Shown here: one piece after another, positions 1 through 64,000 of the stretch | How the letters are laid out: each line of letters begins with the position of its first letter | How positions within the stretch are numbered: position 1 is the first letter of the stretch | Source: an uncultured SAR86 cluster bacterium | GTDB taxonomy: Bacteria > Pseudomonadota > Gammaproteobacteria > Magnimaribacterales > AG-339-G14 | Assembly: GCA_902578495.1 (NCBI GenBank) | Contig: CACHCY010000001.1 | Coordinates: 123,975 to 187,974 of the forward strand | DNA length: 64,000 nt | Reading direction: 5' to 3' | Translations under genes and position numbers: made by a program | The notes under the pieces: model-generated | Told to the model about the DNA's origin: nothing | The model's database searches: none | What the model saw: only the letters and a program-made list of their open reading frames with translations

Positions 1-47
1 TATAAAGATTTTGCCTTGCCGCTCGATAAAAGTTCTATTTTTTTCAT
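1..47 (-). CDS. purC: SAICAR synthetase PurC, N-terminal fragment (truncated by window edge)
   Basis: Reverse strand reads ATG AAA AAA ATA GAA CTT TTA TCG AGC GGC AAG GCA AAA TCT TTA = MKKIELLSSGKAKSL, PurC-like N-terminus; dapA-bamC-purC is a usual gammaproteobacterial order. Confidence 0.7.
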   Translation of the reverse strand, partial: MKKIELLSSGKAKSL

Positions 48-56
48 AATTAATAT

Positions 57-1004
57 TTAAGATAGAGATTGATTAATTTCAGACAGAAGGCTTTCAAGTT
101 CATCATTCCATTCTTCTGAATCTAACATTATTTGAGTTAGATCTTCTGAAGATGATCTTACAATAATTTTATACTCTTTAGGCTCACTTTTTCTAAGTCT
201 TGCAAGGATTCCCTCTTCTTCAGGCAAACCATAATTAATCAAAACATAGCCCTCCTCTCTGTTTAGATCTTTAACACTAATTGCTGCCTCTTTAAGAGCT
301 CTGTTCAGAGCTGCCCAAGTTCTGGCAAAACCTATACTCAGCTTGATATATGATTTTCCATCATCTGTATTGATTACCTCAGACTTTCGGCCTTGATTTA
401 AGTTTAAGGCAACCAAGGAAGTGCCTTGAGAAACAGTAGCTGAAGAAAAATAATCCAGCAACTTTCGTAAAAAATCATCTGCCTCAGAATTATCATTATC
501 CAAAATAGCCCAATCATTTTCCTGTTTCACAAGCTCAGTAAAAAATAATTCAGTACTAGCTTGTCTTATTCCATGTTCAACTTTAAATCGATACTTGACC
601 TCTTTATCCTTTCTGTTGAAAATTTCTGTTTCAATGACCCCTTCATTTGGATCAGAAATCCCAATAGATAAATCATTTTCGTTTTCAATATATTGATTAA
701 GAATCGGCCATACAGAGCTAGGCAATGACTCAACATATAACCATCTAATTTGACCAAGTTTGTGGAGTCTTATTTCATTATTGCTGCCAGAAGAAAAAAA
801 CTGTCTTGGTCTTTGAAGCTCATAACTCAATTTTTCTTTATCTATTTCGCCATTTATTGGATACAAATCTAAGAGAATTGTAATGTCCTCAATGACTTCA
901 GATAAAGTGTTATCCTCTTCTTCTAATAAATATGCATTTCTTGATTGCTTGGATGGATCAGAAACACAGCTGACCAAAATTAAAAGTAATATAAAAAATC
1001 TCAT
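57..1004 (-). CDS. bamC: Outer membrane assembly lipoprotein BamC/NlpB-like
   Basis: 315 aa with lipoprotein signal (LLLILVSCVS), directly downstream of dapA and upstream of purC; C-terminal repeat-like domains. Confidence 0.75.
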   Translation of the reverse strand: MRFFILLLILVSCVSDPSKQSRNAYLLEEEDNTLSEVIEDITILLDLYPINGEIDKEKLSYELQRPRQFFSSGSNNEIRLHKLGQIRWLYVESLPSSVWPILNQYIENENDLSIGISDPNEGVIETEIFNRKDKEVKYRFKVEHGIRQASTELFFTELVKQENDWAILDNDNSEADDFLRKLLDYFSSATVSQGTSLVALNLNQGRKSEVINTDDGKSYIKLSIGFARTWAALNRALKEAAISVKDLNREEGYVLINYGLPEEEGILARLRKSEPKEYKIIVRSSSEDLTQIMLDSEEWNDELESLLSEINQSLS

Positions 1005-1005
1005 T

Positions 1006-1884
1006 TCAAATTAACTCAAGTTTTAGTAGTTCCTCTTGCAAGGTTTGTTGATGCTTTTTAGAGAGGTTAGTTAAAGGTAATCTAATTCCAATGTCTATCA
1101 AGCCCATTCTACTTAAAACCCATTTTACAGGTATAGGATTAGATTCTAAAAATAGCATTGTGTTCAAATTCGAAATTTTATTTTCTATAACTTTTGCCTC
1201 TGAAGATTCTTCAAGAGCAAAATCACATAATTTAGACATTAGATCAGGTACAACATTGGCAGTAACCGAAATATTTCCATGACCTCCATTCAGAATAAAG
1301 TCTGTTGCCGTGGCATCGTCACCTGAGTATAGAAAAAAAGTTTCATCGCTTATTAATTTTTTGAGTATCTCTAATCTTGATAGATCTCCTGTGGCCTCTT
1401 TGATTCCTGAAATATTTTCATGAGGTGCTAGCCTGGCGATAGTTTCAGGCAGTAAATCACAACTAGTTCTTCCCGGAACGTTATAAAGCACCTGAGGGAA
1501 TTCAACTTGATCTGCAATCTGAGTGTAGTGTTGGAATAGACCTTCTTGTGTAGGCTTGTTGTAATAAGGTGTAACAGATAGAGAAGCATCGGCACCAGCA
1601 CTTTTGGCTGCCATACTTAAGTATATTGCTTCCTTTGTACTATTAGCGCCTGTTCCAGCAAAAATAAAAGCCTTTTTATCTGCTCTTTTGACTATTCTTT
1701 CTATAACTGAAATATGTTCTGAAACTTCCAAAGTAGCAGATTCACCCGTTGTGCCTACTGCAATAATTCCTTTAGTTCCTGATTCAATATGAAAATCTAC
1801 AAGTTTATCAAGAGCATCCAGATCAAGGTCTCCATTTGCCTTCATAGGAGTCACAATTGCTACTATACTTCCCTTAACTAACAT
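1006..1884 (-). CDS. dapA: 4-hydroxy-tetrahydrodipicolinate synthase
   Basis: GSIVAIVTPM, GTTGESATL, YYNKPTQEGL, YNVPGRT, GIKEATGD motifs. Confidence 0.98.
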   Translation of the reverse strand: MLVKGSIVAIVTPMKANGDLDLDALDKLVDFHIESGTKGIIAVGTTGESATLEVSEHISVIERIVKRADKKAFIFAGTGANSTKEAIYLSMAAKSAGADASLSVTPYYNKPTQEGLFQHYTQIADQVEFPQVLYNVPGRTSCDLLPETIARLAPHENISGIKEATGDLSRLEILKKLISDETFFLYSGDDATATDFILNGGHGNISVTANVVPDLMSKLCDFALEESSEAKVIENKISNLNTMLFLESNPIPVKWVLSRMGLIDIGIRLPLTNLSKKHQQTLQEELLKLELI

Positions 1885-1952
1885 ATTTCTTTTTGCAAAA
1901 TTGAATTGTATATTATTGACTTGAATAAATTACTTTTTTTAAGAGGAAAAAA

Positions 1953-2426
1953 ATGGGAAAAATTATAGAAGGAAAAAAAATTCCAACTTTTAAGGCAGAA
2001 GCTACAAATGATTCTGTTTTTGATCTAAAAAATAATAAAAAGAATTTGGTGATTTATTTCTATCCTAAAGATAATACTCCCGGATGCACGACTGAGGGAG
2101 AAAATTTTAGAGACCTTTACAAAAAGTTTGAAAATGTAAATGCAGAAATTTTCGGCGTCTCAAGAGAAAGCATAAAGTCTCATGAAAATTTTAAAGAAAA
2201 ATTTAAATTTCCTTTTGAACTCATAAGTGATCCTCAAGAAAAACTTTGTAAATTATTTGATGTTATTAAGGAAAAAAGTATGTATGGAAAAAAATACATG
2301 GGAATAGAAAGAAGTACTTTCTTAATCGATTCAAATAATAAGTTAATCAAAGAATGGAGGAAAGTTAAGGTTCCTGGGCATGCACAAGAGGTCTTAGAAA
2401 CTCTTGAAGAACATCTAAAAAGTTAA
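1953..2426 (+). CDS. bcp: Peroxiredoxin, thioredoxin-dependent thiol peroxidase (BCP family)
   Basis: YFYPKDNTPGCTTEG motif; divergent from dapA as in many gammaproteobacteria; AAGAGG SD upstream. Confidence 0.96.
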   Translation: MGKIIEGKKIPTFKAEATNDSVFDLKNNKKNLVIYFYPKDNTPGCTTEGENFRDLYKKFENVNAEIFGVSRESIKSHENFKEKFKFPFELISDPQEKLCKLFDVIKEKSMYGKKYMGIERSTFLIDSNNKLIKEWRKVKVPGHAQEVLETLEEHLKS

Positions 2427-3472
2427 TTATTAACTAATGGCCAGGACTTTATCACTGCTCTTATTGCAGTAGCCAATGGGACCGCCAATAAAACTCCCCA
2501 AAATCCCCAAATGCCTCCAAAAATAAGTATTGCTAACACAATTAAAACTGGATGGAGATTTACTTCTCTTCCAATTAAGAGCGGGAATAGAACATTCCCA
2601 TCTAGAGCTTGAATGATCAGATAAGTAGCTAGGAAAATTAAATAATTCATATCCAGGCCCCATTGAAAATACCCAACGATAGCTACTGGTATCGTTACAA
2701 AAATAGCACCAAACAATGGTATCAATACCGATAAACCAACCAATATACCAAGTAGAAGAGAATAATTGGCACCGAGTATAGAGAATGCGGTTGTTGTTAC
2801 AATCCCTACAATGATTAACTCAAGAACTTTACCTCTAAGATATTTAAAAAGTTGAGAATCTAGTTCTATCCAGATTTTTGAGGCTGAACTTTTATCGCTA
2901 GGAAGAAAATAAGCAACGTACTCAAGCATTTGCTTTTTATCTTTTAAAAAGAAGAATACTAAAAAAGGAATTAGTACTAAATAGATAAGTGCACTCATTG
3001 CTGCTGAAAACCCAGCATTAAGCTGTAAAAGAGTTTGCTCAAGAATGTTAGGCAAACTAGAAGTTACAGTGACACTCAAGTTTTCGATTTGTTCTGAGGT
3101 AAAAAATTCTGGGTAATCATTAAAGAAATTCACAAGAATATCTTCTAGGTTTTCTACGATTCTAGGTAATTCATTTACCAAACCAATTATTTGTCTTGAA
3201 AGTAAAGGGAAGATTAAAAACAATGAAAGATATAGAGCAAAAAACAAAGTTATCGAAATAGTTAGGCCTATCGGCCTTGAAAACCCTCTTCTTTCTGCGG
3301 CAGTAACTACACTGTTTAATAAATATGCCACAAGGGCGCTTATAAATAACGGCGTAAGAATTGAACCGAAGAAAATCACTATAATTCCTATGAAAACTAA
3401 TAAAATTGATAAAGAAATTTGATCTTCCGTATGAAAATATTTATCAATAAGATTCTTAAAATATGAAGCCAT
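2423..3472 (-). CDS. perM: AI-2E/PerM family transporter
   Basis: Polytopic protein, typical PerM C-terminal pattern (GNVLFPLLIGREVNLHPVLIVLAILIFGGIWGFWGVLLAVPLA). Confidence 0.85.
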   Translation of the reverse strand: MASYFKNLIDKYFHTEDQISLSILLVFIGIIVIFFGSILTPLFISALVAYLLNSVVTAAERRGFSRPIGLTISITLFFALYLSLFLIFPLLSRQIIGLVNELPRIVENLEDILVNFFNDYPEFFTSEQIENLSVTVTSSLPNILEQTLLQLNAGFSAAMSALIYLVLIPFLVFFFLKDKKQMLEYVAYFLPSDKSSASKIWIELDSQLFKYLRGKVLELIIVGIVTTTAFSILGANYSLLLGILVGLSVLIPLFGAIFVTIPVAIVGYFQWGLDMNYLIFLATYLIIQALDGNVLFPLLIGREVNLHPVLIVLAILIFGGIWGFWGVLLAVPLATAIRAVIKSWPLVNN

Positions 3473-3525
3473 AAATTTTTGAACTATTTTGTTTTCTAGT
3501 AATCAAAAGTAATTATACTGTTATT

Positions 3526-4968
3526 GTGAAGAGATTTTTTTTATTTTTAACTTTAGTAGCTCTTTCTTTCTCGAGCGCTCAAGACATTCAGGATGATTTG
3601 CCAGTTTTAGGAGATAGATCGTCCGCATCGTTATCTTTATCTGGTGAATTTGAAATGGGCAGATTATGGCTATCTCTTTTCAGATCGCAAGCTAAAGAGC
3701 ATTCCGATCCTCTTGTGAGGTCATACATAGAAGATTTGATATATAGGCTAGCAGAGAATTCACAAGTTAAAGACAGAAGATTTGAATTCATTATCATTGA
3801 TGATAAGTCTATAAATGCCTTTGCAGCGGCTGGAGGGATAATAGGGATTAATACTGGTTTATTCTTTTACACAGATGATGAGTCTGAATTTTCGTCAGTT
3901 ATGACTCACGAATTAGCTCATTTAAGCCAGAGACATTATGCAAGAAGTCAAAATAGAGGATCGCCTTTGGCAAATGCTCTAATGATTCTAGGAAGCATAG
4001 CTTTGGCGGCTGCATCTAATAATCCTCAAGCGATCATAACTGGACCAGCCTTGATGCAGCAATTAAATACCAATTTCACTCGCTCTAATGAGCAAGAAGC
4101 AGATCGAATAGGCTTCAATAATCTTGTCAGGTCAGGTTTTGATCCCAAAGGACAAGGGAGGATGTTTAAGATACTTCAGGATCTATCTCGTAATAATTCT
4201 GAAGATCAATTTGGTTACTTAAGGACTCATCCATTTCCTAAGGATCGTATTACTGATGCAAGGATTAGGGAAACTGAGTTTGTAGAAAAAAACTCATTTG
4301 TATCGTACAGAGACTCAGTTGACTTTCATCTGGTTAAAAAAAGAATTGAAAGCGGAATAGAGCAAAATCCTAGAGGTTTAATAAGAAAATATTCCAGTGA
4401 GCTTAGAAAAGCAAAAACAAAAAAAGATGAGACTATTTCAAGATATGCTCTTCACCTTGCTCATCTAAATAATAAAGATTATTCAAAAGCCTTTTCGCTA
4501 ATAAGAGAATGCATAGAGTTAGATCCTATCAATATCAATCTTCAAATATCTCTTATGGAAGCTCATATGAAGGCTGGAAATATCCTTGAGAGTGTTTCTT
4601 TAGGAAAAAACCTTATTTCTCTACACCCTAATAATTATTCTATATCTCTGTTGTTGTCTAAAGCATTATTCAGAGATAAAAAATATGATGAAGCTGAGGA
4701 AATTTTAAACGACATTTCAAAAAAAAGACCTACCGATCCTTTCGTTTGGTACGAGTTAGCAGAAGTGCAAGGCTTTTCAAACAACCTTATTGGATTGCAT
4801 AGGTCTAGAGCAGAGTACTTCTTTTTAACGGGGCGGTTTGAAGCAGCAATCATGCAACTTAGAGAAGCATCAAAACTAGCTGTAAACTTCTTCGAAGTAA
4901 ATGAAAGTATCAGAACTAGAATGGAAGAAATCTATCAGACTACTGAAGCCTTGAAGAGAATGGGCTGA
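3526..4968 (+). CDS. bepA: Periplasmic M48 metalloprotease with TPR repeats, BepA-like
   Basis: HELAHLSQRH zinc motif, NEQEADRIG, signal peptide, C-terminal TPR. Confidence 0.88.
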   Translation: MKRFFLFLTLVALSFSSAQDIQDDLPVLGDRSSASLSLSGEFEMGRLWLSLFRSQAKEHSDPLVRSYIEDLIYRLAENSQVKDRRFEFIIIDDKSINAFAAAGGIIGINTGLFFYTDDESEFSSVMTHELAHLSQRHYARSQNRGSPLANALMILGSIALAAASNNPQAIITGPALMQQLNTNFTRSNEQEADRIGFNNLVRSGFDPKGQGRMFKILQDLSRNNSEDQFGYLRTHPFPKDRITDARIRETEFVEKNSFVSYRDSVDFHLVKKRIESGIEQNPRGLIRKYSSELRKAKTKKDETISRYALHLAHLNNKDYSKAFSLIRECIELDPININLQISLMEAHMKAGNILESVSLGKNLISLHPNNYSISLLLSKALFRDKKYDEAEEILNDISKKRPTDPFVWYELAEVQGFSNNLIGLHRSRAEYFFLTGRFEAAIMQLREASKLAVNFFEVNESIRTRMEEIYQTTEALKRMG

Positions 4969-5319
4969 TTAAGCAGGGAATAAATCAGAGAAATTTCTTC
5001 CAGCTAATAAATGTAAGTGAAGATGAAAGACAGTCTGCCCTGCAGAGGCTCCATTATTTATTACAACGTTAAATGAATCTTCTGTTTCAAATTTTCTAGA
5101 CATCTCTCCCACAATAAACATCAAGTGTCCGAGAATTGATACATCCTCGTCAGAAGCATCTGATAATTTTGGAATTGGCTTTTTTGGAATAATAAGTAAA
5201 TGTATTGGGGCCTTGGGATTAATATCCTCAATAACAATACATAAATCATCTTCATAATGAGTGGTGGATGGTATTTCTTTATCTATTATCTTTTGAAAGA
5301 TAGTTTTTTCTTCCGACAT
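4969..5319 (-). CDS. hinT: HIT family hydrolase (HinT-like)
   Basis: IFQKIIDKEIPS ... GQTVFHLHLHLLAGR (HxHxH motif). Confidence 0.92.
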   Translation of the reverse strand: MSEEKTIFQKIIDKEIPSTTHYEDDLCIVIEDINPKAPIHLLIIPKKPIPKLSDASDEDVSILGHLMFIVGEMSRKFETEDSFNVVINNGASAGQTVFHLHLHLLAGRNFSDLFPA

Positions 5320-5676
5320 CTAAGAAATCTTATAACCCAAGTGAGTAGCACTCAAGCACAAAAGTACATTTACTAAAATGTACAAAAAAGAATTTGTCAT
5401 TCCAAAAGTTTGATACAGTTCTAAAGACTCTTTGGTAAAAGCTGAAAATGTTGTGAATGATCCTAGAAATCCTATGATTAAGAAATTTTTTATATTTTCC
5501 GAAATCACTTCTGAAGTCTCTGAAATATAAAAACCAATAAAGAAGCATCCTATGATGTTCACTACCAGAGTCCCAAGGGTGAAGCTTAGAATTGAATAAT
5601 TATTCAAAAATGAGGATATCAAATATCTTGACGAAGCGCCTAAAGCTCCACCGAAAGAAATCATTAAAATAGACAT
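5320..5676 (-). CDS. crcB: Fluoride exporter CrcB/Fluc
   Basis: GGALGASSRYLIS, GTLVVNIIGCFFIGF, GFLGSFTTFSAFTKE. Confidence 0.93.
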   Translation of the reverse strand: MSILMISFGGALGASSRYLISSFLNNYSILSFTLGTLVVNIIGCFFIGFYISETSEVISENIKNFLIIGFLGSFTTFSAFTKESLELYQTFGMTNSFLYILVNVLLCLSATHLGYKIS

Positions 5677-5683
5677 ATTAAAG

Positions 5684-5759
5684 TGGTGGGTCGTATAGGA
5701 TTCGAACCTATGACCAATTGATTAAAAGCCAACTGCTCTACCAACTGAGCTAACGACCC
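5684..5759 (-). tRNA. tRNA-Lys (anticodon TTT), CCA encoded
   Basis: GGGTCGTTAGCTCAGTTGGTAGAGCAGTTGGCTTTTAATCAATTGGTCATAGGTTCGAATCCTATACGACCCACCA; full cloverleaf, near identical to E. coli tRNA-Lys. Confidence 0.98.
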
Positions 5760-5764
5760 ACGTA

Positions 5765-6451
5765 TTATTGAAACTTTTTCAACTCTTCGGCTGCGAGTAT
5801 ACCAGCTCCAGAGTCAGGGTGATTGTTAATTAAGTAATTAAAATATTCTTTTGCCTTATTAGAATCTTCTGACCTTAAACTGATCATTCCTAATTTAAAA
5901 TTTGCGTCTGGCACCCTACTATGTTCCTCATAAGATGAAATTAGTTCATTAAAAGATTCAGAGGAATCAGTGTAATTTTCTTGAAGAAAATATATTTCAC
6001 CTAACCAAAATAAAGCATCTCCAATGAAATTTCCTTCAGGAAATGAAAGAATCAAGTATCTTAATTTTTCTGATGCTTCAGCAAATCTTCCATCTTCTAT
6101 GAGCTGAAGAGAATCTGACCAAAGGTCAAATTCATTACTAGCATCATCCTCTTCGATTAACCCTGCTAATGGATCTAATGCATCTATATTTGTTCCCTCT
6201 ATTTCTTCTTGAACCAACAAAATACCTTCTAACTCATGGATTCTTTTATCTAAATCTACATATCTGAGTTGCTGCGTATCTTCAATTCTATTTAATTTAT
6301 AGTTAATTTCTTCAAGTTGACTCAAGAGTGTTTGAATTTCTTTTTCAAGGGAATTGATCTTATTTAATAATAACCTTTCCGACTCGGAATCTTGCGCCCA
6401 AGTCGAAGAGGTTATTAAAAAAAATAAAAGTAAAAGAGATCTTTTAATCAC
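5765..6451 (-). CDS. cpoB: Cell division coordinator CpoB/YbgF (TPR)
   Basis: Signal peptide, coiled coil, C-terminal TPR (ALFWLGEIYFLQENYTDS...), downstream of pal. Confidence 0.9.
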   Translation of the reverse strand: MIKRSLLLLFFLITSSTWAQDSESERLLLNKINSLEKEIQTLLSQLEEINYKLNRIEDTQQLRYVDLDKRIHELEGILLVQEEIEGTNIDALDPLAGLIEEDDASNEFDLWSDSLQLIEDGRFAEASEKLRYLILSFPEGNFIGDALFWLGEIYFLQENYTDSSESFNELISSYEEHSRVPDANFKLGMISLRSEDSNKAKEYFNYLINNHPDSGAGILAAEELKKFQ

Positions 6452-6457
6452 TTAAAG

Positions 6458-6937
6458 CTAGTAAAGGGATATCTCAACTCTCCTGTTAGCTTTATATGCC
6501 GATTCAGAAGAACCAAGCCTATCTGGTCTTTCTTCGCCGTATGAAACGACATCAATCTTAGAAGATGAGATACCGTTGACTATTAAAAATTCTTTAACGG
6601 ATTGAGCTCTTTTTTCACCCAATGCTAGATTATATTCTCTTGTGCCTCTCTCGTCGCAATGCCCTTCTAATCTGATTGCCTTTGCTCTTTTAGCAAATCT
6701 AATGTACTGCTCCAAGGTATCCATGGCATCGTCACCAAGGTCAAAGTTATCAAACTCAAAATAAACCTTATCAGGCAAATTTACATCCATTTTAGGTCCC
6801 ATCTGAGCAGATTGACCAGAAACAGAAGCGTAGCTAGATGCAGATACATCGTCAGCGACATCGTTAGCACAACCACTACCTAAACATGCCAATATTGATA
6901 TTAGAAAAATACTTATTGGTTCCATTTTTATCCTCAT
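6458..6937 (-). CDS. pal: Peptidoglycan-associated lipoprotein Pal
   Basis: OmpA-like domain: VYFEFDNFDL, LEGHCDERGTREYNLALGEKRAQSVK. Confidence 0.96.
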   Translation of the reverse strand: MRIKMEPISIFLISILACLGSGCANDVADDVSASSYASVSGQSAQMGPKMDVNLPDKVYFEFDNFDLGDDAMDTLEQYIRFAKRAKAIRLEGHCDERGTREYNLALGEKRAQSVKEFLIVNGISSSKIDVVSYGEERPDRLGSSESAYKANRRVEISLY

Positions 6938-6978
6938 CTAGTTAAACGTTCTATTATGTTTGACTCAAAATTCTTGAA

Positions 6979-8256
6979 TTAGTTCAAGAAAGGAGACCAA
7001 ACAGGTTCCCGAATAGCGCCAATTTTACTAGGTATTTTAAACTTTGCCAGCCCATCAAGCGAAATTCCTGCTAAATAGCCATTTTCAGCGTCTTTCGTGG
7101 CATAAATAATGAAGTTATTATTAGGAGAAACGCTTGGAGATTCATCTAATGATGTCTCAGTAAGCATCTTTAGACCACTTTTTCCGAGGCGTTTTATTGA
7201 AATATGAAACTTTTCTTCTGATCTATGAACAAAAACAATGTTCTTCCCATCAGGGAAATATCTTCCTCTAGCATTATAGTTTCCATCAAAAGTTATTCGA
7301 GAAATTTTTCTCGTAATTAGGCTAACCTCATATAGTTGAGGAGTTCCTGATCTATTAGAGGTAAATAGAAGTTTCCTGCCGTTTGTAGAGAATGAGGGTT
7401 CTGTATCTATTCCGTAATGCGCAGTAATTCTAGAAATCTTTTCGGTCTTTAGATCATATAAATACACATCAGGATTGCCGCTCCTAGACGAAACAAAAGC
7501 TAAATAATTTCCATTTGGAGACCAAACAGGAGCACTGTTGATTCCAGGATACCTTCTTAATGAATTTCTTTTTCCTGAGGATAAATCTTGGATAAAAATT
7601 TCAGAATTACCATTCTCAAATGAAACGTAACTTATTTTTTTTCCATCAGGAGACCAATCTGGTGACATTATTGGTTCAGGTGAGTCAAACAAAGTAATTT
7701 CATTATCGCCATTGATATCACATATGTTTAATTGATACTTATCCTTTTCAGGATTGAGAATATACATAAGTTTTGTAGTAAAAATTCCGTCCACTCCAGT
7801 TATCTGTTTGTAAATTCTATTACTCATTTTATGTGATGAGAGTACAAGAGAATCTGCAGATGACCTTGCAGTTCCATTGAGGAGATTTCTTCCTTGTCTT
7901 ATGTCAAAGAGAAAGTAATTTACGATAAATTTTGATGAATCCTCCTCAAGGCTTATAAAACCTGCTACAACATAATCAATATCCAAAGTCTTCCAGTCGT
8001 TGTAAAAAAAATCATCTGGAGATGATGGAAAAGCTATCAGGTCGCTGTTGGCAATTATTTCAAACTCTCCAAACAAAGATAAATTATCTGATATTTGATT
8101 GGTTAATAGATAAGATATTGATTGATCGTCATAAAGAAAAGGAACAATGGCAATCCTCGGGGGCTCTTCTGTTCCTCTACTGATTTCAATAGTTATATTT
8201 GAAAAAATAGATAGCGAAAAAAGAAATATAGAAATAAAAAATACTTTAAGGTTCAT
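6979..8256 (-). CDS. tolB: Tol-Pal system protein TolB
   Basis: Beta-propeller repeats (SPDWSPDGKKISYVSFENG, APVWSPNGNYLAFVSSRSG); start set at MNLKVFFISIFLF rather than the longer ORF. Confidence 0.95.
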   Translation of the reverse strand: MNLKVFFISIFLFSLSIFSNITIEISRGTEEPPRIAIVPFLYDDQSISYLLTNQISDNLSLFGEFEIIANSDLIAFPSSPDDFFYNDWKTLDIDYVVAGFISLEEDSSKFIVNYFLFDIRQGRNLLNGTARSSADSLVLSSHKMSNRIYKQITGVDGIFTTKLMYILNPEKDKYQLNICDINGDNEITLFDSPEPIMSPDWSPDGKKISYVSFENGNSEIFIQDLSSGKRNSLRRYPGINSAPVWSPNGNYLAFVSSRSGNPDVYLYDLKTEKISRITAHYGIDTEPSFSTNGRKLLFTSNRSGTPQLYEVSLITRKISRITFDGNYNARGRYFPDGKNIVFVHRSEEKFHISIKRLGKSGLKMLTETSLDESPSVSPNNNFIIYATKDAENGYLAGISLDGLAKFKIPSKIGAIREPVWSPFLN

Positions 8257-8257
8257 T

Positions 8258-8848
8258 TCAGTTTGAAGAAAATTGTAAGTTAAATTCTCTAAAATTTTTC
8301 TCAAAATCATTTCTTGAAATATTTTTAATGAAATCAAAAGAGCTTATTCTATCAAGAGCTATCCTAATAGATCGATCGAAAACCTCATTGCCGCTTTTAT
8401 TCAGAATTTCATAGTTAACAACCTCACCAGAAGGAGCAATTGAGATTAGAACTTTAACAAATAAATCTTCAGGCAGATTTTTAGGTTTTTGCCACAAAAA
8501 TTCATACTCTGCTCTGATTTTAGCTGCTATCTTTAAGACTTCTGACTGAGTAGATATTTGTTCAACTCTATCTCTATCTTTTTCAAGATTAGAAAAAAAA
8601 GAATTCACATCAGACTCAAAATCATTTTTAGATTTGGCATCTTCTGAAAAAGAGGATGGAGTGGTTTTAACATTTTTAGATGAAGATTTTTTTGTTTTAG
8701 GCTCTATTTTTACTTCAAAAATTAGATTAACGGGCAGCTGGATGATCTTTTCTTCTGAATAATCATTGAAATTAATGTTGAAAAAGAAGCTGAATAAAAA
8801 TGCATGCAAAAAGAAAGAGCAAAAAAACCCCGCTATTAAATTAATCAT
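8258..8848 (-). CDS. tolA: TolA-like protein, short form
   Basis: 196 aa, N-terminal TM, C-terminal TonB/TolA-like domain (VKVLISIAPSGEVVNYEILNKSGNEVFDRSIRIAL), between tolR and tolB. Confidence 0.85.
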   Translation of the reverse strand: MINLIAGFFCSFFLHAFLFSFFFNINFNDYSEEKIIQLPVNLIFEVKIEPKTKKSSSKNVKTTPSSFSEDAKSKNDFESDVNSFFSNLEKDRDRVEQISTQSEVLKIAAKIRAEYEFLWQKPKNLPEDLFVKVLISIAPSGEVVNYEILNKSGNEVFDRSIRIALDRISSFDFIKNISRNDFEKNFREFNLQFSSN

Positions 8849-9263
8849 TGTTAATGGGGTCAGAAATTAAATTTATTGATATTGGATCAAGATTTTGAAT
8901 AACGGCTAGAAGTTTTAAGACATTGTCATATTCAACATCTTTATCTCCCCTAATATAAACATTCAAATTGTTATTAATCTTGAATATATCTTCCAAAACA
9001 GGTTTCAAAGTATCAATGGAAAATGATTTATTTTTGTAGGATTCAAATTCTATAAAAAACTGCCCTTTCTTATCGATTGTTAAAGTAAGTTCTTCTAATT
9101 CACTCTCCTCTAGCACAGATGCAGTTGTTTCAGGTAAATCAATTTTTATTCCTTGAACTAACAAAGGTGCAGTTACCATAAAAACTACCAGCAAAACGAG
9201 CATCACATCAACATAAGGAACCACATTTATTTCATTGATTTGACTTCTGTCTGATTTTCTCAT
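8841..9263 (-). CDS. tolR: TolR (ExbD family)
   Basis: INEINVVPYVDVMLVLLVVFMVTAPLL. Confidence 0.96.
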   Translation of the reverse strand: MRKSDRSQINEINVVPYVDVMLVLLVVFMVTAPLLVQGIKIDLPETTASVLEESELEELTLTIDKKGQFFIEFESYKNKSFSIDTLKPVLEDIFKINNNLNVYIRGDKDVEYDNVLKLLAVIQNLDPISINLISDPINND

Positions 9264-9920
9264 TTATCTTGCCAAAAGATTTTGGAATTCTTCAATGAAA
9301 CTCTCGTATCGATTCAAGATAGTATTGATTCTTTTCACAAAAAAGTTGTAGGCGATTAAAGCTGGAATAGCAGCAAATAAACCCAGTGCCGTGGCAATTA
9401 AGGCTTCTGATATTCCTGGTGCAACAACGGAAAGAGTCGCCTGCGATGTCTGAGCCAATCCTCTAAATGAATTCATTATTCCCCAGACAGTTCCAAATAA
9501 GCCAATATAAGGACTTGCCGAGGCAACAGTTGATAGGAATGAAATTCTTGATTCTAAAAGATCCTCTTGTCGCATCAAAGAAACTTTTGACACACGTTTA
9601 AATCTGGCAGTTAAGTCATCCTTTTGTAGCTCCTGACTACCTTGAGCTATTGAGTCTTCATAAATCTCATAAAAAATTGACTCTATTCCAGCAAGATCTT
9701 CTTTTGCTTTTAGGTCATCATAAATATCTTTCAATGATTCACCTGACCAAAAAAATTGCTCAAAGAGAAAAAATTCTTTTAAGGCATTATTTGTGACTAT
9801 CCATTTTTCTACTATTATCACCCAAGAGCCAATTGAAGCCAGCAGAAGAATTCCTATTACTAATTGAACAACTATGCTCGCATTTAGAATTAAGGAATAA
9901 ATTGAAAAATAATCAGTCAT
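9264..9920 (-). CDS. tolQ: TolQ (MotA/ExbB family)
   Basis: ASASPYIGLFGTVWGIMNSFRGL, SEALIATALGLFAAIPALIAYN. Confidence 0.97.
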   Translation of the reverse strand: MTDYFSIYSLILNASIVVQLVIGILLLASIGSWVIIVEKWIVTNNALKEFFLFEQFFWSGESLKDIYDDLKAKEDLAGIESIFYEIYEDSIAQGSQELQKDDLTARFKRVSKVSLMRQEDLLESRISFLSTVASASPYIGLFGTVWGIMNSFRGLAQTSQATLSVVAPGISEALIATALGLFAAIPALIAYNFFVKRINTILNRYESFIEEFQNLLAR

Positions 9921-10329
9921 TGTTTTGCACCAAAGATTTCATTTTAACTCTTAATTCCTCTGGAATTTTAGCAGGCGCATTTCTTTTTAGAGAAATACAA
10001 CCACAGTAAACCTGTCCTTTACAAAGAACTTGCTTTTCATCGTTTTTAAGGTTGGCCGATTGGGAGAAAGTAAAAGAGACATTTTTTGAAGAGGATAAAA
10101 TTGTTTTTATTACAATCTCATCGTCAAGTTTTGCTGGAGAAAAATATTCAATTTCTTGTTTCTTTACGACAAATGCAATGTCTTCTTTCAATAATTCTTC
10201 TTGTCGATAGCCAATTTCCCTCAAACACTCAGCGCGCGCTCTTTCAAAAAAATTTAGATATTTGGAATGATAAACAATTCCTTGTGCGTCTGTATCTTCA
10301 TAATATATTCGAAGAGGTAACTCGTGCAT
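9913..10329 (-). CDS. ybgC: Tol-Pal-associated acyl-CoA thioesterase YbgC
   Basis: IYYEDTDAQGIVYHSKYLNFFERAR. Confidence 0.96.
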   Translation of the reverse strand: MHELPLRIYYEDTDAQGIVYHSKYLNFFERARAECLREIGYRQEELLKEDIAFVVKKQEIEYFSPAKLDDEIVIKTILSSSKNVSFTFSQSANLKNDEKQVLCKGQVYCGCISLKRNAPAKIPEELRVKMKSLVQNND

Positions 10330-10333
10330 CTGA

Positions 10334-10765
10334 CTAATACTGAAAGTCTTTCAGTTTGTTGTTGTGATTTTCTAAATCTTCAGAAAATTCAGTTTTTATC
10401 AATGTAATAAAGTCCTCAAAAGATAGATCACAAGTTACGTTTTCATTGAAACTGAAATTTTCATTTAAGATTGATAATGGCACTCTCACCTTTATTGGCC
10501 TTCTATCAAATTTATAAATTAGAGCAGGAATTTTATCCCTCCCTGATGCTGATACTACTTGTTCCCACCAAGAATCCATTGGCTCATTGCCAGAACCATA
10601 CCTTTTGCATTCCAGGTACCATCTTCCGAGAATTAAATCAGGTAGATGTTTTTCCCTAGTTTGTTCAAGGATTCTCTTAAGTTGATGCTTTAATTCAAGT
10701 CTTGTAGATAATTCATTAGCAATTTCTCTTTCAAAAGAAGCGCCTTTGTTTCTTGAATTAGTCAT
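10334..10765 (-). CDS. PD-(D/E)XK nuclease, phage Holliday-junction-resolvase-like
   Basis: NKGASFEREIANEL ... LPDLILGRWYLECKRYGSG: E - PD - (x)n - E-x-K nuclease pattern; sits between ybgC and yebC, the canonical ruvCAB site. Confidence 0.7.
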   Translation of the reverse strand: MTNSRNKGASFEREIANELSTRLELKHQLKRILEQTREKHLPDLILGRWYLECKRYGSGNEPMDSWWEQVVSASGRDKIPALIYKFDRRPIKVRVPLSILNENFSFNENVTCDLSFEDFITLIKTEFSEDLENHNNKLKDFQY

Positions 10766-11497
10766 CTATGTTACTGATGCCTCAGTTAGTTCAGCATTTG
10801 TATAAACATTTTGAACATCGTCTAAGTCCTCAAGAGTATCAATTAGCCTGATTACTTTTTCTGAATCTTCATCTCCTAACTCTACTGAATTGGATGGAAG
10901 CATAGTAATCTCAGCATTTTCAATCCCAGCGTTAGACTGCTCCAAAATTTCTTTTATATTTAAAAAATTATCAGGTTTACAAATCACTGTAACAATCTCA
11001 CTTTGCGATTCAATTTCTTCAATATCATAGTCAATGACGAGTTCGAGAGTATCATCTTCTGATAAACCTGAAATGGAGATTATTCCCTTAGATTCAAATT
11101 GATAGGCAACCGAACCATCCGTTCCAAGGCTTCCGCCAGCTTTTGTAAAAGCATGTCTTACTTCTGCAACGGTTCTATTTCTATTATCTGTCATTGCATC
11201 GATTAATATCGCTACGCCATTAGGGCCATAGCCTTCATATTTAATTTCTTCCAGATTATCAGCTTCTGAATTTCCAGCTCCCCTTGCAATAGCTCTATCA
11301 ATAGTATCCTTAGGCATGTTGGCACCTAAAGCTTTATCTAAAGCTAACCTAAGTCTGGGATTATCTGCTGCAATTGGGCCTCCTAGCCTTGATGCAACTG
11401 TCAGTTCTCTAATAAATTTGGAGAAGATTTTTTGTTTTTTCTCATCTTGGCGACCTTTTCTATGCTTAATATTTGCCCACTTGGAATGACCAGCCAT
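10766..11497 (-). CDS. yebC: YebC/PmpR family protein
   Basis: MAGHSKWANIKHRKGRQDEKKQKIFSKF. Confidence 0.98.
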   Translation of the reverse strand: MAGHSKWANIKHRKGRQDEKKQKIFSKFIRELTVASRLGGPIAADNPRLRLALDKALGANMPKDTIDRAIARGAGNSEADNLEEIKYEGYGPNGVAILIDAMTDNRNRTVAEVRHAFTKAGGSLGTDGSVAYQFESKGIISISGLSEDDTLELVIDYDIEEIESQSEIVTVICKPDNFLNIKEILEQSNAGIENAEITMLPSNSVELGDEDSEKVIRLIDTLEDLDDVQNVYTNAELTEASVT

Positions 11498-11498
11498 C

Positions 11499-13262
11499 TT
11501 AATCTCCGTCAGGATCGGTTAATGAAATACCTAGCTCTTCAAGCTGTTCAGAATCTACTCTAGCAGGGGCATCCGTCAGCAAACATAAAGCTGACTGAGT
11601 TTTTGGAAAGGGAATCACTGATCTAATAGAATCTGCTCCCATCATAAGCATAACTAGGCGATCTAATCCAAAAGCTATACCGCCATGGGGAGGAAATCCA
11701 TAATTCAATGCATCAAGAAAAAAACCGAACTTATTTTGTGCCTCGTTTTCAGAAATACCCAACACTTCCAGAACTTTTGCCTGCTCAGAAGATTTATGAA
11801 TTCTAATCGATCCACCCCCAACTTCAGTCCCGTTTATAACAAGGTCGTATGCATTGGCTTCGACTGCTCTAGGATCGGCCTCGAGATCTTCTATTGAACC
11901 CTTGAAGCTGGTAAAAGGGTGATGAGCAGGAGAAAGATCTCCTCCAATAGATTCTTCAAATAGAGGCCAATTTGTTATCCAAACCGGCTTCCACGAATCT
12001 TCAATTAAATCAAAATCTTCAGCTATTTTATTTCTTAATGCTCCCATCGAATCAGAAACAATTTTTTTATGTCCCGCTCCAAAGAAAACGGTATCTCCAT
12101 CTTTTACGTCTAGTAATTTAAATAAAGAATCAATTTCTTTTTGAGATAAAAATTTTAAAATTGGCGACTGCAATCCATCATTCCCTTTTGTTAAATCATT
12201 TACCTTGATATAAGCCAAACCTTTTGCTCCAAACTTTCCAACAAATTCTGTATAAGAATCAATTTTACTTCTTGTAAGTTCTGAAGAAATTTTTAGAGCA
12301 ACAACTCGACTATTTAGATCATTAGCAGGACCAGAAAAGACCTTGAAATCAGAATTTAGGAAGATTTCCTTTACTTCTTTTAATTCTAGGTTGATTCTAA
12401 GATCAGGTTTATCACTCCCAAACCTTTCTATGGCCTCTGAGTAAGTCATTTTTGGAAATTTAGGCAGCTTTATGTCGAGTAACTTCTTAAAAATGAACTT
12501 AATCAATTTTTCGGATAGGTTGATAATCTCATCTTCGTCGGTAAATGCCTTTTCTATATCGAGCTGGGTGAATTCAGGCTGTCTATCTGCCCGTGTATCT
12601 TCGTCCCTAAAGCATCGTACAATTTGATAATACTTCTCAAACCCAGAAGCCATTAAAAGTTGCTTAAATAATTGAGGTGACTGTGGCAAGGCGTAAAAGC
12701 TGCCGCGTGAAATTCTACTTGGAACAAGAAAATCTCTAGCTCCTTCTGGAGTTGCTTTAGTCATCATTGGAGTTTCAATATCCAGAAATCCTTCTTTGTC
12801 CATGAACTCTCTTATCGAAGATGAAACTTTTGATCTTGCTCTAATGTTATTTTGCATTTCAGATCGTCTAAGATCTAAAAATCTATATTTTAATCTTACC
12901 TCCTCTCCTGCAGAAGAATAGTCGTCAAGCTGAAATGGCAGAGGATCTGATTCTGATAAAATTTCAAATGAAGAAACTAATAACTCAACTTCTCCTGTAG
13001 GTATTTGTTTATTGATAGTTCCGTCAGGTCTTCTTCTAATTTTTCCATCCACAGATAGCACAAATTCTGACCTACATCTTTCAGCCATAGAGAAAAATTC
13101 TTTATTTTCAGGCTCTACAACTACCTGGGTTATGCCTGTTTCATCTCTTAAATCTATAAAAATTACACCACCATGATCTCTTACGCTATCAATCCAACCC
13201 CTAAGTCGTGTTGGCTCTTCAACGTTGGCAAGATTTAAAAGACCACAGCTAGAATATTTCAT
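11499..13262 (-). CDS. aspS: Aspartyl-tRNA synthetase
   Basis: GWIDSVRDHGGVIFIDLRDETG, FRDEDTRADRQPEFTQLDIE, GIAFGLDRLVML. Confidence 0.98.
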   Translation of the reverse strand: MKYSSCGLLNLANVEEPTRLRGWIDSVRDHGGVIFIDLRDETGITQVVVEPENKEFFSMAERCRSEFVLSVDGKIRRRPDGTINKQIPTGEVELLVSSFEILSESDPLPFQLDDYSSAGEEVRLKYRFLDLRRSEMQNNIRARSKVSSSIREFMDKEGFLDIETPMMTKATPEGARDFLVPSRISRGSFYALPQSPQLFKQLLMASGFEKYYQIVRCFRDEDTRADRQPEFTQLDIEKAFTDEDEIINLSEKLIKFIFKKLLDIKLPKFPKMTYSEAIERFGSDKPDLRINLELKEVKEIFLNSDFKVFSGPANDLNSRVVALKISSELTRSKIDSYTEFVGKFGAKGLAYIKVNDLTKGNDGLQSPILKFLSQKEIDSLFKLLDVKDGDTVFFGAGHKKIVSDSMGALRNKIAEDFDLIEDSWKPVWITNWPLFEESIGGDLSPAHHPFTSFKGSIEDLEADPRAVEANAYDLVINGTEVGGGSIRIHKSSEQAKVLEVLGISENEAQNKFGFFLDALNYGFPPHGGIAFGLDRLVMLMMGADSIRSVIPFPKTQSALCLLTDAPARVDSEQLEELGISLTDPDGD

Positions 13263-13265
13263 GTA

Positions 13266-13541
13266 CTAATCGACCTTTTTTGATTTTTTTGTAGATTCTT
13301 TTTTTTCAGGTTTAGCCTTCTTTTCCTTAGGCTCAGATTGTACAAGGTTTTTCTTTGAACCTGTCTTAAAATCAGTTTCATACCAACCTTTGCCACTTAA
13401 TCTGAACGATGGTGCTGAAATTACTTTTTTCGCCTTTGATTTCTCTGGACAATCACAATAAACAACTTCTTTAGAAGAAATAGGCAAAATCTTTTCAAAT
13501 TTTTTGTTGCACTTTGTGCATTGAAACTCATAAATTGGCAT
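13266..13541 (-). CDS. FmdB family zinc-ribbon protein with Lys/Glu-rich tail
   Basis: MPIYEFQCTKCNKKFE ... CDCPE; upstream of aspS. Confidence 0.9.
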   Translation of the reverse strand: MPIYEFQCTKCNKKFEKILPISSKEVVYCDCPEKSKAKKVISAPSFRLSGKGWYETDFKTGSKKNLVQSEPKEKKAKPEKKESTKKSKKVD

Positions 13542-13577
13542 TTTTTTTAAATATAGAAGGTATAGTTACTATTTTAA

Positions 13578-14834
13578 ATGAAAACTAGTTCATATCACTA
13601 TAAAACGTTAAAAGACTCTCCATCTGATGCTGAGTTAATAAGTCATAAACTCATGCTCAGATCTTCAATGATCAAGCTAAATGCATCAGGTATCTATACT
13701 TGGTTGCCATTAGGATTAAGATCTCTAAAAAAGGTCGAGAACATAGTCAGAAGAAATATGGACGAAGCAGGAGCCCAAGAAATACTAATGCCTATGGTTC
13801 AACCCTCTGATTTGTGGGAGGAATCAAAAAGATTGACAGAGTATGGTCCAGAATTACTAAGATTTGTAGACAGAAATGATAGAAATTTCGTTTTGGGACC
13901 AACACATGAAGAAATAATTACAGATATTGCTAGAAAAACCTTGAATAGTCCTAGAGATCTTCCTGCTAATTATTATCAGATTCAAACAAAGTTTAGAGAT
14001 GAAATTAGACCAAGATTTGGAGTAATGCGTTCCCGTGAGTTTCTTATGAAAGATGCCTATTCATTTGATATTGATGAGAAAAGCATGAAAGAAAGTTACG
14101 GTTTGATGAGAGATGCATATCAAAAAATATTCAATGAAATAGGGTTTGATTACAGAATAGTTTCAGCTGATTCTGGAGCAATTGGTGGATCTGCATCAGA
14201 AGAATTTCATGTATTAGCGGGCTCAGGAGAAGATAAAATAATTTTTAGCGATGATGAATTATTTGCTAGTAATCTAGAGTTATTTGAAGAGAAATCTGAT
14301 CAAGAAATAATTGATCAGCTTCATGAGAAAGATGGAAAAGAATATTCAATTAAAAGAGGAATTGAAGTTGGTCATATATTTCAATTGGGTGATAAATATA
14401 GCAAGTCATTATCTCTTTCTATTCAAACTAAAGAAGGAAATATAAATCCTTTGATGGGATGTTACGGAATAGGTATATCAAGAATTATTGCTGCTTCAAT
14501 AGAACAAAATTATGATCAGGATGGAATTATCTTTCCAAGGTCAATTGCGCCATTTGAAGCAATAATAATTATCATTGGTGAAGATAAAAATCTTCTTACA
14601 GAAGCTGAATCTCTTCAAAACGAACTAACAAAAATAGAAGTAGATTCGATAATAGATGATAGAAATGATTCACCAGGAAAGAAATTCAAGGATGCAGACC
14701 TGACCGGGATTCCATTTCAATTGATAATTAGTGAGAAAAATAAGAAGGAAAACCTTCTCGAGCTAAAGATTAGATCTGAAGGAACTTCACTCAAAGAAAA
14801 TAAAGAAAATATTTTAACTAAGCTGAAGCCTTAA
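13578..14834 (+). CDS. proS: Prolyl-tRNA synthetase lacking the INS editing domain
   Basis: Class II motifs ([40 protein letters not shown]); 418 aa, motif 2 to motif 3 joined by a short linker. Confidence 0.95.
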
Positions 14835-15834
14835 TGGCATCGAATAGTTTATTTTCTATTTCTTGAGATATCTTTTGATTGGCATCTAAAAATTCACAGG
14901 CGTTTGATTTACCTTGGCCAATTTTTTCCCCCTCGTAGGAATACCAGGCTCCTGCCTTTTCAATTATTTTCTTGTCAGCGGCCATATCAACAAGTTCGCC
15001 TGTTCTATTGATTCCTTTGTTATAAATAATTTGGAATTCAGCTTGCTTAAATGGAGGTGAAACTTTATTTTTTACTACTTTTACTCGTGTTTCATTTCCG
15101 ATTACTTCATCTCCATCCTTAACAGTTCCGATTCTTCTAATATCCAGTCTCACTGAAGAATAAAACTTAAGCGCATTTCCACCGGTTGTTGTTTCTGGGC
15201 TACCAAACATGACACCGATTTTCATTCTGATTTGGTTAATAAAAATAACTAATGTATTTGATTTTTGTATGCTTCCAGTTATTTTTCTTAAAGCCTGAGA
15301 CATTAACCTTGCTTGTAAACCAACGTGGTGATCACCCATATCCCCTTCAATTTCAGCTCTTGGAACAAGAGCTGCGACAGAATCAATTACCAGCACATCA
15401 ACACTTTCTGACTTAACCATAATATCTGCTACTTCAAGAGCTTGCTCTCCTGTATCAGGCTGAGATAAAAGTAAGTCATCAACATTTACTCCAATTTTTT
15501 CGGCATAAGAAGGGTCCAGTGCATGTTCTGCGTCAATGAATGCTGCAGTTCCACCTGCCTTTTGGCATTCTGCGATAATCTGAAGGGTTAGAGTTGTTTT
15601 TCCAGAGGATTCAGGCCCAAAAATTTCTACAACTCTACCTTTAGGCACTCCCCCTATTCCAAGAGCAACATCGAGACCCAAAGAGCCTGTAGATATAGAA
15701 GGTATGTTTTGTATCTCTCTATCACCCATCCTCATTATGGTTCCAGGACCAAATTGAGTCTCAATTTGACTAAGAGCGGACTGAAGAGATTTTTCTTTAT
15801 CTTTTGATTGAGATTCTTTTGAAGATTTAGCCAT
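14818..15834 (-). CDS. recA: Recombinase RecA
   Basis: [49 protein letters not shown]. Confidence 0.99.
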
Positions 15835-15880
15835 AATTATACCTGTATATTTATACAGTATTTAATAATACTTTAAAGAA

Positions 15881-16372
15881 TTAATCAATATTTTTTATAA
15901 AATTAATTGTGTCTTTTATTGCTGTTTCTGCAGACTGAGCTCTTACTTGATTTCTATCCCCTTCAAAGAAGTGTTGTTTGGATAAAATTTCATCATTATT
16001 TCCGATGCTGATACAAACGGTCCCTACAGGCTTAGACTTAGATCCACCTGTTGGACCTGCAACTCCGCTTATAGCTATTGCAATATCAGCAAGATCATAT
16101 TTTAGGACCCCTTTTATCATTTCATCTGTGACCTTTGTATCGACAGCCCCATAATCCTTAAGTGTTTGTTTATTCACTCCGAGAAATTTAATTTTTGCGA
16201 TATTTGAATAGGTAACAAATCCTTGGCTTACCCACTTTGAACTTCCAGGAACTGATATCAAGCTTGAGCCCAATAGGCCTCCCGTACATGACTCTGCAAA
16301 TGATATAAATAATTGATTCTTTAATAGAATTTTTCCAAGTTCAGCAGCATTTTTACCTAGGTTGTCATCCAT
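15881..16372 (-). CDS. pncC: CinA C-terminal domain protein / nicotinamide-nucleotide amidase
   Basis: SFAESCTGGLLGSSLISVPGSSKWVSQGFVTYSN ... ISGVAGPTGGSKSKPVGTV. Confidence 0.95.
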   Translation of the reverse strand: MDDNLGKNAAELGKILLKNQLFISFAESCTGGLLGSSLISVPGSSKWVSQGFVTYSNIAKIKFLGVNKQTLKDYGAVDTKVTDEMIKGVLKYDLADIAIAISGVAGPTGGSKSKPVGTVCISIGNNDEILSKQHFFEGDRNQVRAQSAETAIKDTINFIKNID

Positions 16373-16392
16373 GAAACAAATTATAATGTTTT

Positions 16393-16719
16393 ATGACTTT
16401 CGTTGTCGGGAAAGACTGTATTAATTGTAAGCATACAACTTGTGTGCAGGTTTGCCCTGTCGATTGTTTTTATGAAGGCAAAAATATTCTTGTTATAGAT
16501 CCAGAGGAATGCATCGATTGTGGTTTATGTGAACCAGAATGTCCGGTTGATGCTATTTTTGCTGAAGACGAAGTCCCTGCAGACCAATTAGATTTCATTA
16601 AAATTAATGAAAAATATTCAAAAATTTGGCCCAATATCACCGAAGCTAAAGATCCTATGCCAGATTACAAAGATTGGGAAAAAAGAGAGGATAAATTAAG
16701 TTATTTAGAATTAGATTAG
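16393..16719 (+). CDS. fdxA: 7Fe ferredoxin FdxA
   Basis: [29 protein letters not shown] ... [16 protein letters not shown]. Confidence 0.96.
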
Positions 16720-16805
16720 TTATAGTTTAAAATTATTAGGATTATTTAAGTTTTACTTGATTTTGTCACATAATTGCCATAATATAGTCACTAATTAGAG
16801 ACATT

Positions 16806-17210
16806 ATGGGAAAAATATTATTAGTATTGATGTTCGTTGCGGGGTTTGTATCCTCTAACGATCACCTTAATCTATTTGAAAATACTCAAAAATTATCAAA
16901 TATTTCATCTATTGATGCTCCAAAGGTAGAGGAACTTGATCAAAGAAAATTAAGAATAATGTGTCAAGGAAAAATGGCTGCATGTTTCAGGACAGACCAG
17001 CCTAATACTGTTTTTATAGATAAAACACTTTCTAAGGAAATTAAGTCATTAACCTTAGTGGGTATTTATTCAAACTATCTTCAATTTTCTAAATACAACT
17101 CCATTAAAGACCTAAGAAGTTGTGATATTCAAAAAGAATTTATTCAGGATCTAGATAATTTAAAACTAGCAGCTTATTTTGAAAAAGGAAGTTGCTCAAA
17201 GTTCATTTAA
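16806..17210 (+). CDS. Hypothetical exported protein (134 aa)
   Basis: Putative signal peptide (MGKILLVLMFVAGFVSS), ORF with ATG start; no family recognised. Confidence 0.6.
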   Translation: MGKILLVLMFVAGFVSSNDHLNLFENTQKLSNISSIDAPKVEELDQRKLRIMCQGKMAACFRTDQPNTVFIDKTLSKEIKSLTLVGIYSNYLQFSKYNSIKDLRSCDIQKEFIQDLDNLKLAAYFEKGSCSKFI

Positions 17211-17228
17211 TAGATTTTATAAGGGGAT

Positions 17229-17255
17229 GAAGGGGTGGATTTAATCCACTCCTTC
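17229..17255. terminator. Inverted repeat between convergent genes (possible bidirectional terminator)
   Basis: gaaggggtggat-tta-atccactccttc; 12-bp stem with one G:U or mismatch, spanning the pcm stop codon. Confidence 0.5.
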
Positions 17256-17888
17256 TAACATTGGAACAAACAAAACATTTTCAACCAATTCTTCTTCAAA
17301 CCCTTCTTTAGAGATTCTTTTTACAGTCATTAATTTTTGATTTTCTTGATCTCCTACTGGGCATACTAGCTTTGCTCCTATGTTTAGTTGTTGCTTTAAT
17401 TTTTTTGGAACTAAAGGAGCAGCTGCAGCACAAAGAATTCCATCAAATTTTTTTTCAATTTTCCAACCTTCATATCCATCGCCATACTTTATTTCAAAGT
17501 TATTGATATTAAGTTTTTTTAAATTTTTTTTTGCAACAACGCATAACTGTTCTATTCTTTCTATAGCAAAAACCTTTCGACAAATTTTAGATAAGACAGC
17601 TGTTTGATATCCACAACCAGCACCTATTTCTAATACCTCTCCAAGCGGTCTATCTACAAAAGCAGTCTCTGATATAAGTAATTCTGTCATTCTTGCGACA
17701 ATAAATGGTTGAGAGATAGTTTGCTTGTGTCCAATAGGTAGTGACATATCTTCATATGCCTGCACATCAAAAACGCCGTCGAGAAACTCATGTCTCGGGA
17801 TTTCCAACATTGCTTGTAATACTCGAACATCAGATATACCTTTCTCCGAAAGGACTTTGACTAATTTTTCTATTTTATTGGTAATCAA
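17241..17888 (-). CDS. pcm: Protein-L-isoaspartate O-methyltransferase
   Basis: EIPRHEFLD, GHKQTISQPFIVARMTELL, VLEIGAGCGYQTAVLS. Confidence 0.96.
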   Translation of the reverse strand: MITNKIEKLVKVLSEKGISDVRVLQAMLEIPRHEFLDGVFDVQAYEDMSLPIGHKQTISQPFIVARMTELLISETAFVDRPLGEVLEIGAGCGYQTAVLSKICRKVFAIERIEQLCVVAKKNLKKLNINNFEIKYGDGYEGWKIEKKFDGILCAAAAPLVPKKLKQQLNIGAKLVCPVGDQENQKLMTVKRISKEGFEEELVENVLFVPMLEGVD

Positions 17889-18562
17889 TTGTTCAGTTTT
17901 CTAGTCCAAGAGCGAGCAATATCATTGTTATCATGAGAGTAAAGAATTGGTGTAAGAGCTGAAATAGATATATTTCCTTTCTCCAAACTTTTCCTGTCCT
18001 CTGAAATATCATTTTCATCTATTTCAAGAGATGGGACAGTAAAGTCTACCTTAGGGTTATTGTTATCTGTGTAATTTGGAATATTCACATTAAGAATGCA
18101 TTGTGAATTAAATTTTAGCTGGTCAACTTTTCCAATGATTTCTTCTGATATTTTTACTTGATGACTATAGTCATTAAGTTCAAACGAACTAGCAGATAAA
18201 GCTACAGAAGGATATTTTAAATTTCTGCCTTCAAGGGCTGCTCCAACAGTCCCTGAAAATAAGATATCTGTTCCAAGATTTGGCCCTGGGTTTATACCTG
18301 AGACAACCAAATCAGGAGTAAATGGACAATAGAAATTTATAGCGTATTTCACGCAATCTACTGGAGTGCCATTTAAACTATGAATTCCATTCCCATGATT
18401 TTGAAAAGATGGCTGATCCCAAACAGTAATTGCCGATCCTTTTCCGCTCATATTTTCTTTTGGTGCTAAAAAAAATACTTCGTATTTATCTTTTAAAGAT
18501 TCGTATAACTGTAGGATTCCAGGCGCTTCAAAGCCATCATCATTTGTTAGGAGGATTTTCAT
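17885..18562 (-). CDS. surE: 5'/3'-nucleotidase SurE
   Basis: MKILLTNDDGFEAPGI ... SGINPGPNLGTDILFSGTVGAALEG; start set at MKILL (ATGA overlap with ispF stop). Confidence 0.97.
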   Translation of the reverse strand: MKILLTNDDGFEAPGILQLYESLKDKYEVFFLAPKENMSGKGSAITVWDQPSFQNHGNGIHSLNGTPVDCVKYAINFYCPFTPDLVVSGINPGPNLGTDILFSGTVGAALEGRNLKYPSVALSASSFELNDYSHQVKISEEIIGKVDQLKFNSQCILNVNIPNYTDNNNPKVDFTVPSLEIDENDISEDRKSLEKGNISISALTPILYSHDNNDIARSWTRKLNN

Positions 18563-19041
18563 TTCTTTTGAATTAATGCTGAACAATAACAGGCTATTCC
18601 CTCTCTGTTTCCAATTGCTCCTAGTTTGTCGGTAGTAGTTGATTTAATTGATAAATGCTCTTCATTTAAATTCATTATTTTCGATAAGTTAGATAAAATT
18701 TTTTCTCTATATTTGGAAATTCTTGGAACTTCACCCACATAAGTAATATCTAAATTTACAATTTGATAAGATCCTTTACTTAATAGATTTAAAACTTGTT
18801 TTAAAAGAACTGAGCTAGAAATATTCTCTGTTGATTTATCTTCTTTGAAGACCGTTCCTAAATCTCCCATGCTGGCTGCTCCAAGTAAGGAATCGCAGAT
18901 TGAATGAATAATAATATCGCCGTCAGAGTGGGCTATGATCGAATAATCACAATCAATTTCAATCCCTCCAAGGATCATAGAATTCCCTTTTTGGATTTGA
19001 TGATAGTCAACACCAAATCCGATCCTGAGATCAGATATCAT
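18559..19041 (-). CDS. ispF: 2-C-methyl-D-erythritol 2,4-cyclodiphosphate synthase
   Basis: RIGFGVDYHQ, AHSDGDIIIHSICDSLLGAASMGDLG. Confidence 0.97.
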   Translation of the reverse strand: MISDLRIGFGVDYHQIQKGNSMILGGIEIDCDYSIIAHSDGDIIIHSICDSLLGAASMGDLGTVFKEDKSTENISSSVLLKQVLNLLSKGSYQIVNLDITYVGEVPRISKYREKILSNLSKIMNLNEEHLSIKSTTTDKLGAIGNREGIACYCSALIQKK

Positions 19042-19748
19042 AGTCTACCGATTTCTTTTAGTATCTTTGTTGCAACTTCAAAATCTTCTTTCCTGGTAAC
19101 TTTAAAATTTGATTTTGAACAAGGAACTGCGTGAATTTGACCTTTTAAATAATTACTCACTGATGATACCTCATCAGAAAAAATCTTCTCTTCTGCTTTT
19201 GCCGATTCAATAGAGTTATAAACATCTATCATTCTGAAGACCTGTGGAGTTGATGAAAGCCAAATTTTGCTTCTTTCCAATGATTCTTTGACAGTGCCGT
19301 TCGTGACTATATTTACGCTCTCTACTGGTTGATAAGCTAAAAAAGCACCATCTCCTTCATTTTTTATTTCTTCTTCCGCTTTAGAAAGTAAAAGGTTTAA
19401 TTCTGCTTCAATTAAACAAGGTCTTGCCGCATCATGAATAGCAATAAGTTCATTTTTATCTTCAGTTTCAAGCAGGCACTTTAAGCCAAGATGAACAGAC
19501 TCCATTCTTGAAGTTCCTCCATCGCAGGTAATTATTTTTTCACTATTAGATATGGGAAGACTGTCCCAGATTTCGTCTTCTTCCTGAAGCACTACACAAA
19601 TTTTTTGGCATTTTTCATCTCTAAGAAATGGCTCTATAGAATATTCCATTAAACATTTAGCTCCAATCTTTTGAAACTGCTTCGCCATGTTTTGTTGCGC
19701 TCTGCTGCCCATTCCTGCTGCAGGTATTAATGCTAAATATTCTTCCAT
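19038..19748 (-). CDS. ispD: 2-C-methyl-D-erythritol 4-phosphate cytidylyltransferase
   Basis: ALIPAAGMGSRAQQNMAKQF, IHDAARPCL. Confidence 0.96.
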   Translation of the reverse strand: MEEYLALIPAAGMGSRAQQNMAKQFQKIGAKCLMEYSIEPFLRDEKCQKICVVLQEEDEIWDSLPISNSEKIITCDGGTSRMESVHLGLKCLLETEDKNELIAIHDAARPCLIEAELNLLLSKAEEEIKNEGDGAFLAYQPVESVNIVTNGTVKESLERSKIWLSSTPQVFRMIDVYNSIESAKAEEKIFSDEVSSVSNYLKGQIHAVPCSKSNFKVTRKEDFEVATKILKEIGRL

Positions 19749-19750
19749 TG

Positions 19751-20044
19751 TTATTTAAATTCTACTAATTGCTCTCCCTTTTTTATTAAACCCCTTTCAA
19801 ATCTAGCTAAGCCAATAATTGCTTCATCTTCATCTGAAAAAGATGTTATTTCAACTTTAAGGATTCTATTCTCTAATTCTAGAATCTCTATTGAACTTTT
19901 AAGTAGAGAAATTTCGCTTTCTACTTTTTCAATATTAGAAGAAGAATAACTTCCTAAGGTTATTTTGTAAAAATTATTGATAGTCAAAATTAAGAAAAAA
20001 ATAAAAAAACTCAACAACAATAATTTTTTTGATGTATCGATCAT
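19751..20044 (-). CDS. ftsB: Cell division protein FtsB
   Basis: Small TM plus coiled-coil protein between eno and ispD; ARFERGLIKKGEQLVEF matches FtsB C-terminal pattern. Confidence 0.85.
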   Translation of the reverse strand: MIDTSKKLLLLSFFIFFLILTINNFYKITLGSYSSSNIEKVESEISLLKSSIEILELENRILKVEITSFSDEDEAIIGLARFERGLIKKGEQLVEFK

Positions 20045-21321
20045 TGCTTGATCCCATTCATTCCTTCAAAAGAAAAATTATTATCGCTGTTAATTATTAA
20101 AAGTCTGTTGTATTTTGCAGTTCTATCAGACCTAGAAGGTGCCCCTGTTTTTATTTGCCCCGCCCCTATGCCAACCGCTAAATCTGAAATAAATGTATCT
20201 TCTGTTTCTCCAGACCTATGAGAAATAACAGTATTAATATTATTTTGATTTGCCAAGCTAATTGTCTCTAAGGTTTCGCTTACTGTTCCAATCTGATTCA
20301 CTTTAATCAGAATTGAATTAGCTGAGCCATTCTTTATTCCCTTTTCCAATATTTTTTTGTTGGTAACGAATAAATCATCGCCCACAATAGACACTTCATT
20401 TCCAATTTGCTTGGTAATAACTTTCCATCCATCCCAATCATCTTCATCTAAAGGATCTTCTATGGATTTAATAGGATAACTTTTGATAAGTTCTTCATAA
20501 ATTTGAATTAAACCTGAATTATCATGATTTTTACCTTCAAAATGATACTCTCCATTAATAAATATCTCAGACGCAGCACAGTCCATAGCAATAAAAATTT
20601 CTTCTCCCATTTTATAGCCTGACTTTTCAACTGCGGAACAGATTAAATCTAGAGCTTTTTTAGTATCAGAGATATTTGGAGCAAAGCCTCCCTCATCCCC
20701 TACAGAAGTTGAAAAATTATTTTCCTGTAACTCTTTTTTAAGATTATGAAATATTTCTATTCCTGATCTGAGGCTTTCATCAAAATCTTCAAATCCAGCT
20801 GGTTGAATCATAAACTCTTGAAACTCAAGAGGGTTATTTGCATGAGCACCGCCATTGAGAATATTCATCATCGGCAAAGGTAATGAATAATCGCAATCAA
20901 TTTCATATACTTTTGCAATTTGATTAATGTATTGAAATAACTCCATGCTTTCTGATTGTGAAGCTAACTTAGAAACCGCCATAGAAACAGCAAGAATCAT
21001 ATTTGCTCCAATATTTGATTTATTCTTGCTACCATCTAGCTCAATGAGGCTGTTATCAATATCTTGTTGATCTAACAAATTTTTTTGGGAAATTACATCA
21101 AATATTTGATGTTCAGTTTTCTTTATTACTTCTTTTAGTCCTTTACCAAGAAATCTTTTTTTATCGTTATCTCTAATTTCTTGAGCTTCTTTTGAACCAG
21201 TTGAGGCGCCAGATGGTACCATGCTTATAGATGAAAATTTGCCAGAAAAAATCTTGCAGGCAATTGTAGGATTACCTCTCGAATCTATAACCTCATAAAA
21301 CTTTAATTGATCTATTTTCAT
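20041..21321 (-). CDS. eno: Enolase
   Basis: EVIDSRGNPTIACKI, VPSGASTGSKEA, SVGDEGGFAPN, SHRSGETEDTFISDLAV. Confidence 0.98.
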   Translation of the reverse strand: MKIDQLKFYEVIDSRGNPTIACKIFSGKFSSISMVPSGASTGSKEAQEIRDNDKKRFLGKGLKEVIKKTEHQIFDVISQKNLLDQQDIDNSLIELDGSKNKSNIGANMILAVSMAVSKLASQSESMELFQYINQIAKVYEIDCDYSLPLPMMNILNGGAHANNPLEFQEFMIQPAGFEDFDESLRSGIEIFHNLKKELQENNFSTSVGDEGGFAPNISDTKKALDLICSAVEKSGYKMGEEIFIAMDCAASEIFINGEYHFEGKNHDNSGLIQIYEELIKSYPIKSIEDPLDEDDWDGWKVITKQIGNEVSIVGDDLFVTNKKILEKGIKNGSANSILIKVNQIGTVSETLETISLANQNNINTVISHRSGETEDTFISDLAVGIGAGQIKTGAPSRSDRTAKYNRLLIINSDNNFSFEGMNGIKQ

Positions 21322-22145
21322 AGGGACTTTGATAGCTCATCAAATTTTTTTAACTCTAAAAGCAAACTTTCAAATTCAGATAATCTCGTGGCTGAAGCTC
21401 CATCACAAAGAGCATTTTCAGGACTTGGATGAACCTCAATAAAAAAACCTGCTAGGCCTATGGCTGCAGCTGCAGTTCCCAAAACTTTTGCCTGGTAAGA
21501 CCTCCCATCTGCTGATTTGCCTTTGCCTCCAGGAAGCTGCAGAGAATGAGTGATATCTAAAATGGTTGGAGCAATTTTTTTAATCTCATCTATCCCTAAA
21601 AAATCTACAATCAAGTTGTCGTAACCAAAAATAGTTCCTCGTTCACACAGCAGAATGTTTTCATTTCCAAAATGATTACATTTTTCAATAATATTCATCA
21701 TTTGTGCAGGCGACAAGAATTGAGCTTTTTTTACGTTTATCACCTTCTTTGTTTCACAAGCAGCTTTAATTAAGTCAGTTTGTCTAGACAAAAAAGCCGG
21801 AATTTGGATAACATCGAGAACTTCTGCAGCTGTTTCCGCTTGTGAGGGCTCATGAATGTCAGAAATTATGGGAACATTGAATTCATCCTTTACTTTTTTT
21901 AAAATTTTTAAGCCTTGATCAATTCCTGGCCCTCGAAAGGAATCTATTGAAGATCGATTAGCTTTATCATAAGAAGCCTTGAATATGAAATCGACGTTAT
22001 TTCTTTCGCAAATATTTTTTAGCTCTCTTGCGACAGAGATACAAAGCTCCTCTGATTCAATTACGTTCATCCCAGCTATAATGATGGCTGGATCCCTGTT
22101 AGATATTTTTCGATTATTTAATTGAACCTCAGTAATTTGAACCAT
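21318..22145 (-). CDS. kdsA: 3-deoxy-8-phosphooctulonate synthase
   Basis: FKASYDKANRSSIDSFRGPGIDQGL, DIHEPSQAETAAEVLDVIQIPAFLSRQTDL. Confidence 0.97.
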   Translation of the reverse strand: MVQITEVQLNNRKISNRDPAIIIAGMNVIESEELCISVARELKNICERNNVDFIFKASYDKANRSSIDSFRGPGIDQGLKILKKVKDEFNVPIISDIHEPSQAETAAEVLDVIQIPAFLSRQTDLIKAACETKKVINVKKAQFLSPAQMMNIIEKCNHFGNENILLCERGTIFGYDNLIVDFLGIDEIKKIAPTILDITHSLQLPGGKGKSADGRSYQAKVLGTAAAAIGLAGFFIEVHPSPENALCDGASATRLSEFESLLLELKKFDELSKSL

Positions 22146-22146
22146 T

Positions 22147-23796
<1,650 letters not shown>

Positions 23797-23803
23797 TCAG
23801 AAG

Positions 23804-23832
23804 AATTCAGATACTTCGCAAGTATCTGAATT
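23804..23832. terminator. Perfect 13-bp inverted repeat with 3-nt loop between diiron gene and pyrG
   Basis: aattcagatactt-cgc-aagtatctgaatt, exact reverse-complement arms; no clear U-tract. Confidence 0.55.
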
Positions 23833-23846
23833 TGAGATCATTATAG

Positions 23847-24959
23847 TTAAATAGCTATTATTTCAGATTCTGAATTGTCTTCGTTGGCATCAAGAGGCCT
23901 TTCAAGAGAAATCCAATCAATCTCACCATCATTAGGCCAACTTTCTAAATCCAAGACGCCCAGGTCATCGTATAACGGTCTGACTTTATCCGTAATAAGG
24001 CCTATCTTAGACAGATTTGGCATTACTCTAGTGAAAAGTAAATGTTGAAAATTTGCATTTACATCTGCTTTGCTCTGGAAAGCAACTGTTTCATCAATAT
24101 CCCATCCAAAATTAGAGTATACGTCTGCCGCCATAAGTCTAGAACGCATTACCACAGCAGCTTCGTAAGCGAACATAGCACGATCTTCTCTCTCTTCTTC
24201 AGAAAGGGTTTGAACAAATTCTTCTAGGTAATTCACACCAAACGTTACGTGTCTGGCCTCATCTCTGGTAATTAGGTAAAGCATATCCTTGAAGACTGGA
24301 TCATTTGTTCCTTGTCTTGCAACATTAAATGCAGCCAACGCTAAACCTTCGATGATGATTTGCATACCAATAAATTTTAAATCCCATCTAGGATCGGAAA
24401 GGATTTTATCAAGAAGAGATTTCAGGCCATGTCCTATTGGGTAAGATAGACCCACTCTTTTTTGAATATATTTATTGAAGGCTTCAACATGTCTTGCTTC
24501 ATCAAAGGTTTGAGAAGCAGCATATAGTTTCGCATTATAGGTTGGAGCACATGAGACTAATTGTGATGCTACTAGCAGTGCGCCTTGTTCGCCATGAAGA
24601 AATTGGCTGATGGACCAAGATGCCCTATGTTGAAGAAACTTGAATTTATCCTCTGTAGAAAGCTTTTGATAAGGCTCATATTCATCCCAGAAAATAGCAG
24701 GCGGACTATCTTCTTTTTGTGGTAATGGTTGGTCCCAATCAATGTCCTTCTCTACATTCCAGTTCAACTCTTTTCCTAACTCATAAAGTCTTTTAATGCG
24801 ATTATCTTGTATTGTGTAATCCCAGTTGTAAGAACCAGTCAAAGGAGTATTAAAAATCTCTGCAACATCTTCGACTTCTTTTTCTGTTAATTTAAGATCG
24901 TTATCTAAAGGAAATTCTAGAACCTTCCTTGGAGTTTCTTCTAATACTTTTATTTTCAT
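23847..24959 (-). CDS. Ferritin-like / R2-like diiron protein of unknown function
   Basis: HGEQGALL ... FDEARHVEAF ... IIIEGLAL ... TRDEARHVTFG: paired E/ExxH-type diiron ligand motifs. Confidence 0.8.
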   Translation of the reverse strand: MKIKVLEETPRKVLEFPLDNDLKLTEKEVEDVAEIFNTPLTGSYNWDYTIQDNRIKRLYELGKELNWNVEKDIDWDQPLPQKEDSPPAIFWDEYEPYQKLSTEDKFKFLQHRASWSISQFLHGEQGALLVASQLVSCAPTYNAKLYAASQTFDEARHVEAFNKYIQKRVGLSYPIGHGLKSLLDKILSDPRWDLKFIGMQIIIEGLALAAFNVARQGTNDPVFKDMLYLITRDEARHVTFGVNYLEEFVQTLSEEEREDRAMFAYEAAVVMRSRLMAADVYSNFGWDIDETVAFQSKADVNANFQHLLFTRVMPNLSKIGLITDKVRPLYDDLGVLDLESWPNDGEIDWISLERPLDANEDNSESEIIAI

Positions 24960-24961
24960 AA

Positions 24962-26038
24962 TTATTTAATATATTTTCTCTTAACTCTTTTAGAGAGTGA
25001 GGTCATAAAGGAGTAAGGAACATTATCTGTTAACAAAGCCAACTCGTCTACTTTAAGATCTTTTCCCCATAAGATTATATCCTCACCTAATTTTATTTTA
25101 TTGTTCGGAAGTTCAACAGCCATTAGATCCATAGCAACCCTCCCTATTACTTTTGCTTTAGCTTTTTTAATTAAAACATAACCCTTGTTACCATAATTTA
25201 AAGGGATTCCATCGGAATATCCTATTGGAATGATCCCGATTGAGGTATTCTTTTTCGCTTGCCATAAACCGTCATAACCAACTGTTTCCCCTTTTTTTAT
25301 TTCTTTGATTGCGATAATTTTTGAAACTAACGTTGTTACATTTTTTAATCTAATAGTTTTAGATTTATTTTGGAAATGACTTCCATACAAAGATAATCCC
25401 GGTCTTTCTATATCTGAAAATAAGTCGTCAAAATTAAGAATTCCTCCTGAATTTGAAACGCTAGTAAGGAAATTGTGCTTTTTCTTTTTTAGACTCAAAG
25501 AAGTTTTTGTAAACATATTAAATTGTTCTTTAGTTACCATCTTGGACATCTTTTTTCCAGATGAAGACTTAAGGTGAGTCATCAAGACTATTTTTTTTGA
25601 AAAGGGTTTTAGCCTTTGCATCATATTTTCAATTTCATTCTGCATAAAACCTAGCCTGTTCATACCTGTATCAAATTTAAGCCATAAGGAAGGAAAAGAA
25701 AGTTTTAGCCGCTCCAAAAGGCTAATTTGTTCTTCGTTATGGATAACTAATTCTAGTTTATGAAAATGAGCTAGTTTCAGATCTTGCTGATCATAAAAAC
25801 CTTGCAAGCATAAAAGAGGTTTTTTTGAAAATTCTCTAAATTCATCTGCTTCTTCAATTGTAGCTACACAAAATCCATCAGACTTTTTTAGTGCTCCAAC
25901 AACTTTCTTTACACCATGTCCATAAGCATTAGACTTAACTACAGAATAAATTTGAGATTTAGGACAATGTTTTTTTATAACACTAAAGTTATGCTCAATG
26001 GATGAAAGATCTATTATTGCAGTTGTAGGCCTTGGCAA
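24962..26038 (-). CDS. alr: Alanine racemase
   Basis: YSVVKSNAYGHG PLP motif, GYSDGIPLNYG, upstream dnaB. Confidence 0.95.
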   Translation of the reverse strand: MPRPTTAIIDLSSIEHNFSVIKKHCPKSQIYSVVKSNAYGHGVKKVVGALKKSDGFCVATIEEADEFREFSKKPLLCLQGFYDQQDLKLAHFHKLELVIHNEEQISLLERLKLSFPSLWLKFDTGMNRLGFMQNEIENMMQRLKPFSKKIVLMTHLKSSSGKKMSKMVTKEQFNMFTKTSLSLKKKKHNFLTSVSNSGGILNFDDLFSDIERPGLSLYGSHFQNKSKTIRLKNVTTLVSKIIAIKEIKKGETVGYDGLWQAKKNTSIGIIPIGYSDGIPLNYGNKGYVLIKKAKAKVIGRVAMDLMAVELPNNKIKLGEDIILWGKDLKVDELALLTDNVPYSFMTSLSKRVKRKYIK

Positions 26039-26041
26039 ATC

Positions 26042-27460
26042 TCAATCCTCATAATTCGTTGGCATTGACATTGCTGGATCGTTATCGGCTAAGTTTTCAA
26101 ACTTTATTATGTTAGATGCAAAATGAAGTTTCACTTTTCCAGTTTTCCCGTTCCTATGCTTAGCGATATTCACTTCTGCCAAACCTTTGTTTTCTGGAGT
26201 CTCATTATAATATTCATCTCTGTATACAAAGGCTACTAGATCAGCATCCTGCTCTAAAGCACCAGATTCTCTTAAATCTGACATTAAAGGTCTTTTATTA
26301 TTTCTATTTTCAACAGCACGATTAAGTTGTGATAATGCAATTACAGTGATATCTAAATCTCTTGCTAAAGATTTTACTGACCTAGAAATCTCGCTCATTT
26401 CAGTAACTCTATTTTCAGAGTTTCTATCAGAATTCATAAGCTGAAGATAATCAATAATTATCAGCCCCAGGTCAGGATTTTCTCTTTTAACTTTTCTTGC
26501 TCGTGAAATCAGCTCAGATGGGCTAAGGCCAGGCGTATCATCAATGAATAATTTTGACTTAGTGAGTATAGTTGAAGCATCATCAATATCTCTAAAATCC
26601 TCTTCTGAAAGGTTTTTGGCTTCTTGTAGTCTCTTGAAGTCTACTCTGGAAAAAGATGAAAAAAGCCTATACATAATTGATCTTGAAGACATTTCCATGC
26701 TGAAAAGAAGAACAGGAACTTCATCAATTAATAAATTACAAGCTATGCTCATTGCAAAAGCAGTCTTACCCATCCCTGGTCTACCAGCAATGATAAATAA
26801 ATCTCCTTTCTGAAGCCCCATTGTTAAGTTATCAATATATTTAAAGCCAGTGCTATGTCCCACTAGGGGTCCCGATGACTTTAAGTTTATATCGATATTT
26901 TCATAGACTGGACCAACAAGATCTTTAGCTATTTGTGGTCCGCTTTTTCTTTCAATCGAGTCTCTTAATTTTAATATCTTATCTTCAGCTTTAGTTATTG
27001 CATCATCACTGCTGAAACTATCTGTAGAAAATGCAGTTGATGAAATTTCATCAGCAGTTTCGATAAGTTTTCTCAAGCTAGACGTCTGCTTAACAATATC
27101 AACATAATTAGAAAAGTTTGAGGTTCCAGGAGTTTCTTCAAACAAGTCTTTAATGTAAGAGGAAAAATTTAAATTTGAATTTTTTTTGATTTCTTCATCT
27201 GAAGAAACAGCTTCTATGAGAGTTAGCGTATCTAATTGAGTGCCTTGGTCTGAAAGCTTTCTAATTGCTCTATAAATTATTTTATTTTCTATTTGAGTAA
27301 AATCTTTTTCCTCAATTTGAGTAACAAGATCATCCCACAAATTAGGCTCTAAAAGGAGACAGCCCAAAGCTGCTTTTTCTGCTTGTATTGATGAAGGTAA
27401 GGAATTTTTGTCGAAGTTCTTCACGTTTTCTATTCTCCCATTCGAATAAATAGAAAACAA
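26042..27460 (-). CDS. dnaB: Replicative DNA helicase DnaB
   Basis: PSSIQAEKAALGCLLLEP, GRPGMGKTAFAMSIA, LIIIDYLQLM. Confidence 0.98.
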   Translation of the reverse strand: MFSIYSNGRIENVKNFDKNSLPSSIQAEKAALGCLLLEPNLWDDLVTQIEEKDFTQIENKIIYRAIRKLSDQGTQLDTLTLIEAVSSDEEIKKNSNLNFSSYIKDLFEETPGTSNFSNYVDIVKQTSSLRKLIETADEISSTAFSTDSFSSDDAITKAEDKILKLRDSIERKSGPQIAKDLVGPVYENIDINLKSSGPLVGHSTGFKYIDNLTMGLQKGDLFIIAGRPGMGKTAFAMSIACNLLIDEVPVLLFSMEMSSRSIMYRLFSSFSRVDFKRLQEAKNLSEEDFRDIDDASTILTKSKLFIDDTPGLSPSELISRARKVKRENPDLGLIIIDYLQLMNSDRNSENRVTEMSEISRSVKSLARDLDITVIALSQLNRAVENRNNKRPLMSDLRESGALEQDADLVAFVYRDEYYNETPENKGLAEVNIAKHRNGKTGKVKLHFASNIIKFENLADNDPAMSMPTNYED

Positions 27461-27466
27461 TGAAAA

Positions 27467-27916
27467 TTATTCTTCTGAAGAAACTTTTATATTTATTTTA
27501 GCTATAACTTCAGGATGCAATTCTATATTTATCTCGAAATCACCAAGGTCTTTTATTGGTCCTTTGGGAAGTCTGATAGCTTGTTTATCTAGATCAAAAC
27601 CAGCAGTTGTAATTTTCTCAATAATTTCGTTAGTACCTACAGAACCATAGAGAGTATTTTCTTCAGTAACAGCAGATACAATTTCAAAACTCTGTCCATT
27701 CAGTTGCTCATAAACAGATTGCGCAGAAGCTTTCTTTGATTCTTCGGCAGCTAAAATTTGAGCTTTCTCTGCCTCATATCTCTCCATGTTTTCTTTATTA
27801 GCTGGAATGGCTTTTTTGCCTGGTAGAAGAAAATTTCTACCGTATCCAGATTTGACTGTAACAAGATCACCTGGAGCTCCAAGGCCGGTAATTCTCTCTA
27901 GTAAAATAACTTTCAT
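27467..27916 (-). CDS. rplI: 50S ribosomal protein L9
   Basis: MKVILLERITGLGAPGDLVTVKSGYGRNFLLPGKKAIPA. Confidence 0.99.
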   Translation of the reverse strand: MKVILLERITGLGAPGDLVTVKSGYGRNFLLPGKKAIPANKENMERYEAEKAQILAAEESKKASAQSVYEQLNGQSFEIVSAVTEENTLYGSVGTNEIIEKITTAGFDLDKQAIRLPKGPIKDLGDFEINIELHPEVIAKINIKVSSEE

Positions 27917-27919
27917 TTC

Positions 27920-28189
27920 TTAAGAATAATGGCTATCAGTGTAGGGAAGAAGTGCAAGCTGTCTTGCTCTTTTGATAGCAGTTTCTAATTGCCTTTGATA
28001 CTTTGCAGATGTTCCTGTAAGTCTTGCAGGAAGAATTTTCCCAGTTTCATTTATAAAGTCTTTTAAAAGGTTTACATCTTTATAATCAATCTGCTTGATA
28101 CCAGCTGCAGTAAATCTACATTTTCTAGATTGTTTTACTAGAGGCTCTAGACCAGTATTTTTCTTTCTTGTGTCTTTCTTCCTTCTCAT
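27920..28189 (-). CDS. rpsR: 30S ribosomal protein S18
   Basis: [54 protein letters not shown]. Confidence 0.98.
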
Positions 28190-28746
28190 GTTTTGCCTTT
28201 GTCTTCTTTTGATTCGTTTTCTGCTTCCACTTTTGTTTCATCGCCATCATTATTTTTTTTTGGATAGTCTGTTTCATTTGAAGTATCTTCTGATTGATCG
28301 GCTTCTTCTTTCGCCTCATCTTCTTTATCAGAAGTGGAATGTTCTATATTCTTCGTTGCCTCTTTAGGAGCATTATCATTTTTTATAGAGGCTTCATATT
28401 CCTCAAGCTGAGTTTCGCCATCTTCCTGAGTTTGTTTTAAGAGTGAAGAAGGTTCTGTTTCAATTTCATCTTTTCTGACAATGAGATATCTAAGAATTGC
28501 GTCGTTGTATTTAAAAGATTCTTTAAGGCTATCAATTTGATTAGAATCACAGGTAACATTTATACATAAGTAATTTGCTTTGTAACAATCTTGGACAGGA
28601 TAAGCTAACTTTCGAGAGCCGATATTCTCAGATCTATCTATAGTTCCATTGGAAGATTTAATTTGGTCGCAATACTTATTTAATATTGCTTCAGAATCTG
28701 ATTTTTGGTCAGGATGAACTAAAAAAACAATTTCGTAATGATTCAT
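28186..28746 (-). CDS. rpsF: 30S ribosomal protein S6 with long acidic C-terminal extension
   Basis: [14 protein letters not shown] ... [20 protein letters not shown] core; about 80-residue Glu/Asp/Lys/Asn-rich tail. Confidence 0.95.
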
Positions 28747-28812
28747 ATTTTTCTTATGGTCTATAGCTAAAATTTTTCTATCTCAGCAAGAAAGGTTGCG
28801 ATTCTAGAGAAA

Positions 28813-29730
28813 TTAAGCTTTTTTGGCAAGAGCATCATCCATAATACTCTCCAGTAATTCAAGATAGCTAATGCCAGAGAGATGAGATGATTTTGGAACT
28901 AAACTAGTTTTAGTCATGCCAGGAACAGAGTTAAGTTCTATAAAGAAATAATCTATGCCGTCATCAATAATATCAATACGGCCCCAATTTTCGGCACCAA
29001 CAAGTTCATATGCACTAATTGCGAGATTGTTCAAAGTCTCCAACCTTTCTGATTCTATCGCGTACTCTAAATATTTTGTCTTGTTCGAAACATATTTGGC
29101 ATCAAAATCATAAAACTCTCCTTCTGGAATAATATGAATGGGCCTAAGGCATCTTTTGTTAATTATCGGTACCGTTATTTCTTTGCCATCTATAAACCTT
29201 TCTAATAACACTGAATCATCATATTTTTTAGCTAGATTAATTTTTTTTTGAAAGTCCTCTTTCCCTTCAAAGTTGTTATAAAAGGAGATCCCGTTAGAAG
29301 ATCCCTCTAAATTTGGCTTGATTACCCACTTTTCGAATGAGGATAAATTATCTAAGAGAAAGTTTTTCTCATAGACAAAATATTCGGGTGTTTTAATATT
29401 ATTTTTCTTCCAGATTTCTTTGGTCTTTATTTTATTCATCGTAATTCTGGAAGACTGCGAATTTGATCCAGTAAATACAATGTCATTTTCCTCAAAGAAC
29501 TTTTGAATTTCTCCATCTTCCCCTCCTCTGCCGTGAAGCAAAATAAAGACTAGATCGAACTCGGAATATAGCTCCTTATTGAATGCCTCACTTGCAGTTT
29601 TGACATCAATTTTTGAAACTTCATAGCCGTTTTCTTTCAGACATTTGTATACGGAATCTCCGCTCTTTAAAGAAATGAGCCTTTCCTCTGACCAACCGCC
29701 GCATAATACTGCGATATTTTTATTTATCAT
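28813..29730 (-). CDS. ddl: D-alanine--D-alanine ligase
   Basis: AVLCGGWSEERLISLKSG, VFILLHGRGGEDGEIQ, FIELNSVPGMTKTSLVP. Confidence 0.97.
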   Translation of the reverse strand: MINKNIAVLCGGWSEERLISLKSGDSVYKCLKENGYEVSKIDVKTASEAFNKELYSEFDLVFILLHGRGGEDGEIQKFFEENDIVFTGSNSQSSRITMNKIKTKEIWKKNNIKTPEYFVYEKNFLLDNLSSFEKWVIKPNLEGSSNGISFYNNFEGKEDFQKKINLAKKYDDSVLLERFIDGKEITVPIINKRCLRPIHIIPEGEFYDFDAKYVSNKTKYLEYAIESERLETLNNLAISAYELVGAENWGRIDIIDDGIDYFFIELNSVPGMTKTSLVPKSSHLSGISYLELLESIMDDALAKKA

Positions 29731-31100
29731 AGATTTGATATCTTTCTTGCAAGCTCTGAGGTAGTCCCTGCTCCCTGAGTTATGATGACCTCATTTCCAG
29801 AGATCATATTTTCGAGTTTTTCAATTACCTCAGTATGATTTTGACAAAATAATACCTTTGAGCCATTCTTTTTAAGAGCTTGAAATAGATCTTTGCCTTC
29901 ATAGCCTTTAATTATCTTCTCGCTTGCGGGATAAATATCAAGCAATAGAAGGTTTTCTATATTTAAAAGAGTTTTTATAAATTCATCAAAAAGATCCTTG
30001 GTTCGCGTGTATCTATGCGGTTGAAAAACAACAATCTTTTTTTTGTTTTTCCATATTTCTGATGCTGTGTCATGAGAATATTTAATCTCTTTGGGATGAT
30101 GTCCGTAATCATCAACAAGAGTAATCTTTTTTGAAAAAATATCATGAGAAATTATTTCAAAACGTCTTTCGATTGAGGAGCAAGTTTTGAGTGATTTTTT
30201 TATGATAGATACATCAATATTTTCTTGAATAGCAGCAACAATCGCAGATGTTGCATTCATCACGTTATGTTCGCCATGCATTGACATGGAAAAGCTATAA
30301 TCTTTTTTAAAGAAATTATCTTGTAGCTTAAAACTTGTTCCTCTAATGTTTTGTTTTATATCTTTGATTTGATAGTCGTTACTTTTATCTTTTCCAAAAG
30401 AAAAAGAATTCCTTGGTATGTTTTTAATAATATTTTTAATCGATTTATCATCGCCATTGGCAATTAAGTAGCCTTGAAAAGGTAATGAGAGACAAAATTT
30501 TTTAAAAGACTTTTTTAAATTATTGAAGTCATTACCATAAGTACCTAAATGATCGTTATCTATATTTGTAACTAAAGCTTTCAGAGGCCTGAGGTTTAAG
30601 AAAGATCCATCACTCTCGTCAGCTTCTGCAATGATATGCTCACCAAGACCTAATTTGGCATTTGATTCAAAAGACTTTACTTTGCCTCCAATGATGTAAG
30701 TAGGATCTAGGCCTGCCTCAGTGAAAATATGAGCCATGATGCAAGTTACGGTCGTTTTTCCATGGCTGCCTGCTACCGCAATGCTATTTTTAAGCATCAT
30801 AAGATTAGCCAACATTTCAGCCCTAGGAATAACTGGTATGCCCATAGAAATTGCTTTTTTAAGCTCAACATTTTTTTTTGATATTGCCGATGAAATCACT
30901 ACAAGATCTTTTTTTAAGACATTTTTTTCTTTGTGGCCTTTAAAAATTTTTACCCCTAGATTTTTTAATCTTTTTGTCACATTTGTATCCTCTAGATCAC
31001 TTCCTGAGACAGAATAGTCTTGGTTATGAAGAATTTCTGCAATTCCGCTCATACCTGCTCCACCGATACCAATTAGATGAATATTTTTTATGCTGGACAT
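29727..31100 (-). CDS. murC: UDP-N-acetylmuramate--L-alanine ligase
   Basis: IHLIGIGGAGMSGIAEIL, AGSHGKTTVTCIMAHI, DDYGHHPKEI. Confidence 0.98.
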   Translation of the reverse strand: MSSIKNIHLIGIGGAGMSGIAEILHNQDYSVSGSDLEDTNVTKRLKNLGVKIFKGHKEKNVLKKDLVVISSAISKKNVELKKAISMGIPVIPRAEMLANLMMLKNSIAVAGSHGKTTVTCIMAHIFTEAGLDPTYIIGGKVKSFESNAKLGLGEHIIAEADESDGSFLNLRPLKALVTNIDNDHLGTYGNDFNNLKKSFKKFCLSLPFQGYLIANGDDKSIKNIIKNIPRNSFSFGKDKSNDYQIKDIKQNIRGTSFKLQDNFFKKDYSFSMSMHGEHNVMNATSAIVAAIQENIDVSIIKKSLKTCSSIERRFEIISHDIFSKKITLVDDYGHHPKEIKYSHDTASEIWKNKKKIVVFQPHRYTRTKDLFDEFIKTLLNIENLLLLDIYPASEKIIKGYEGKDLFQALKKNGSKVLFCQNHTEVIEKLENMISGNEVIITQGAGTTSELARKISNL

Positions 31101-32170
31101 TAGATATTTAAATTATCAATGATAATTTTCGAAGAGTTACTAAATGAATTCTTATTAAGTTGCTCATAATAACTTTTTACAGAAGTATTATCTAAAATTG
31201 ATTTTCTGAGGCTTGATATCAAGTTATCAATATCGGCATCTTGTTCAAAAACCTTTCCAAATCCTCTTTCTTCAAAAAATTTTGCATTTAAAATTTGGTG
31301 ATTATCAATTGAATTTGGAATTGGGATTATAAATGCTGATCTTCTAACCTTGATTAATTCTGATATTGTCAGCGCGCCTCCCCTACAAATGACAATATCG
31401 CTCCATTCATATGCTTCCCTCATATCATCTATAAATTCACTTACTGTGAACTGATTATTTACATTATTTTTCTTATAAGCTTCTTGGGTGATTTCTCTAT
31501 GTTTTAATCCACACTGATGACGGATTTTCAAGCTGTTTATATCGATTCCCCCAAGAACTTTTGGAACCAAATGATTTAAAAAATCTGAACCTTGGCTGCC
31601 ACCAATTATTAGAAGGTTGTTGAACTGATCAATATTTTTTTGTTTTAAGCCTAAAAGTTCATCCCGTATAGGATTGCCACTATCAACAAGAAAATTGACT
31701 TTAGTTTTTTTGAAATAATTAGATGCCTGACCGAAGCCCAAAAATACTTTATCAAGATATTTTAACTTTGAAAGAATCCTTATTGCAGAACCAGGTATTG
31801 AATTTTGCTCTTGTGCGTAGATTGTTCTTAAAGGGAAAAATAAAGCGATCAATGAAGTGTATCCTCCAAAAACAATCATTTGATCATTCTGACTGGAGAA
31901 AACTCTATATTTGAAAAAAAATTTTAATCCAGAGCGAAATAATTTTAGAACTGAAGAAAGTTTATTAATCAAGCCCTTTCCTCTGAAACCTACCAAATCA
32001 TATTCTATAAATTTGATACCAAGCTTTTTACATATATTTTTCTCAAGTCCTCTGGCTGTACCAATCCAGATTATGGAGATATCTTTTTTTAATAAGTCTC
32101 TCGCAATTTGCTCAGCAGGAAATACATGACCTCCTGTTCCTCCAGCAACTATGAAGAATTTTTTAGAAAT
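31100..32170 (-). CDS. murG: UDP-N-acetylglucosamine transferase MurG; ORF extended upstream of the supplied call, apparent ATT start
   Basis: Upstream of the called TTG the frame continues SKKFFIVAGGTGGHVFPAEQIARDLLKKDISIIWIGTARGLEKNICKKLGIKFIEYDLVGFRGKG (canonical MurG N-terminus); GAGGAGG SD 4 nt before ATT. Confidence 0.88.
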   Translation of the reverse strand: MSKKFFIVAGGTGGHVFPAEQIARDLLKKDISIIWIGTARGLEKNICKKLGIKFIEYDLVGFRGKGLINKLSSVLKLFRSGLKFFFKYRVFSSQNDQMIVFGGYTSLIALFFPLRTIYAQEQNSIPGSAIRILSKLKYLDKVFLGFGQASNYFKKTKVNFLVDSGNPIRDELLGLKQKNIDQFNNLLIIGGSQGSDFLNHLVPKVLGGIDINSLKIRHQCGLKHREITQEAYKKNNVNNQFTVSEFIDDMREAYEWSDIVICRGGALTISELIKVRRSAFIIPIPNSIDNHQILNAKFFEERGFGKVFEQDADIDNLISSLRKSILDNTSVKSYYEQLNKNSFSNSSKIIIDNLNI

Positions 32171-33335
32171 TTTTCCTCCTCGATATCACTTTATGTCTAT
32201 CTGATTCATTTAATTCAAAATATATTCTTTGAATCAGTGAAATCAAAATAAAGGTCAGAAATAAATTGGAACCGCCATAGCTCAAAAAAGGCAACGTCAG
32301 CCCTTTTGTAGGAAGTAGTCCGATAGACACGCCGATATTGATAAAAACATGTAACCCAATCAGAGTACCTATGCCATATGCAATAAATGAATTAAACATT
32401 TGATTCATTTGTCTTGCTAAACGTCCAATCATGAAACATCTTATGACTAAAACTAGAAAAATAAAAATTAAAATTAATCCAAAAAAACTACCAAATTCTT
32501 CCAAAATAATTGAAAAAACAAAGTCAGTTTGAGCATCTGGCAGTAAATTTAATTTCAACCAACTTTCTCCATATCCGGTGCCAAACCAGTCACCTCTGCC
32601 AATAGCAGAAAAGGATCTTGTCAGTTGATATCCTCCTTCTTGGGCATTTTCCCATGGATTCATAAATGTAAGTATTCTTTGAAATCTCCAAGGAACCAAA
32701 AAAATCATCAAAATAAATGTTAAAAGACCTACCATGGAGATTGCAATAAAATGAACAATAGGCGCACCAGCTATGAACATAATTGTGAGAGTGACCAAGA
32801 AGATAATTGCTGAAGAACCTAGATCTGGTTGCAATAAAATTAAAGAAATAAGAGAAACCATTATGAAAATGGGCTTCCAAAAACCTGTCCAATTTGATTT
32901 GAATTCTTCTTTCTTCCTGATACAAAAAGATGATACATAAATCAATAATGATAACTTGGCTAATTCAGCAGGCTGGAAACTAAAACCAAGGAACCTTATC
33001 CACCTCTTTGCTCCGTTTATTTCTGGTGCAAGATTCGGCACTAAGAGTATCAACAAAAGAAAGAGCGATAAAAAAATAAGATATAAATCAATATTTCTCC
33101 ATGTGCTCATCTCAAACCTGAATATAAAAAAGAAAAGAACGAAACCCACCATCAAATTAAATATGTGCCTAGTGGTTAACTCGTTAAATGAAATGCTCGA
33201 AACCATCAAGATTCCAAAGAAAGCTAAGAAAATAGATATTGTTATTGTTGTGAAGTCGAAATTATCAAAATTAATGTTCCGATCGTGACTTCCAAATAAA
33301 ATTCTATTTACAAAGTTTTGCTTTCTAGCCAACAT
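32163..33335 (-). CDS. ftsW: Lipid II polymerase FtsW (SEDS)
   Basis: GAKRWIRFLGFSFQPAELAKLSLLIY, PDLGSSAII, LPTKGLTLPFLSYGGS. Confidence 0.97.
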   Translation of the reverse strand: MLARKQNFVNRILFGSHDRNINFDNFDFTTITISIFLAFFGILMVSSISFNELTTRHIFNLMVGFVLFFFIFRFEMSTWRNIDLYLIFLSLFLLLILLVPNLAPEINGAKRWIRFLGFSFQPAELAKLSLLIYVSSFCIRKKEEFKSNWTGFWKPIFIMVSLISLILLQPDLGSSAIIFLVTLTIMFIAGAPIVHFIAISMVGLLTFILMIFLVPWRFQRILTFMNPWENAQEGGYQLTRSFSAIGRGDWFGTGYGESWLKLNLLPDAQTDFVFSIILEEFGSFFGLILIFIFLVLVIRCFMIGRLARQMNQMFNSFIAYGIGTLIGLHVFINIGVSIGLLPTKGLTLPFLSYGGSNLFLTFILISLIQRIYFELNESDRHKVISRRKNF

Positions 33336-34560
33336 ATTTTTTGATTAATTCTTTAAACTTAGACCCTCTTTCTTCAAAGTTTTGAAATTCATCAAAACTT
33401 GAACAACCGGGAGAAAATAAGACCAAATCATTTTTAGTTGAATAATTAATAGCCTCTTTCACAGCTCGAGCCATACTCTCAAGCACGATTGGGTTTAACT
33501 CTTCTATTTCATTTGAAATCTTTTCTCTGTCCGCACCATAAACAAAAACTTTCTTAGTATTTCTCTTAAGAACCTCCATAAGTGGTCTAAAACTTAGATT
33601 CTTTTTTAACCCGCCCATAATTAAAATAATTTTTTCATCTTTATATTTATTTATTGCAGCATTAAGTGAATGTGGATTGGTAGATTTAGAGTCATTTATG
33701 ATGGTGAGGTGTTTATTTAAAGAAATATCTTCAAGGCGATGGGGAAGCGGATTAAAGGTAAGTATTTTCTCCTCAATGGATTTTTTTTTGAGGCCTAGGT
33801 ATAAAAGAATCCTTTTTACAGCTTCTTTATTATAAATTTCATGATCTGTGATCTCAGGCAGAATGAAATCTAAATCTAATCCTAATCCTTCAGGTCCAAT
33901 TTTAAAGTTTGAGTTTTCAAATATCCTTTTTTTTATTTTTGTGTACTGTTCAAAAGAATCGTGAACATCTAAATGATCAGGAGAAATATTTAATAATACA
34001 GAAGCTAAGCTTGATAAAGACTTTGTCCTTTCTATCTGAAAAGAAGATACTTCGATTACAAAATAATCCAGTTGATCTTCAATGTGATCAAGCACAGGAA
34101 AACCATTATTTCCTATACCTTTAACCTTAAGCTCCAAGGATTTCATGATGTGTTGAAGCAAAGATACTACAGATGTTTTTCCGTTTGTTCCTGTAACAAG
34201 AATTGATTTTTTAGCATGAAATTTCAAAAAGAGATCTAAATCTGAAAGGATTTCAATGTTATGAGTGTTCAACTTTTTAACTATTTCATGACTGATATCA
34301 AATCCAGGACTGACATAACACGATCGAACCTCATCAAAAGCTATCTCCTTGAGATTAGAAATAATTAGAGGATTTTTACTTTTTTTAAGTAATTCTTTTT
34401 TGCATGGAGGATCATCTCTGGTATCAAAAATAATTGGCTCTTGTTCAAATTTTATTAAGTAATTAAAAAGAGATAAGCCGGTTTGACCAAGTCCTAAAAT
34501 AAGTGATCGTGAAGTTTTTTTTGACACTTGGCTACCTAAGTCTGAGGGTAGCAAATCCAA
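33325..34560 (-). CDS. murD: UDP-N-acetylmuramoylalanine--D-glutamate ligase
   Basis: ILVTGTNGKTSVVSLLQHI, LLNISPDHLDVHDS, NDSKSTNPHSL. Confidence 0.96.
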   Translation of the reverse strand: MDLLPSDLGSQVSKKTSRSLILGLGQTGLSLFNYLIKFEQEPIIFDTRDDPPCKKELLKKSKNPLIISNLKEIAFDEVRSCYVSPGFDISHEIVKKLNTHNIEILSDLDLFLKFHAKKSILVTGTNGKTSVVSLLQHIMKSLELKVKGIGNNGFPVLDHIEDQLDYFVIEVSSFQIERTKSLSSLASVLLNISPDHLDVHDSFEQYTKIKKRIFENSNFKIGPEGLGLDLDFILPEITDHEIYNKEAVKRILLYLGLKKKSIEEKILTFNPLPHRLEDISLNKHLTIINDSKSTNPHSLNAAINKYKDEKIILIMGGLKKNLSFRPLMEVLKRNTKKVFVYGADREKISNEIEELNPIVLESMARAVKEAINYSTKNDLVLFSPGCSSFDEFQNFEERGSKFKELIKKYVG

Positions 34561-35614
34561 TAAGAATTAGAATTAATGTAATTATCCAGAATCTCACAAT
34601 AATCTTTGGTTCTGCCCATCCTGATAATTCAAAATGGTGATGCAAAGGAGCCATTTTGAACACCCTTTTACCAGTTAATTTGTATGAAGTAACCTGGATC
34701 ATGACAGATAACGTCTCGGCAACAAAAACTCCTGCCATTATCGCAAATACTATTTCTTGCCTTATCATAACCGCAATTGCTCCAAGTGCTGCCCCTAATG
34801 AAAGAGAGCCTACATCTCCCATAAAGACTTGAGCAGGATAAGTATTGAACCATAGAAATCCAATTCCAGAGCCTACAATAGCTCCACAAAATACAAGCAT
34901 TTCACCTGATAGTGGCAAGTATGGAATATTGAGATAATCTGCAATGATTATGTTTCCAGATGCATATCCAAGAACCCCTAAAGCAGCTGCAATCATTACT
35001 GAAGGCATTATTGCAAGACCATCCAAGCCATCTGTAAGATTCACCGCACTACTTGAGCCAACAATTACAAAATAAGAAAAGAAAATAAAAAATAAACCTA
35101 ACGGCAAAGAAAAATCTTTGAAAAAAGGAATTATTAAGCTCGTCTCAAGGGGATTAGTGGAATATGTATAAAAGATTATTATGCCGATAAAAGCTGATAG
35201 AGACTGCCAAAAAAACTTCTGCCTACTTGTAAGTCCATTGCTTGACTGAGTTTTTAGTTTAGTTAAATCATCTATCCAGCCAATTACCCCAAATGAAACC
35301 GTCATAAATAATACCAACCACAGGTACTTATTTGATAAGTCCCCCCAACAAAAAACTGAAAATACTACAGCTGCTAAGATCAGCAGCCCTCCCATTGTTG
35401 GAGTTCCTTCTTTAACAAGATGTCTTTCGGGTCCTTCTTTTCTAATGTATTGATTAAACCTTTCCATTTTCAAAAAATTAATGAACCAATTTCCAAAGGA
35501 TAGGCAAAAAATCAATGAAGTTAGAGTGGCTAAAATTGCTCTAAAAGTAAGATAATTGAAAATCCTCAAGGGACCATAGCTTTCAGCTAAAATTTCTAAA
35601 ATAGGTAAAAACAT
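34532..35614 (-). CDS. mraY: Phospho-N-acetylmuramoyl-pentapeptide transferase
   Basis: GTPTMGGLLIL, NLTDGLDGLAI, FMGDVGSLSLGAALG, HHHFELSGW. Confidence 0.98.
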   Translation of the reverse strand: MFLPILEILAESYGPLRIFNYLTFRAILATLTSLIFCLSFGNWFINFLKMERFNQYIRKEGPERHLVKEGTPTMGGLLILAAVVFSVFCWGDLSNKYLWLVLFMTVSFGVIGWIDDLTKLKTQSSNGLTSRQKFFWQSLSAFIGIIIFYTYSTNPLETSLIIPFFKDFSLPLGLFFIFFSYFVIVGSSSAVNLTDGLDGLAIMPSVMIAAALGVLGYASGNIIIADYLNIPYLPLSGEMLVFCGAIVGSGIGFLWFNTYPAQVFMGDVGSLSLGAALGAIAVMIRQEIVFAIMAGVFVAETLSVMIQVTSYKLTGKRVFKMAPLHHHFELSGWAEPKIIVRFWIITLILILIGFATLRLR

Positions 35615-36852
35615 TATTTAAAAATATTCATGCAGTCTTCTATTTTAACTGATCTAGATGCCTTAAATAACATGGCAGTATTTTTACTCAATAAAGATCC
35701 GATCTTTTCTTCTGCATTAGCAATATTTATTTTGACTACATTCTCCTTCGAGAGTTCAAATTTGGAGTTAAATAAAAAAACGTAATCAAATCTCTCACAG
35801 GCTTCATCGATTATTTTTTTCATTTCTTGCTGAAAGTCTTTACCAAGCTCTTTCATATCACCAATAACACAAATTTTATTTTTTTTATCAGTAGAATCTA
35901 AGACTCTAAATGCCTCTTTAAATGAATCAGGATTTGCATTGTAAGTATCATCAATTATCAAAACACCCTTGGAATTATAGCCTTGCTCTGTCCTAGATGG
36001 GACGACAACATCTTTTGATAAATTATATATTTGATCAAAAGAGATATTTTCTATGCCTAAACTTACTAGAATAGCTTCTACACACTTACTGTTTGATTTT
36101 TTTGCATTTAATCCATCACTAGAAAAGGATCTGATCTTTTTATCATGAGACTTTGCATGAAACTCACTGAGATGAGCATTAATATCTGGGAAGATACAAG
36201 TTCCTTGAAGTAAAACATTTTTAAAAATATCAGATTTCTCTTGTGCAACTCCCTCAAGATTTATTAATTTTTCTAGGTGAGCTTTTCCAATTGATGTGAT
36301 GACTCCTACTTCGGGCTGCAATATTGACGACAATTCATTTATTTCACCAAAGTCATTCGTTCCTATCTCAAAAATTCCAAATTTATGATGTTTTTTTAAT
36401 TCTAGGAGACTAAAGCATAATCCGTAAAAATTATTCCAGTTTCCTGGTGATACATAAATTTGAGATGGATCAAATTTGTTGGATAAAAGAGAGCTCAATA
36501 GCAATTTAGTCGAAGTTTTACCATTACTTCCAGTGATGCCTACAACTTTACCTTCAAACTTTTTTCTTTGATATTTAGCTAAAAAAGATAAACATTCATG
36601 AGTTGAATTAACGCCTAAAATTTTTTCATCTTGAGGATGATTTTTTTCAGAAATAATAAAAGAGGCTCCCCTATCCAGTGCTTCATCAATAAAATCATGC
36701 CCATTGATATTAGGCCCCTTTAAAGCAAGAAAACAATCACCTTTTGAAATTTTTCTAGAGTCTGTAACTATTTTTGAGGATACAAATTCTTTCATAGGTT
36801 TCTCAAGGTTTAATTTAGCGGCTAATATTTGGTTTGAAAATTCAAATAGCAT
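35614..36852 (-). CDS. murF: UDP-MurNAc-tripeptide--D-alanyl-D-alanine ligase
   Basis: GITGSNGKTSTKLLLSSLL, DDTYNANPDSFKEAFRVL, GDMKELG. Confidence 0.96.
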   Translation of the reverse strand: MLFEFSNQILAAKLNLEKPMKEFVSSKIVTDSRKISKGDCFLALKGPNINGHDFIDEALDRGASFIISEKNHPQDEKILGVNSTHECLSFLAKYQRKKFEGKVVGITGSNGKTSTKLLLSSLLSNKFDPSQIYVSPGNWNNFYGLCFSLLELKKHHKFGIFEIGTNDFGEINELSSILQPEVGVITSIGKAHLEKLINLEGVAQEKSDIFKNVLLQGTCIFPDINAHLSEFHAKSHDKKIRSFSSDGLNAKKSNSKCVEAILVSLGIENISFDQIYNLSKDVVVPSRTEQGYNSKGVLIIDDTYNANPDSFKEAFRVLDSTDKKNKICVIGDMKELGKDFQQEMKKIIDEACERFDYVFLFNSKFELSKENVVKINIANAEEKIGSLLSKNTAMLFKASRSVKIEDCMNIFK

Positions 36853-38281
36853 TCTTAAACCTCATCACCACTTCAAAATCACTAAAATCTTTTCTTAATC
36901 CATTCTCAAATTCTTGATAATTTTCATTTCCCTTGCCTGCAATTAATAATGCGGAACCGGGTTTACTATTAACAAGTGATTCAAGTGATTCAAGAATAGC
37001 TTCTTTTCTATCAAAAATTACTTTTATATTCTTTGATGAACACTCTGATAATATATCTTCAACAATTGTTTCAGGATCTTCACTCCTAGGATTATCGTTG
37101 GTAACGAAAACCTGATCAGCTAAATTTTCTGCTATTTTTCCCATCTTTGACCTTTTAGATCTATCCCTTTCACCGCCACATCCAAATAGACAAATTAAAT
37201 TTCCAGAATGTGTGCTTCTTAAAGATTTTAAACTTGCATCCAATGCATCAGGAGTATGTGCAAAATCTATAAAAACATCTCTTCCATCAAAATCTATTTT
37301 TTGATTTCTTCCTTCGGGCAGGCTAAGGTCAAAAATATCTATGCTTGATAAATCAACGTCTTGGTTTGCAACCTTAAATAAAAGAAGAGCACAAACCAGA
37401 TTTGAGAAATAATGATCTCCTTGGAAGTTAACATTAATTTTTTTCGGCAAGATATCTTCTGAATCCAATAAAAATTTATTTGATGAGCTTTTATGTATGA
37501 ATACATCAGCATCTTTATTATGAAATGAATATGTATAAGAATTTTTGTATTTTTGTTTAAGTTTTGCACCTAAATAATTGTCTTCATTAAATACATATCC
37601 TTCTGACGAAAAGTCATCAGAATCAAAAAAAGATTCTTTTATATCTGAATACTTCTCCATATTGCCATGGTAATCAAGATGGTCCTCAGAGAAACTTGTT
37701 AATCCTTTAAATTTGATTTCGATATCTCCGATCCTTTTTTGATGTATTGCATGAGATGAAACCTCTATCAAACAATTCTCAATATTGTGTTCACTTGATA
37801 TTTCTAAAAACCTATAAAGTTTAAAGATATCAGGAGTTGTCATATTTGAAGATCGTAACTCGAGGCCTGAACCTCCATTTTCAATAGAATTAAAAAAAGA
37901 TACCTTCATATTTAGCTGTTCATGTAATTGTTTGAGAAAATGAATCGTGCTGGTCTTACCATTTGTACCAGTTATACCAAATATCTTTTTAACTTGATTA
38001 AACGCATAGGCCTTATTTGCCAGATGTGCTAGTTTTTCTTCTAACCCAGATACATGAATTATGTTTCTATTATCATTGGCATTATGTATGCCAGTAAGCA
38101 CGGCTAATGCTCCGTTATCAAAGGCATGATCTATATATTTATTTCCATCTCTTTTGGAAGAATTTTTCAATGCAACAAAAATATCTCCTGGATCTATGTC
38201 ATTTGAATTGATGCATAATTTTTTAAATTGAATATCACTTTTTAATTTACTGCCGTCTAATAAATTCTTTAGATTTTTCAT
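36842..38281 (-). CDS. murE: UDP-MurNAc-tripeptide synthetase MurE
   Basis: FGITGTNGKTSTIHFLKQL, DFAHTPDALDASLKSLR, DNPRSEDPETIVEDI. Confidence 0.97.
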   Translation of the reverse strand: MKNLKNLLDGSKLKSDIQFKKLCINSNDIDPGDIFVALKNSSKRDGNKYIDHAFDNGALAVLTGIHNANDNRNIIHVSGLEEKLAHLANKAYAFNQVKKIFGITGTNGKTSTIHFLKQLHEQLNMKVSFFNSIENGGSGLELRSSNMTTPDIFKLYRFLEISSEHNIENCLIEVSSHAIHQKRIGDIEIKFKGLTSFSEDHLDYHGNMEKYSDIKESFFDSDDFSSEGYVFNEDNYLGAKLKQKYKNSYTYSFHNKDADVFIHKSSSNKFLLDSEDILPKKINVNFQGDHYFSNLVCALLLFKVANQDVDLSSIDIFDLSLPEGRNQKIDFDGRDVFIDFAHTPDALDASLKSLRSTHSGNLICLFGCGGERDRSKRSKMGKIAENLADQVFVTNDNPRSEDPETIVEDILSECSSKNIKVIFDRKEAILESLESLVNSKPGSALLIAGKGNENYQEFENGLRKDFSDFEVVMRFKNAI

Positions 38282-39906
38282 GAGGAAGCAAAAATTGATT
38301 TAAAAACATTAGAAAAGATTGGAGCTGCAACATCGGAGCCGCCTGAAACATCATTTTTTGGTTCTTGGACCATTATTGCTAGTAAATATCTCTCACTATT
38401 TTTTTCTATGAATCCTACAAATAGAGCATTTATAGAATCTTCATCATATCCTTGCTGTTTAGAAATGAAGCTTGTCCCTGTTTTCCCACCAACAACTCCA
38501 TCTTTTACTTTGGCTAGTTTTCCAGTCCCTTTATTCACAGTATGGATTAAAATATTTTTTATCTTATCAGTGGTTTCCTTTTTAAGAATTCTTCTTCTTA
38601 TTTCATTACTTTCTGATGAAATAATCTTTAGATTTGCTTCGATACCGTCATTTAAAATTCCAGTATATGCTTTTGCAATATGAAGCAAAGTTGTCTGGAG
38701 ACCATACCCATAACATAAACTAACTAAACCTCTTAAAGAAATATTCTGTTCTCCAGGCAAAAATCCCTCTCTATGATTTAAAAACATCTCACTAAAGTAC
38801 TCTCCGATTCCAAAAGAACGTATTCCAGATATTACTCTTGATTTGTTCATTTGAGAGCAAATTTTTACAGTGCCTACATTGCTTGATTTAGCTATAACTT
38901 CGCTTACAGAAAGAATTCCATAATTTTTAAAATCCTCTGTTCTGTAATCCTCAAATTCAACCCATCCAGGATTAGTATCAATCAAGGTATCTTCGTTAAT
39001 TAATTCATCGTCTAGAGCTAAAGAAATACTAAGAGGTTTTAAAACAGAACCAGGTTCCAAAAGAGAAATCGATGCCTTGTTTGTCACTAAAGAAATATCT
39101 GATAAAGATTTTCTATCGTTGGGATTAAAGCTAGGATAATTAGTTATTGCTAAAATCTCTTCAGAATCTAGATCAATCATTATTGCTGAAGCAGTGCTCG
39201 CATTGTTTTCGATTACAGCTCTTTTCAATTCATCAAAAACAATAAATTGATAATCTGAATCAATAGATAACTTAATTAAGTCGCCATCCTTCTCAGGGAC
39301 AATAACTTCCTCAATAACTTTTCCGTTACCATCTCTTTTAAAATCTATTCTTCCATCTGAGCTATCAAGACTTTTCTGAAAGCTAAGCTCTATTCCTTGA
39401 AGACCATCATTATTTATATCAGTGATCCCAATTAGTTGAGAAAAAGCTTCTCCTTCGGGATAATTTCTGTAGAACCTTTCATCAAAAACAAGTCCTTGAA
39501 TTTTTTCTTTTTTAAGCGCCTCTGCTTTTTCCCTATTTACTTTTTTAGAAATTTGAATGAATTTAAGCCTCTGATTAGATGATCTTTCTCTTAAATTTTG
39601 CTCCTCGATATTTAATAAATCGGAAATAAATTTTATCTCGTCTGGTTTGTACGAAAAATAATTAAGGTCTATTCCAATATCGTAAAAAATAATATCTTCA
39701 GCCAATATTCGATCATTTCTATCGACTATCTTTCCTCGTGATGACTTTATGACTTTACTTTGCGAAATTCGATTTTCAATTTTATCAAATGAAAAGTCTG
39801 CCTCAGTTATTTGGAAAAATATTAATCTTACAAAGAGAAGTGAAAAAAGTACGGGAAGAAAAAACCAGAGAACAAGTTCTCTGGTTTTTTCCGTTTGATG
39901 GCTCAA
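38278..39906 (-). CDS. ftsI: Peptidoglycan D,D-transpeptidase FtsI (PBP3)
   Basis: LLEPGSVLKPLSISLAL, AKSSNVGTVKI, GGKTGTSFIS. Confidence 0.96.
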   Translation of the reverse strand: MSHQTEKTRELVLWFFLPVLFSLLFVRLIFFQITEADFSFDKIENRISQSKVIKSSRGKIVDRNDRILAEDIIFYDIGIDLNYFSYKPDEIKFISDLLNIEEQNLRERSSNQRLKFIQISKKVNREKAEALKKEKIQGLVFDERFYRNYPEGEAFSQLIGITDINNDGLQGIELSFQKSLDSSDGRIDFKRDGNGKVIEEVIVPEKDGDLIKLSIDSDYQFIVFDELKRAVIENNASTASAIMIDLDSEEILAITNYPSFNPNDRKSLSDISLVTNKASISLLEPGSVLKPLSISLALDDELINEDTLIDTNPGWVEFEDYRTEDFKNYGILSVSEVIAKSSNVGTVKICSQMNKSRVISGIRSFGIGEYFSEMFLNHREGFLPGEQNISLRGLVSLCYGYGLQTTLLHIAKAYTGILNDGIEANLKIISSESNEIRRRILKKETTDKIKNILIHTVNKGTGKLAKVKDGVVGGKTGTSFISKQQGYDEDSINALFVGFIEKNSERYLLAIMVQEPKNDVSGGSDVAAPIFSNVFKSIFASS

Positions 39907-39912
39907 AGAAAT

Positions 39913-41040
39913 CTAATCTATTTGTTTTTTAACGAACGATGGAATATCTAGATATTCTGAATCCATTAAATCACTAGACGAAACTTTTTTAACTTCCCTA
40001 GAAGAATGAGAAATATCTGGTTTAGGAAGGATGGGTTCAACCGATTCAAATTCAAAGGTATTTTTTGGCATCTTTTTAGATGCACTTCCGCCAAGGCCAG
40101 TTGCTACTATTGTCACCTTTATATCTGCTCCCATGGAGTCATCAAACGCCACACCATGAATGATTGTTGCATCTTGAGCAGCAAATTCTTTTACCAAGGC
40201 AAGAACTTCCTCAATTTCACCCGTTTTCATATCTGGCCCAGCTGTGATATTAACAAGAACTCCTTTTGCGTTTTCTAGATTAATATCTTCTAATAGTGGA
40301 CTTCCTACAGCTGCAGAGGCTGCCTCTTTTGCCCTGCTTGGCCCATTTGCAATTCCCGTTCCCATCATAGCCGTTCCTTTTTCTGACATTACTGTTTTAA
40401 CATCTTGAAAATCAACATTTACAAGTCCGGTTTGTGTGATGATATCTGATATACCTCTAACAGCTCCTAATAAAACATCATTTGCTTGCTTGAAGGCATC
40501 AAGAAGACTATGTTCTCGCCCAAGAACTTCCAATAATTTTTGGTTAGGAATTGCGATTAGTGAATCAACTTCATCTGTAAGTTCTTTTAAGCCAACATCT
40601 GCGATCTGATCTCGCATTTCAAGCTCTAATGGCTTGGTGACTACTGCAACTGTCAAAGCACCTATTTCTTTAGCAGCTCTGGCAACAATTGGGGCTGCAC
40701 CAGTTCCAGTTCCGCCACCCATTCCTGCTGCAACAAAAACCATATCTGAACCCTCAAGCAAGGTTTTAATTCTTTCAAGATCATCAAGTGCAGCATCTCT
40801 TCCAACCTCAGGCTTCCCTCCTGCTCCGAGACCATTAGAAATACCGGTTCCAAGAGTAATTTTTAATTCTGCTAAATTGGTATCAAGCGCTTGCTCATCT
40901 GTATTAGCACAAATCATTTGCACGCCTTCGATACCGCTTTCAACCATATGGTTTACTGCGTTTCCTCCAGCTCCACCTACTCCAACTACTCTTATAAGAG
41001 CAGATGATTTAGTTTCATTTTCTACTACGGTCCAGTTCAT
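39913..41040 (-). CDS. ftsZ: Cell division GTPase FtsZ
   Basis: GVGGAGGNAVNHM, AGMGGGTGTGAAP, C-terminal peptide YLDIPSFVKKQID. Confidence 0.99.
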   Translation of the reverse strand: MNWTVVENETKSSALIRVVGVGGAGGNAVNHMVESGIEGVQMICANTDEQALDTNLAELKITLGTGISNGLGAGGKPEVGRDAALDDLERIKTLLEGSDMVFVAAGMGGGTGTGAAPIVARAAKEIGALTVAVVTKPLELEMRDQIADVGLKELTDEVDSLIAIPNQKLLEVLGREHSLLDAFKQANDVLLGAVRGISDIITQTGLVNVDFQDVKTVMSEKGTAMMGTGIANGPSRAKEAASAAVGSPLLEDINLENAKGVLVNITAGPDMKTGEIEEVLALVKEFAAQDATIIHGVAFDDSMGADIKVTIVATGLGGSASKKMPKNTFEFESVEPILPKPDISHSSREVKKVSSSDLMDSEYLDIPSFVKKQID

Positions 41041-41058
41041 AGTCCCTCCTTATTTAAA

Positions 41059-42306
41059 TTAGAAATTGTTTTGGATCCATCTAAAAGCTTTGTTAAAAAT
41101 GTTCTTATCTTTCATGAACAGATAGTTCATATGGTCTTCTTCTTGTGATTTCTGACTATATAAAACCAATCCTACAGCAGTTGCATATATTGGATTCCTT
41201 AAAATATCGCTCAATCCTATCAATCCTGATGGCGAACCAATACGAACAGGAGCATTAAAAACTTCCTCTGCTAATTGGGCTACTCCTTCCATTCTGGATG
41301 TTCCACCCGTGATTACAATCCCGGCGGGAATATTATTTTCTAAAGAAGATAAGTTAAGTTTTTGTTTTATTAAGCCAAAAATATCCAAATACCTTTGCTC
41401 TATTACACTGGCTAGGGCCATTCTTGAGAAAATTTTATTTTTTCTTCCTGCCATACCTGGAACCTCAATTGTTTCATTTTCATGAATTATCGAGCTTGAA
41501 GCACAGCCGTACTTCTTCTTAAGTTCTTCTGCTTGCATACTTGGAGTTTGAAGTGCTCTAGCAATGTCTTTTGTAATATGATCGCCTGAAGTTGGAATAT
41601 TAGCAGTATGACTTATTGCTCCATTTTGAAAAACTGCAACGTCTGAAGTTCCACCACCCATGTCAATTAAACACGTTCCCAACTCTTTTTCATCTTCTGA
41701 TAGGACGGAGTAACTTGACGCTAGTTGCTCCAAAACAAATCCTTCAACAGTAATACCACAAGCTTTCATACAGGAGGATATGTTTTGAGCAGAGTTCCTG
41801 TTACAGGTGACTAGATGAACTTTGGTCTCGAGTCTGACGCCAGCCATTCCAAGAGGTTCTTTAATGCTATTTTGTTGATCAATAATATAGTCTCTTGGCA
41901 GAACATGAAGCAATTGAGAGTCATCTGGAATTGCATATGCTTGTGCGGCAGTGATGACTCTATCAACATCACTAACTTTGACTTTTTTATCTTTAATTCC
42001 TACAACACCTTCAGAATTTAAACCATTGATATGACCTCCACTTATACCTACAAAAGCTGATGTAACTTGTTTACCAGACATCAATTCTGCATCATTTACC
42101 GCGGATTCTATTGCGGATACAGTTGATTCAATATCAACAATCACACCGTTTTTTAAACCTTGAGAAGTTTGGCTTCCTAAGCCGATAACTCGCAATTCGT
42201 GATCAACATATTCAGCGATTAGACACACAACTTTCGAGGTGCCTATGTCAATACCTACTCTGATGTTATTTGATCCGTTGCTGACCATATTAATCCCTAA
42301 ACCCAA
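41059..42306 (-). CDS. ftsA: Cell division protein FtsA
   Basis: VGIDIGTSKVVCLIAEY, LIDMGGGTSDVAVFQNGAI, IVITGGTSRMEGVAQLAEEVF. Confidence 0.97.
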   Translation of the reverse strand: MGLGINMVSNGSNNIRVGIDIGTSKVVCLIAEYVDHELRVIGLGSQTSQGLKNGVIVDIESTVSAIESAVNDAELMSGKQVTSAFVGISGGHINGLNSEGVVGIKDKKVKVSDVDRVITAAQAYAIPDDSQLLHVLPRDYIIDQQNSIKEPLGMAGVRLETKVHLVTCNRNSAQNISSCMKACGITVEGFVLEQLASSYSVLSEDEKELGTCLIDMGGGTSDVAVFQNGAISHTANIPTSGDHITKDIARALQTPSMQAEELKKKYGCASSSIIHENETIEVPGMAGRKNKIFSRMALASVIEQRYLDIFGLIKQKLNLSSLENNIPAGIVITGGTSRMEGVAQLAEEVFNAPVRIGSPSGLIGLSDILRNPIYATAVGLVLYSQKSQEEDHMNYLFMKDKNIFNKAFRWIQNNF

Positions 42307-42841
42307 TTGCTCCTTTGTTTTGATATCTTAAATCTAAATATGAAAAGGTATCTTTTATGTTGGTAAAGTATTCGCTCTTCAGAAATGTTTTAAGGTTTTC
42401 TAATTGGTTTTCTATTTTTGATTTATTCAAGTGAAACCTTATGCCGGAATTATCCTCTAAGGTCATTAAATCAAACTCTTCAATTAGAATTCTATTAAGG
42501 ACCAAGTTAGACCCTTTCAAAATTTGATTGAGTTCAAAAAAATACCTTAAGACAAAGTCAATATTATTTCTGTTTGCTTCAATATTGACTAACTTCAAAT
42601 CTTCTTTGGTTTTAAATTTGAGGAGGCGACCAGATTGGGTCAGTATCTGGTCTTTTCCCCAAAAAACAAGCGGTTGATATTCTTTCACATACAATCTTTT
42701 CATTGGCCAAGAATTGACTTCCTTAGATGATTCAACAAAGTTAGGATTATCTTTTGAAAATAAAGGTTTTGGATCTTCAAAAACTTCGGATAAAAGAAAG
42801 GTTGAAGAAAATATCATTACAATGAAAGTTAAGAATTTCAC
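42290..42841 (-). CDS. ftsQ: FtsQ-like divisome protein, short, apparently lacking POTRA
   Basis: Between ftsL and ftsA; N-terminal hydrophobic segment; YVKEYQPLVFWGKDQILTQSGRLL and C-terminal SYLDLRYQNKGAIGF match FtsQ beta-domain signatures. Confidence 0.78.
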   Translation of the reverse strand: MKFLTFIVMIFSSTFLLSEVFEDPKPLFSKDNPNFVESSKEVNSWPMKRLYVKEYQPLVFWGKDQILTQSGRLLKFKTKEDLKLVNIEANRNNIDFVLRYFFELNQILKGSNLVLNRILIEEFDLMTLEDNSGIRFHLNKSKIENQLENLKTFLKSEYFTNIKDTFSYLDLRYQNKGAIGFRD

Positions 42842-43116
42842 TTTTCTGCTCCTTGAATCAAAACAACGGATTCAGGCAAAATCATTCCATATTCATCAAC
42901 TGTTTTTTCTTTTACTGAATTGTGAGAAGTTAGATTTAATATCTTATTCTTGAGATAAACTGATTCCTCATCTAGTTTTGACTTATAGTCGTTTAAAAGA
43001 TACTTTTCTGAGACTAATTGCTTGTAACTAGCATTCTTATTCAACACTAAGCAGGAACTAAAAAAAGTAGCAATCAGAGATCCTAAAATAAATATCAATA
43101 TCATTTGATTAAACAT
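42838..43116 (-). CDS. ftsL: Cell division protein FtsL
   Basis: Small single-TM protein directly downstream of rsmH. Confidence 0.8.
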   Translation of the reverse strand: MFNQMILIFILGSLIATFFSSCLVLNKNASYKQLVSEKYLLNDYKSKLDEESVYLKNKILNLTSHNSVKEKTVDEYGMILPESVVLIQGAEK

Positions 43117-43963
43117 TTTTTATCGCAATTCTCATTATTGCGCTCCTTGATCTAGGATTAGACTTAATTTCATTAATTGTTGGCTTAATAGGCTTTCCTT
43201 GCTTTTTTAGATTAAGATTTTTTGCTTCTTCTGATCTAAGAAAGTTTTTAGCTATTCTGTCTTCTATGGAATGAAAGCTTATGATGATTAATTTTCCATT
43301 TTGCTTGAGTAGGCAAGCTGCTGATTTAAATCCATTGATCATCTCTTCAATTTCATTATTTATATGCATTCTTATTGCTCTGAATACATTAGTTGCTGGA
43401 TGCCGTTTTTGTGAACTGCTATATTTCTCAATAAATAAAGAAAGCTGTGCTGTGCTTTTAAACTTGGTTTTTTTTCTTGATTCAACAATTTTCCTGGCAT
43501 AAAACCTAGATTTTCGCTCCTCACCTAAATGAAATAAAACATCACTTATTTCTTTCTCTGTTGCAGTATTTATCCATTGCTCTGCTGTGATTTCCTCTTC
43601 TTTATTCATTCTCATATCAAGAGGGCCGTCCTTTTGAAAGCTAAATCCTCTTTCTGGATCATCTAGTTGCATGGAAGAATTCCCTAGATCAAAAAAGATA
43701 CCATCTAGTCTTGTATCTAAACTTTCAATTTTTGAAAAATTTAGATTTTTAAAATGAAATCTTTTGTCTTTTATTTTTTGTGAATACGAGACAGTTTCTT
43801 TGTCTCTGTCTATTGCGATTAATCGGCCATCATCGTTAAGGTTTTCTAAAATCTTTTTTGAATGTCCTCCTAAGCCAAAAGTACAATCGAGATAAGTGCC
43901 GGCAGGATCATGAACTAAATTTTTAATAGTTTCGTTGATCATTACTGGCTGATGAGTGAACAT
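43109..43963 (-). CDS. rsmH: 16S rRNA (cytosine(1402)-N4)-methyltransferase
   Basis: HQPVMINETIKNL, DCTFGLGGHSKKIL, FDLGNSSMQLDDPERGFSFQKDGPLDMRM. Confidence 0.98.
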   Translation of the reverse strand: MFTHQPVMINETIKNLVHDPAGTYLDCTFGLGGHSKKILENLNDDGRLIAIDRDKETVSYSQKIKDKRFHFKNLNFSKIESLDTRLDGIFFDLGNSSMQLDDPERGFSFQKDGPLDMRMNKEEEITAEQWINTATEKEISDVLFHLGEERKSRFYARKIVESRKKTKFKSTAQLSLFIEKYSSSQKRHPATNVFRAIRMHINNEIEEMINGFKSAACLLKQNGKLIIISFHSIEDRIAKNFLRSEEAKNLNLKKQGKPIKPTINEIKSNPRSRSAIMRIAIKNV

Positions 43964-43967
43964 GATG

Positions 43968-44447
43968 CTAAAAAGGTATCTCTTGGACGTTAGAAGGTAA
44001 GTCGATATCTAGTTTTTCACCTTGAATTTGTTGACCTTTCTCTTTTGCAAGCCAATTTTTTTCATTCCATACTTCAAATTTCTGACCCATACCAATCAAA
44101 GATACTTTTTCTTTAACTTTTAATTGAGCGTAATCTCTTAAGCTCTGAGGAATAAGTATTTGCATCCGATCATTGACTTCAAAATCAATTAAATTTGCAT
44201 ATCCAAGAAAATTCCACTGAATAGATCTAATTTTTGAATCTAGGCCTGATAAGTTTTCAAAAGCTTTCGATATGGTTTTCCATAAACTGCCCGGATAAAT
44301 TCTTAAGGAAGGATATTGTGGGTCCCTAGTTATGACCAAAGAACCCTCTGAAACTTCTTTTAAAGCTTCCTTATACTTTGCTGGCATTGCAATTCGTCCT
44401 TTAGAATCCAATGCCAAACTACTGTATCCATAAAGTCCTATAGCCAT
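43968..44447 (-). CDS. mraZ: Transcriptional regulator MraZ
   Basis: LDSKGRIAMPAKY, dcw cluster head; start set at MAIGLYGYSS. Confidence 0.96.
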   Translation of the reverse strand: MAIGLYGYSSLALDSKGRIAMPAKYKEALKEVSEGSLVITRDPQYPSLRIYPGSLWKTISKAFENLSGLDSKIRSIQWNFLGYANLIDFEVNDRMQILIPQSLRDYAQLKVKEKVSLIGMGQKFEVWNEKNWLAKEKGQQIQGEKLDIDLPSNVQEIPF

Positions 44448-44467
44448 CAAACAAGACCCCTTTTTCA

Positions 44468-44500
44468 CACATAGATACACAAATGTGCACTTCAGCACAC
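44468..44500 (-). promoter_or_regulatory. Putative MraZ operator: four GTG-core direct repeats at 10-bp spacing
   Basis: Reverse strand AAGTGTGCTG|AAGTGCACAT|TTGTGTATCT|ATGTGTGAAA; GTG at 44500-44498, 44490-44488, 44480-44478, 44470-44468. Confidence 0.75.
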
Positions 44501-44527
44501 TTTAGACATTTGTATAATCACTGTCAA
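44499..44527 (-). promoter_or_regulatory. Putative sigma70 promoter of mraZ/dcw operon
   Basis: TTGACA-17 nt-TAAAGT, -10 overlapping the first MraZ repeat. Confidence 0.6.
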
Positions 44528-44571
44528 GAGGTTTAGTCCCAAAATATAAGGGTTTTAAGGATATTTATTAT

Positions 44572-44906
44572 GTGAGCTGACCTATAAGCCGGGTTCTGTA
44601 ATTGGTAATCATTCCTCTGGGATTTATGTTGCCATAAACCTCTAGCAACCTACCCTGACCTAATGCGAGAAACATTAACAGGTCTCTATTTGGTCTTGCT
44701 CCTGATGGGGTTTGCCAACGACTTTTGTTACCAAAAGTCTGGTGCGCTCTTACCGCACCTTTTCACCCTTACCTTTTAACACAAGGCGGTTTATTTTCTG
44801 TTGCACTATCCGTTACTTCGCAGTACCCAGACGTTATCTGGCATCATTCTCTATGGAGCCCGGACTTTCCTCTATCTATTTGACAGCGATTACCCGGTCA
44901 GCTCGG
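44572..44906 (-). ncRNA. rnpB: RNase P RNA, bacterial class A
   Basis: 5' GAGCTGACCGGGTAATCGCTG...GAGGAAAGTCCGGGCTCCATAGAGA ... 3' ACAGAACCCGGCTTATAGGTCAGCTC; P1 GAGCTGACC/GGTCAGCTC pairs. Confidence 0.95.
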
Positions 44907-44911
44907 TGATC

Positions 44912-44917
44912 ATTATA
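44912..44917 (-). promoter_or_regulatory. -10 element of rnpB (TATAAT)
   Basis: Reverse-strand ATGACA-16 nt-TATAAT just upstream of the rnpB 5' end; -35 overlaps the rsmI stop. Confidence 0.6.
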
Positions 44918-44928
44918 AGTATTTGGAC

Positions 44929-45765
44929 TTATTTGTCATTCTTTGATTCGCTGAAAATTGAGTAAATCTCTTTTGAGGTTTTTGAAGAAATCTTTGACAC
45001 AATTTTGGATGCTGCCTTGGTTCCGTTTAATTTTTGGATCTCTTCAAAGAGGACTTTCTCATGTTCGACTAAAATAAGTTGCTTCTCTTTGGAGCCTTCA
45101 ATCACGATAACCATCTCACCTTTTTTTAAAGTTTCATCTTTTATTATTAATTCATGAATTTCTTTAGCTTCATCCGTTATGACCCTCTCAAATTTCTTTG
45201 TGAGCTCTTTTGCTAAGGATACTTTCCTCTTAGGGCCTAAAATTTTTACAATCATCTGCACCAATCTTTCTATCCTCTTTGGAGATTCAAACAGAATGAT
45301 AGTTCTCATCTCATATTGTAAATTTTTTAAGACCGTTTCTAGCTGACCCTTTTTTTTTGGAGCATAACCTTCAAATACAAAAGAACTTGTTGATAAACCT
45401 GACGATATTAAAGCCGAAATAACAGCAGAAGGTCCTGGTATTGAAGTAACTTTAATTTTCTCCTCAATGGCTTTAGCAACTAATTCGTATCCGGGATCAG
45501 ATATTAAAGGTGTTCCTGCATCAGATATAATGGCCAAAGAGGCTCCTTCTTTTAGTAATTTTAGGAAATAATTAATTTTCGAAACATTAGAGTGATCATG
45601 ATAAGAGAGTAATTTATTTTTTATGCCTAAATCTTTTAAAAAGATACCCGATTTTTTTGTGTCCTCGCATAGAATGACATCAACTGAGGAAAGCACATTT
45701 TGAGCCCTTAAAGAAATATCTAATTTATTTCCTATCGGTGTACTGACTAAATATAATGTAGGCAA
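44929..45765 (-). CDS. rsmI: 16S rRNA (cytidine(1402)-2'-O)-methyltransferase RsmI
   Basis: LYLVSTPIGNKLDISLRAQNVL, EDTKKSGIFLKDLGI, SDAGTPLISDPGYELV; TTG start. Confidence 0.96.
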   Translation of the reverse strand: MPTLYLVSTPIGNKLDISLRAQNVLSSVDVILCEDTKKSGIFLKDLGIKNKLLSYHDHSNVSKINYFLKLLKEGASLAIISDAGTPLISDPGYELVAKAIEEKIKVTSIPGPSAVISALISSGLSTSSFVFEGYAPKKKGQLETVLKNLQYEMRTIILFESPKRIERLVQMIVKILGPKRKVSLAKELTKKFERVITDEAKEIHELIIKDETLKKGEMVIVIEGSKEKQLILVEHEKVLFEEIQKLNGTKAASKIVSKISSKTSKEIYSIFSESKNDK

Positions 45766-45768
45766 TTT

Positions 45769-46824
45769 ATGAAAGACTGTTTGAAAAAAGTTTATTTTTT
45801 AACCATCAGTGTATTCCTATTTCACTGTTCTATGAATATGGAAGATAAAGTTTTATTAGATAAAGAGCAAATCATAGATAGTAACTTTTCGCAGTCTTTT
45901 GTTGAAAATTTCAATAAAAATAAAAACTTCTCTTCTTCATATAATATTTTCTTTTCGGAAGAGGTAGATGAAAAACTCATTTCTTCTTTTATTAAAGGTA
46001 TAGAGTTTGGGTTTTTTTCAAATCAAGATTCTATGAAGTCGAAACTCTCATTTATCGCTTTTAATGAAGAAAGTGATTGCAGCACACTTAAAGCAAGGGG
46101 TTTCAATTTAGTTTTAGTGAATGATATTAATTCGGAATTCTACAGAAAGTGTAAGAGAAGATTATCAAGAAATTTTCTCTTCACATCGATAAACATAGAT
46201 AGTGAAAATGAGTTTATCCAGATCGATAAAAAATCTCTTCTCATTACTGGAAAAAGTCGAAATTCAAAAAATAATGAAAATACCTTGTCTTTAAAGAACA
46301 GTTCGGACTACGAACAAAAAATTGCTGATTACTTTGAAATCAATTTAAGCAATGAAAGAGTAAGGTCCCTGAGGAATGTTTTAAAAGAAAAAATTAACTT
46401 CTCTCCTCGAAAAAGAAAGGATATTGATAAAATATTTATAGATGCCTTACCGAATGAAACAAAAAGGATTATTCCTGCTATTCGCTATAATTTAATTTTT
46501 GATGCCGAGGTTTTAACTTACCCTAAATCATTAGATGTTTGGAATTCTGAATTAAGCTTGAGCGAACTTAATAAAGTTGAAGGCCTTGAGTATCCAGTAT
46601 TATTAAACAGAATAAATATCTTTGAAAAAATCATTCCTAAATTGAATGTTAACGAGAAAATTGCTTTTTCAGCTGGCTTTGATATTTTCTTCTTTGGAGC
46701 AAAAATTAGAGGCAGATCTTCTAATTTTTCTGGATTACTTGGTAGATATGAAATTAAAGAGAATTTTCTTTATTCTAAACCTTTAAAATTCAGAATAGAT
46801 CTGAGCGGAGTAAAGCAAGGTTAA
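45769..46824 (+). CDS. lpoA: LpoA/LppC(YraM)-like penicillin-binding protein activator, short form
   Basis: Divergent from rsmI as in E. coli yraL/yraM; C-terminal periplasmic-binding-like segment (AFSAGFDIFFFGAKI...FSGLLGRYEIKEN) matches LpoA C-domain pattern; candidate lipoprotein signal. Confidence 0.7.
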   Translation: MKDCLKKVYFLTISVFLFHCSMNMEDKVLLDKEQIIDSNFSQSFVENFNKNKNFSSSYNIFFSEEVDEKLISSFIKGIEFGFFSNQDSMKSKLSFIAFNEESDCSTLKARGFNLVLVNDINSEFYRKCKRRLSRNFLFTSINIDSENEFIQIDKKSLLITGKSRNSKNNENTLSLKNSSDYEQKIADYFEINLSNERVRSLRNVLKEKINFSPRKRKDIDKIFIDALPNETKRIIPAIRYNLIFDAEVLTYPKSLDVWNSELSLSELNKVEGLEYPVLLNRINIFEKIIPKLNVNEKIAFSAGFDIFFFGAKIRGRSSNFSGLLGRYEIKENFLYSKPLKFRIDLSGVKQG

Positions 46825-46825
46825 C

Positions 46826-47470
46826 TTAATCGGCAAAAAAAGATTCCCTCTCGCGTAAGGTTAAACTCTCTTGTATAAGCTCATTTTCAATCATTCTTTC
46901 TACATATTCATGCATATTTTTAGTTGATTTATTATTGGGAATATCCACACCAAGGAATTTCAATCTAATCAAAATAGGAATAATTGTTGCATCTAAGACA
47001 GAAAATTCGTCGCTTCGAAAGAATTCAGAGCCATCAAATAGCATCATTGAATTTGTTATATTTTTTTTGAGCTCCTTTCTTGAAGAATTCTTTTTTGCTG
47101 TTGTAACAGATGTATCTTCCAGAATATCAACATGATGAGTCCACTCTTCCTCAATTCTATGAAGAATTAATCTTGTTTGAGCTCTTGATACAGGGTAAAC
47201 AGGAAGCAATGGAGGATGAGGAAATCTTTCATCCAAGTACTCAACAATTAGTTGAGACTTATACAAGGCTAACTCTCTGTCTATGAGCAAAGGAAGAAAA
47301 CCTTTTGGGTTAACTTCTAGAATTTCTTTTGGAAGATTTTCAGGATCTAAAGCTTCAAGATCAGCGGTAATGCCCTTTTCTGATAGTACTATTCTTACTT
47401 TATGGCTTTGATGTCCAATTTCATTATGAAATAAGACCATGGATGATCTTTTACCTAATAAACTTGTCAT
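46826..47470 (-). CDS. sspA: Stringent starvation protein A (GST fold)
   Basis: LFHNEIGHQSHKVRIVLSEKGI, NPKGFLPLLIDRELALYKSQLIVEYLDERFPHPPLLPVYPVSRAQ. Confidence 0.95.
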   Translation of the reverse strand: MTSLLGKRSSMVLFHNEIGHQSHKVRIVLSEKGITADLEALDPENLPKEILEVNPKGFLPLLIDRELALYKSQLIVEYLDERFPHPPLLPVYPVSRAQTRLILHRIEEEWTHHVDILEDTSVTTAKKNSSRKELKKNITNSMMLFDGSEFFRSDEFSVLDATIIPILIRLKFLGVDIPNNKSTKNMHEYVERMIENELIQESLTLRERESFFAD

Positions 47471-47479
47471 TTTATATAT

Positions 47480-48142
47480 TTATTTTAAGTCTTTTTTAAA
47501 CTCTCTATAAACGAGATAAGCAAAAGCAGTGAAGATTAAAAGAAAAAGAATAACATATATACCAAGTTGTTTTCTGGTTTCAGCAGATGGATCTGAAACG
47601 TACGTAAGAAAATTAGTTATATCAGCAATATATCTATCGTATTCCTCTTCTGATAATTCTGATTGAATATCTTCCAAAACATGCGGCATAGAAACATTTG
47701 CGTAAACCTTATTATTAACTCCGTAGGGTCTAGAGGAGTCCTCATAAAAAGTATCTAGGTAAGTGTACACCCACTCGGGCGATCTTAATCTTGCTTCTAA
47801 AGTCAAATCAGGAGGTTTAGCACCTAATAGCTCTATAGCTTTGGATTCCTTTAAACTTATATGCATCAGGTCACCTATTTTAGAGTCATCGAATATCAAA
47901 TTTTGCTCATAAATATCTAGAGGGATTGATAGATCTTCGGCAACTCTTTTGTAACGGGAGTATTTCAGAGAGTGGCATCCATAACAATAATTCATATATG
48001 CTGAGAGACCTCTTTGAAGAGATTCTTTATCTTTTGTATCAGGGCTGAATTCATAGCACTCAATTGAGCCACATTTATAATCTCCTGCGGAAATTGAAAG
48101 CCCTGAAAAAAATGCAAATGCTAAAAAAAGTAATAGCTTCAC
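47480..48142 (-). CDS. petC: Ubiquinol-cytochrome c reductase cytochrome c1
   Basis: [12 protein letters not shown] heme motif, C-terminal TM. Confidence 0.96.
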
Positions 48143-49392
48143 GCTTCTGCTACTCTCTCAGGAACAGGTTTGCATTTCTCTATCCGTGTATAAATTGGCA
48201 TCAATATAAAGTAAGAGAAATAACCTAAAGTGAAAATTTTTGATAATAGTGTTTTTGTTTCTGTAGGCGGAACCATGCCCAAGTAACAAAGAGCAAAGAA
48301 ACTTACCACAAAGATTCCTAAGAAAGTCTTACTTAAAATTCCTTTATATTTAATCGATTTTACAGGACTTCTATCAAGCCAAGGAAGAACAGCAAAGATG
48401 GCGACTGCTGCCATCATAGTAGCAAATCCAAGGAATTTTGCAGTTAGCCCAAATAAAGGGAAATCTACAGCTCTCAACATGGCATAGAACGGAGTGTAAT
48501 ACCATGATGGAACGATGTGAGCAGGAGTAGAAAGGGGATTAGCTGGTTCATAATTGACATATTCGATAATGTACCCACCTCCTGTTGGAAAGAAGAAGAC
48601 TACTGAACAGAATATAATCAGGAATACGCCGAGTGCAAAAATATCATGACTAATGTCATAGGGAAAAAATGGTTTTGTATCTAAAGGAACTCCATCTTCA
48701 TCAAGATGTTTTTTAACGTCTATTCCATCTGGATTATTAGAACCAATTTCATGAAGTGCAAGTATATGAAAGAAAACAATTGCAATTAGTAATATTGGAA
48801 GAAGGACTACATGAAATGCAAATAACCTTGATAGAGTAATTCCTGATACCAAATAATCACCCCTTATCCATGTTGCCAAATCTTCTCCTACAATAGGTAT
48901 TGAACTGAACAACGAAATGATAACTTGAGCAGCCCAAAACGACATTTGACCCCAAGGAAGAACATAGCCGGTGAAACCTTCAGCCATTAGAATAAGATAA
49001 GTAAACCAACCTCCGAGCCATATCAGCTCTCTAGGTTTTTGATAGGATCCATACATCATTCCTCTAAACATGTGCAGATAGATAAGTGCAAAAAATGCTG
49101 AGGCTCCTGCAGCATGCATGTAACGGATAAGCCATCCATACTCTACATCTCTCATAATATATTCGACAGAGGAAAAAGCCTCTTCTGCTGAATTTGTATA
49201 ATTCATCATCAGCCACAAACCTGTGATAATTTGCATTGCCAATACAAAAATCAGAAGAAATCCAAAGAGATACCAAATATTGAGGTTAGTGGGTGCTGGA
49301 TATTTAGATAAATGCCTTTCGAAAACTTCAGTTAAAGGAAATCTAAAATCTATCCAATTCAGGAATCGTTTCGTTCTAGTGTCAGTTGTCAT
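48139..49392 (-). CDS. petB: Ubiquinol-cytochrome c reductase cytochrome b
   Basis: [41 protein letters not shown]. Confidence 0.98.
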
Positions 49393-49985
49393 TAACTTGC
49401 TCCATCGGAACCGATTACCAACGTAGAATCGGTCTCAAAATAATGAGGTGGGACTTCGAGGTTGGTCGGGGCAGGTACATTGGCATAAACTCTTCCAGCA
49501 AGATCAAATTTTGATCCATGACATGGACAGAAGAAACCACCCTGCCAATTAGGATCAAAATCCTGTGAGGTGGCTTCTGGATAAAACTTTGGGGCACAGC
49601 CTAAATGAGTACAAACTCCTTTTACAACGGCGATACCCCTTTTTCTAGATCTTGTATCGTTTTGTGCGTATTCAGGTTGTTGTTGTTGATCTGAATTAGG
49701 GTCAGCTAATTTGGATTTATCTGCAGATAAAACGTTTTGGGCTTCGTTTGAGACCTTGTAAACAAATACAGGCATTCCTCTCCACTCCACAGTCATTAAT
49801 TCTCCCGGACTTAGCTTGCTTATATTAACCTTTACAGGTGCTCCAGCAGCTTCAGCTCGAGCACTAGGCTTGAATGCACTTAGAAAAGGAATAGCTGCAA
49901 AAATAACACCCACGAATCCAAGTAAGGATGTGATTGAGGTCAGTAATTGTCGTCTTATTGGGTTCGGAGGAGATTTTGGCTGCAT
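49392..49985 (-). CDS. petA: Ubiquinol-cytochrome c reductase Rieske iron-sulfur subunit
   Basis: [10 protein letters not shown] ... [14 protein letters not shown]. Confidence 0.98.
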
Positions 49986-49990
49986 AAAGT

Positions 49991-50383
49991 CTATCTTTTG
50001 CTGAACTGAGGAGCTTTTCTAGCTTTTCTTAAACCTACCTTTTTCCTTTCTACTTTTCTTGAATCTCTTGTAAGGAAACCAGCCTCTTTAAGAGCTGGCT
50101 TAAGAGATTCATCATATTTCACAAGGGCTCTAGAGAGTCCATGTCTTATAGCTCCTGCTTGGCCAAAGTATCCACCACCAGAAACATAAATTTTCAAATC
50201 GAATTTATCTACCATCTCAACAAGCTCTATAGGTTGTTTGACAAGTATTCTAGCTACTTCTCGACCGAAATATTCTTCTAATGGTAGATCGTTAACTAAT
50301 ATGGAGCCCCCGCCAGAACTAAGATAAACCCTAGCTGTGGAAGTTTTTCTTCTGCCGGTTGAATAATACTGATTATCGCCCAT
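49991..50383 (-). CDS. rpsI: 30S ribosomal protein S9
   Basis: [16 protein letters not shown] ... [18 protein letters not shown]. Confidence 0.99.
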
Positions 50384-50386
50384 ATT

Positions 50387-50815
50387 CTAGATCTCGAGTT
50401 TTACAGGATTTTGAGCGCTATGCGGATGAGATTCTCCCTTGTAGACTTTAAGTTTTTTTATAACTGAGTTTGATAGTTTATTTTTAGGCAACATACCTTT
50501 AACTGCGGAGGTAATTATTCTATCCGGATATGAAGCAATTAGGTCATTAAAATTTTGAGATTTTATTCCACCAGGATAACCGGTATGTCGGTAATACATT
50601 TTTTGATCGTTTTTATTTCCCGTTACTTTTATTTTCTCAGCATTTATTACAACTACATAGTCTCCAACATCATTATGAGGAGTATACTCAGGTTTATTTT
50701 TCCCCATTAAAATCTTTGCAATGTTAGTACTCAAACGGCCTAAAGTTTTGTCGGAAGCGTCTACCAACAACCAACTTTTATCCGATGAATCTAGTTTGTA
50801 AGATTTTGTATCCAT
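50387..50815 (-). CDS. rplM: 50S ribosomal protein L13
   Basis: [48 protein letters not shown]. Confidence 0.99.
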
Positions 50816-50883
50816 AATTAACGTATAAGGCGCGTGAATGATACATTAGAGAGGTTATAATTTACAACTCTGAATAATAAAAA

Positions 50884-51660
50884 ATGCGCTCTTTTTACAC
50901 ACTATCTATATGGATATTACTGGGAACCTTTGCAGGGTATGGTTTCCTAACTTTAGTAGGTTTAGGAGATAAAAATGAATATTCTTCGAGAGCATTTAAC
51001 TTCGAAAAATCTGCATCATCTGTTGTAAATATTTGGAGTCTTCGTCGATGGAGAGAATGGCAAGAAAAAACTCCTTCATTAGGCCTAAGAAGATGGAAAC
51101 AAGTCATCAAAACAGGTTTTTTCCCTGATGGGTCTGGAGTAATTTTTGATGATGATGGTCATGTAATCACTAATCTACATGTTTTGAATAATTCAATTAA
51201 ATTAAAACAAAAACTTCTTGTTGAATTTTATGACGGATCAAATCACGAAGTTGAAATTATAGGCATAGATAGAGACAATGATTTAGCAGTATTAAAATTA
51301 GTAGAGAAAACTGCAAATATTTTACCAATTCAAAGAAAAAGAAAAATAGAGGATATAAGTATTGGTGAAACTGTTTATGCGATTGGCAACCCACAAGGTC
51401 TTGGTCAATCAGTCAGCATGGGAATAATTTCGGCAATTGGCAGAAAGTTCATTAACAAAGAAGGTTCGTTTATACAAACTGATGCTTCTATCAATCCTGG
51501 CAATTCTGGTGGTGCGCTGGTAGATTCAAATGGAAATTTATTAGGAATCATTAATTTCATTGAATCTACAACCGGTGGGAATCAAGGTTTAAATTTTGCC
51601 ATTCCAATTGATGTTGTATCAGAGAGTTATTCTAAAATCCTTAAAGAAATAAAAAGATAG
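50884..51660 (+). CDS. degS: DegS/HtrA-like membrane-anchored serine protease lacking PDZ domain
   Basis: N-terminal TM; triad in NLHVL, RDNDLAVLKL, NPGNSGGALVD; ORF ends right after the protease domain. Confidence 0.85.
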   Translation: MRSFYTLSIWILLGTFAGYGFLTLVGLGDKNEYSSRAFNFEKSASSVVNIWSLRRWREWQEKTPSLGLRRWKQVIKTGFFPDGSGVIFDDDGHVITNLHVLNNSIKLKQKLLVEFYDGSNHEVEIIGIDRDNDLAVLKLVEKTANILPIQRKRKIEDISIGETVYAIGNPQGLGQSVSMGIISAIGRKFINKEGSFIQTDASINPGNSGGALVDSNGNLLGIINFIESTTGGNQGLNFAIPIDVVSESYSKILKEIKR

Positions 51661-52950
51661 CTAATTATCTCTCTCTTTTAAAGCATTAGCATGCTCCCAG
51701 AGACCCTCGCTTTCAGCAATATTAATTGACTCATCGAGAAGAGTTTTATACCCATTTTTTTTATATGAGTTTTTTGAAGTAACTATGTAGGAAGTTTTTA
51801 TATAGAAGTCATTCAATGAAACTTGCGAACTAAATCTTCCTTGACCCCCTGTAGGAATAACATGTGATGGTCCTGCACAATAATCTCCCATAACTGCAGA
51901 TGCCTCTGTTCCGATAAAAATAGCACCGGCTCTGATTACTGGCATCTTATTTAGATCAATGTCATCAATTAAAATTTCTAAGTGTTCAGGGATAATTAAA
52001 TTCGATAACGAAATAGCATTTTTTAATGATGATGCTTCAATTGAGCAACAATTTTTTAAGGCTTCATTAATAATTTTTTTTCTTTTTGATTTTGATAAAT
52101 TCTTTTTTAACGATTCTTTGAACTGATTTAAATCAAAGCCTGGAAGATGTATCAGAAAGCATCTTGAGTCCTCACCATGTTCAGCTTGGGCTAAAAAATC
52201 CTTCGCTGCATATTCAATTGAAGAATTTTCATCAACAATAATTGCAACTTCTGATGGTCCATTAAGAGAATCAATTCCTACTTCGCCATAAAGTTGTCTT
52301 TTTGCCTCAGAAACATAGTTATTACCTGGTCCAAATATTTTATCAACTCTTTCTATGGTCTCAGTCCCGAATGCAACAGCAGCTAATGTGTGTGCCCCAC
52401 CAGAATTTAAGACACTTTTTGCTCCGATTAAATGAGAAGCCGCAAACATAAGATTCAAGTCATCAATTTTTCCAGGAAACATAACGGTTATCTCATTAAC
52501 TCCTGCTAACTTAGCTAAAACACCTGTCATGAGAACAGAAGAAGGATACTGTGCTTTACCTCCTGGGGCATACAAGCCTACTTTATCTATAGGCCTCAAA
52601 AAATATCCATACTTTTCTACCGTGTCATCTTCAAACTCTTTAAATAATCTAATATCGTTATTGTGAAATTTATCTATTCTGTCAGCCATATAGAGCAACA
52701 TATTTCTATCTTTATCATTTAAGGAATTGAACTTATCCTCTAAAAAATCTTGATTAAATAAAACTTCATCAATACATCTAAGTTTTTTTTCTTCATACTT
52801 ATTTATAAATTTAAGTAATGCTTCGTTTCCAGAGCCTTTGACTTCATGAATTATTTCTCTTACGGCATCTGCGATGCCATTTTCATTTTGAAGATTTTTT
52901 TCTTTTACTAAATAATCTCTTAAAGAGTGGCTTTCTATCTTTTTAATCAC
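51661..52950 (-). CDS. hisD: Histidinol dehydrogenase
   Basis: GLYAPGGKAQYPSSVLM, FGPGNNYVSEAKRQLYG, QAEHGEDS; start set to GTG overlapping hisG stop. Confidence 0.97.
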   Translation of the reverse strand: MIKKIESHSLRDYLVKEKNLQNENGIADAVREIIHEVKGSGNEALLKFINKYEEKKLRCIDEVLFNQDFLEDKFNSLNDKDRNMLLYMADRIDKFHNNDIRLFKEFEDDTVEKYGYFLRPIDKVGLYAPGGKAQYPSSVLMTGVLAKLAGVNEITVMFPGKIDDLNLMFAASHLIGAKSVLNSGGAHTLAAVAFGTETIERVDKIFGPGNNYVSEAKRQLYGEVGIDSLNGPSEVAIIVDENSSIEYAAKDFLAQAEHGEDSRCFLIHLPGFDLNQFKESLKKNLSKSKRKKIINEALKNCCSIEASSLKNAISLSNLIIPEHLEILIDDIDLNKMPVIRAGAIFIGTEASAVMGDYCAGPSHVIPTGGQGRFSSQVSLNDFYIKTSYIVTSKNSYKKNGYKTLLDESINIAESEGLWEHANALKERDN

Positions 52951-53548
52951 TCTGAATCCTTTGAATAAATTTTTTAATTTCTTTATTTTTCGTTCTAAAT
53001 TTCGATTTATTAACAATCAGTCTAGTTGATATCTCCTTTATAACTTTAAGTTCCTTCAATCCGTTTTCTTTTAGAGTATTTCCAGTATTTACTAAGTCAA
53101 CAATGTAGTCAGATATTCCCAAGATTGGGGCTATTTCAATAGATCCTTTTAACTCAATTATTTCAGCATCTATGAAATTTTCTGATAAAAAATTATTTGT
53201 TTCTTTGGGAAATTTTGAGGCTATTGTAGAGCCAGCTAATTCACTGGCTTTTTTTTCCTTGGCTGCCAAAGATAATCTACATTTCCCAATCTTTAAATCT
53301 AGAACTTCAAAAAAATTTTCTTCTGCCGTCTCCAAAAGAACATCTTTTCCAACAATCCCAATATCAACTGCTCCATAACTTACAAACTTTGGAATGTCCC
53401 AACCTCGAAGAATGGAAAATTGAATATTTTTTTCTGATGAACCAAAAATTAATTTTCTTTTATCTTCTCTTAACTCAATTCCTGAGTTCTCTAGTAACTG
53501 CCTTATTTCCTTATAGATCCTTCCTTTAGGCAAACCAATTAATATCAT
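52943..53548 (-). CDS. hisG: ATP phosphoribosyltransferase, short (HisZ-dependent) form
   Basis: [17 protein letters not shown] ... [13 protein letters not shown]; 201 aa short form. Confidence 0.95.
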
Positions 53549-54810
53549 GTTGAAATCCTTTCTATTCTTGCACCCAAAAGCTTAAGTTTTTCCTCGATTC
53601 TCTCGTATCCTCTATCAATGTGATAAATCCTATCAACTAAAGTTTCTCCCTTAGCAACAAGGCCAGCTAAGACAAGGCTTGCCGAAGCCCTCAAATCTGT
53701 TGCCATTACCGGAGCTGCGATTAATTTCCTGCCTCTACCTTTTATAAAAGCAGTATTTCCTCTCAACTCAATATCTCCTCCCATTCTGATTAGTTCATTT
53801 ACATGCATAAACCTATTTTCAAATACAGTTTCAGTCACAGTTGCAGACCCATTAGAAATAGAATTCAGAGCTATAAACTGTGCCTGCATATCTGTTGGAA
53901 ATGAAGGAAACGGCGCTGTGCTTAAGGAAGTTGATTTTGGTAAATCTTCTGTCATTTTTAAGTTAATTTCATTCTCATTACAAATTATATTGGCACCAGC
54001 CTCTTCTAATTTAGTAATTACTGCGCCCAGAGAGTTTGGTTGACAGTTCTTAATAGTAATTTCGCCGCCCGTCATGGTGGTTGCAACTAAATACGTTGCT
54101 GTTTCGATTCTATCAGGCATTATTGAGAAGGTTGTTCCATGTAATTCTTTTACTCCTTCGATGACCAGCTCATCAGATCCAATCCCAGATATTTTTGCAC
54201 CGCAATCATTTAAACAATTTGCTAGATCAGATACCTCTGGCTCTCTAGCACAGTTTTTAAGTAATGTAGTTCCTTCTGCCAGACATGCTGCCATAAGAGC
54301 ATTCTCTGTTGCAGTTACACTAACTAGATCAAAGTGAAACTCACAACCTTTTAGCCTACCATTTGACTTTGCCTCTATATATCCATCTTTTATAAAAATT
54401 TCAGAACCCATTTTCTTCATAATATCAATATGAAGATTGACTGGACGGCTTCCGATTGCACATCCTCCTGGAAGAGCTACTTTTGCGTAGCCAGTTTTTG
54501 CTAAAAGTGGCCCCAAAACAAGCACGGATGCTCTCATTGTTTTTACCAATTCATATCTTGCACCAACATCATTCAAACTGGATGGATCTAATTCTATCTC
54601 CATGTCTTCAGATAAAGTCATGTCGACACCCATAGAACCGAGCAATTCAAGCATGGTTGTTACGTCATTAAGGTGAGGAATATTTCTGATAATTATTGAG
54701 TCATTAAGGAGTATTGATGAAGCAAGGATTGGCAAGGCAGAATTTTTTGCTCCGGATGATGTGATAGCACCGTTAAGCTGAAAACCGCCCTCGACAACCA
54801 ATTTATCCAT
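53545..54810 (-). CDS. murA: UDP-N-acetylglucosamine 1-carboxyvinyltransferase
   Basis: [46 protein letters not shown]. Confidence 0.98.
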
Positions 54811-55431
54811 TTAAGAGTTCTGCCTTATATCTGAAATTTCCCAGCCATCAATTACTTTATCAAGATCGTCTTGATGTTCAGAGGCAAGAGATGAGAATTG
54901 AGTTTTAAAAATAGAAACGATATTTACTCCGCTGAAAATTATATTGATAACTCCCCATCTATTTTTCTTTTTTATCATTTGATAGTTGAGATCATATGAA
55001 TCCTCTCCTGATGTTATTCTCACTCTTACAATTGCTGCATTGGGCTTATCCTTTGGATGAGCATGGCCTATAACTTCAATTTTTTGGTCCTCCAAATTAC
55101 TTAAGGCGCTCGAATAAGTATTAAAAAAAGTCTCTTTGAATTTGTTATTAAATCTTTTTCTTTGTTCCTCTGTAGCACTCGTGAAATATTTCTTACCCAT
55201 AACCCGTTTGGATATTTCGCTTATAGAAATAAGCCCTGAAAATTCTTTCTCTATGAGATCAATTCGATTGTTTTCACTTAACATTTCGGCATTTTCCTTT
55301 AAAAATGTAAATATTTTTTTATGCTGATTATTGACATAATCATCTAATTCATCATCTGCGGAGACAGGATGAATCAATAACATCAATGCAATTAATATAA
55401 AATTAATCTGTGAAGCAAATTTCCTTATCAT
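54811..55431 (-). CDS. mlaC: MlaC-like phospholipid-binding periplasmic protein
   Basis: Signal peptide, VMGKKYFTSATEEQRKRFNNKFKETFFNTYSSAL, next to murA. Confidence 0.93.
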   Translation of the reverse strand: MIRKFASQINFILIALMLLIHPVSADDELDDYVNNQHKKIFTFLKENAEMLSENNRIDLIEKEFSGLISISEISKRVMGKKYFTSATEEQRKRFNNKFKETFFNTYSSALSNLEDQKIEVIGHAHPKDKPNAAIVRVRITSGEDSYDLNYQMIKKKNRWGVINIIFSGVNIVSIFKTQFSSLASEHQDDLDKVIDGWEISDIRQNS

Positions 55432-55476
55432 GATTAGTAAGTTTACTATATGTTCTTAATTGAAATTTAAAAAATA

Positions 55477-56445
55477 ATGACCGCAGATAACTTTTTCATT
55501 CATGCTAAAAAAACTTTTAAAGATGAAATTTCATCAATAAATCACTCTTTAAATAATTTATCTAAAAAAGACTTTAATTTAATTTGCAACCATATAAAAA
55601 AACTTAAAGGTAAATTAGTTTTAATGGGTGTAGGAAAATCAGGTCATATTGCTGCAAAAATTTCATCTACTTTATCAAGCACCGGCACACCCTCTTTTTT
55701 TATCAATCCATCAGAAGCAAGCCATGGTGATCTTGGAGCTATTTCTAAGAATGATGGAATTTTAATAATTTCAAATTCTGGTGAAACCGATGAAATTGTT
55801 TTGATACTTAACGGTCTTATGAAAAAGACAAAGAATATTCTTTCAATTACTGGAAATGAAGAGTCCTCTATTGCCAAAAAATCCCTGGTACATCTTGAGG
55901 CAAAAGTAGATAAAGAGGCTTGTCCAAATAATTTAGCGCCAACAACAAGCACTTCATTTATGCTGATGTTAGGAGATGCAATATCTATTGCATTGTTAAA
56001 AAATAATAGATTTAGTCCAAAAGAATTTGCTGAAAATCACCCAGGAGGGAAATTAGGAAAAAGATTTCTCCTGGCGAAAGATTTAATGATTGATATTAAA
56101 GAAATACCTATAGTAAAAGAAAATACCTCGATCTTAGAAGCAATTAAAGTCATTACTCAATTTGGCTTAGGGTTTTGTTTAGTGAAAAATTCAAAACAAG
56201 CCATTAATGCAATTTTCACTGACGGTGATTTGAGAAGAACTCTAAATAAAAAAATCGATATAAGAAATTTATCAATATCAAAAGTAATGACAAAATCTTT
56301 TAAAAGTGTTGAACACAATAAGAATGCCTACTTAGCTAGAGAAATTATGTCCAAGAATAAAATCTATAGCTTAGTTGTAAAAAATAATAAAAAGGTTATT
56401 GGTGTCATAAGGATGCATGAGTTGAATGAATCAAGAGTTTTTTGA
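55477..56445 (+). CDS. kdsD: Arabinose-5-phosphate isomerase KdsD/KpsF (SIS plus CBS)
   Basis: LVLMGVGKSGHIAAKISSTLSSTGTPSFFINPSEASHGDLGAI, C-terminal CBS pair. Confidence 0.96.
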   Translation: MTADNFFIHAKKTFKDEISSINHSLNNLSKKDFNLICNHIKKLKGKLVLMGVGKSGHIAAKISSTLSSTGTPSFFINPSEASHGDLGAISKNDGILIISNSGETDEIVLILNGLMKKTKNILSITGNEESSIAKKSLVHLEAKVDKEACPNNLAPTTSTSFMLMLGDAISIALLKNNRFSPKEFAENHPGGKLGKRFLLAKDLMIDIKEIPIVKENTSILEAIKVITQFGLGFCLVKNSKQAINAIFTDGDLRRTLNKKIDIRNLSISKVMTKSFKSVEHNKNAYLAREIMSKNKIYSLVVKNNKKVIGVIRMHELNESRVF

Positions 56446-57161
56446 TGGGATGGCGATTAATTGTTTATTGTGTCCTAGCATTAGCGCTAACAGGCTCTTT
56501 TCTTTTTATAACAATTGAAAATGAGTCTCTTTCCTCAAAAGAAAATAGTTCATCGATATTTAATGCAAAAGAAATTGAAATTAGATCTTCTTCAAAGAAC
56601 AAAGAAATTTTTTACTCTATCGAAAGCGAGATGATTAATGCTCTTTCAAATTCCAATAACTTATCAATCTTCAAGCCTAAAATTGAGATAAATAATAAGG
56701 ATATCTATCAAGTAAAGTTATCAGCAAACAAAGGTGATTTTTTCTTTGAAAGCAATCAATTTGATCTATCAGATGAAATAAATGTAACCATTATGAAAGA
56801 TAAAGAGAAGATAGACCTTTTTGCAGAAAAAGTTTTTGTAGACATTGATAAAGAATTTTTAAGTTCAAAAAATCTGAATCTGAACCACAATGATATTACC
56901 TTTTCAGGGAAAGAAGTTTCTTTGTCTGATGAATTAATTTCTGTGTCAGGAAATCCTATAAGTTTTACTAAAAAGAATATTTTTAAAGGGCTTTCTGATC
57001 AAATTAAAATAGATTTAAAAAGAAAGCTTTTATATCTTTCTGGAAGATCAAACATTTCGATTGAAGGTAAAAATATTTCTGGGGAAGATATCGTCTTTGA
57101 CTATGAAAATAACAGCATTTTAAATTCGGAAAATTTGAGGATCAAAAGTGAAAACTCTTGA
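56442..57161 (+). CDS. lptC: LptC with C-terminal LptA-like segment (putative LptC-LptA fusion)
   Basis: N-terminal TM plus LptC-like region, then GNPISFTKKNIFKGLSDQIKIDLKRKLLYLSGRSNISIEGKNISGEDIVFDYENNSIL resembling the LptA C-terminal half; between kdsD and lptB. Confidence 0.7.
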   Translation: MMGWRLIVYCVLALALTGSFLFITIENESLSSKENSSSIFNAKEIEIRSSSKNKEIFYSIESEMINALSNSNNLSIFKPKIEINNKDIYQVKLSANKGDFFFESNQFDLSDEINVTIMKDKEKIDLFAEKVFVDIDKEFLSSKNLNLNHNDITFSGKEVSLSDELISVSGNPISFTKKNIFKGLSDQIKIDLKRKLLYLSGRSNISIEGKNISGEDIVFDYENNSILNSENLRIKSENS

Positions 57162-57879
57162 ACTCAAAAACATAAAAAAAAGCTTTAAGAAAAAAGAAAT
57201 CTTACACGGGATCGATCTTCAAATAAGAAGCTCTGAAGTATTTGGGCTGCTAGGACCTAATGGTGCCGGGAAAACTACTTTATTTTCTTTGATCTCTGGT
57301 TTGGAGATGTCTACCTCAGGAAAAATTTTTCTTGATGAATACGATATTACTTTCAAGGATATTTCTTTTAGAGCTTCAAAAGGAATAATTTATTTGCCAC
57401 AAGAACCATCTGTTTTTAGAAAACTATCAGTTGCAGATAATATCAAAGCTGCCCTGCAGACTAAGTTCGAAAATATTGAAATAGAAGATAAATATACAAG
57501 CATAATGAAAGAATTTGATCTTTTTAGTTTAGAGAAACAAATCTCTGAAAACCTTTCGGGTGGCCAAAGAAGAAAACTAGAGATAGCCAGAGCTTTTGCG
57601 CTTGAACCTAAATTTATTTTATTAGACGAACCTTTTGCAGGGATTGATCCATTAACAATAAATGAAATCAAAAATATTATTTCAAAACTACGCTCCAAAA
57701 ATGTTGGTGTCGTTATAAGCGATCACAATGCTCAAGCAACGATGGATATTTGTGACAATATTTCGGTGATTAATAATGGAGAAATAATTGCATCGGGCAA
57801 TCCTTCCAGCATTAAAGAAAATAATACCGTACAGCAAATATATTTAGGGGAAAATTTAACTCAAAATTTCTTGAGATGA
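57148..57879 (+). CDS. lptB: LPS export ABC transporter ATP-binding protein LptB
   Basis: GLLGPNGAGKTTLFSLISG, YLPQEPSVFRKLSVADNI, LSGGQRRKLEIARA. Confidence 0.97.
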   Translation: MKTLELKNIKKSFKKKEILHGIDLQIRSSEVFGLLGPNGAGKTTLFSLISGLEMSTSGKIFLDEYDITFKDISFRASKGIIYLPQEPSVFRKLSVADNIKAALQTKFENIEIEDKYTSIMKEFDLFSLEKQISENLSGGQRRKLEIARAFALEPKFILLDEPFAGIDPLTINEIKNIISKLRSKNVGVVISDHNAQATMDICDNISVINNGEIIASGNPSSIKENNTVQQIYLGENLTQNFLR

Positions 57880-59216
57880 TCCAAGGAAGCGCCATTTCTC
57901 TCTCTGAAGAAATCCAAAAACAACTCACTAAAAAAAGATTCCAACTCATCAGAGGCATGTTTAATAGCATGTCGCCTTTTGATATTGCATCAGCTTTGGA
58001 GTCAAGTAGCCCCAACAACAGAAGGATTTTATGGGAGCTTGTAGATTTTAATGTCGAAGGAGAAGTATTAAATGAGTTATCTATAGAGGTAAGAGAATTC
58101 TTCCTAGCGAGCATGGATGCAACCGAGGTTGCTCAAGTAACTGAAAAGCTTGAAACGGATGAAATAGTTGAAATTATCCAGGAATTGCCTGAAAAGGTAA
58201 TTGGAGATGTTTTGAAGGCTATGTCAAGCCAAAACAGAAGGCTTGTAAGTAAAGATCTCTCTTTTGCCAAAGGTACTGCTGGAAGAATGATGAATCCTGA
58301 CGTTGTAGTGGTTAGACCTTCACATACTATCGAGGTAATCCGACGTTACCTCAGGATTAGAGATGAGCTCCCCCAGGATATGGATAAAGTTTTTGTTGTG
58401 AATAGAAATAATATTTTAAGAGGAAATTTGCCTCTTACTAAAATCTTATCCGCCAAAAGTTCAGAGAAAGCCGAAGACTTAATGATCAGAAAATTTCATT
58501 CTTTGCTTGCTACGAACTCAGAGAAAGAAGTAGATAGATTATTTGAACGTAATCATCTAATTTCTGCTCCTGTAACTAACGATGATGGTGAGCTTTTAGG
58601 AAGAATTACCATTGATGATGTCATTGATTCCATCAAAGAAGAAGTTGATCAGCCCTTCAGACAAATTTCAGGTTTAAGTAGGGATACTTTTCAAGAAACC
58701 TTCTTAGCTTTAAGATCTCGAGGATTGTGGTTGGGTGCAAACCTCATAACAGCTCTTCTCGCCTCTTCAGTTATTAATCTCTTCCAAGACACTATTGAAA
58801 AAGTCATATTTTTAGCAGTTTTAATGCCAATAATTGCCAGCATGGGTGGTGTTGCTGCAACTCAAACTCTTGCCATTACTGTAAGGGGCTTGGCATTAGG
58901 TCAAATAGTTTCAGGCAACTTAAGATGGATATTATCAAGAGAATTAATTGTTTCTTTTTGGAACGGTCTTTTTTGGTCAATAATTTTAGGTTTGATAGCT
59001 TCACTTTGGTTTAAAGATTTTGATATCTTCTTAATTATTATCTTCTCTATGACCCTTAATTTAATTGCAGCAGCCTTGTCAGGTATCTCCATACCTCTGG
59101 TATTGAGAAAATTAAAATTTGATCCTGCCATTGGCGGTGGAGTAATAGTTACAACAGTAACAGATATCGTTGGTTTTTTTACTTTCCTTGGAGTCGCATC
59201 TATCGTTTACGCATAG
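57876..59216 (+). CDS. mgtE: Magnesium transporter MgtE
   Basis: N-domain and CBS, ASMGGVAATQTLAITVRGLALGQI, GIAIPLVL-type C-terminal helices. Confidence 0.95.
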   Translation: MIQGSAISLSEEIQKQLTKKRFQLIRGMFNSMSPFDIASALESSSPNNRRILWELVDFNVEGEVLNELSIEVREFFLASMDATEVAQVTEKLETDEIVEIIQELPEKVIGDVLKAMSSQNRRLVSKDLSFAKGTAGRMMNPDVVVVRPSHTIEVIRRYLRIRDELPQDMDKVFVVNRNNILRGNLPLTKILSAKSSEKAEDLMIRKFHSLLATNSEKEVDRLFERNHLISAPVTNDDGELLGRITIDDVIDSIKEEVDQPFRQISGLSRDTFQETFLALRSRGLWLGANLITALLASSVINLFQDTIEKVIFLAVLMPIIASMGGVAATQTLAITVRGLALGQIVSGNLRWILSRELIVSFWNGLFWSIILGLIASLWFKDFDIFLIIIFSMTLNLIAAALSGISIPLVLRKLKFDPAIGGGVIVTTVTDIVGFFTFLGVASIVYA

Positions 59217-59719
59217 GTATATTTTCTTCTGGTGATCCTTAATAACCCAAATAAAATAGGCCATACAAAAGCTGAGATCAAACTATTTAATATAATTGCA
59301 AGGATGACAAAAAAACTAAATTCCTGAAAGAAAACATAAAGACTTAAAAGATAAAGAAACACGATACTTGCTATCAAGAGAGATTGTTGAATTTGAAACA
59401 TAGCTCTAATCCGATGAAAATATCTCTGAGTTAAATAAGAAATAAATAAAAATAAAATTACATGAGTTCCTAAAAAATATCCCAGATTCAAATCTAATAG
59501 AATCCCTGAAATAAATGACCAAGACAGGCCAATATTTTTTGGTAAAGCAATATTCCAATAAATTAGAATCATTAAAGTAATTGGAATGGAAGATCCATAA
59601 ATTTCGAATGAAAAGAAATTTAAGAGCGATTGAAAAAAAACTCCGAATATTAGTGAAATGCCAATTGCTAATTGAGTGGAAAAAGTCTTATTAGGATTTT
59701 TTGAAGAAAAATAAGCCAT
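59207..59719 (-). CDS. mreD: Rod shape-determining protein MreD
   Basis: Polytopic, downstream of mreC; GISLIFGVFFQSL... Confidence 0.9.
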   Translation of the reverse strand: MAYFSSKNPNKTFSTQLAIGISLIFGVFFQSLLNFFSFEIYGSSIPITLMILIYWNIALPKNIGLSWSFISGILLDLNLGYFLGTHVILFLFISYLTQRYFHRIRAMFQIQQSLLIASIVFLYLLSLYVFFQEFSFFVILAIILNSLISAFVWPILFGLLRITRRKYTYA

Positions 59720-60564
59720 TACGGTAAGGTTAACAAAATTTGGTCGCCGGAACTAAATTCTGAAGTTCCTAGTACCTCAATTTCTAAAAATTCATTATTT
59801 GATATTGCTGAAATTTTATTAACTATTCCTACATCAATTCCCTTAGGATATTTCTTGCCAAGACCGGACGTTACAAGTTTATCGCCTGGAATAATATCTT
59901 CGTTTTTCTTTAGTCCTTTAATTAAAAAATTTTGAGGCATATCAGTTCCAACCAAAATCATGTTTGAATTTGTCCTTCTATTCCTTATAGGAATTTGAGA
60001 ATCTTCAGCAAAGATTGGTTTAATTTCAACTTTGGAACCAGCTGATAACTCTACCGATCCTATCAAGCCCGTCCAATTAAATGCTACCATTTGATCTGCT
60101 TTTTGACTCCTATCAATCCCCACAGTTAGTGAAGGTTTAGGAGCATAATTTATCTCTTCTATTTCGCCGTAGATGAACTCTTTTTTACTAGTCTTTTCTA
60201 GGTATCCCAGTAATTTTTTCAGTTCTATATTTTCCTGAAGGACCCTTTCATAATTTATAAGGTTGAATCTTTGATCATCAATATCTTTTTCTAAGCGAAG
60301 TATTTCATTTTGTAATATTTCCCTATCTTCAAAATAATCAGAAAAAGAAATCCATCCTCCTCTTACAAATTGCGGTATATAAATGATAGGCTCAGAAGCA
60401 AAACCAACATAAATCTTTACTTTTTCGCCTACATTAAATCGAACATCAGCCGCGAGAATTAAAATGGCAAAGAGTATAGATGGAACCACTCTGGAAAGCC
60501 TCATGGAGCCAGTTGTAAAAATGGCTTTTTGAGCAATTACAGCTTGTTTATGCTCCTTGGCCAT
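59719..60564 (-). CDS. mreC: Rod shape-determining protein MreC
   Basis: VAFNWTGLIGSVE, GDKLVTSGLGKKYPKGIDVGIV. Confidence 0.95.
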   Translation of the reverse strand: MAKEHKQAVIAQKAIFTTGSMRLSRVVPSILFAILILAADVRFNVGEKVKIYVGFASEPIIYIPQFVRGGWISFSDYFEDREILQNEILRLEKDIDDQRFNLINYERVLQENIELKKLLGYLEKTSKKEFIYGEIEEINYAPKPSLTVGIDRSQKADQMVAFNWTGLIGSVELSAGSKVEIKPIFAEDSQIPIRNRRTNSNMILVGTDMPQNFLIKGLKKNEDIIPGDKLVTSGLGKKYPKGIDVGIVNKISAISNNEFLEIEVLGTSEFSSGDQILLTLP

Positions 60565-60573
60565 AAGGGGTTA

Positions 60574-61614
60574 TTAATCTGTTGATAAAAGATCGATATC
60601 GTATTTATCCATTATTTCTAAGGCAACTCCCCCTCCTCTTGCAACGCAAGTAAGAGGATCATCAGCTGGGATAACAGGTATACCTGTTTGTTCTGAGATC
60701 ATAACATCAAGGTCTCTGAGCAAGGCTCCTCCACCAGTCAAAACAATTCCTCTTTCTGATATATCAGAACTCAGCTCAGGTGGAGATTGCTCAAGACCAT
60801 TTTTAATTGCTTGCAATATAGAAGATAGAGGGCCAGACATTGCTTCATATACTTCTAAACTTGAAATAGAAAGAGTGTTAGGTACACCTTCAGCTAAATT
60901 ACGCCCTCTGATTTCCATCTCTTGTAACTCACTTTCAGGAGTAGCACATCCAATAGTTTCTTTTATTCTTTCAGCAGTAGATTCACCAATGAGAATTCCA
61001 TATTTTCTTCTTAAATAAGAAATTATTGATTCATTTAGCCTGTCTCCACCAGTTTTAAGTGAATTTGAGTAAACCACTCCATTAAGCGCCAGAATAGCAA
61101 CTTCAGTGGTACCACCACCAATATCAACTACCATGGATCCAAAAGCCTCCTCTACAGGAAGTCCTGCTCCAATTGCAGCAGCCATAGGCTCTTCTATTAA
61201 TCTTACTTCTCTTGCCCCAGCTCCAAGCACAGACTCTCTGATTGCTCTTCGCTCCACTTGTGTTGACTGACAAGGAACGCACACAAGAATTCTCGGGCTA
61301 GGTCGCATAAAATTATCGCCATGAACTTGTTGAATGAAGTGTTGAAGCATTTTCTCAGTAACCTGAAAATCTGCTATGACTCCATCTTTCAGCGGTCTTA
61401 TTGCTTCAATGTTTCCTGGAACTCTTCCAAGCATCCTTTTTGCTTCAGTTCCAACTGCTACTACTGTTCTTGCCCCTTCAGTTTTTCTAATGGCAACTAC
61501 ACTAGGTTCATTGAGGACAATTCCTTTATCTCGGACGTAAACAAGAGTATTTGCCGTTCCAAGATCAATTGATAAATCATTGGAGTATAATCCTCTAAAA
61601 TATTTTAGTACCAT
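60574..61614 (-). CDS. mreB: Rod shape-determining protein MreB
   Basis: [43 protein letters not shown]. Confidence 0.99.
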
Positions 61615-61693
61615 TGCTTTCTCGTTTTATAAGCGAATCGTATCAATGCTGTGTCGAAGGGGCAAGAAATAGCAATAAAATAAAATTTAAAAA

Positions 61694-61981
61694 ATGACAA
61701 TAAATGATAAGACTTTAGAAAATCTTTCAAAATTATCTAAGATTAAAATTGACGATAATCTGAGAGATAAATTGAAAAAGGATCTTAATTTGACGATGAA
61801 TATGATTGATAAAATCAATAAAATTGATTGCGATCAAATAGAAGAACTAAGTCATCCAATAAAAGATAATTTTAATTTAAGAGAAGATGTAGTTTCTGAA
61901 GATATCAACAGAGAAAGTCTTCAAAAAACTTCAAATAAAACTGAAGACGGATTTTACCTCGTGCCTAAAGTTATTGAATAA
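61694..61981 (+). CDS. gatC: Asp/Glu-tRNA amidotransferase subunit C
   Basis: LENLSKLSKIKIDD ... LREDVVSED; upstream gatA. Confidence 0.94.
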   Translation: MTINDKTLENLSKLSKIKIDDNLRDKLKKDLNLTMNMIDKINKIDCDQIEELSHPIKDNFNLREDVVSEDINRESLQKTSNKTEDGFYLVPKVIE

Positions 61982-63406
61982 ATGAATTTGGAAACATTAA
62001 CACTTCAAGAGCAGATAGATGGCTTAAGAGAAAAGAAATTTTCTTCCGTAGAGCTGGTAGAAAATTATATTTCGGTAATAGAAGATAAAGAAGATCTCAA
62101 TATCTTTGTATCCAATGATTTTGAAAAAGCACTTGAGAAAGCAAAAAAGTCTGATGGGTCCAAAAAGAGCCAACAAGATGTTCCTTTGAATGGAATACCA
62201 ATGGTACACAAAGACATTTTTTGTACTAAAGGTATCAAAACATCATGTGGATCAAAAATGTTGGATAATTTTTATCCTCCCTACTCTGCAACAGTCGTAG
62301 AAAAGTTAGAACAAGCTGGATCAATTTGTCTAGGAAAGGCAAACATGGATGAATTTGCGATGGGATCTTCAAATGAAACAAGCTTTTATGGGGCAGTAAA
62401 AAATCCTCTTAACATTAAAAAAACTCCAGGAGGTTCTTCTGGAGGATCTGCAGCAGCGGTTGCCGCAAACTTCAGTAGCTTTTCAACTGGAACTGACACA
62501 GGAGGGTCTATAAGACAACCTGCTTCATTTTGCGGTATAGCAGGAATTAAGCCAACCTATGGAAGAGTATCTAGGTATGGAATGATTGCCTTTGCATCAA
62601 GTCTTGATCAGGGAGGAATACTTGCAAAAAATATAAAAGATGCGGCGATTGCTCTTCAATGCATATCAGGGTATGACTCAAAAGATGCTACTTCGATAAA
62701 AGTGGAAGTTCCCAATTTTTCTGAAGATTGTGAATCAAGTGAATTTGAGCATGTTGTTGGTTTGGTTACTGATTTAATTAATTCTTTTGGAGATGAAGAT
62801 TTATCAAAAAATTATGGTGAAGCCATCGAGAGGCTAGAAAAATTAAAAATTAAGACGAGAGAGATTGAATTACCAAATTTAGAATTATCATTACCCGTTT
62901 ATTACGTAATAGCCCCTGCTGAATGTTCAGCTAACTTATCTAGATATGATGGGATCAGGTTTGGATACAGAGCTGAGAACGTTGAAAATCTCGAAGATCT
63001 ATATTTTAAATCTCGAGGAGAAGGTTTTGGAAACGAAACAAAAAAAAGGATACTCATAGGAACTTATTGCTTATCTTCAGGATTTTATGACGCTTACTAC
63101 AAAAAGGCGCAAAAGATTAGAAACCTGATTTCAAGTGATTTTGTTAATGCATTCAAAGATGTTACTTCAGTAATGTTACCTACTACATCTGGGGAAGCTT
63201 TTGATTTAGGTTCAATAACTGATCCTGTAGAAATGTATAAACAGGATATTTTTACTATTCCTGCAAACCTTGGAGGTTTACCTGCTACATCTGTACCATT
63301 TGGAGAAAAAAATAATATGCCCCTTGGAATACAATTCATAGGAAACATTTTAGAGGAGTCCTCGCTTTTAAATATTTCTAATAAATTTCAATTAGGTGAA
63401 AAATGA
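61982..63406 (+). CDS. gatA: Asp/Glu-tRNA amidotransferase subunit A
   Basis: [44 protein letters not shown]. Confidence 0.98.
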
Positions 63407-64000
63407 AAGACAATTGGGAAAGTGTCATTGGACTAGAAATTCATGTTCAGTTGAATTCAGAATCTAAAATATTTTCTGATGCTCCAACTAAATTTGGATC
63501 TGATCAAAATCTGCAAGCATGCGAAGTTGATCTTGGCATGCCAGGCACTCTTCCAGTTTTAAATGAAAAAGCCATTGAAAAGGCTATAAAGTTTGGAGTT
63601 GCTATCAATGCAGAGATTGCTGAGAAGGTAGGCTTTGCTAGAAAAAACTATTTTTATCCTGATTTACCAAAAGGTTATCAAATAAGTCAACTTGATGATC
63701 CAATAGTTGGCAAAGGATCAATTGAAATTCAACTAGGAGATCAGGAGATCAAAACAATTGGTATCACAAGAGCTCATCTCGAAGAAGATGCTGGCAAGTC
63801 GATACATGATCTATTTGAAAATGAGACTGCGATTGATCTTAATAGAGCTGGCACACCTTTATTAGAAATTGTCTCTGAGCCAGATATGTCGAATTCTGAA
63901 GAAGCGATTGCTTACTTAAAAAAAATTCATTCTATAGTTTGTGCTTTGGAAATTTCTGATGGGAATATGTCTCAAGGTTCAATGAGATGCGATGCAAATG
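63403..64000 (+). CDS. gatB: Asp/Glu-tRNA amidotransferase subunit B (truncated by window end)
   Basis: ATGA overlap with gat[26 protein letters not shown]... [16 protein letters not shown]. Confidence 0.97.

Follow-up and report, generated by a model that had tools for sequence, protein, structure and literature searches.

A phage-type PD-(D/E)XK nuclease in the ruvCAB slot of SAR86 bacteria, a proposed Hjc-like Holliday junction resolvase in an order without RuvABC

Which enzyme resolves Holliday junctions in a bacterium whose ruvCAB slot is filled by an unrelated gene? The question is raised by a window of 64,000 nucleotides (the whole stretch of DNA analysed here) from an uncultured SAR86 cluster bacterium, in which one small open reading frame lies between yebC and ybgC. 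The features concerned are as follows.

10334..10765, minus strand: 143-aa PD-(D/E)XK nuclease (PDDEXK_15 / PHROG 244), proposed Hjc-like resolvase; ATG start; E12, D43, E52 and K54
10766..11497, minus strand: yebC, upstream flank of the ancestral ruvCAB slot (Pfam)
9913..10329, minus strand: ybgC-type thioesterase, downstream flank of the slot (Pfam)
9264..9920, minus strand: tolQ (Pfam), then tolR (8841-9263) and tolA (8258-8848)
11499..13262, minus strand: aspS, upstream of yebC in the same conserved block (Pfam)
14818..15834, minus strand: recA, intact (Pfam), 4 kb from the nuclease gene

The initial annotation had described a 143-aa PD-(D/E)XK frame separated from yebC and ybgC by 0-4 nt, and this layout was confirmed with Pfam-verified neighbours: yebC abuts the nuclease frame (0 nt gap), ybgC begins 4 nt downstream of it, and the ybgC-type gene overlaps tolQ. 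The G+C content of the nuclease gene (33%) is that of the window. Since recA is intact, the strand exchange that generates Holliday junctions is present. A prolyl-tRNA-synthetase-like gene (13578-14834, plus strand) was also observed; it encodes only 418 aa, with the core and anticodon domains detected by Pfam and without the editing domain.

The family of the nuclease was established using profile searches. The protein matched PF24608 (PDDEXK_15) in Pfam with 46.9 bits against a cut-off of 27 (E 3.5e-12) and phrog_244 in PHROG with an E value of 4e-15, and PF24608 was matched by 48/48 members of the nuclease alignment. In these 48 SAR86 and phage sequences the catalytic residues E12, D43, E52 and K54 were invariant, together with R5, K7, G8, R13, Q35, Y56, W66, W67 and Q69. 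The description of the gene as phage-type PD-(D/E)XK is thus well founded. PDDEXK_15 / PHROG 244 is the direct sequence family of the SAR86 protein, but its members are phage or prophage genes, while the SAR86 gene is fixed at one chromosomal site. PHROG 244 is annotated as "RusA-like Holliday junction resolvase". RusA is a phage-derived junction resolvase that can act without RuvAB; PHROG 244 borrows only the name, as RusA (PF05866) is a separate family, and because the nuclease has no match to the PF05866 domain the label is a loose one. The RuvC domain (PF02075) did not match the protein either. Apart from PF24608, no Pfam family matched up to an E value of 1, an Hjc family included, and NCBIfam provided no family for the protein. 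Searches of PDB chain sequences, using phmmer with the protein and hmmsearch with the profile, returned no Hjc chain and only chance matches.

Similarity to Hjc was found at the level of the fold. The AlphaFold2 model of the nuclease (pLDDT 88.6, pTM 0.85) was searched against the PDB, and the top 11 matches were all archaeal Hjc (best E 1.5e-3, TM 0.44-0.52), so the fold comparison with Hjc proposed in the initial annotation gave Hjc Holliday junction resolvases as the nearest solved folds, at modest scores. B. subtilis RecU was a weak match at rank 29, and several matches among viral models were named Holliday junction resolvase. Using hhalign with a profile of solved Hjc sequences including 1hh1 (sequence verified), the KG..ER, PD and E-x-K motifs were in register over 120 columns with an E value of 0.0015 but a probability of just 17%. 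Archaeal Hjc/Hje (PDB 2wcw, 2eo0, 1hh1) share with the SAR86 protein the KG..ER helix, the PD and E-x-K motifs and a size of ~120-145 aa. They differ in that identity is only ~14-20% in fold alignments, no Hjc Pfam match exists, and the SAR86 protein has a WWxQ motif and a C-terminal part of its own and is encoded on a bacterial chromosome. On the basis of the model and the profile alignment, we read the nuclease as Hjc-like without counting it as a member of the Hjc family.

RuvC was detected neither in the window's own genome nor in any of 199 SAR86-order genomes, compared with 343/369 sampled gammaproteobacteria, and RusA (PF05866) was likewise found in 0/199. RuvA passed the cut-off in only one of the 199 genomes (G125), on a short contig. 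This match (L047, contig 98) is a genuine RuvA of 213 bits in a SAR86-order bin without RuvC; considering the short contig, the 3% contamination of the genome and the missing RuvC, it is probably a stray or contaminating sequence. RuvA matches below the cut-off (mostly 18-26 bits) lay in frames about as long as RecR or UvrC and were taken, by inference, as helix-hairpin-helix cross-hits. The RuvB_N profile passed its cut-off in 176/199 genomes (best 36 bits), and these matches were not accepted as RuvB: four of the top matches were assigned by NCBIfam to DnaX (three) and ClpX (one), and archaeal controls matched too, so they are regarded as AAA+ cross-hits. The initial annotation had raised the possibility that ruvABC is missing elsewhere in the genome as well, and the absence holds across the order. 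It could be argued that this absence is only apparent, caused by incomplete genomes or by divergent homologues that went undetected, given that the window's genome (1.18 Mb) is 88% complete and in 27 contigs. We consider this very improbable: besides the missing RuvC in all 199 genomes, ruvABC is missing in genomes assembled as a single contig, which represent all four families (G006, G043, G044, G062, G045, G048), the controls of the ruv searches matched in the expected organisms, and the nuclease sits in the ancestral slot itself.

The slot was identified from outgroups. In 9/14 outgroup gammaproteobacterial loci yebC and ybgC flank ruv genes, with the order ruvC-ruvA-ruvB read in one of them (L263), from which it follows that the nuclease lies where ruvCAB stood ancestrally; the arrangement yebC-ruvCAB-ybgC-tolQ, which had been stated as normal for Gammaproteobacteria, was therefore seen directly. 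RuvC and the SAR86 nuclease share this slot (yebC-[ ]-ybgC-tolQ) and the proposed task. RuvC differs in its RNase H-like fold, its sequence preference and its partner RuvAB, and has no sequence relation to the nuclease.

The nuclease was found in 37/40 genomes of the window's family and in 177/199 genomes of the SAR86 order (38/40 of those at least 90% complete), covering 22/22 genera. The order aspS-yebC-nuclease-ybgC-tolQRA was present in ~60 loci read from SAR86-order genomes, and all 80 named loci had the same block order except where the ends were cut by contigs. Among the named GTDB records that share the gene and its surroundings, nearly all carry the label SAR86 cluster bacterium; most of the others are marine MAGs whose label goes no further than Gammaproteobacteria or Pseudomonadota. 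In the fourth family (f4) the order is aspS-yebC-nuclease-tolQ, and ybgC was not detected. Within two genera the dN/dS of the nuclease was 0.060 and 0.072, close to that of tolQ and ybgC; the gene is under purifying selection. Finding this gene at this position in every locus read and in all 22 genera, with a dN/dS of ~0.06-0.07, is more than chance. The nuclease is a fixed, ordinary chromosomal gene that has been inherited vertically in the SAR86 order, not a recent insertion.

Outside SAR86, weak copies (26-49 bits) were found in just 3 of ~365 sampled gammaproteobacteria, while viral contigs hold hundreds of copies. The tree grouped every SAR86 copy with six viral copies in one clade (support 100/99), which lies within a large marine-phage family, beside other marine phage copies. 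A SAR86-only clade was rejected (AU p 0.014; a single test, and some of the branches are long). This makes it probable that SAR86 first acquired the gene from phages and that some phages later picked it up from SAR86, although the direction is inferred. The viral contigs whose nuclease falls within the SAR86 clade or next to it (L151-L161) are candidate SAR86 phages. The PDDEXK_15 / PHROG 244 family is not named in marine-phage papers that mention a Holliday junction resolvase (PMC8024684, PMC11288001). On one phage contig (L154) genes for a virion structural protein and an endolysin precede the nuclease. The same contig, with a nuclease of the SAR86 type, also encodes, judged from its sequence, a 593-aa CHASE2/adenylate-cyclase-like protein (429-2210) and a curlin-repeat-like frame (26-436).

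Since phages carry closely related copies, some of which fall within the SAR86 clade, and phage copies adjoin virion structural and lysis genes, the nuclease could be a domesticated phage gene retained for phage-related reasons, such as interference with incoming phage or the reverse, and not for the recombination of the cell. We regard this as improbable. The gene occurs throughout the order, passes down vertically, evolves slowly and has a fixed place in a block of housekeeping genes, whereas defence genes are patchy and mobile, and Pfam and PHROG return only nuclease and resolvase families for it.

Branch migration was considered together with the other candidates for junction processing. 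The initial annotation had listed ruvA, ruvB, ruvC, yqgF, rusA and recG for a genome-wide search; ruvABC and rusA were absent as described above, and YqgF and RecG were present in the window's genome or in sampled relatives. RecG in the window's genome scored 656 bits, just below the strict cut-off. The loss of a branch-migration motor that had been suggested stands for RuvAB, but branch migration itself is not lost here, because this genome keeps RecG. At an E value of 1e-140, RecG was found in 126/199 SAR86-order genomes. It was absent from all 64 genomes of the genera g6, g9, g10, g11 and g21 (family f3), compared with its presence in 126/135 genomes elsewhere, and in the closed genome G044 the best RecG match at the normal threshold was a 1090-aa frame of Mfd-like size. 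These RecG-less genera carry the nuclease (e.g. G044; loci L058 and L274), and six loci from them carry recA with ~75% identity. From these profile searches, RecG appears to have been lost in five genera that also lack RuvABC and keep RecA and the nuclease. YqgF was found in 7/7 genomes tested, six of which also had RecG.

The replacement in the ruvCAB slot proposed in the initial annotation is supported by the nuclease present there in every locus read and by the order-wide absence of RuvABC. We think it likely that a phage-derived, Hjc-like Holliday junction resolvase moved into the ruvCAB slot in the ancestor of the SAR86 order, that the entire RuvABC system was lost, and that the enzyme cuts junctions without RuvAB. 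Its dimer formation, junction cleavage, role in the cell and the order of gain and loss are inferred. RecA would form joint molecules, and a metal-dependent PD-(D/E)XK dimer (E12, D43, E52, K54) would recognise four-way junctions via their shape and nick two opposing strands, so that RuvAB would not be needed to move a preferred sequence to the crossover. Branch migration, where required, might come from RecG, except in the five genera that also lack it. Against the resolvase reading, no biochemical or genetic evidence exists, the fold matches are modest and the hhalign probability is low. Part of the task could also fall to YqgF, which is present and whose candidacy as a resolvase is disputed.

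These limits leave room for a different role, in which the protein is a repair or structure-specific nuclease acting mainly on something else (flaps, stalled forks, mismatches or recombination ends), the phage gene having landed in the slot after the loss of ruvCAB and junctions being handled by YqgF or by RecG/topoisomerase-type dissolution. PD-(D/E)XK enzymes act on very diverse substrates, the similarity to Hjc is modest, and YqgF and RecG are available in most of the genomes tested for both. We nevertheless judge this explanation rather unlikely, though to be taken seriously, considering the exact replacement of the ruvCAB slot over 22 genera, the lack of RuvC and RusA in 199 genomes, and the five genera without RecG that still keep RecA and the nuclease. 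Moreover, Rocha et al. (2005) found RuvC/RecU and YqgF together in most genomes (PMC1193525), which speaks against YqgF as a simple stand-in.

RuvAB is among the most constant companions of RecA: of 117 bacterial genomes, only two with RecA were without RuvAB, and both had RecG (PMC1193525). Here, a whole abundant, free-living ocean order is without RuvABC. It is already known that RecU stands in for RuvC in Firmicutes (PMC1193525), and RecU of Firmicutes/Mollicutes resembles the SAR86 nuclease as a PD-(D/E)XK resolvase that replaces RuvC in a bacterial group; however, RecU co-exists with RuvAB and as a rule lies outside the ruv slot, while in SAR86 RuvAB is gone too. In the literature searched, we found no paper tying SAR86 to RuvC or Holliday junctions, and no report of a free-living order in which a phage Hjc-like gene stands in the slot of the whole ruvCAB set and RecG is lost in part of the order. 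The SAR86 locus would be a clean case of a core recombination machine replaced in place, non-orthologously, by a phage enzyme.

If the resolvase reading is true, the five genera that appear to have lost RecG besides RuvABC would resolve junctions with neither classical branch-migration motor, and SAR86 offers a natural test of the dispensability of these motors. The chances appear evenly balanced that a free-living order runs RecA recombination without RuvABC by means of one resolvase of phage origin, and that five genera do so without RecG as well. An ECKA variant of the nuclease was considered as a companion of RecG loss and dropped, as the RecG-less genus g11 has ECKR and the RecG-bearing family f4 has ECKA. 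In one f4 locus (L233, genome G042), where ybgC was undetected between the nuclease and tolQ, the nuclease carries a phage-like QYQEKD motif.
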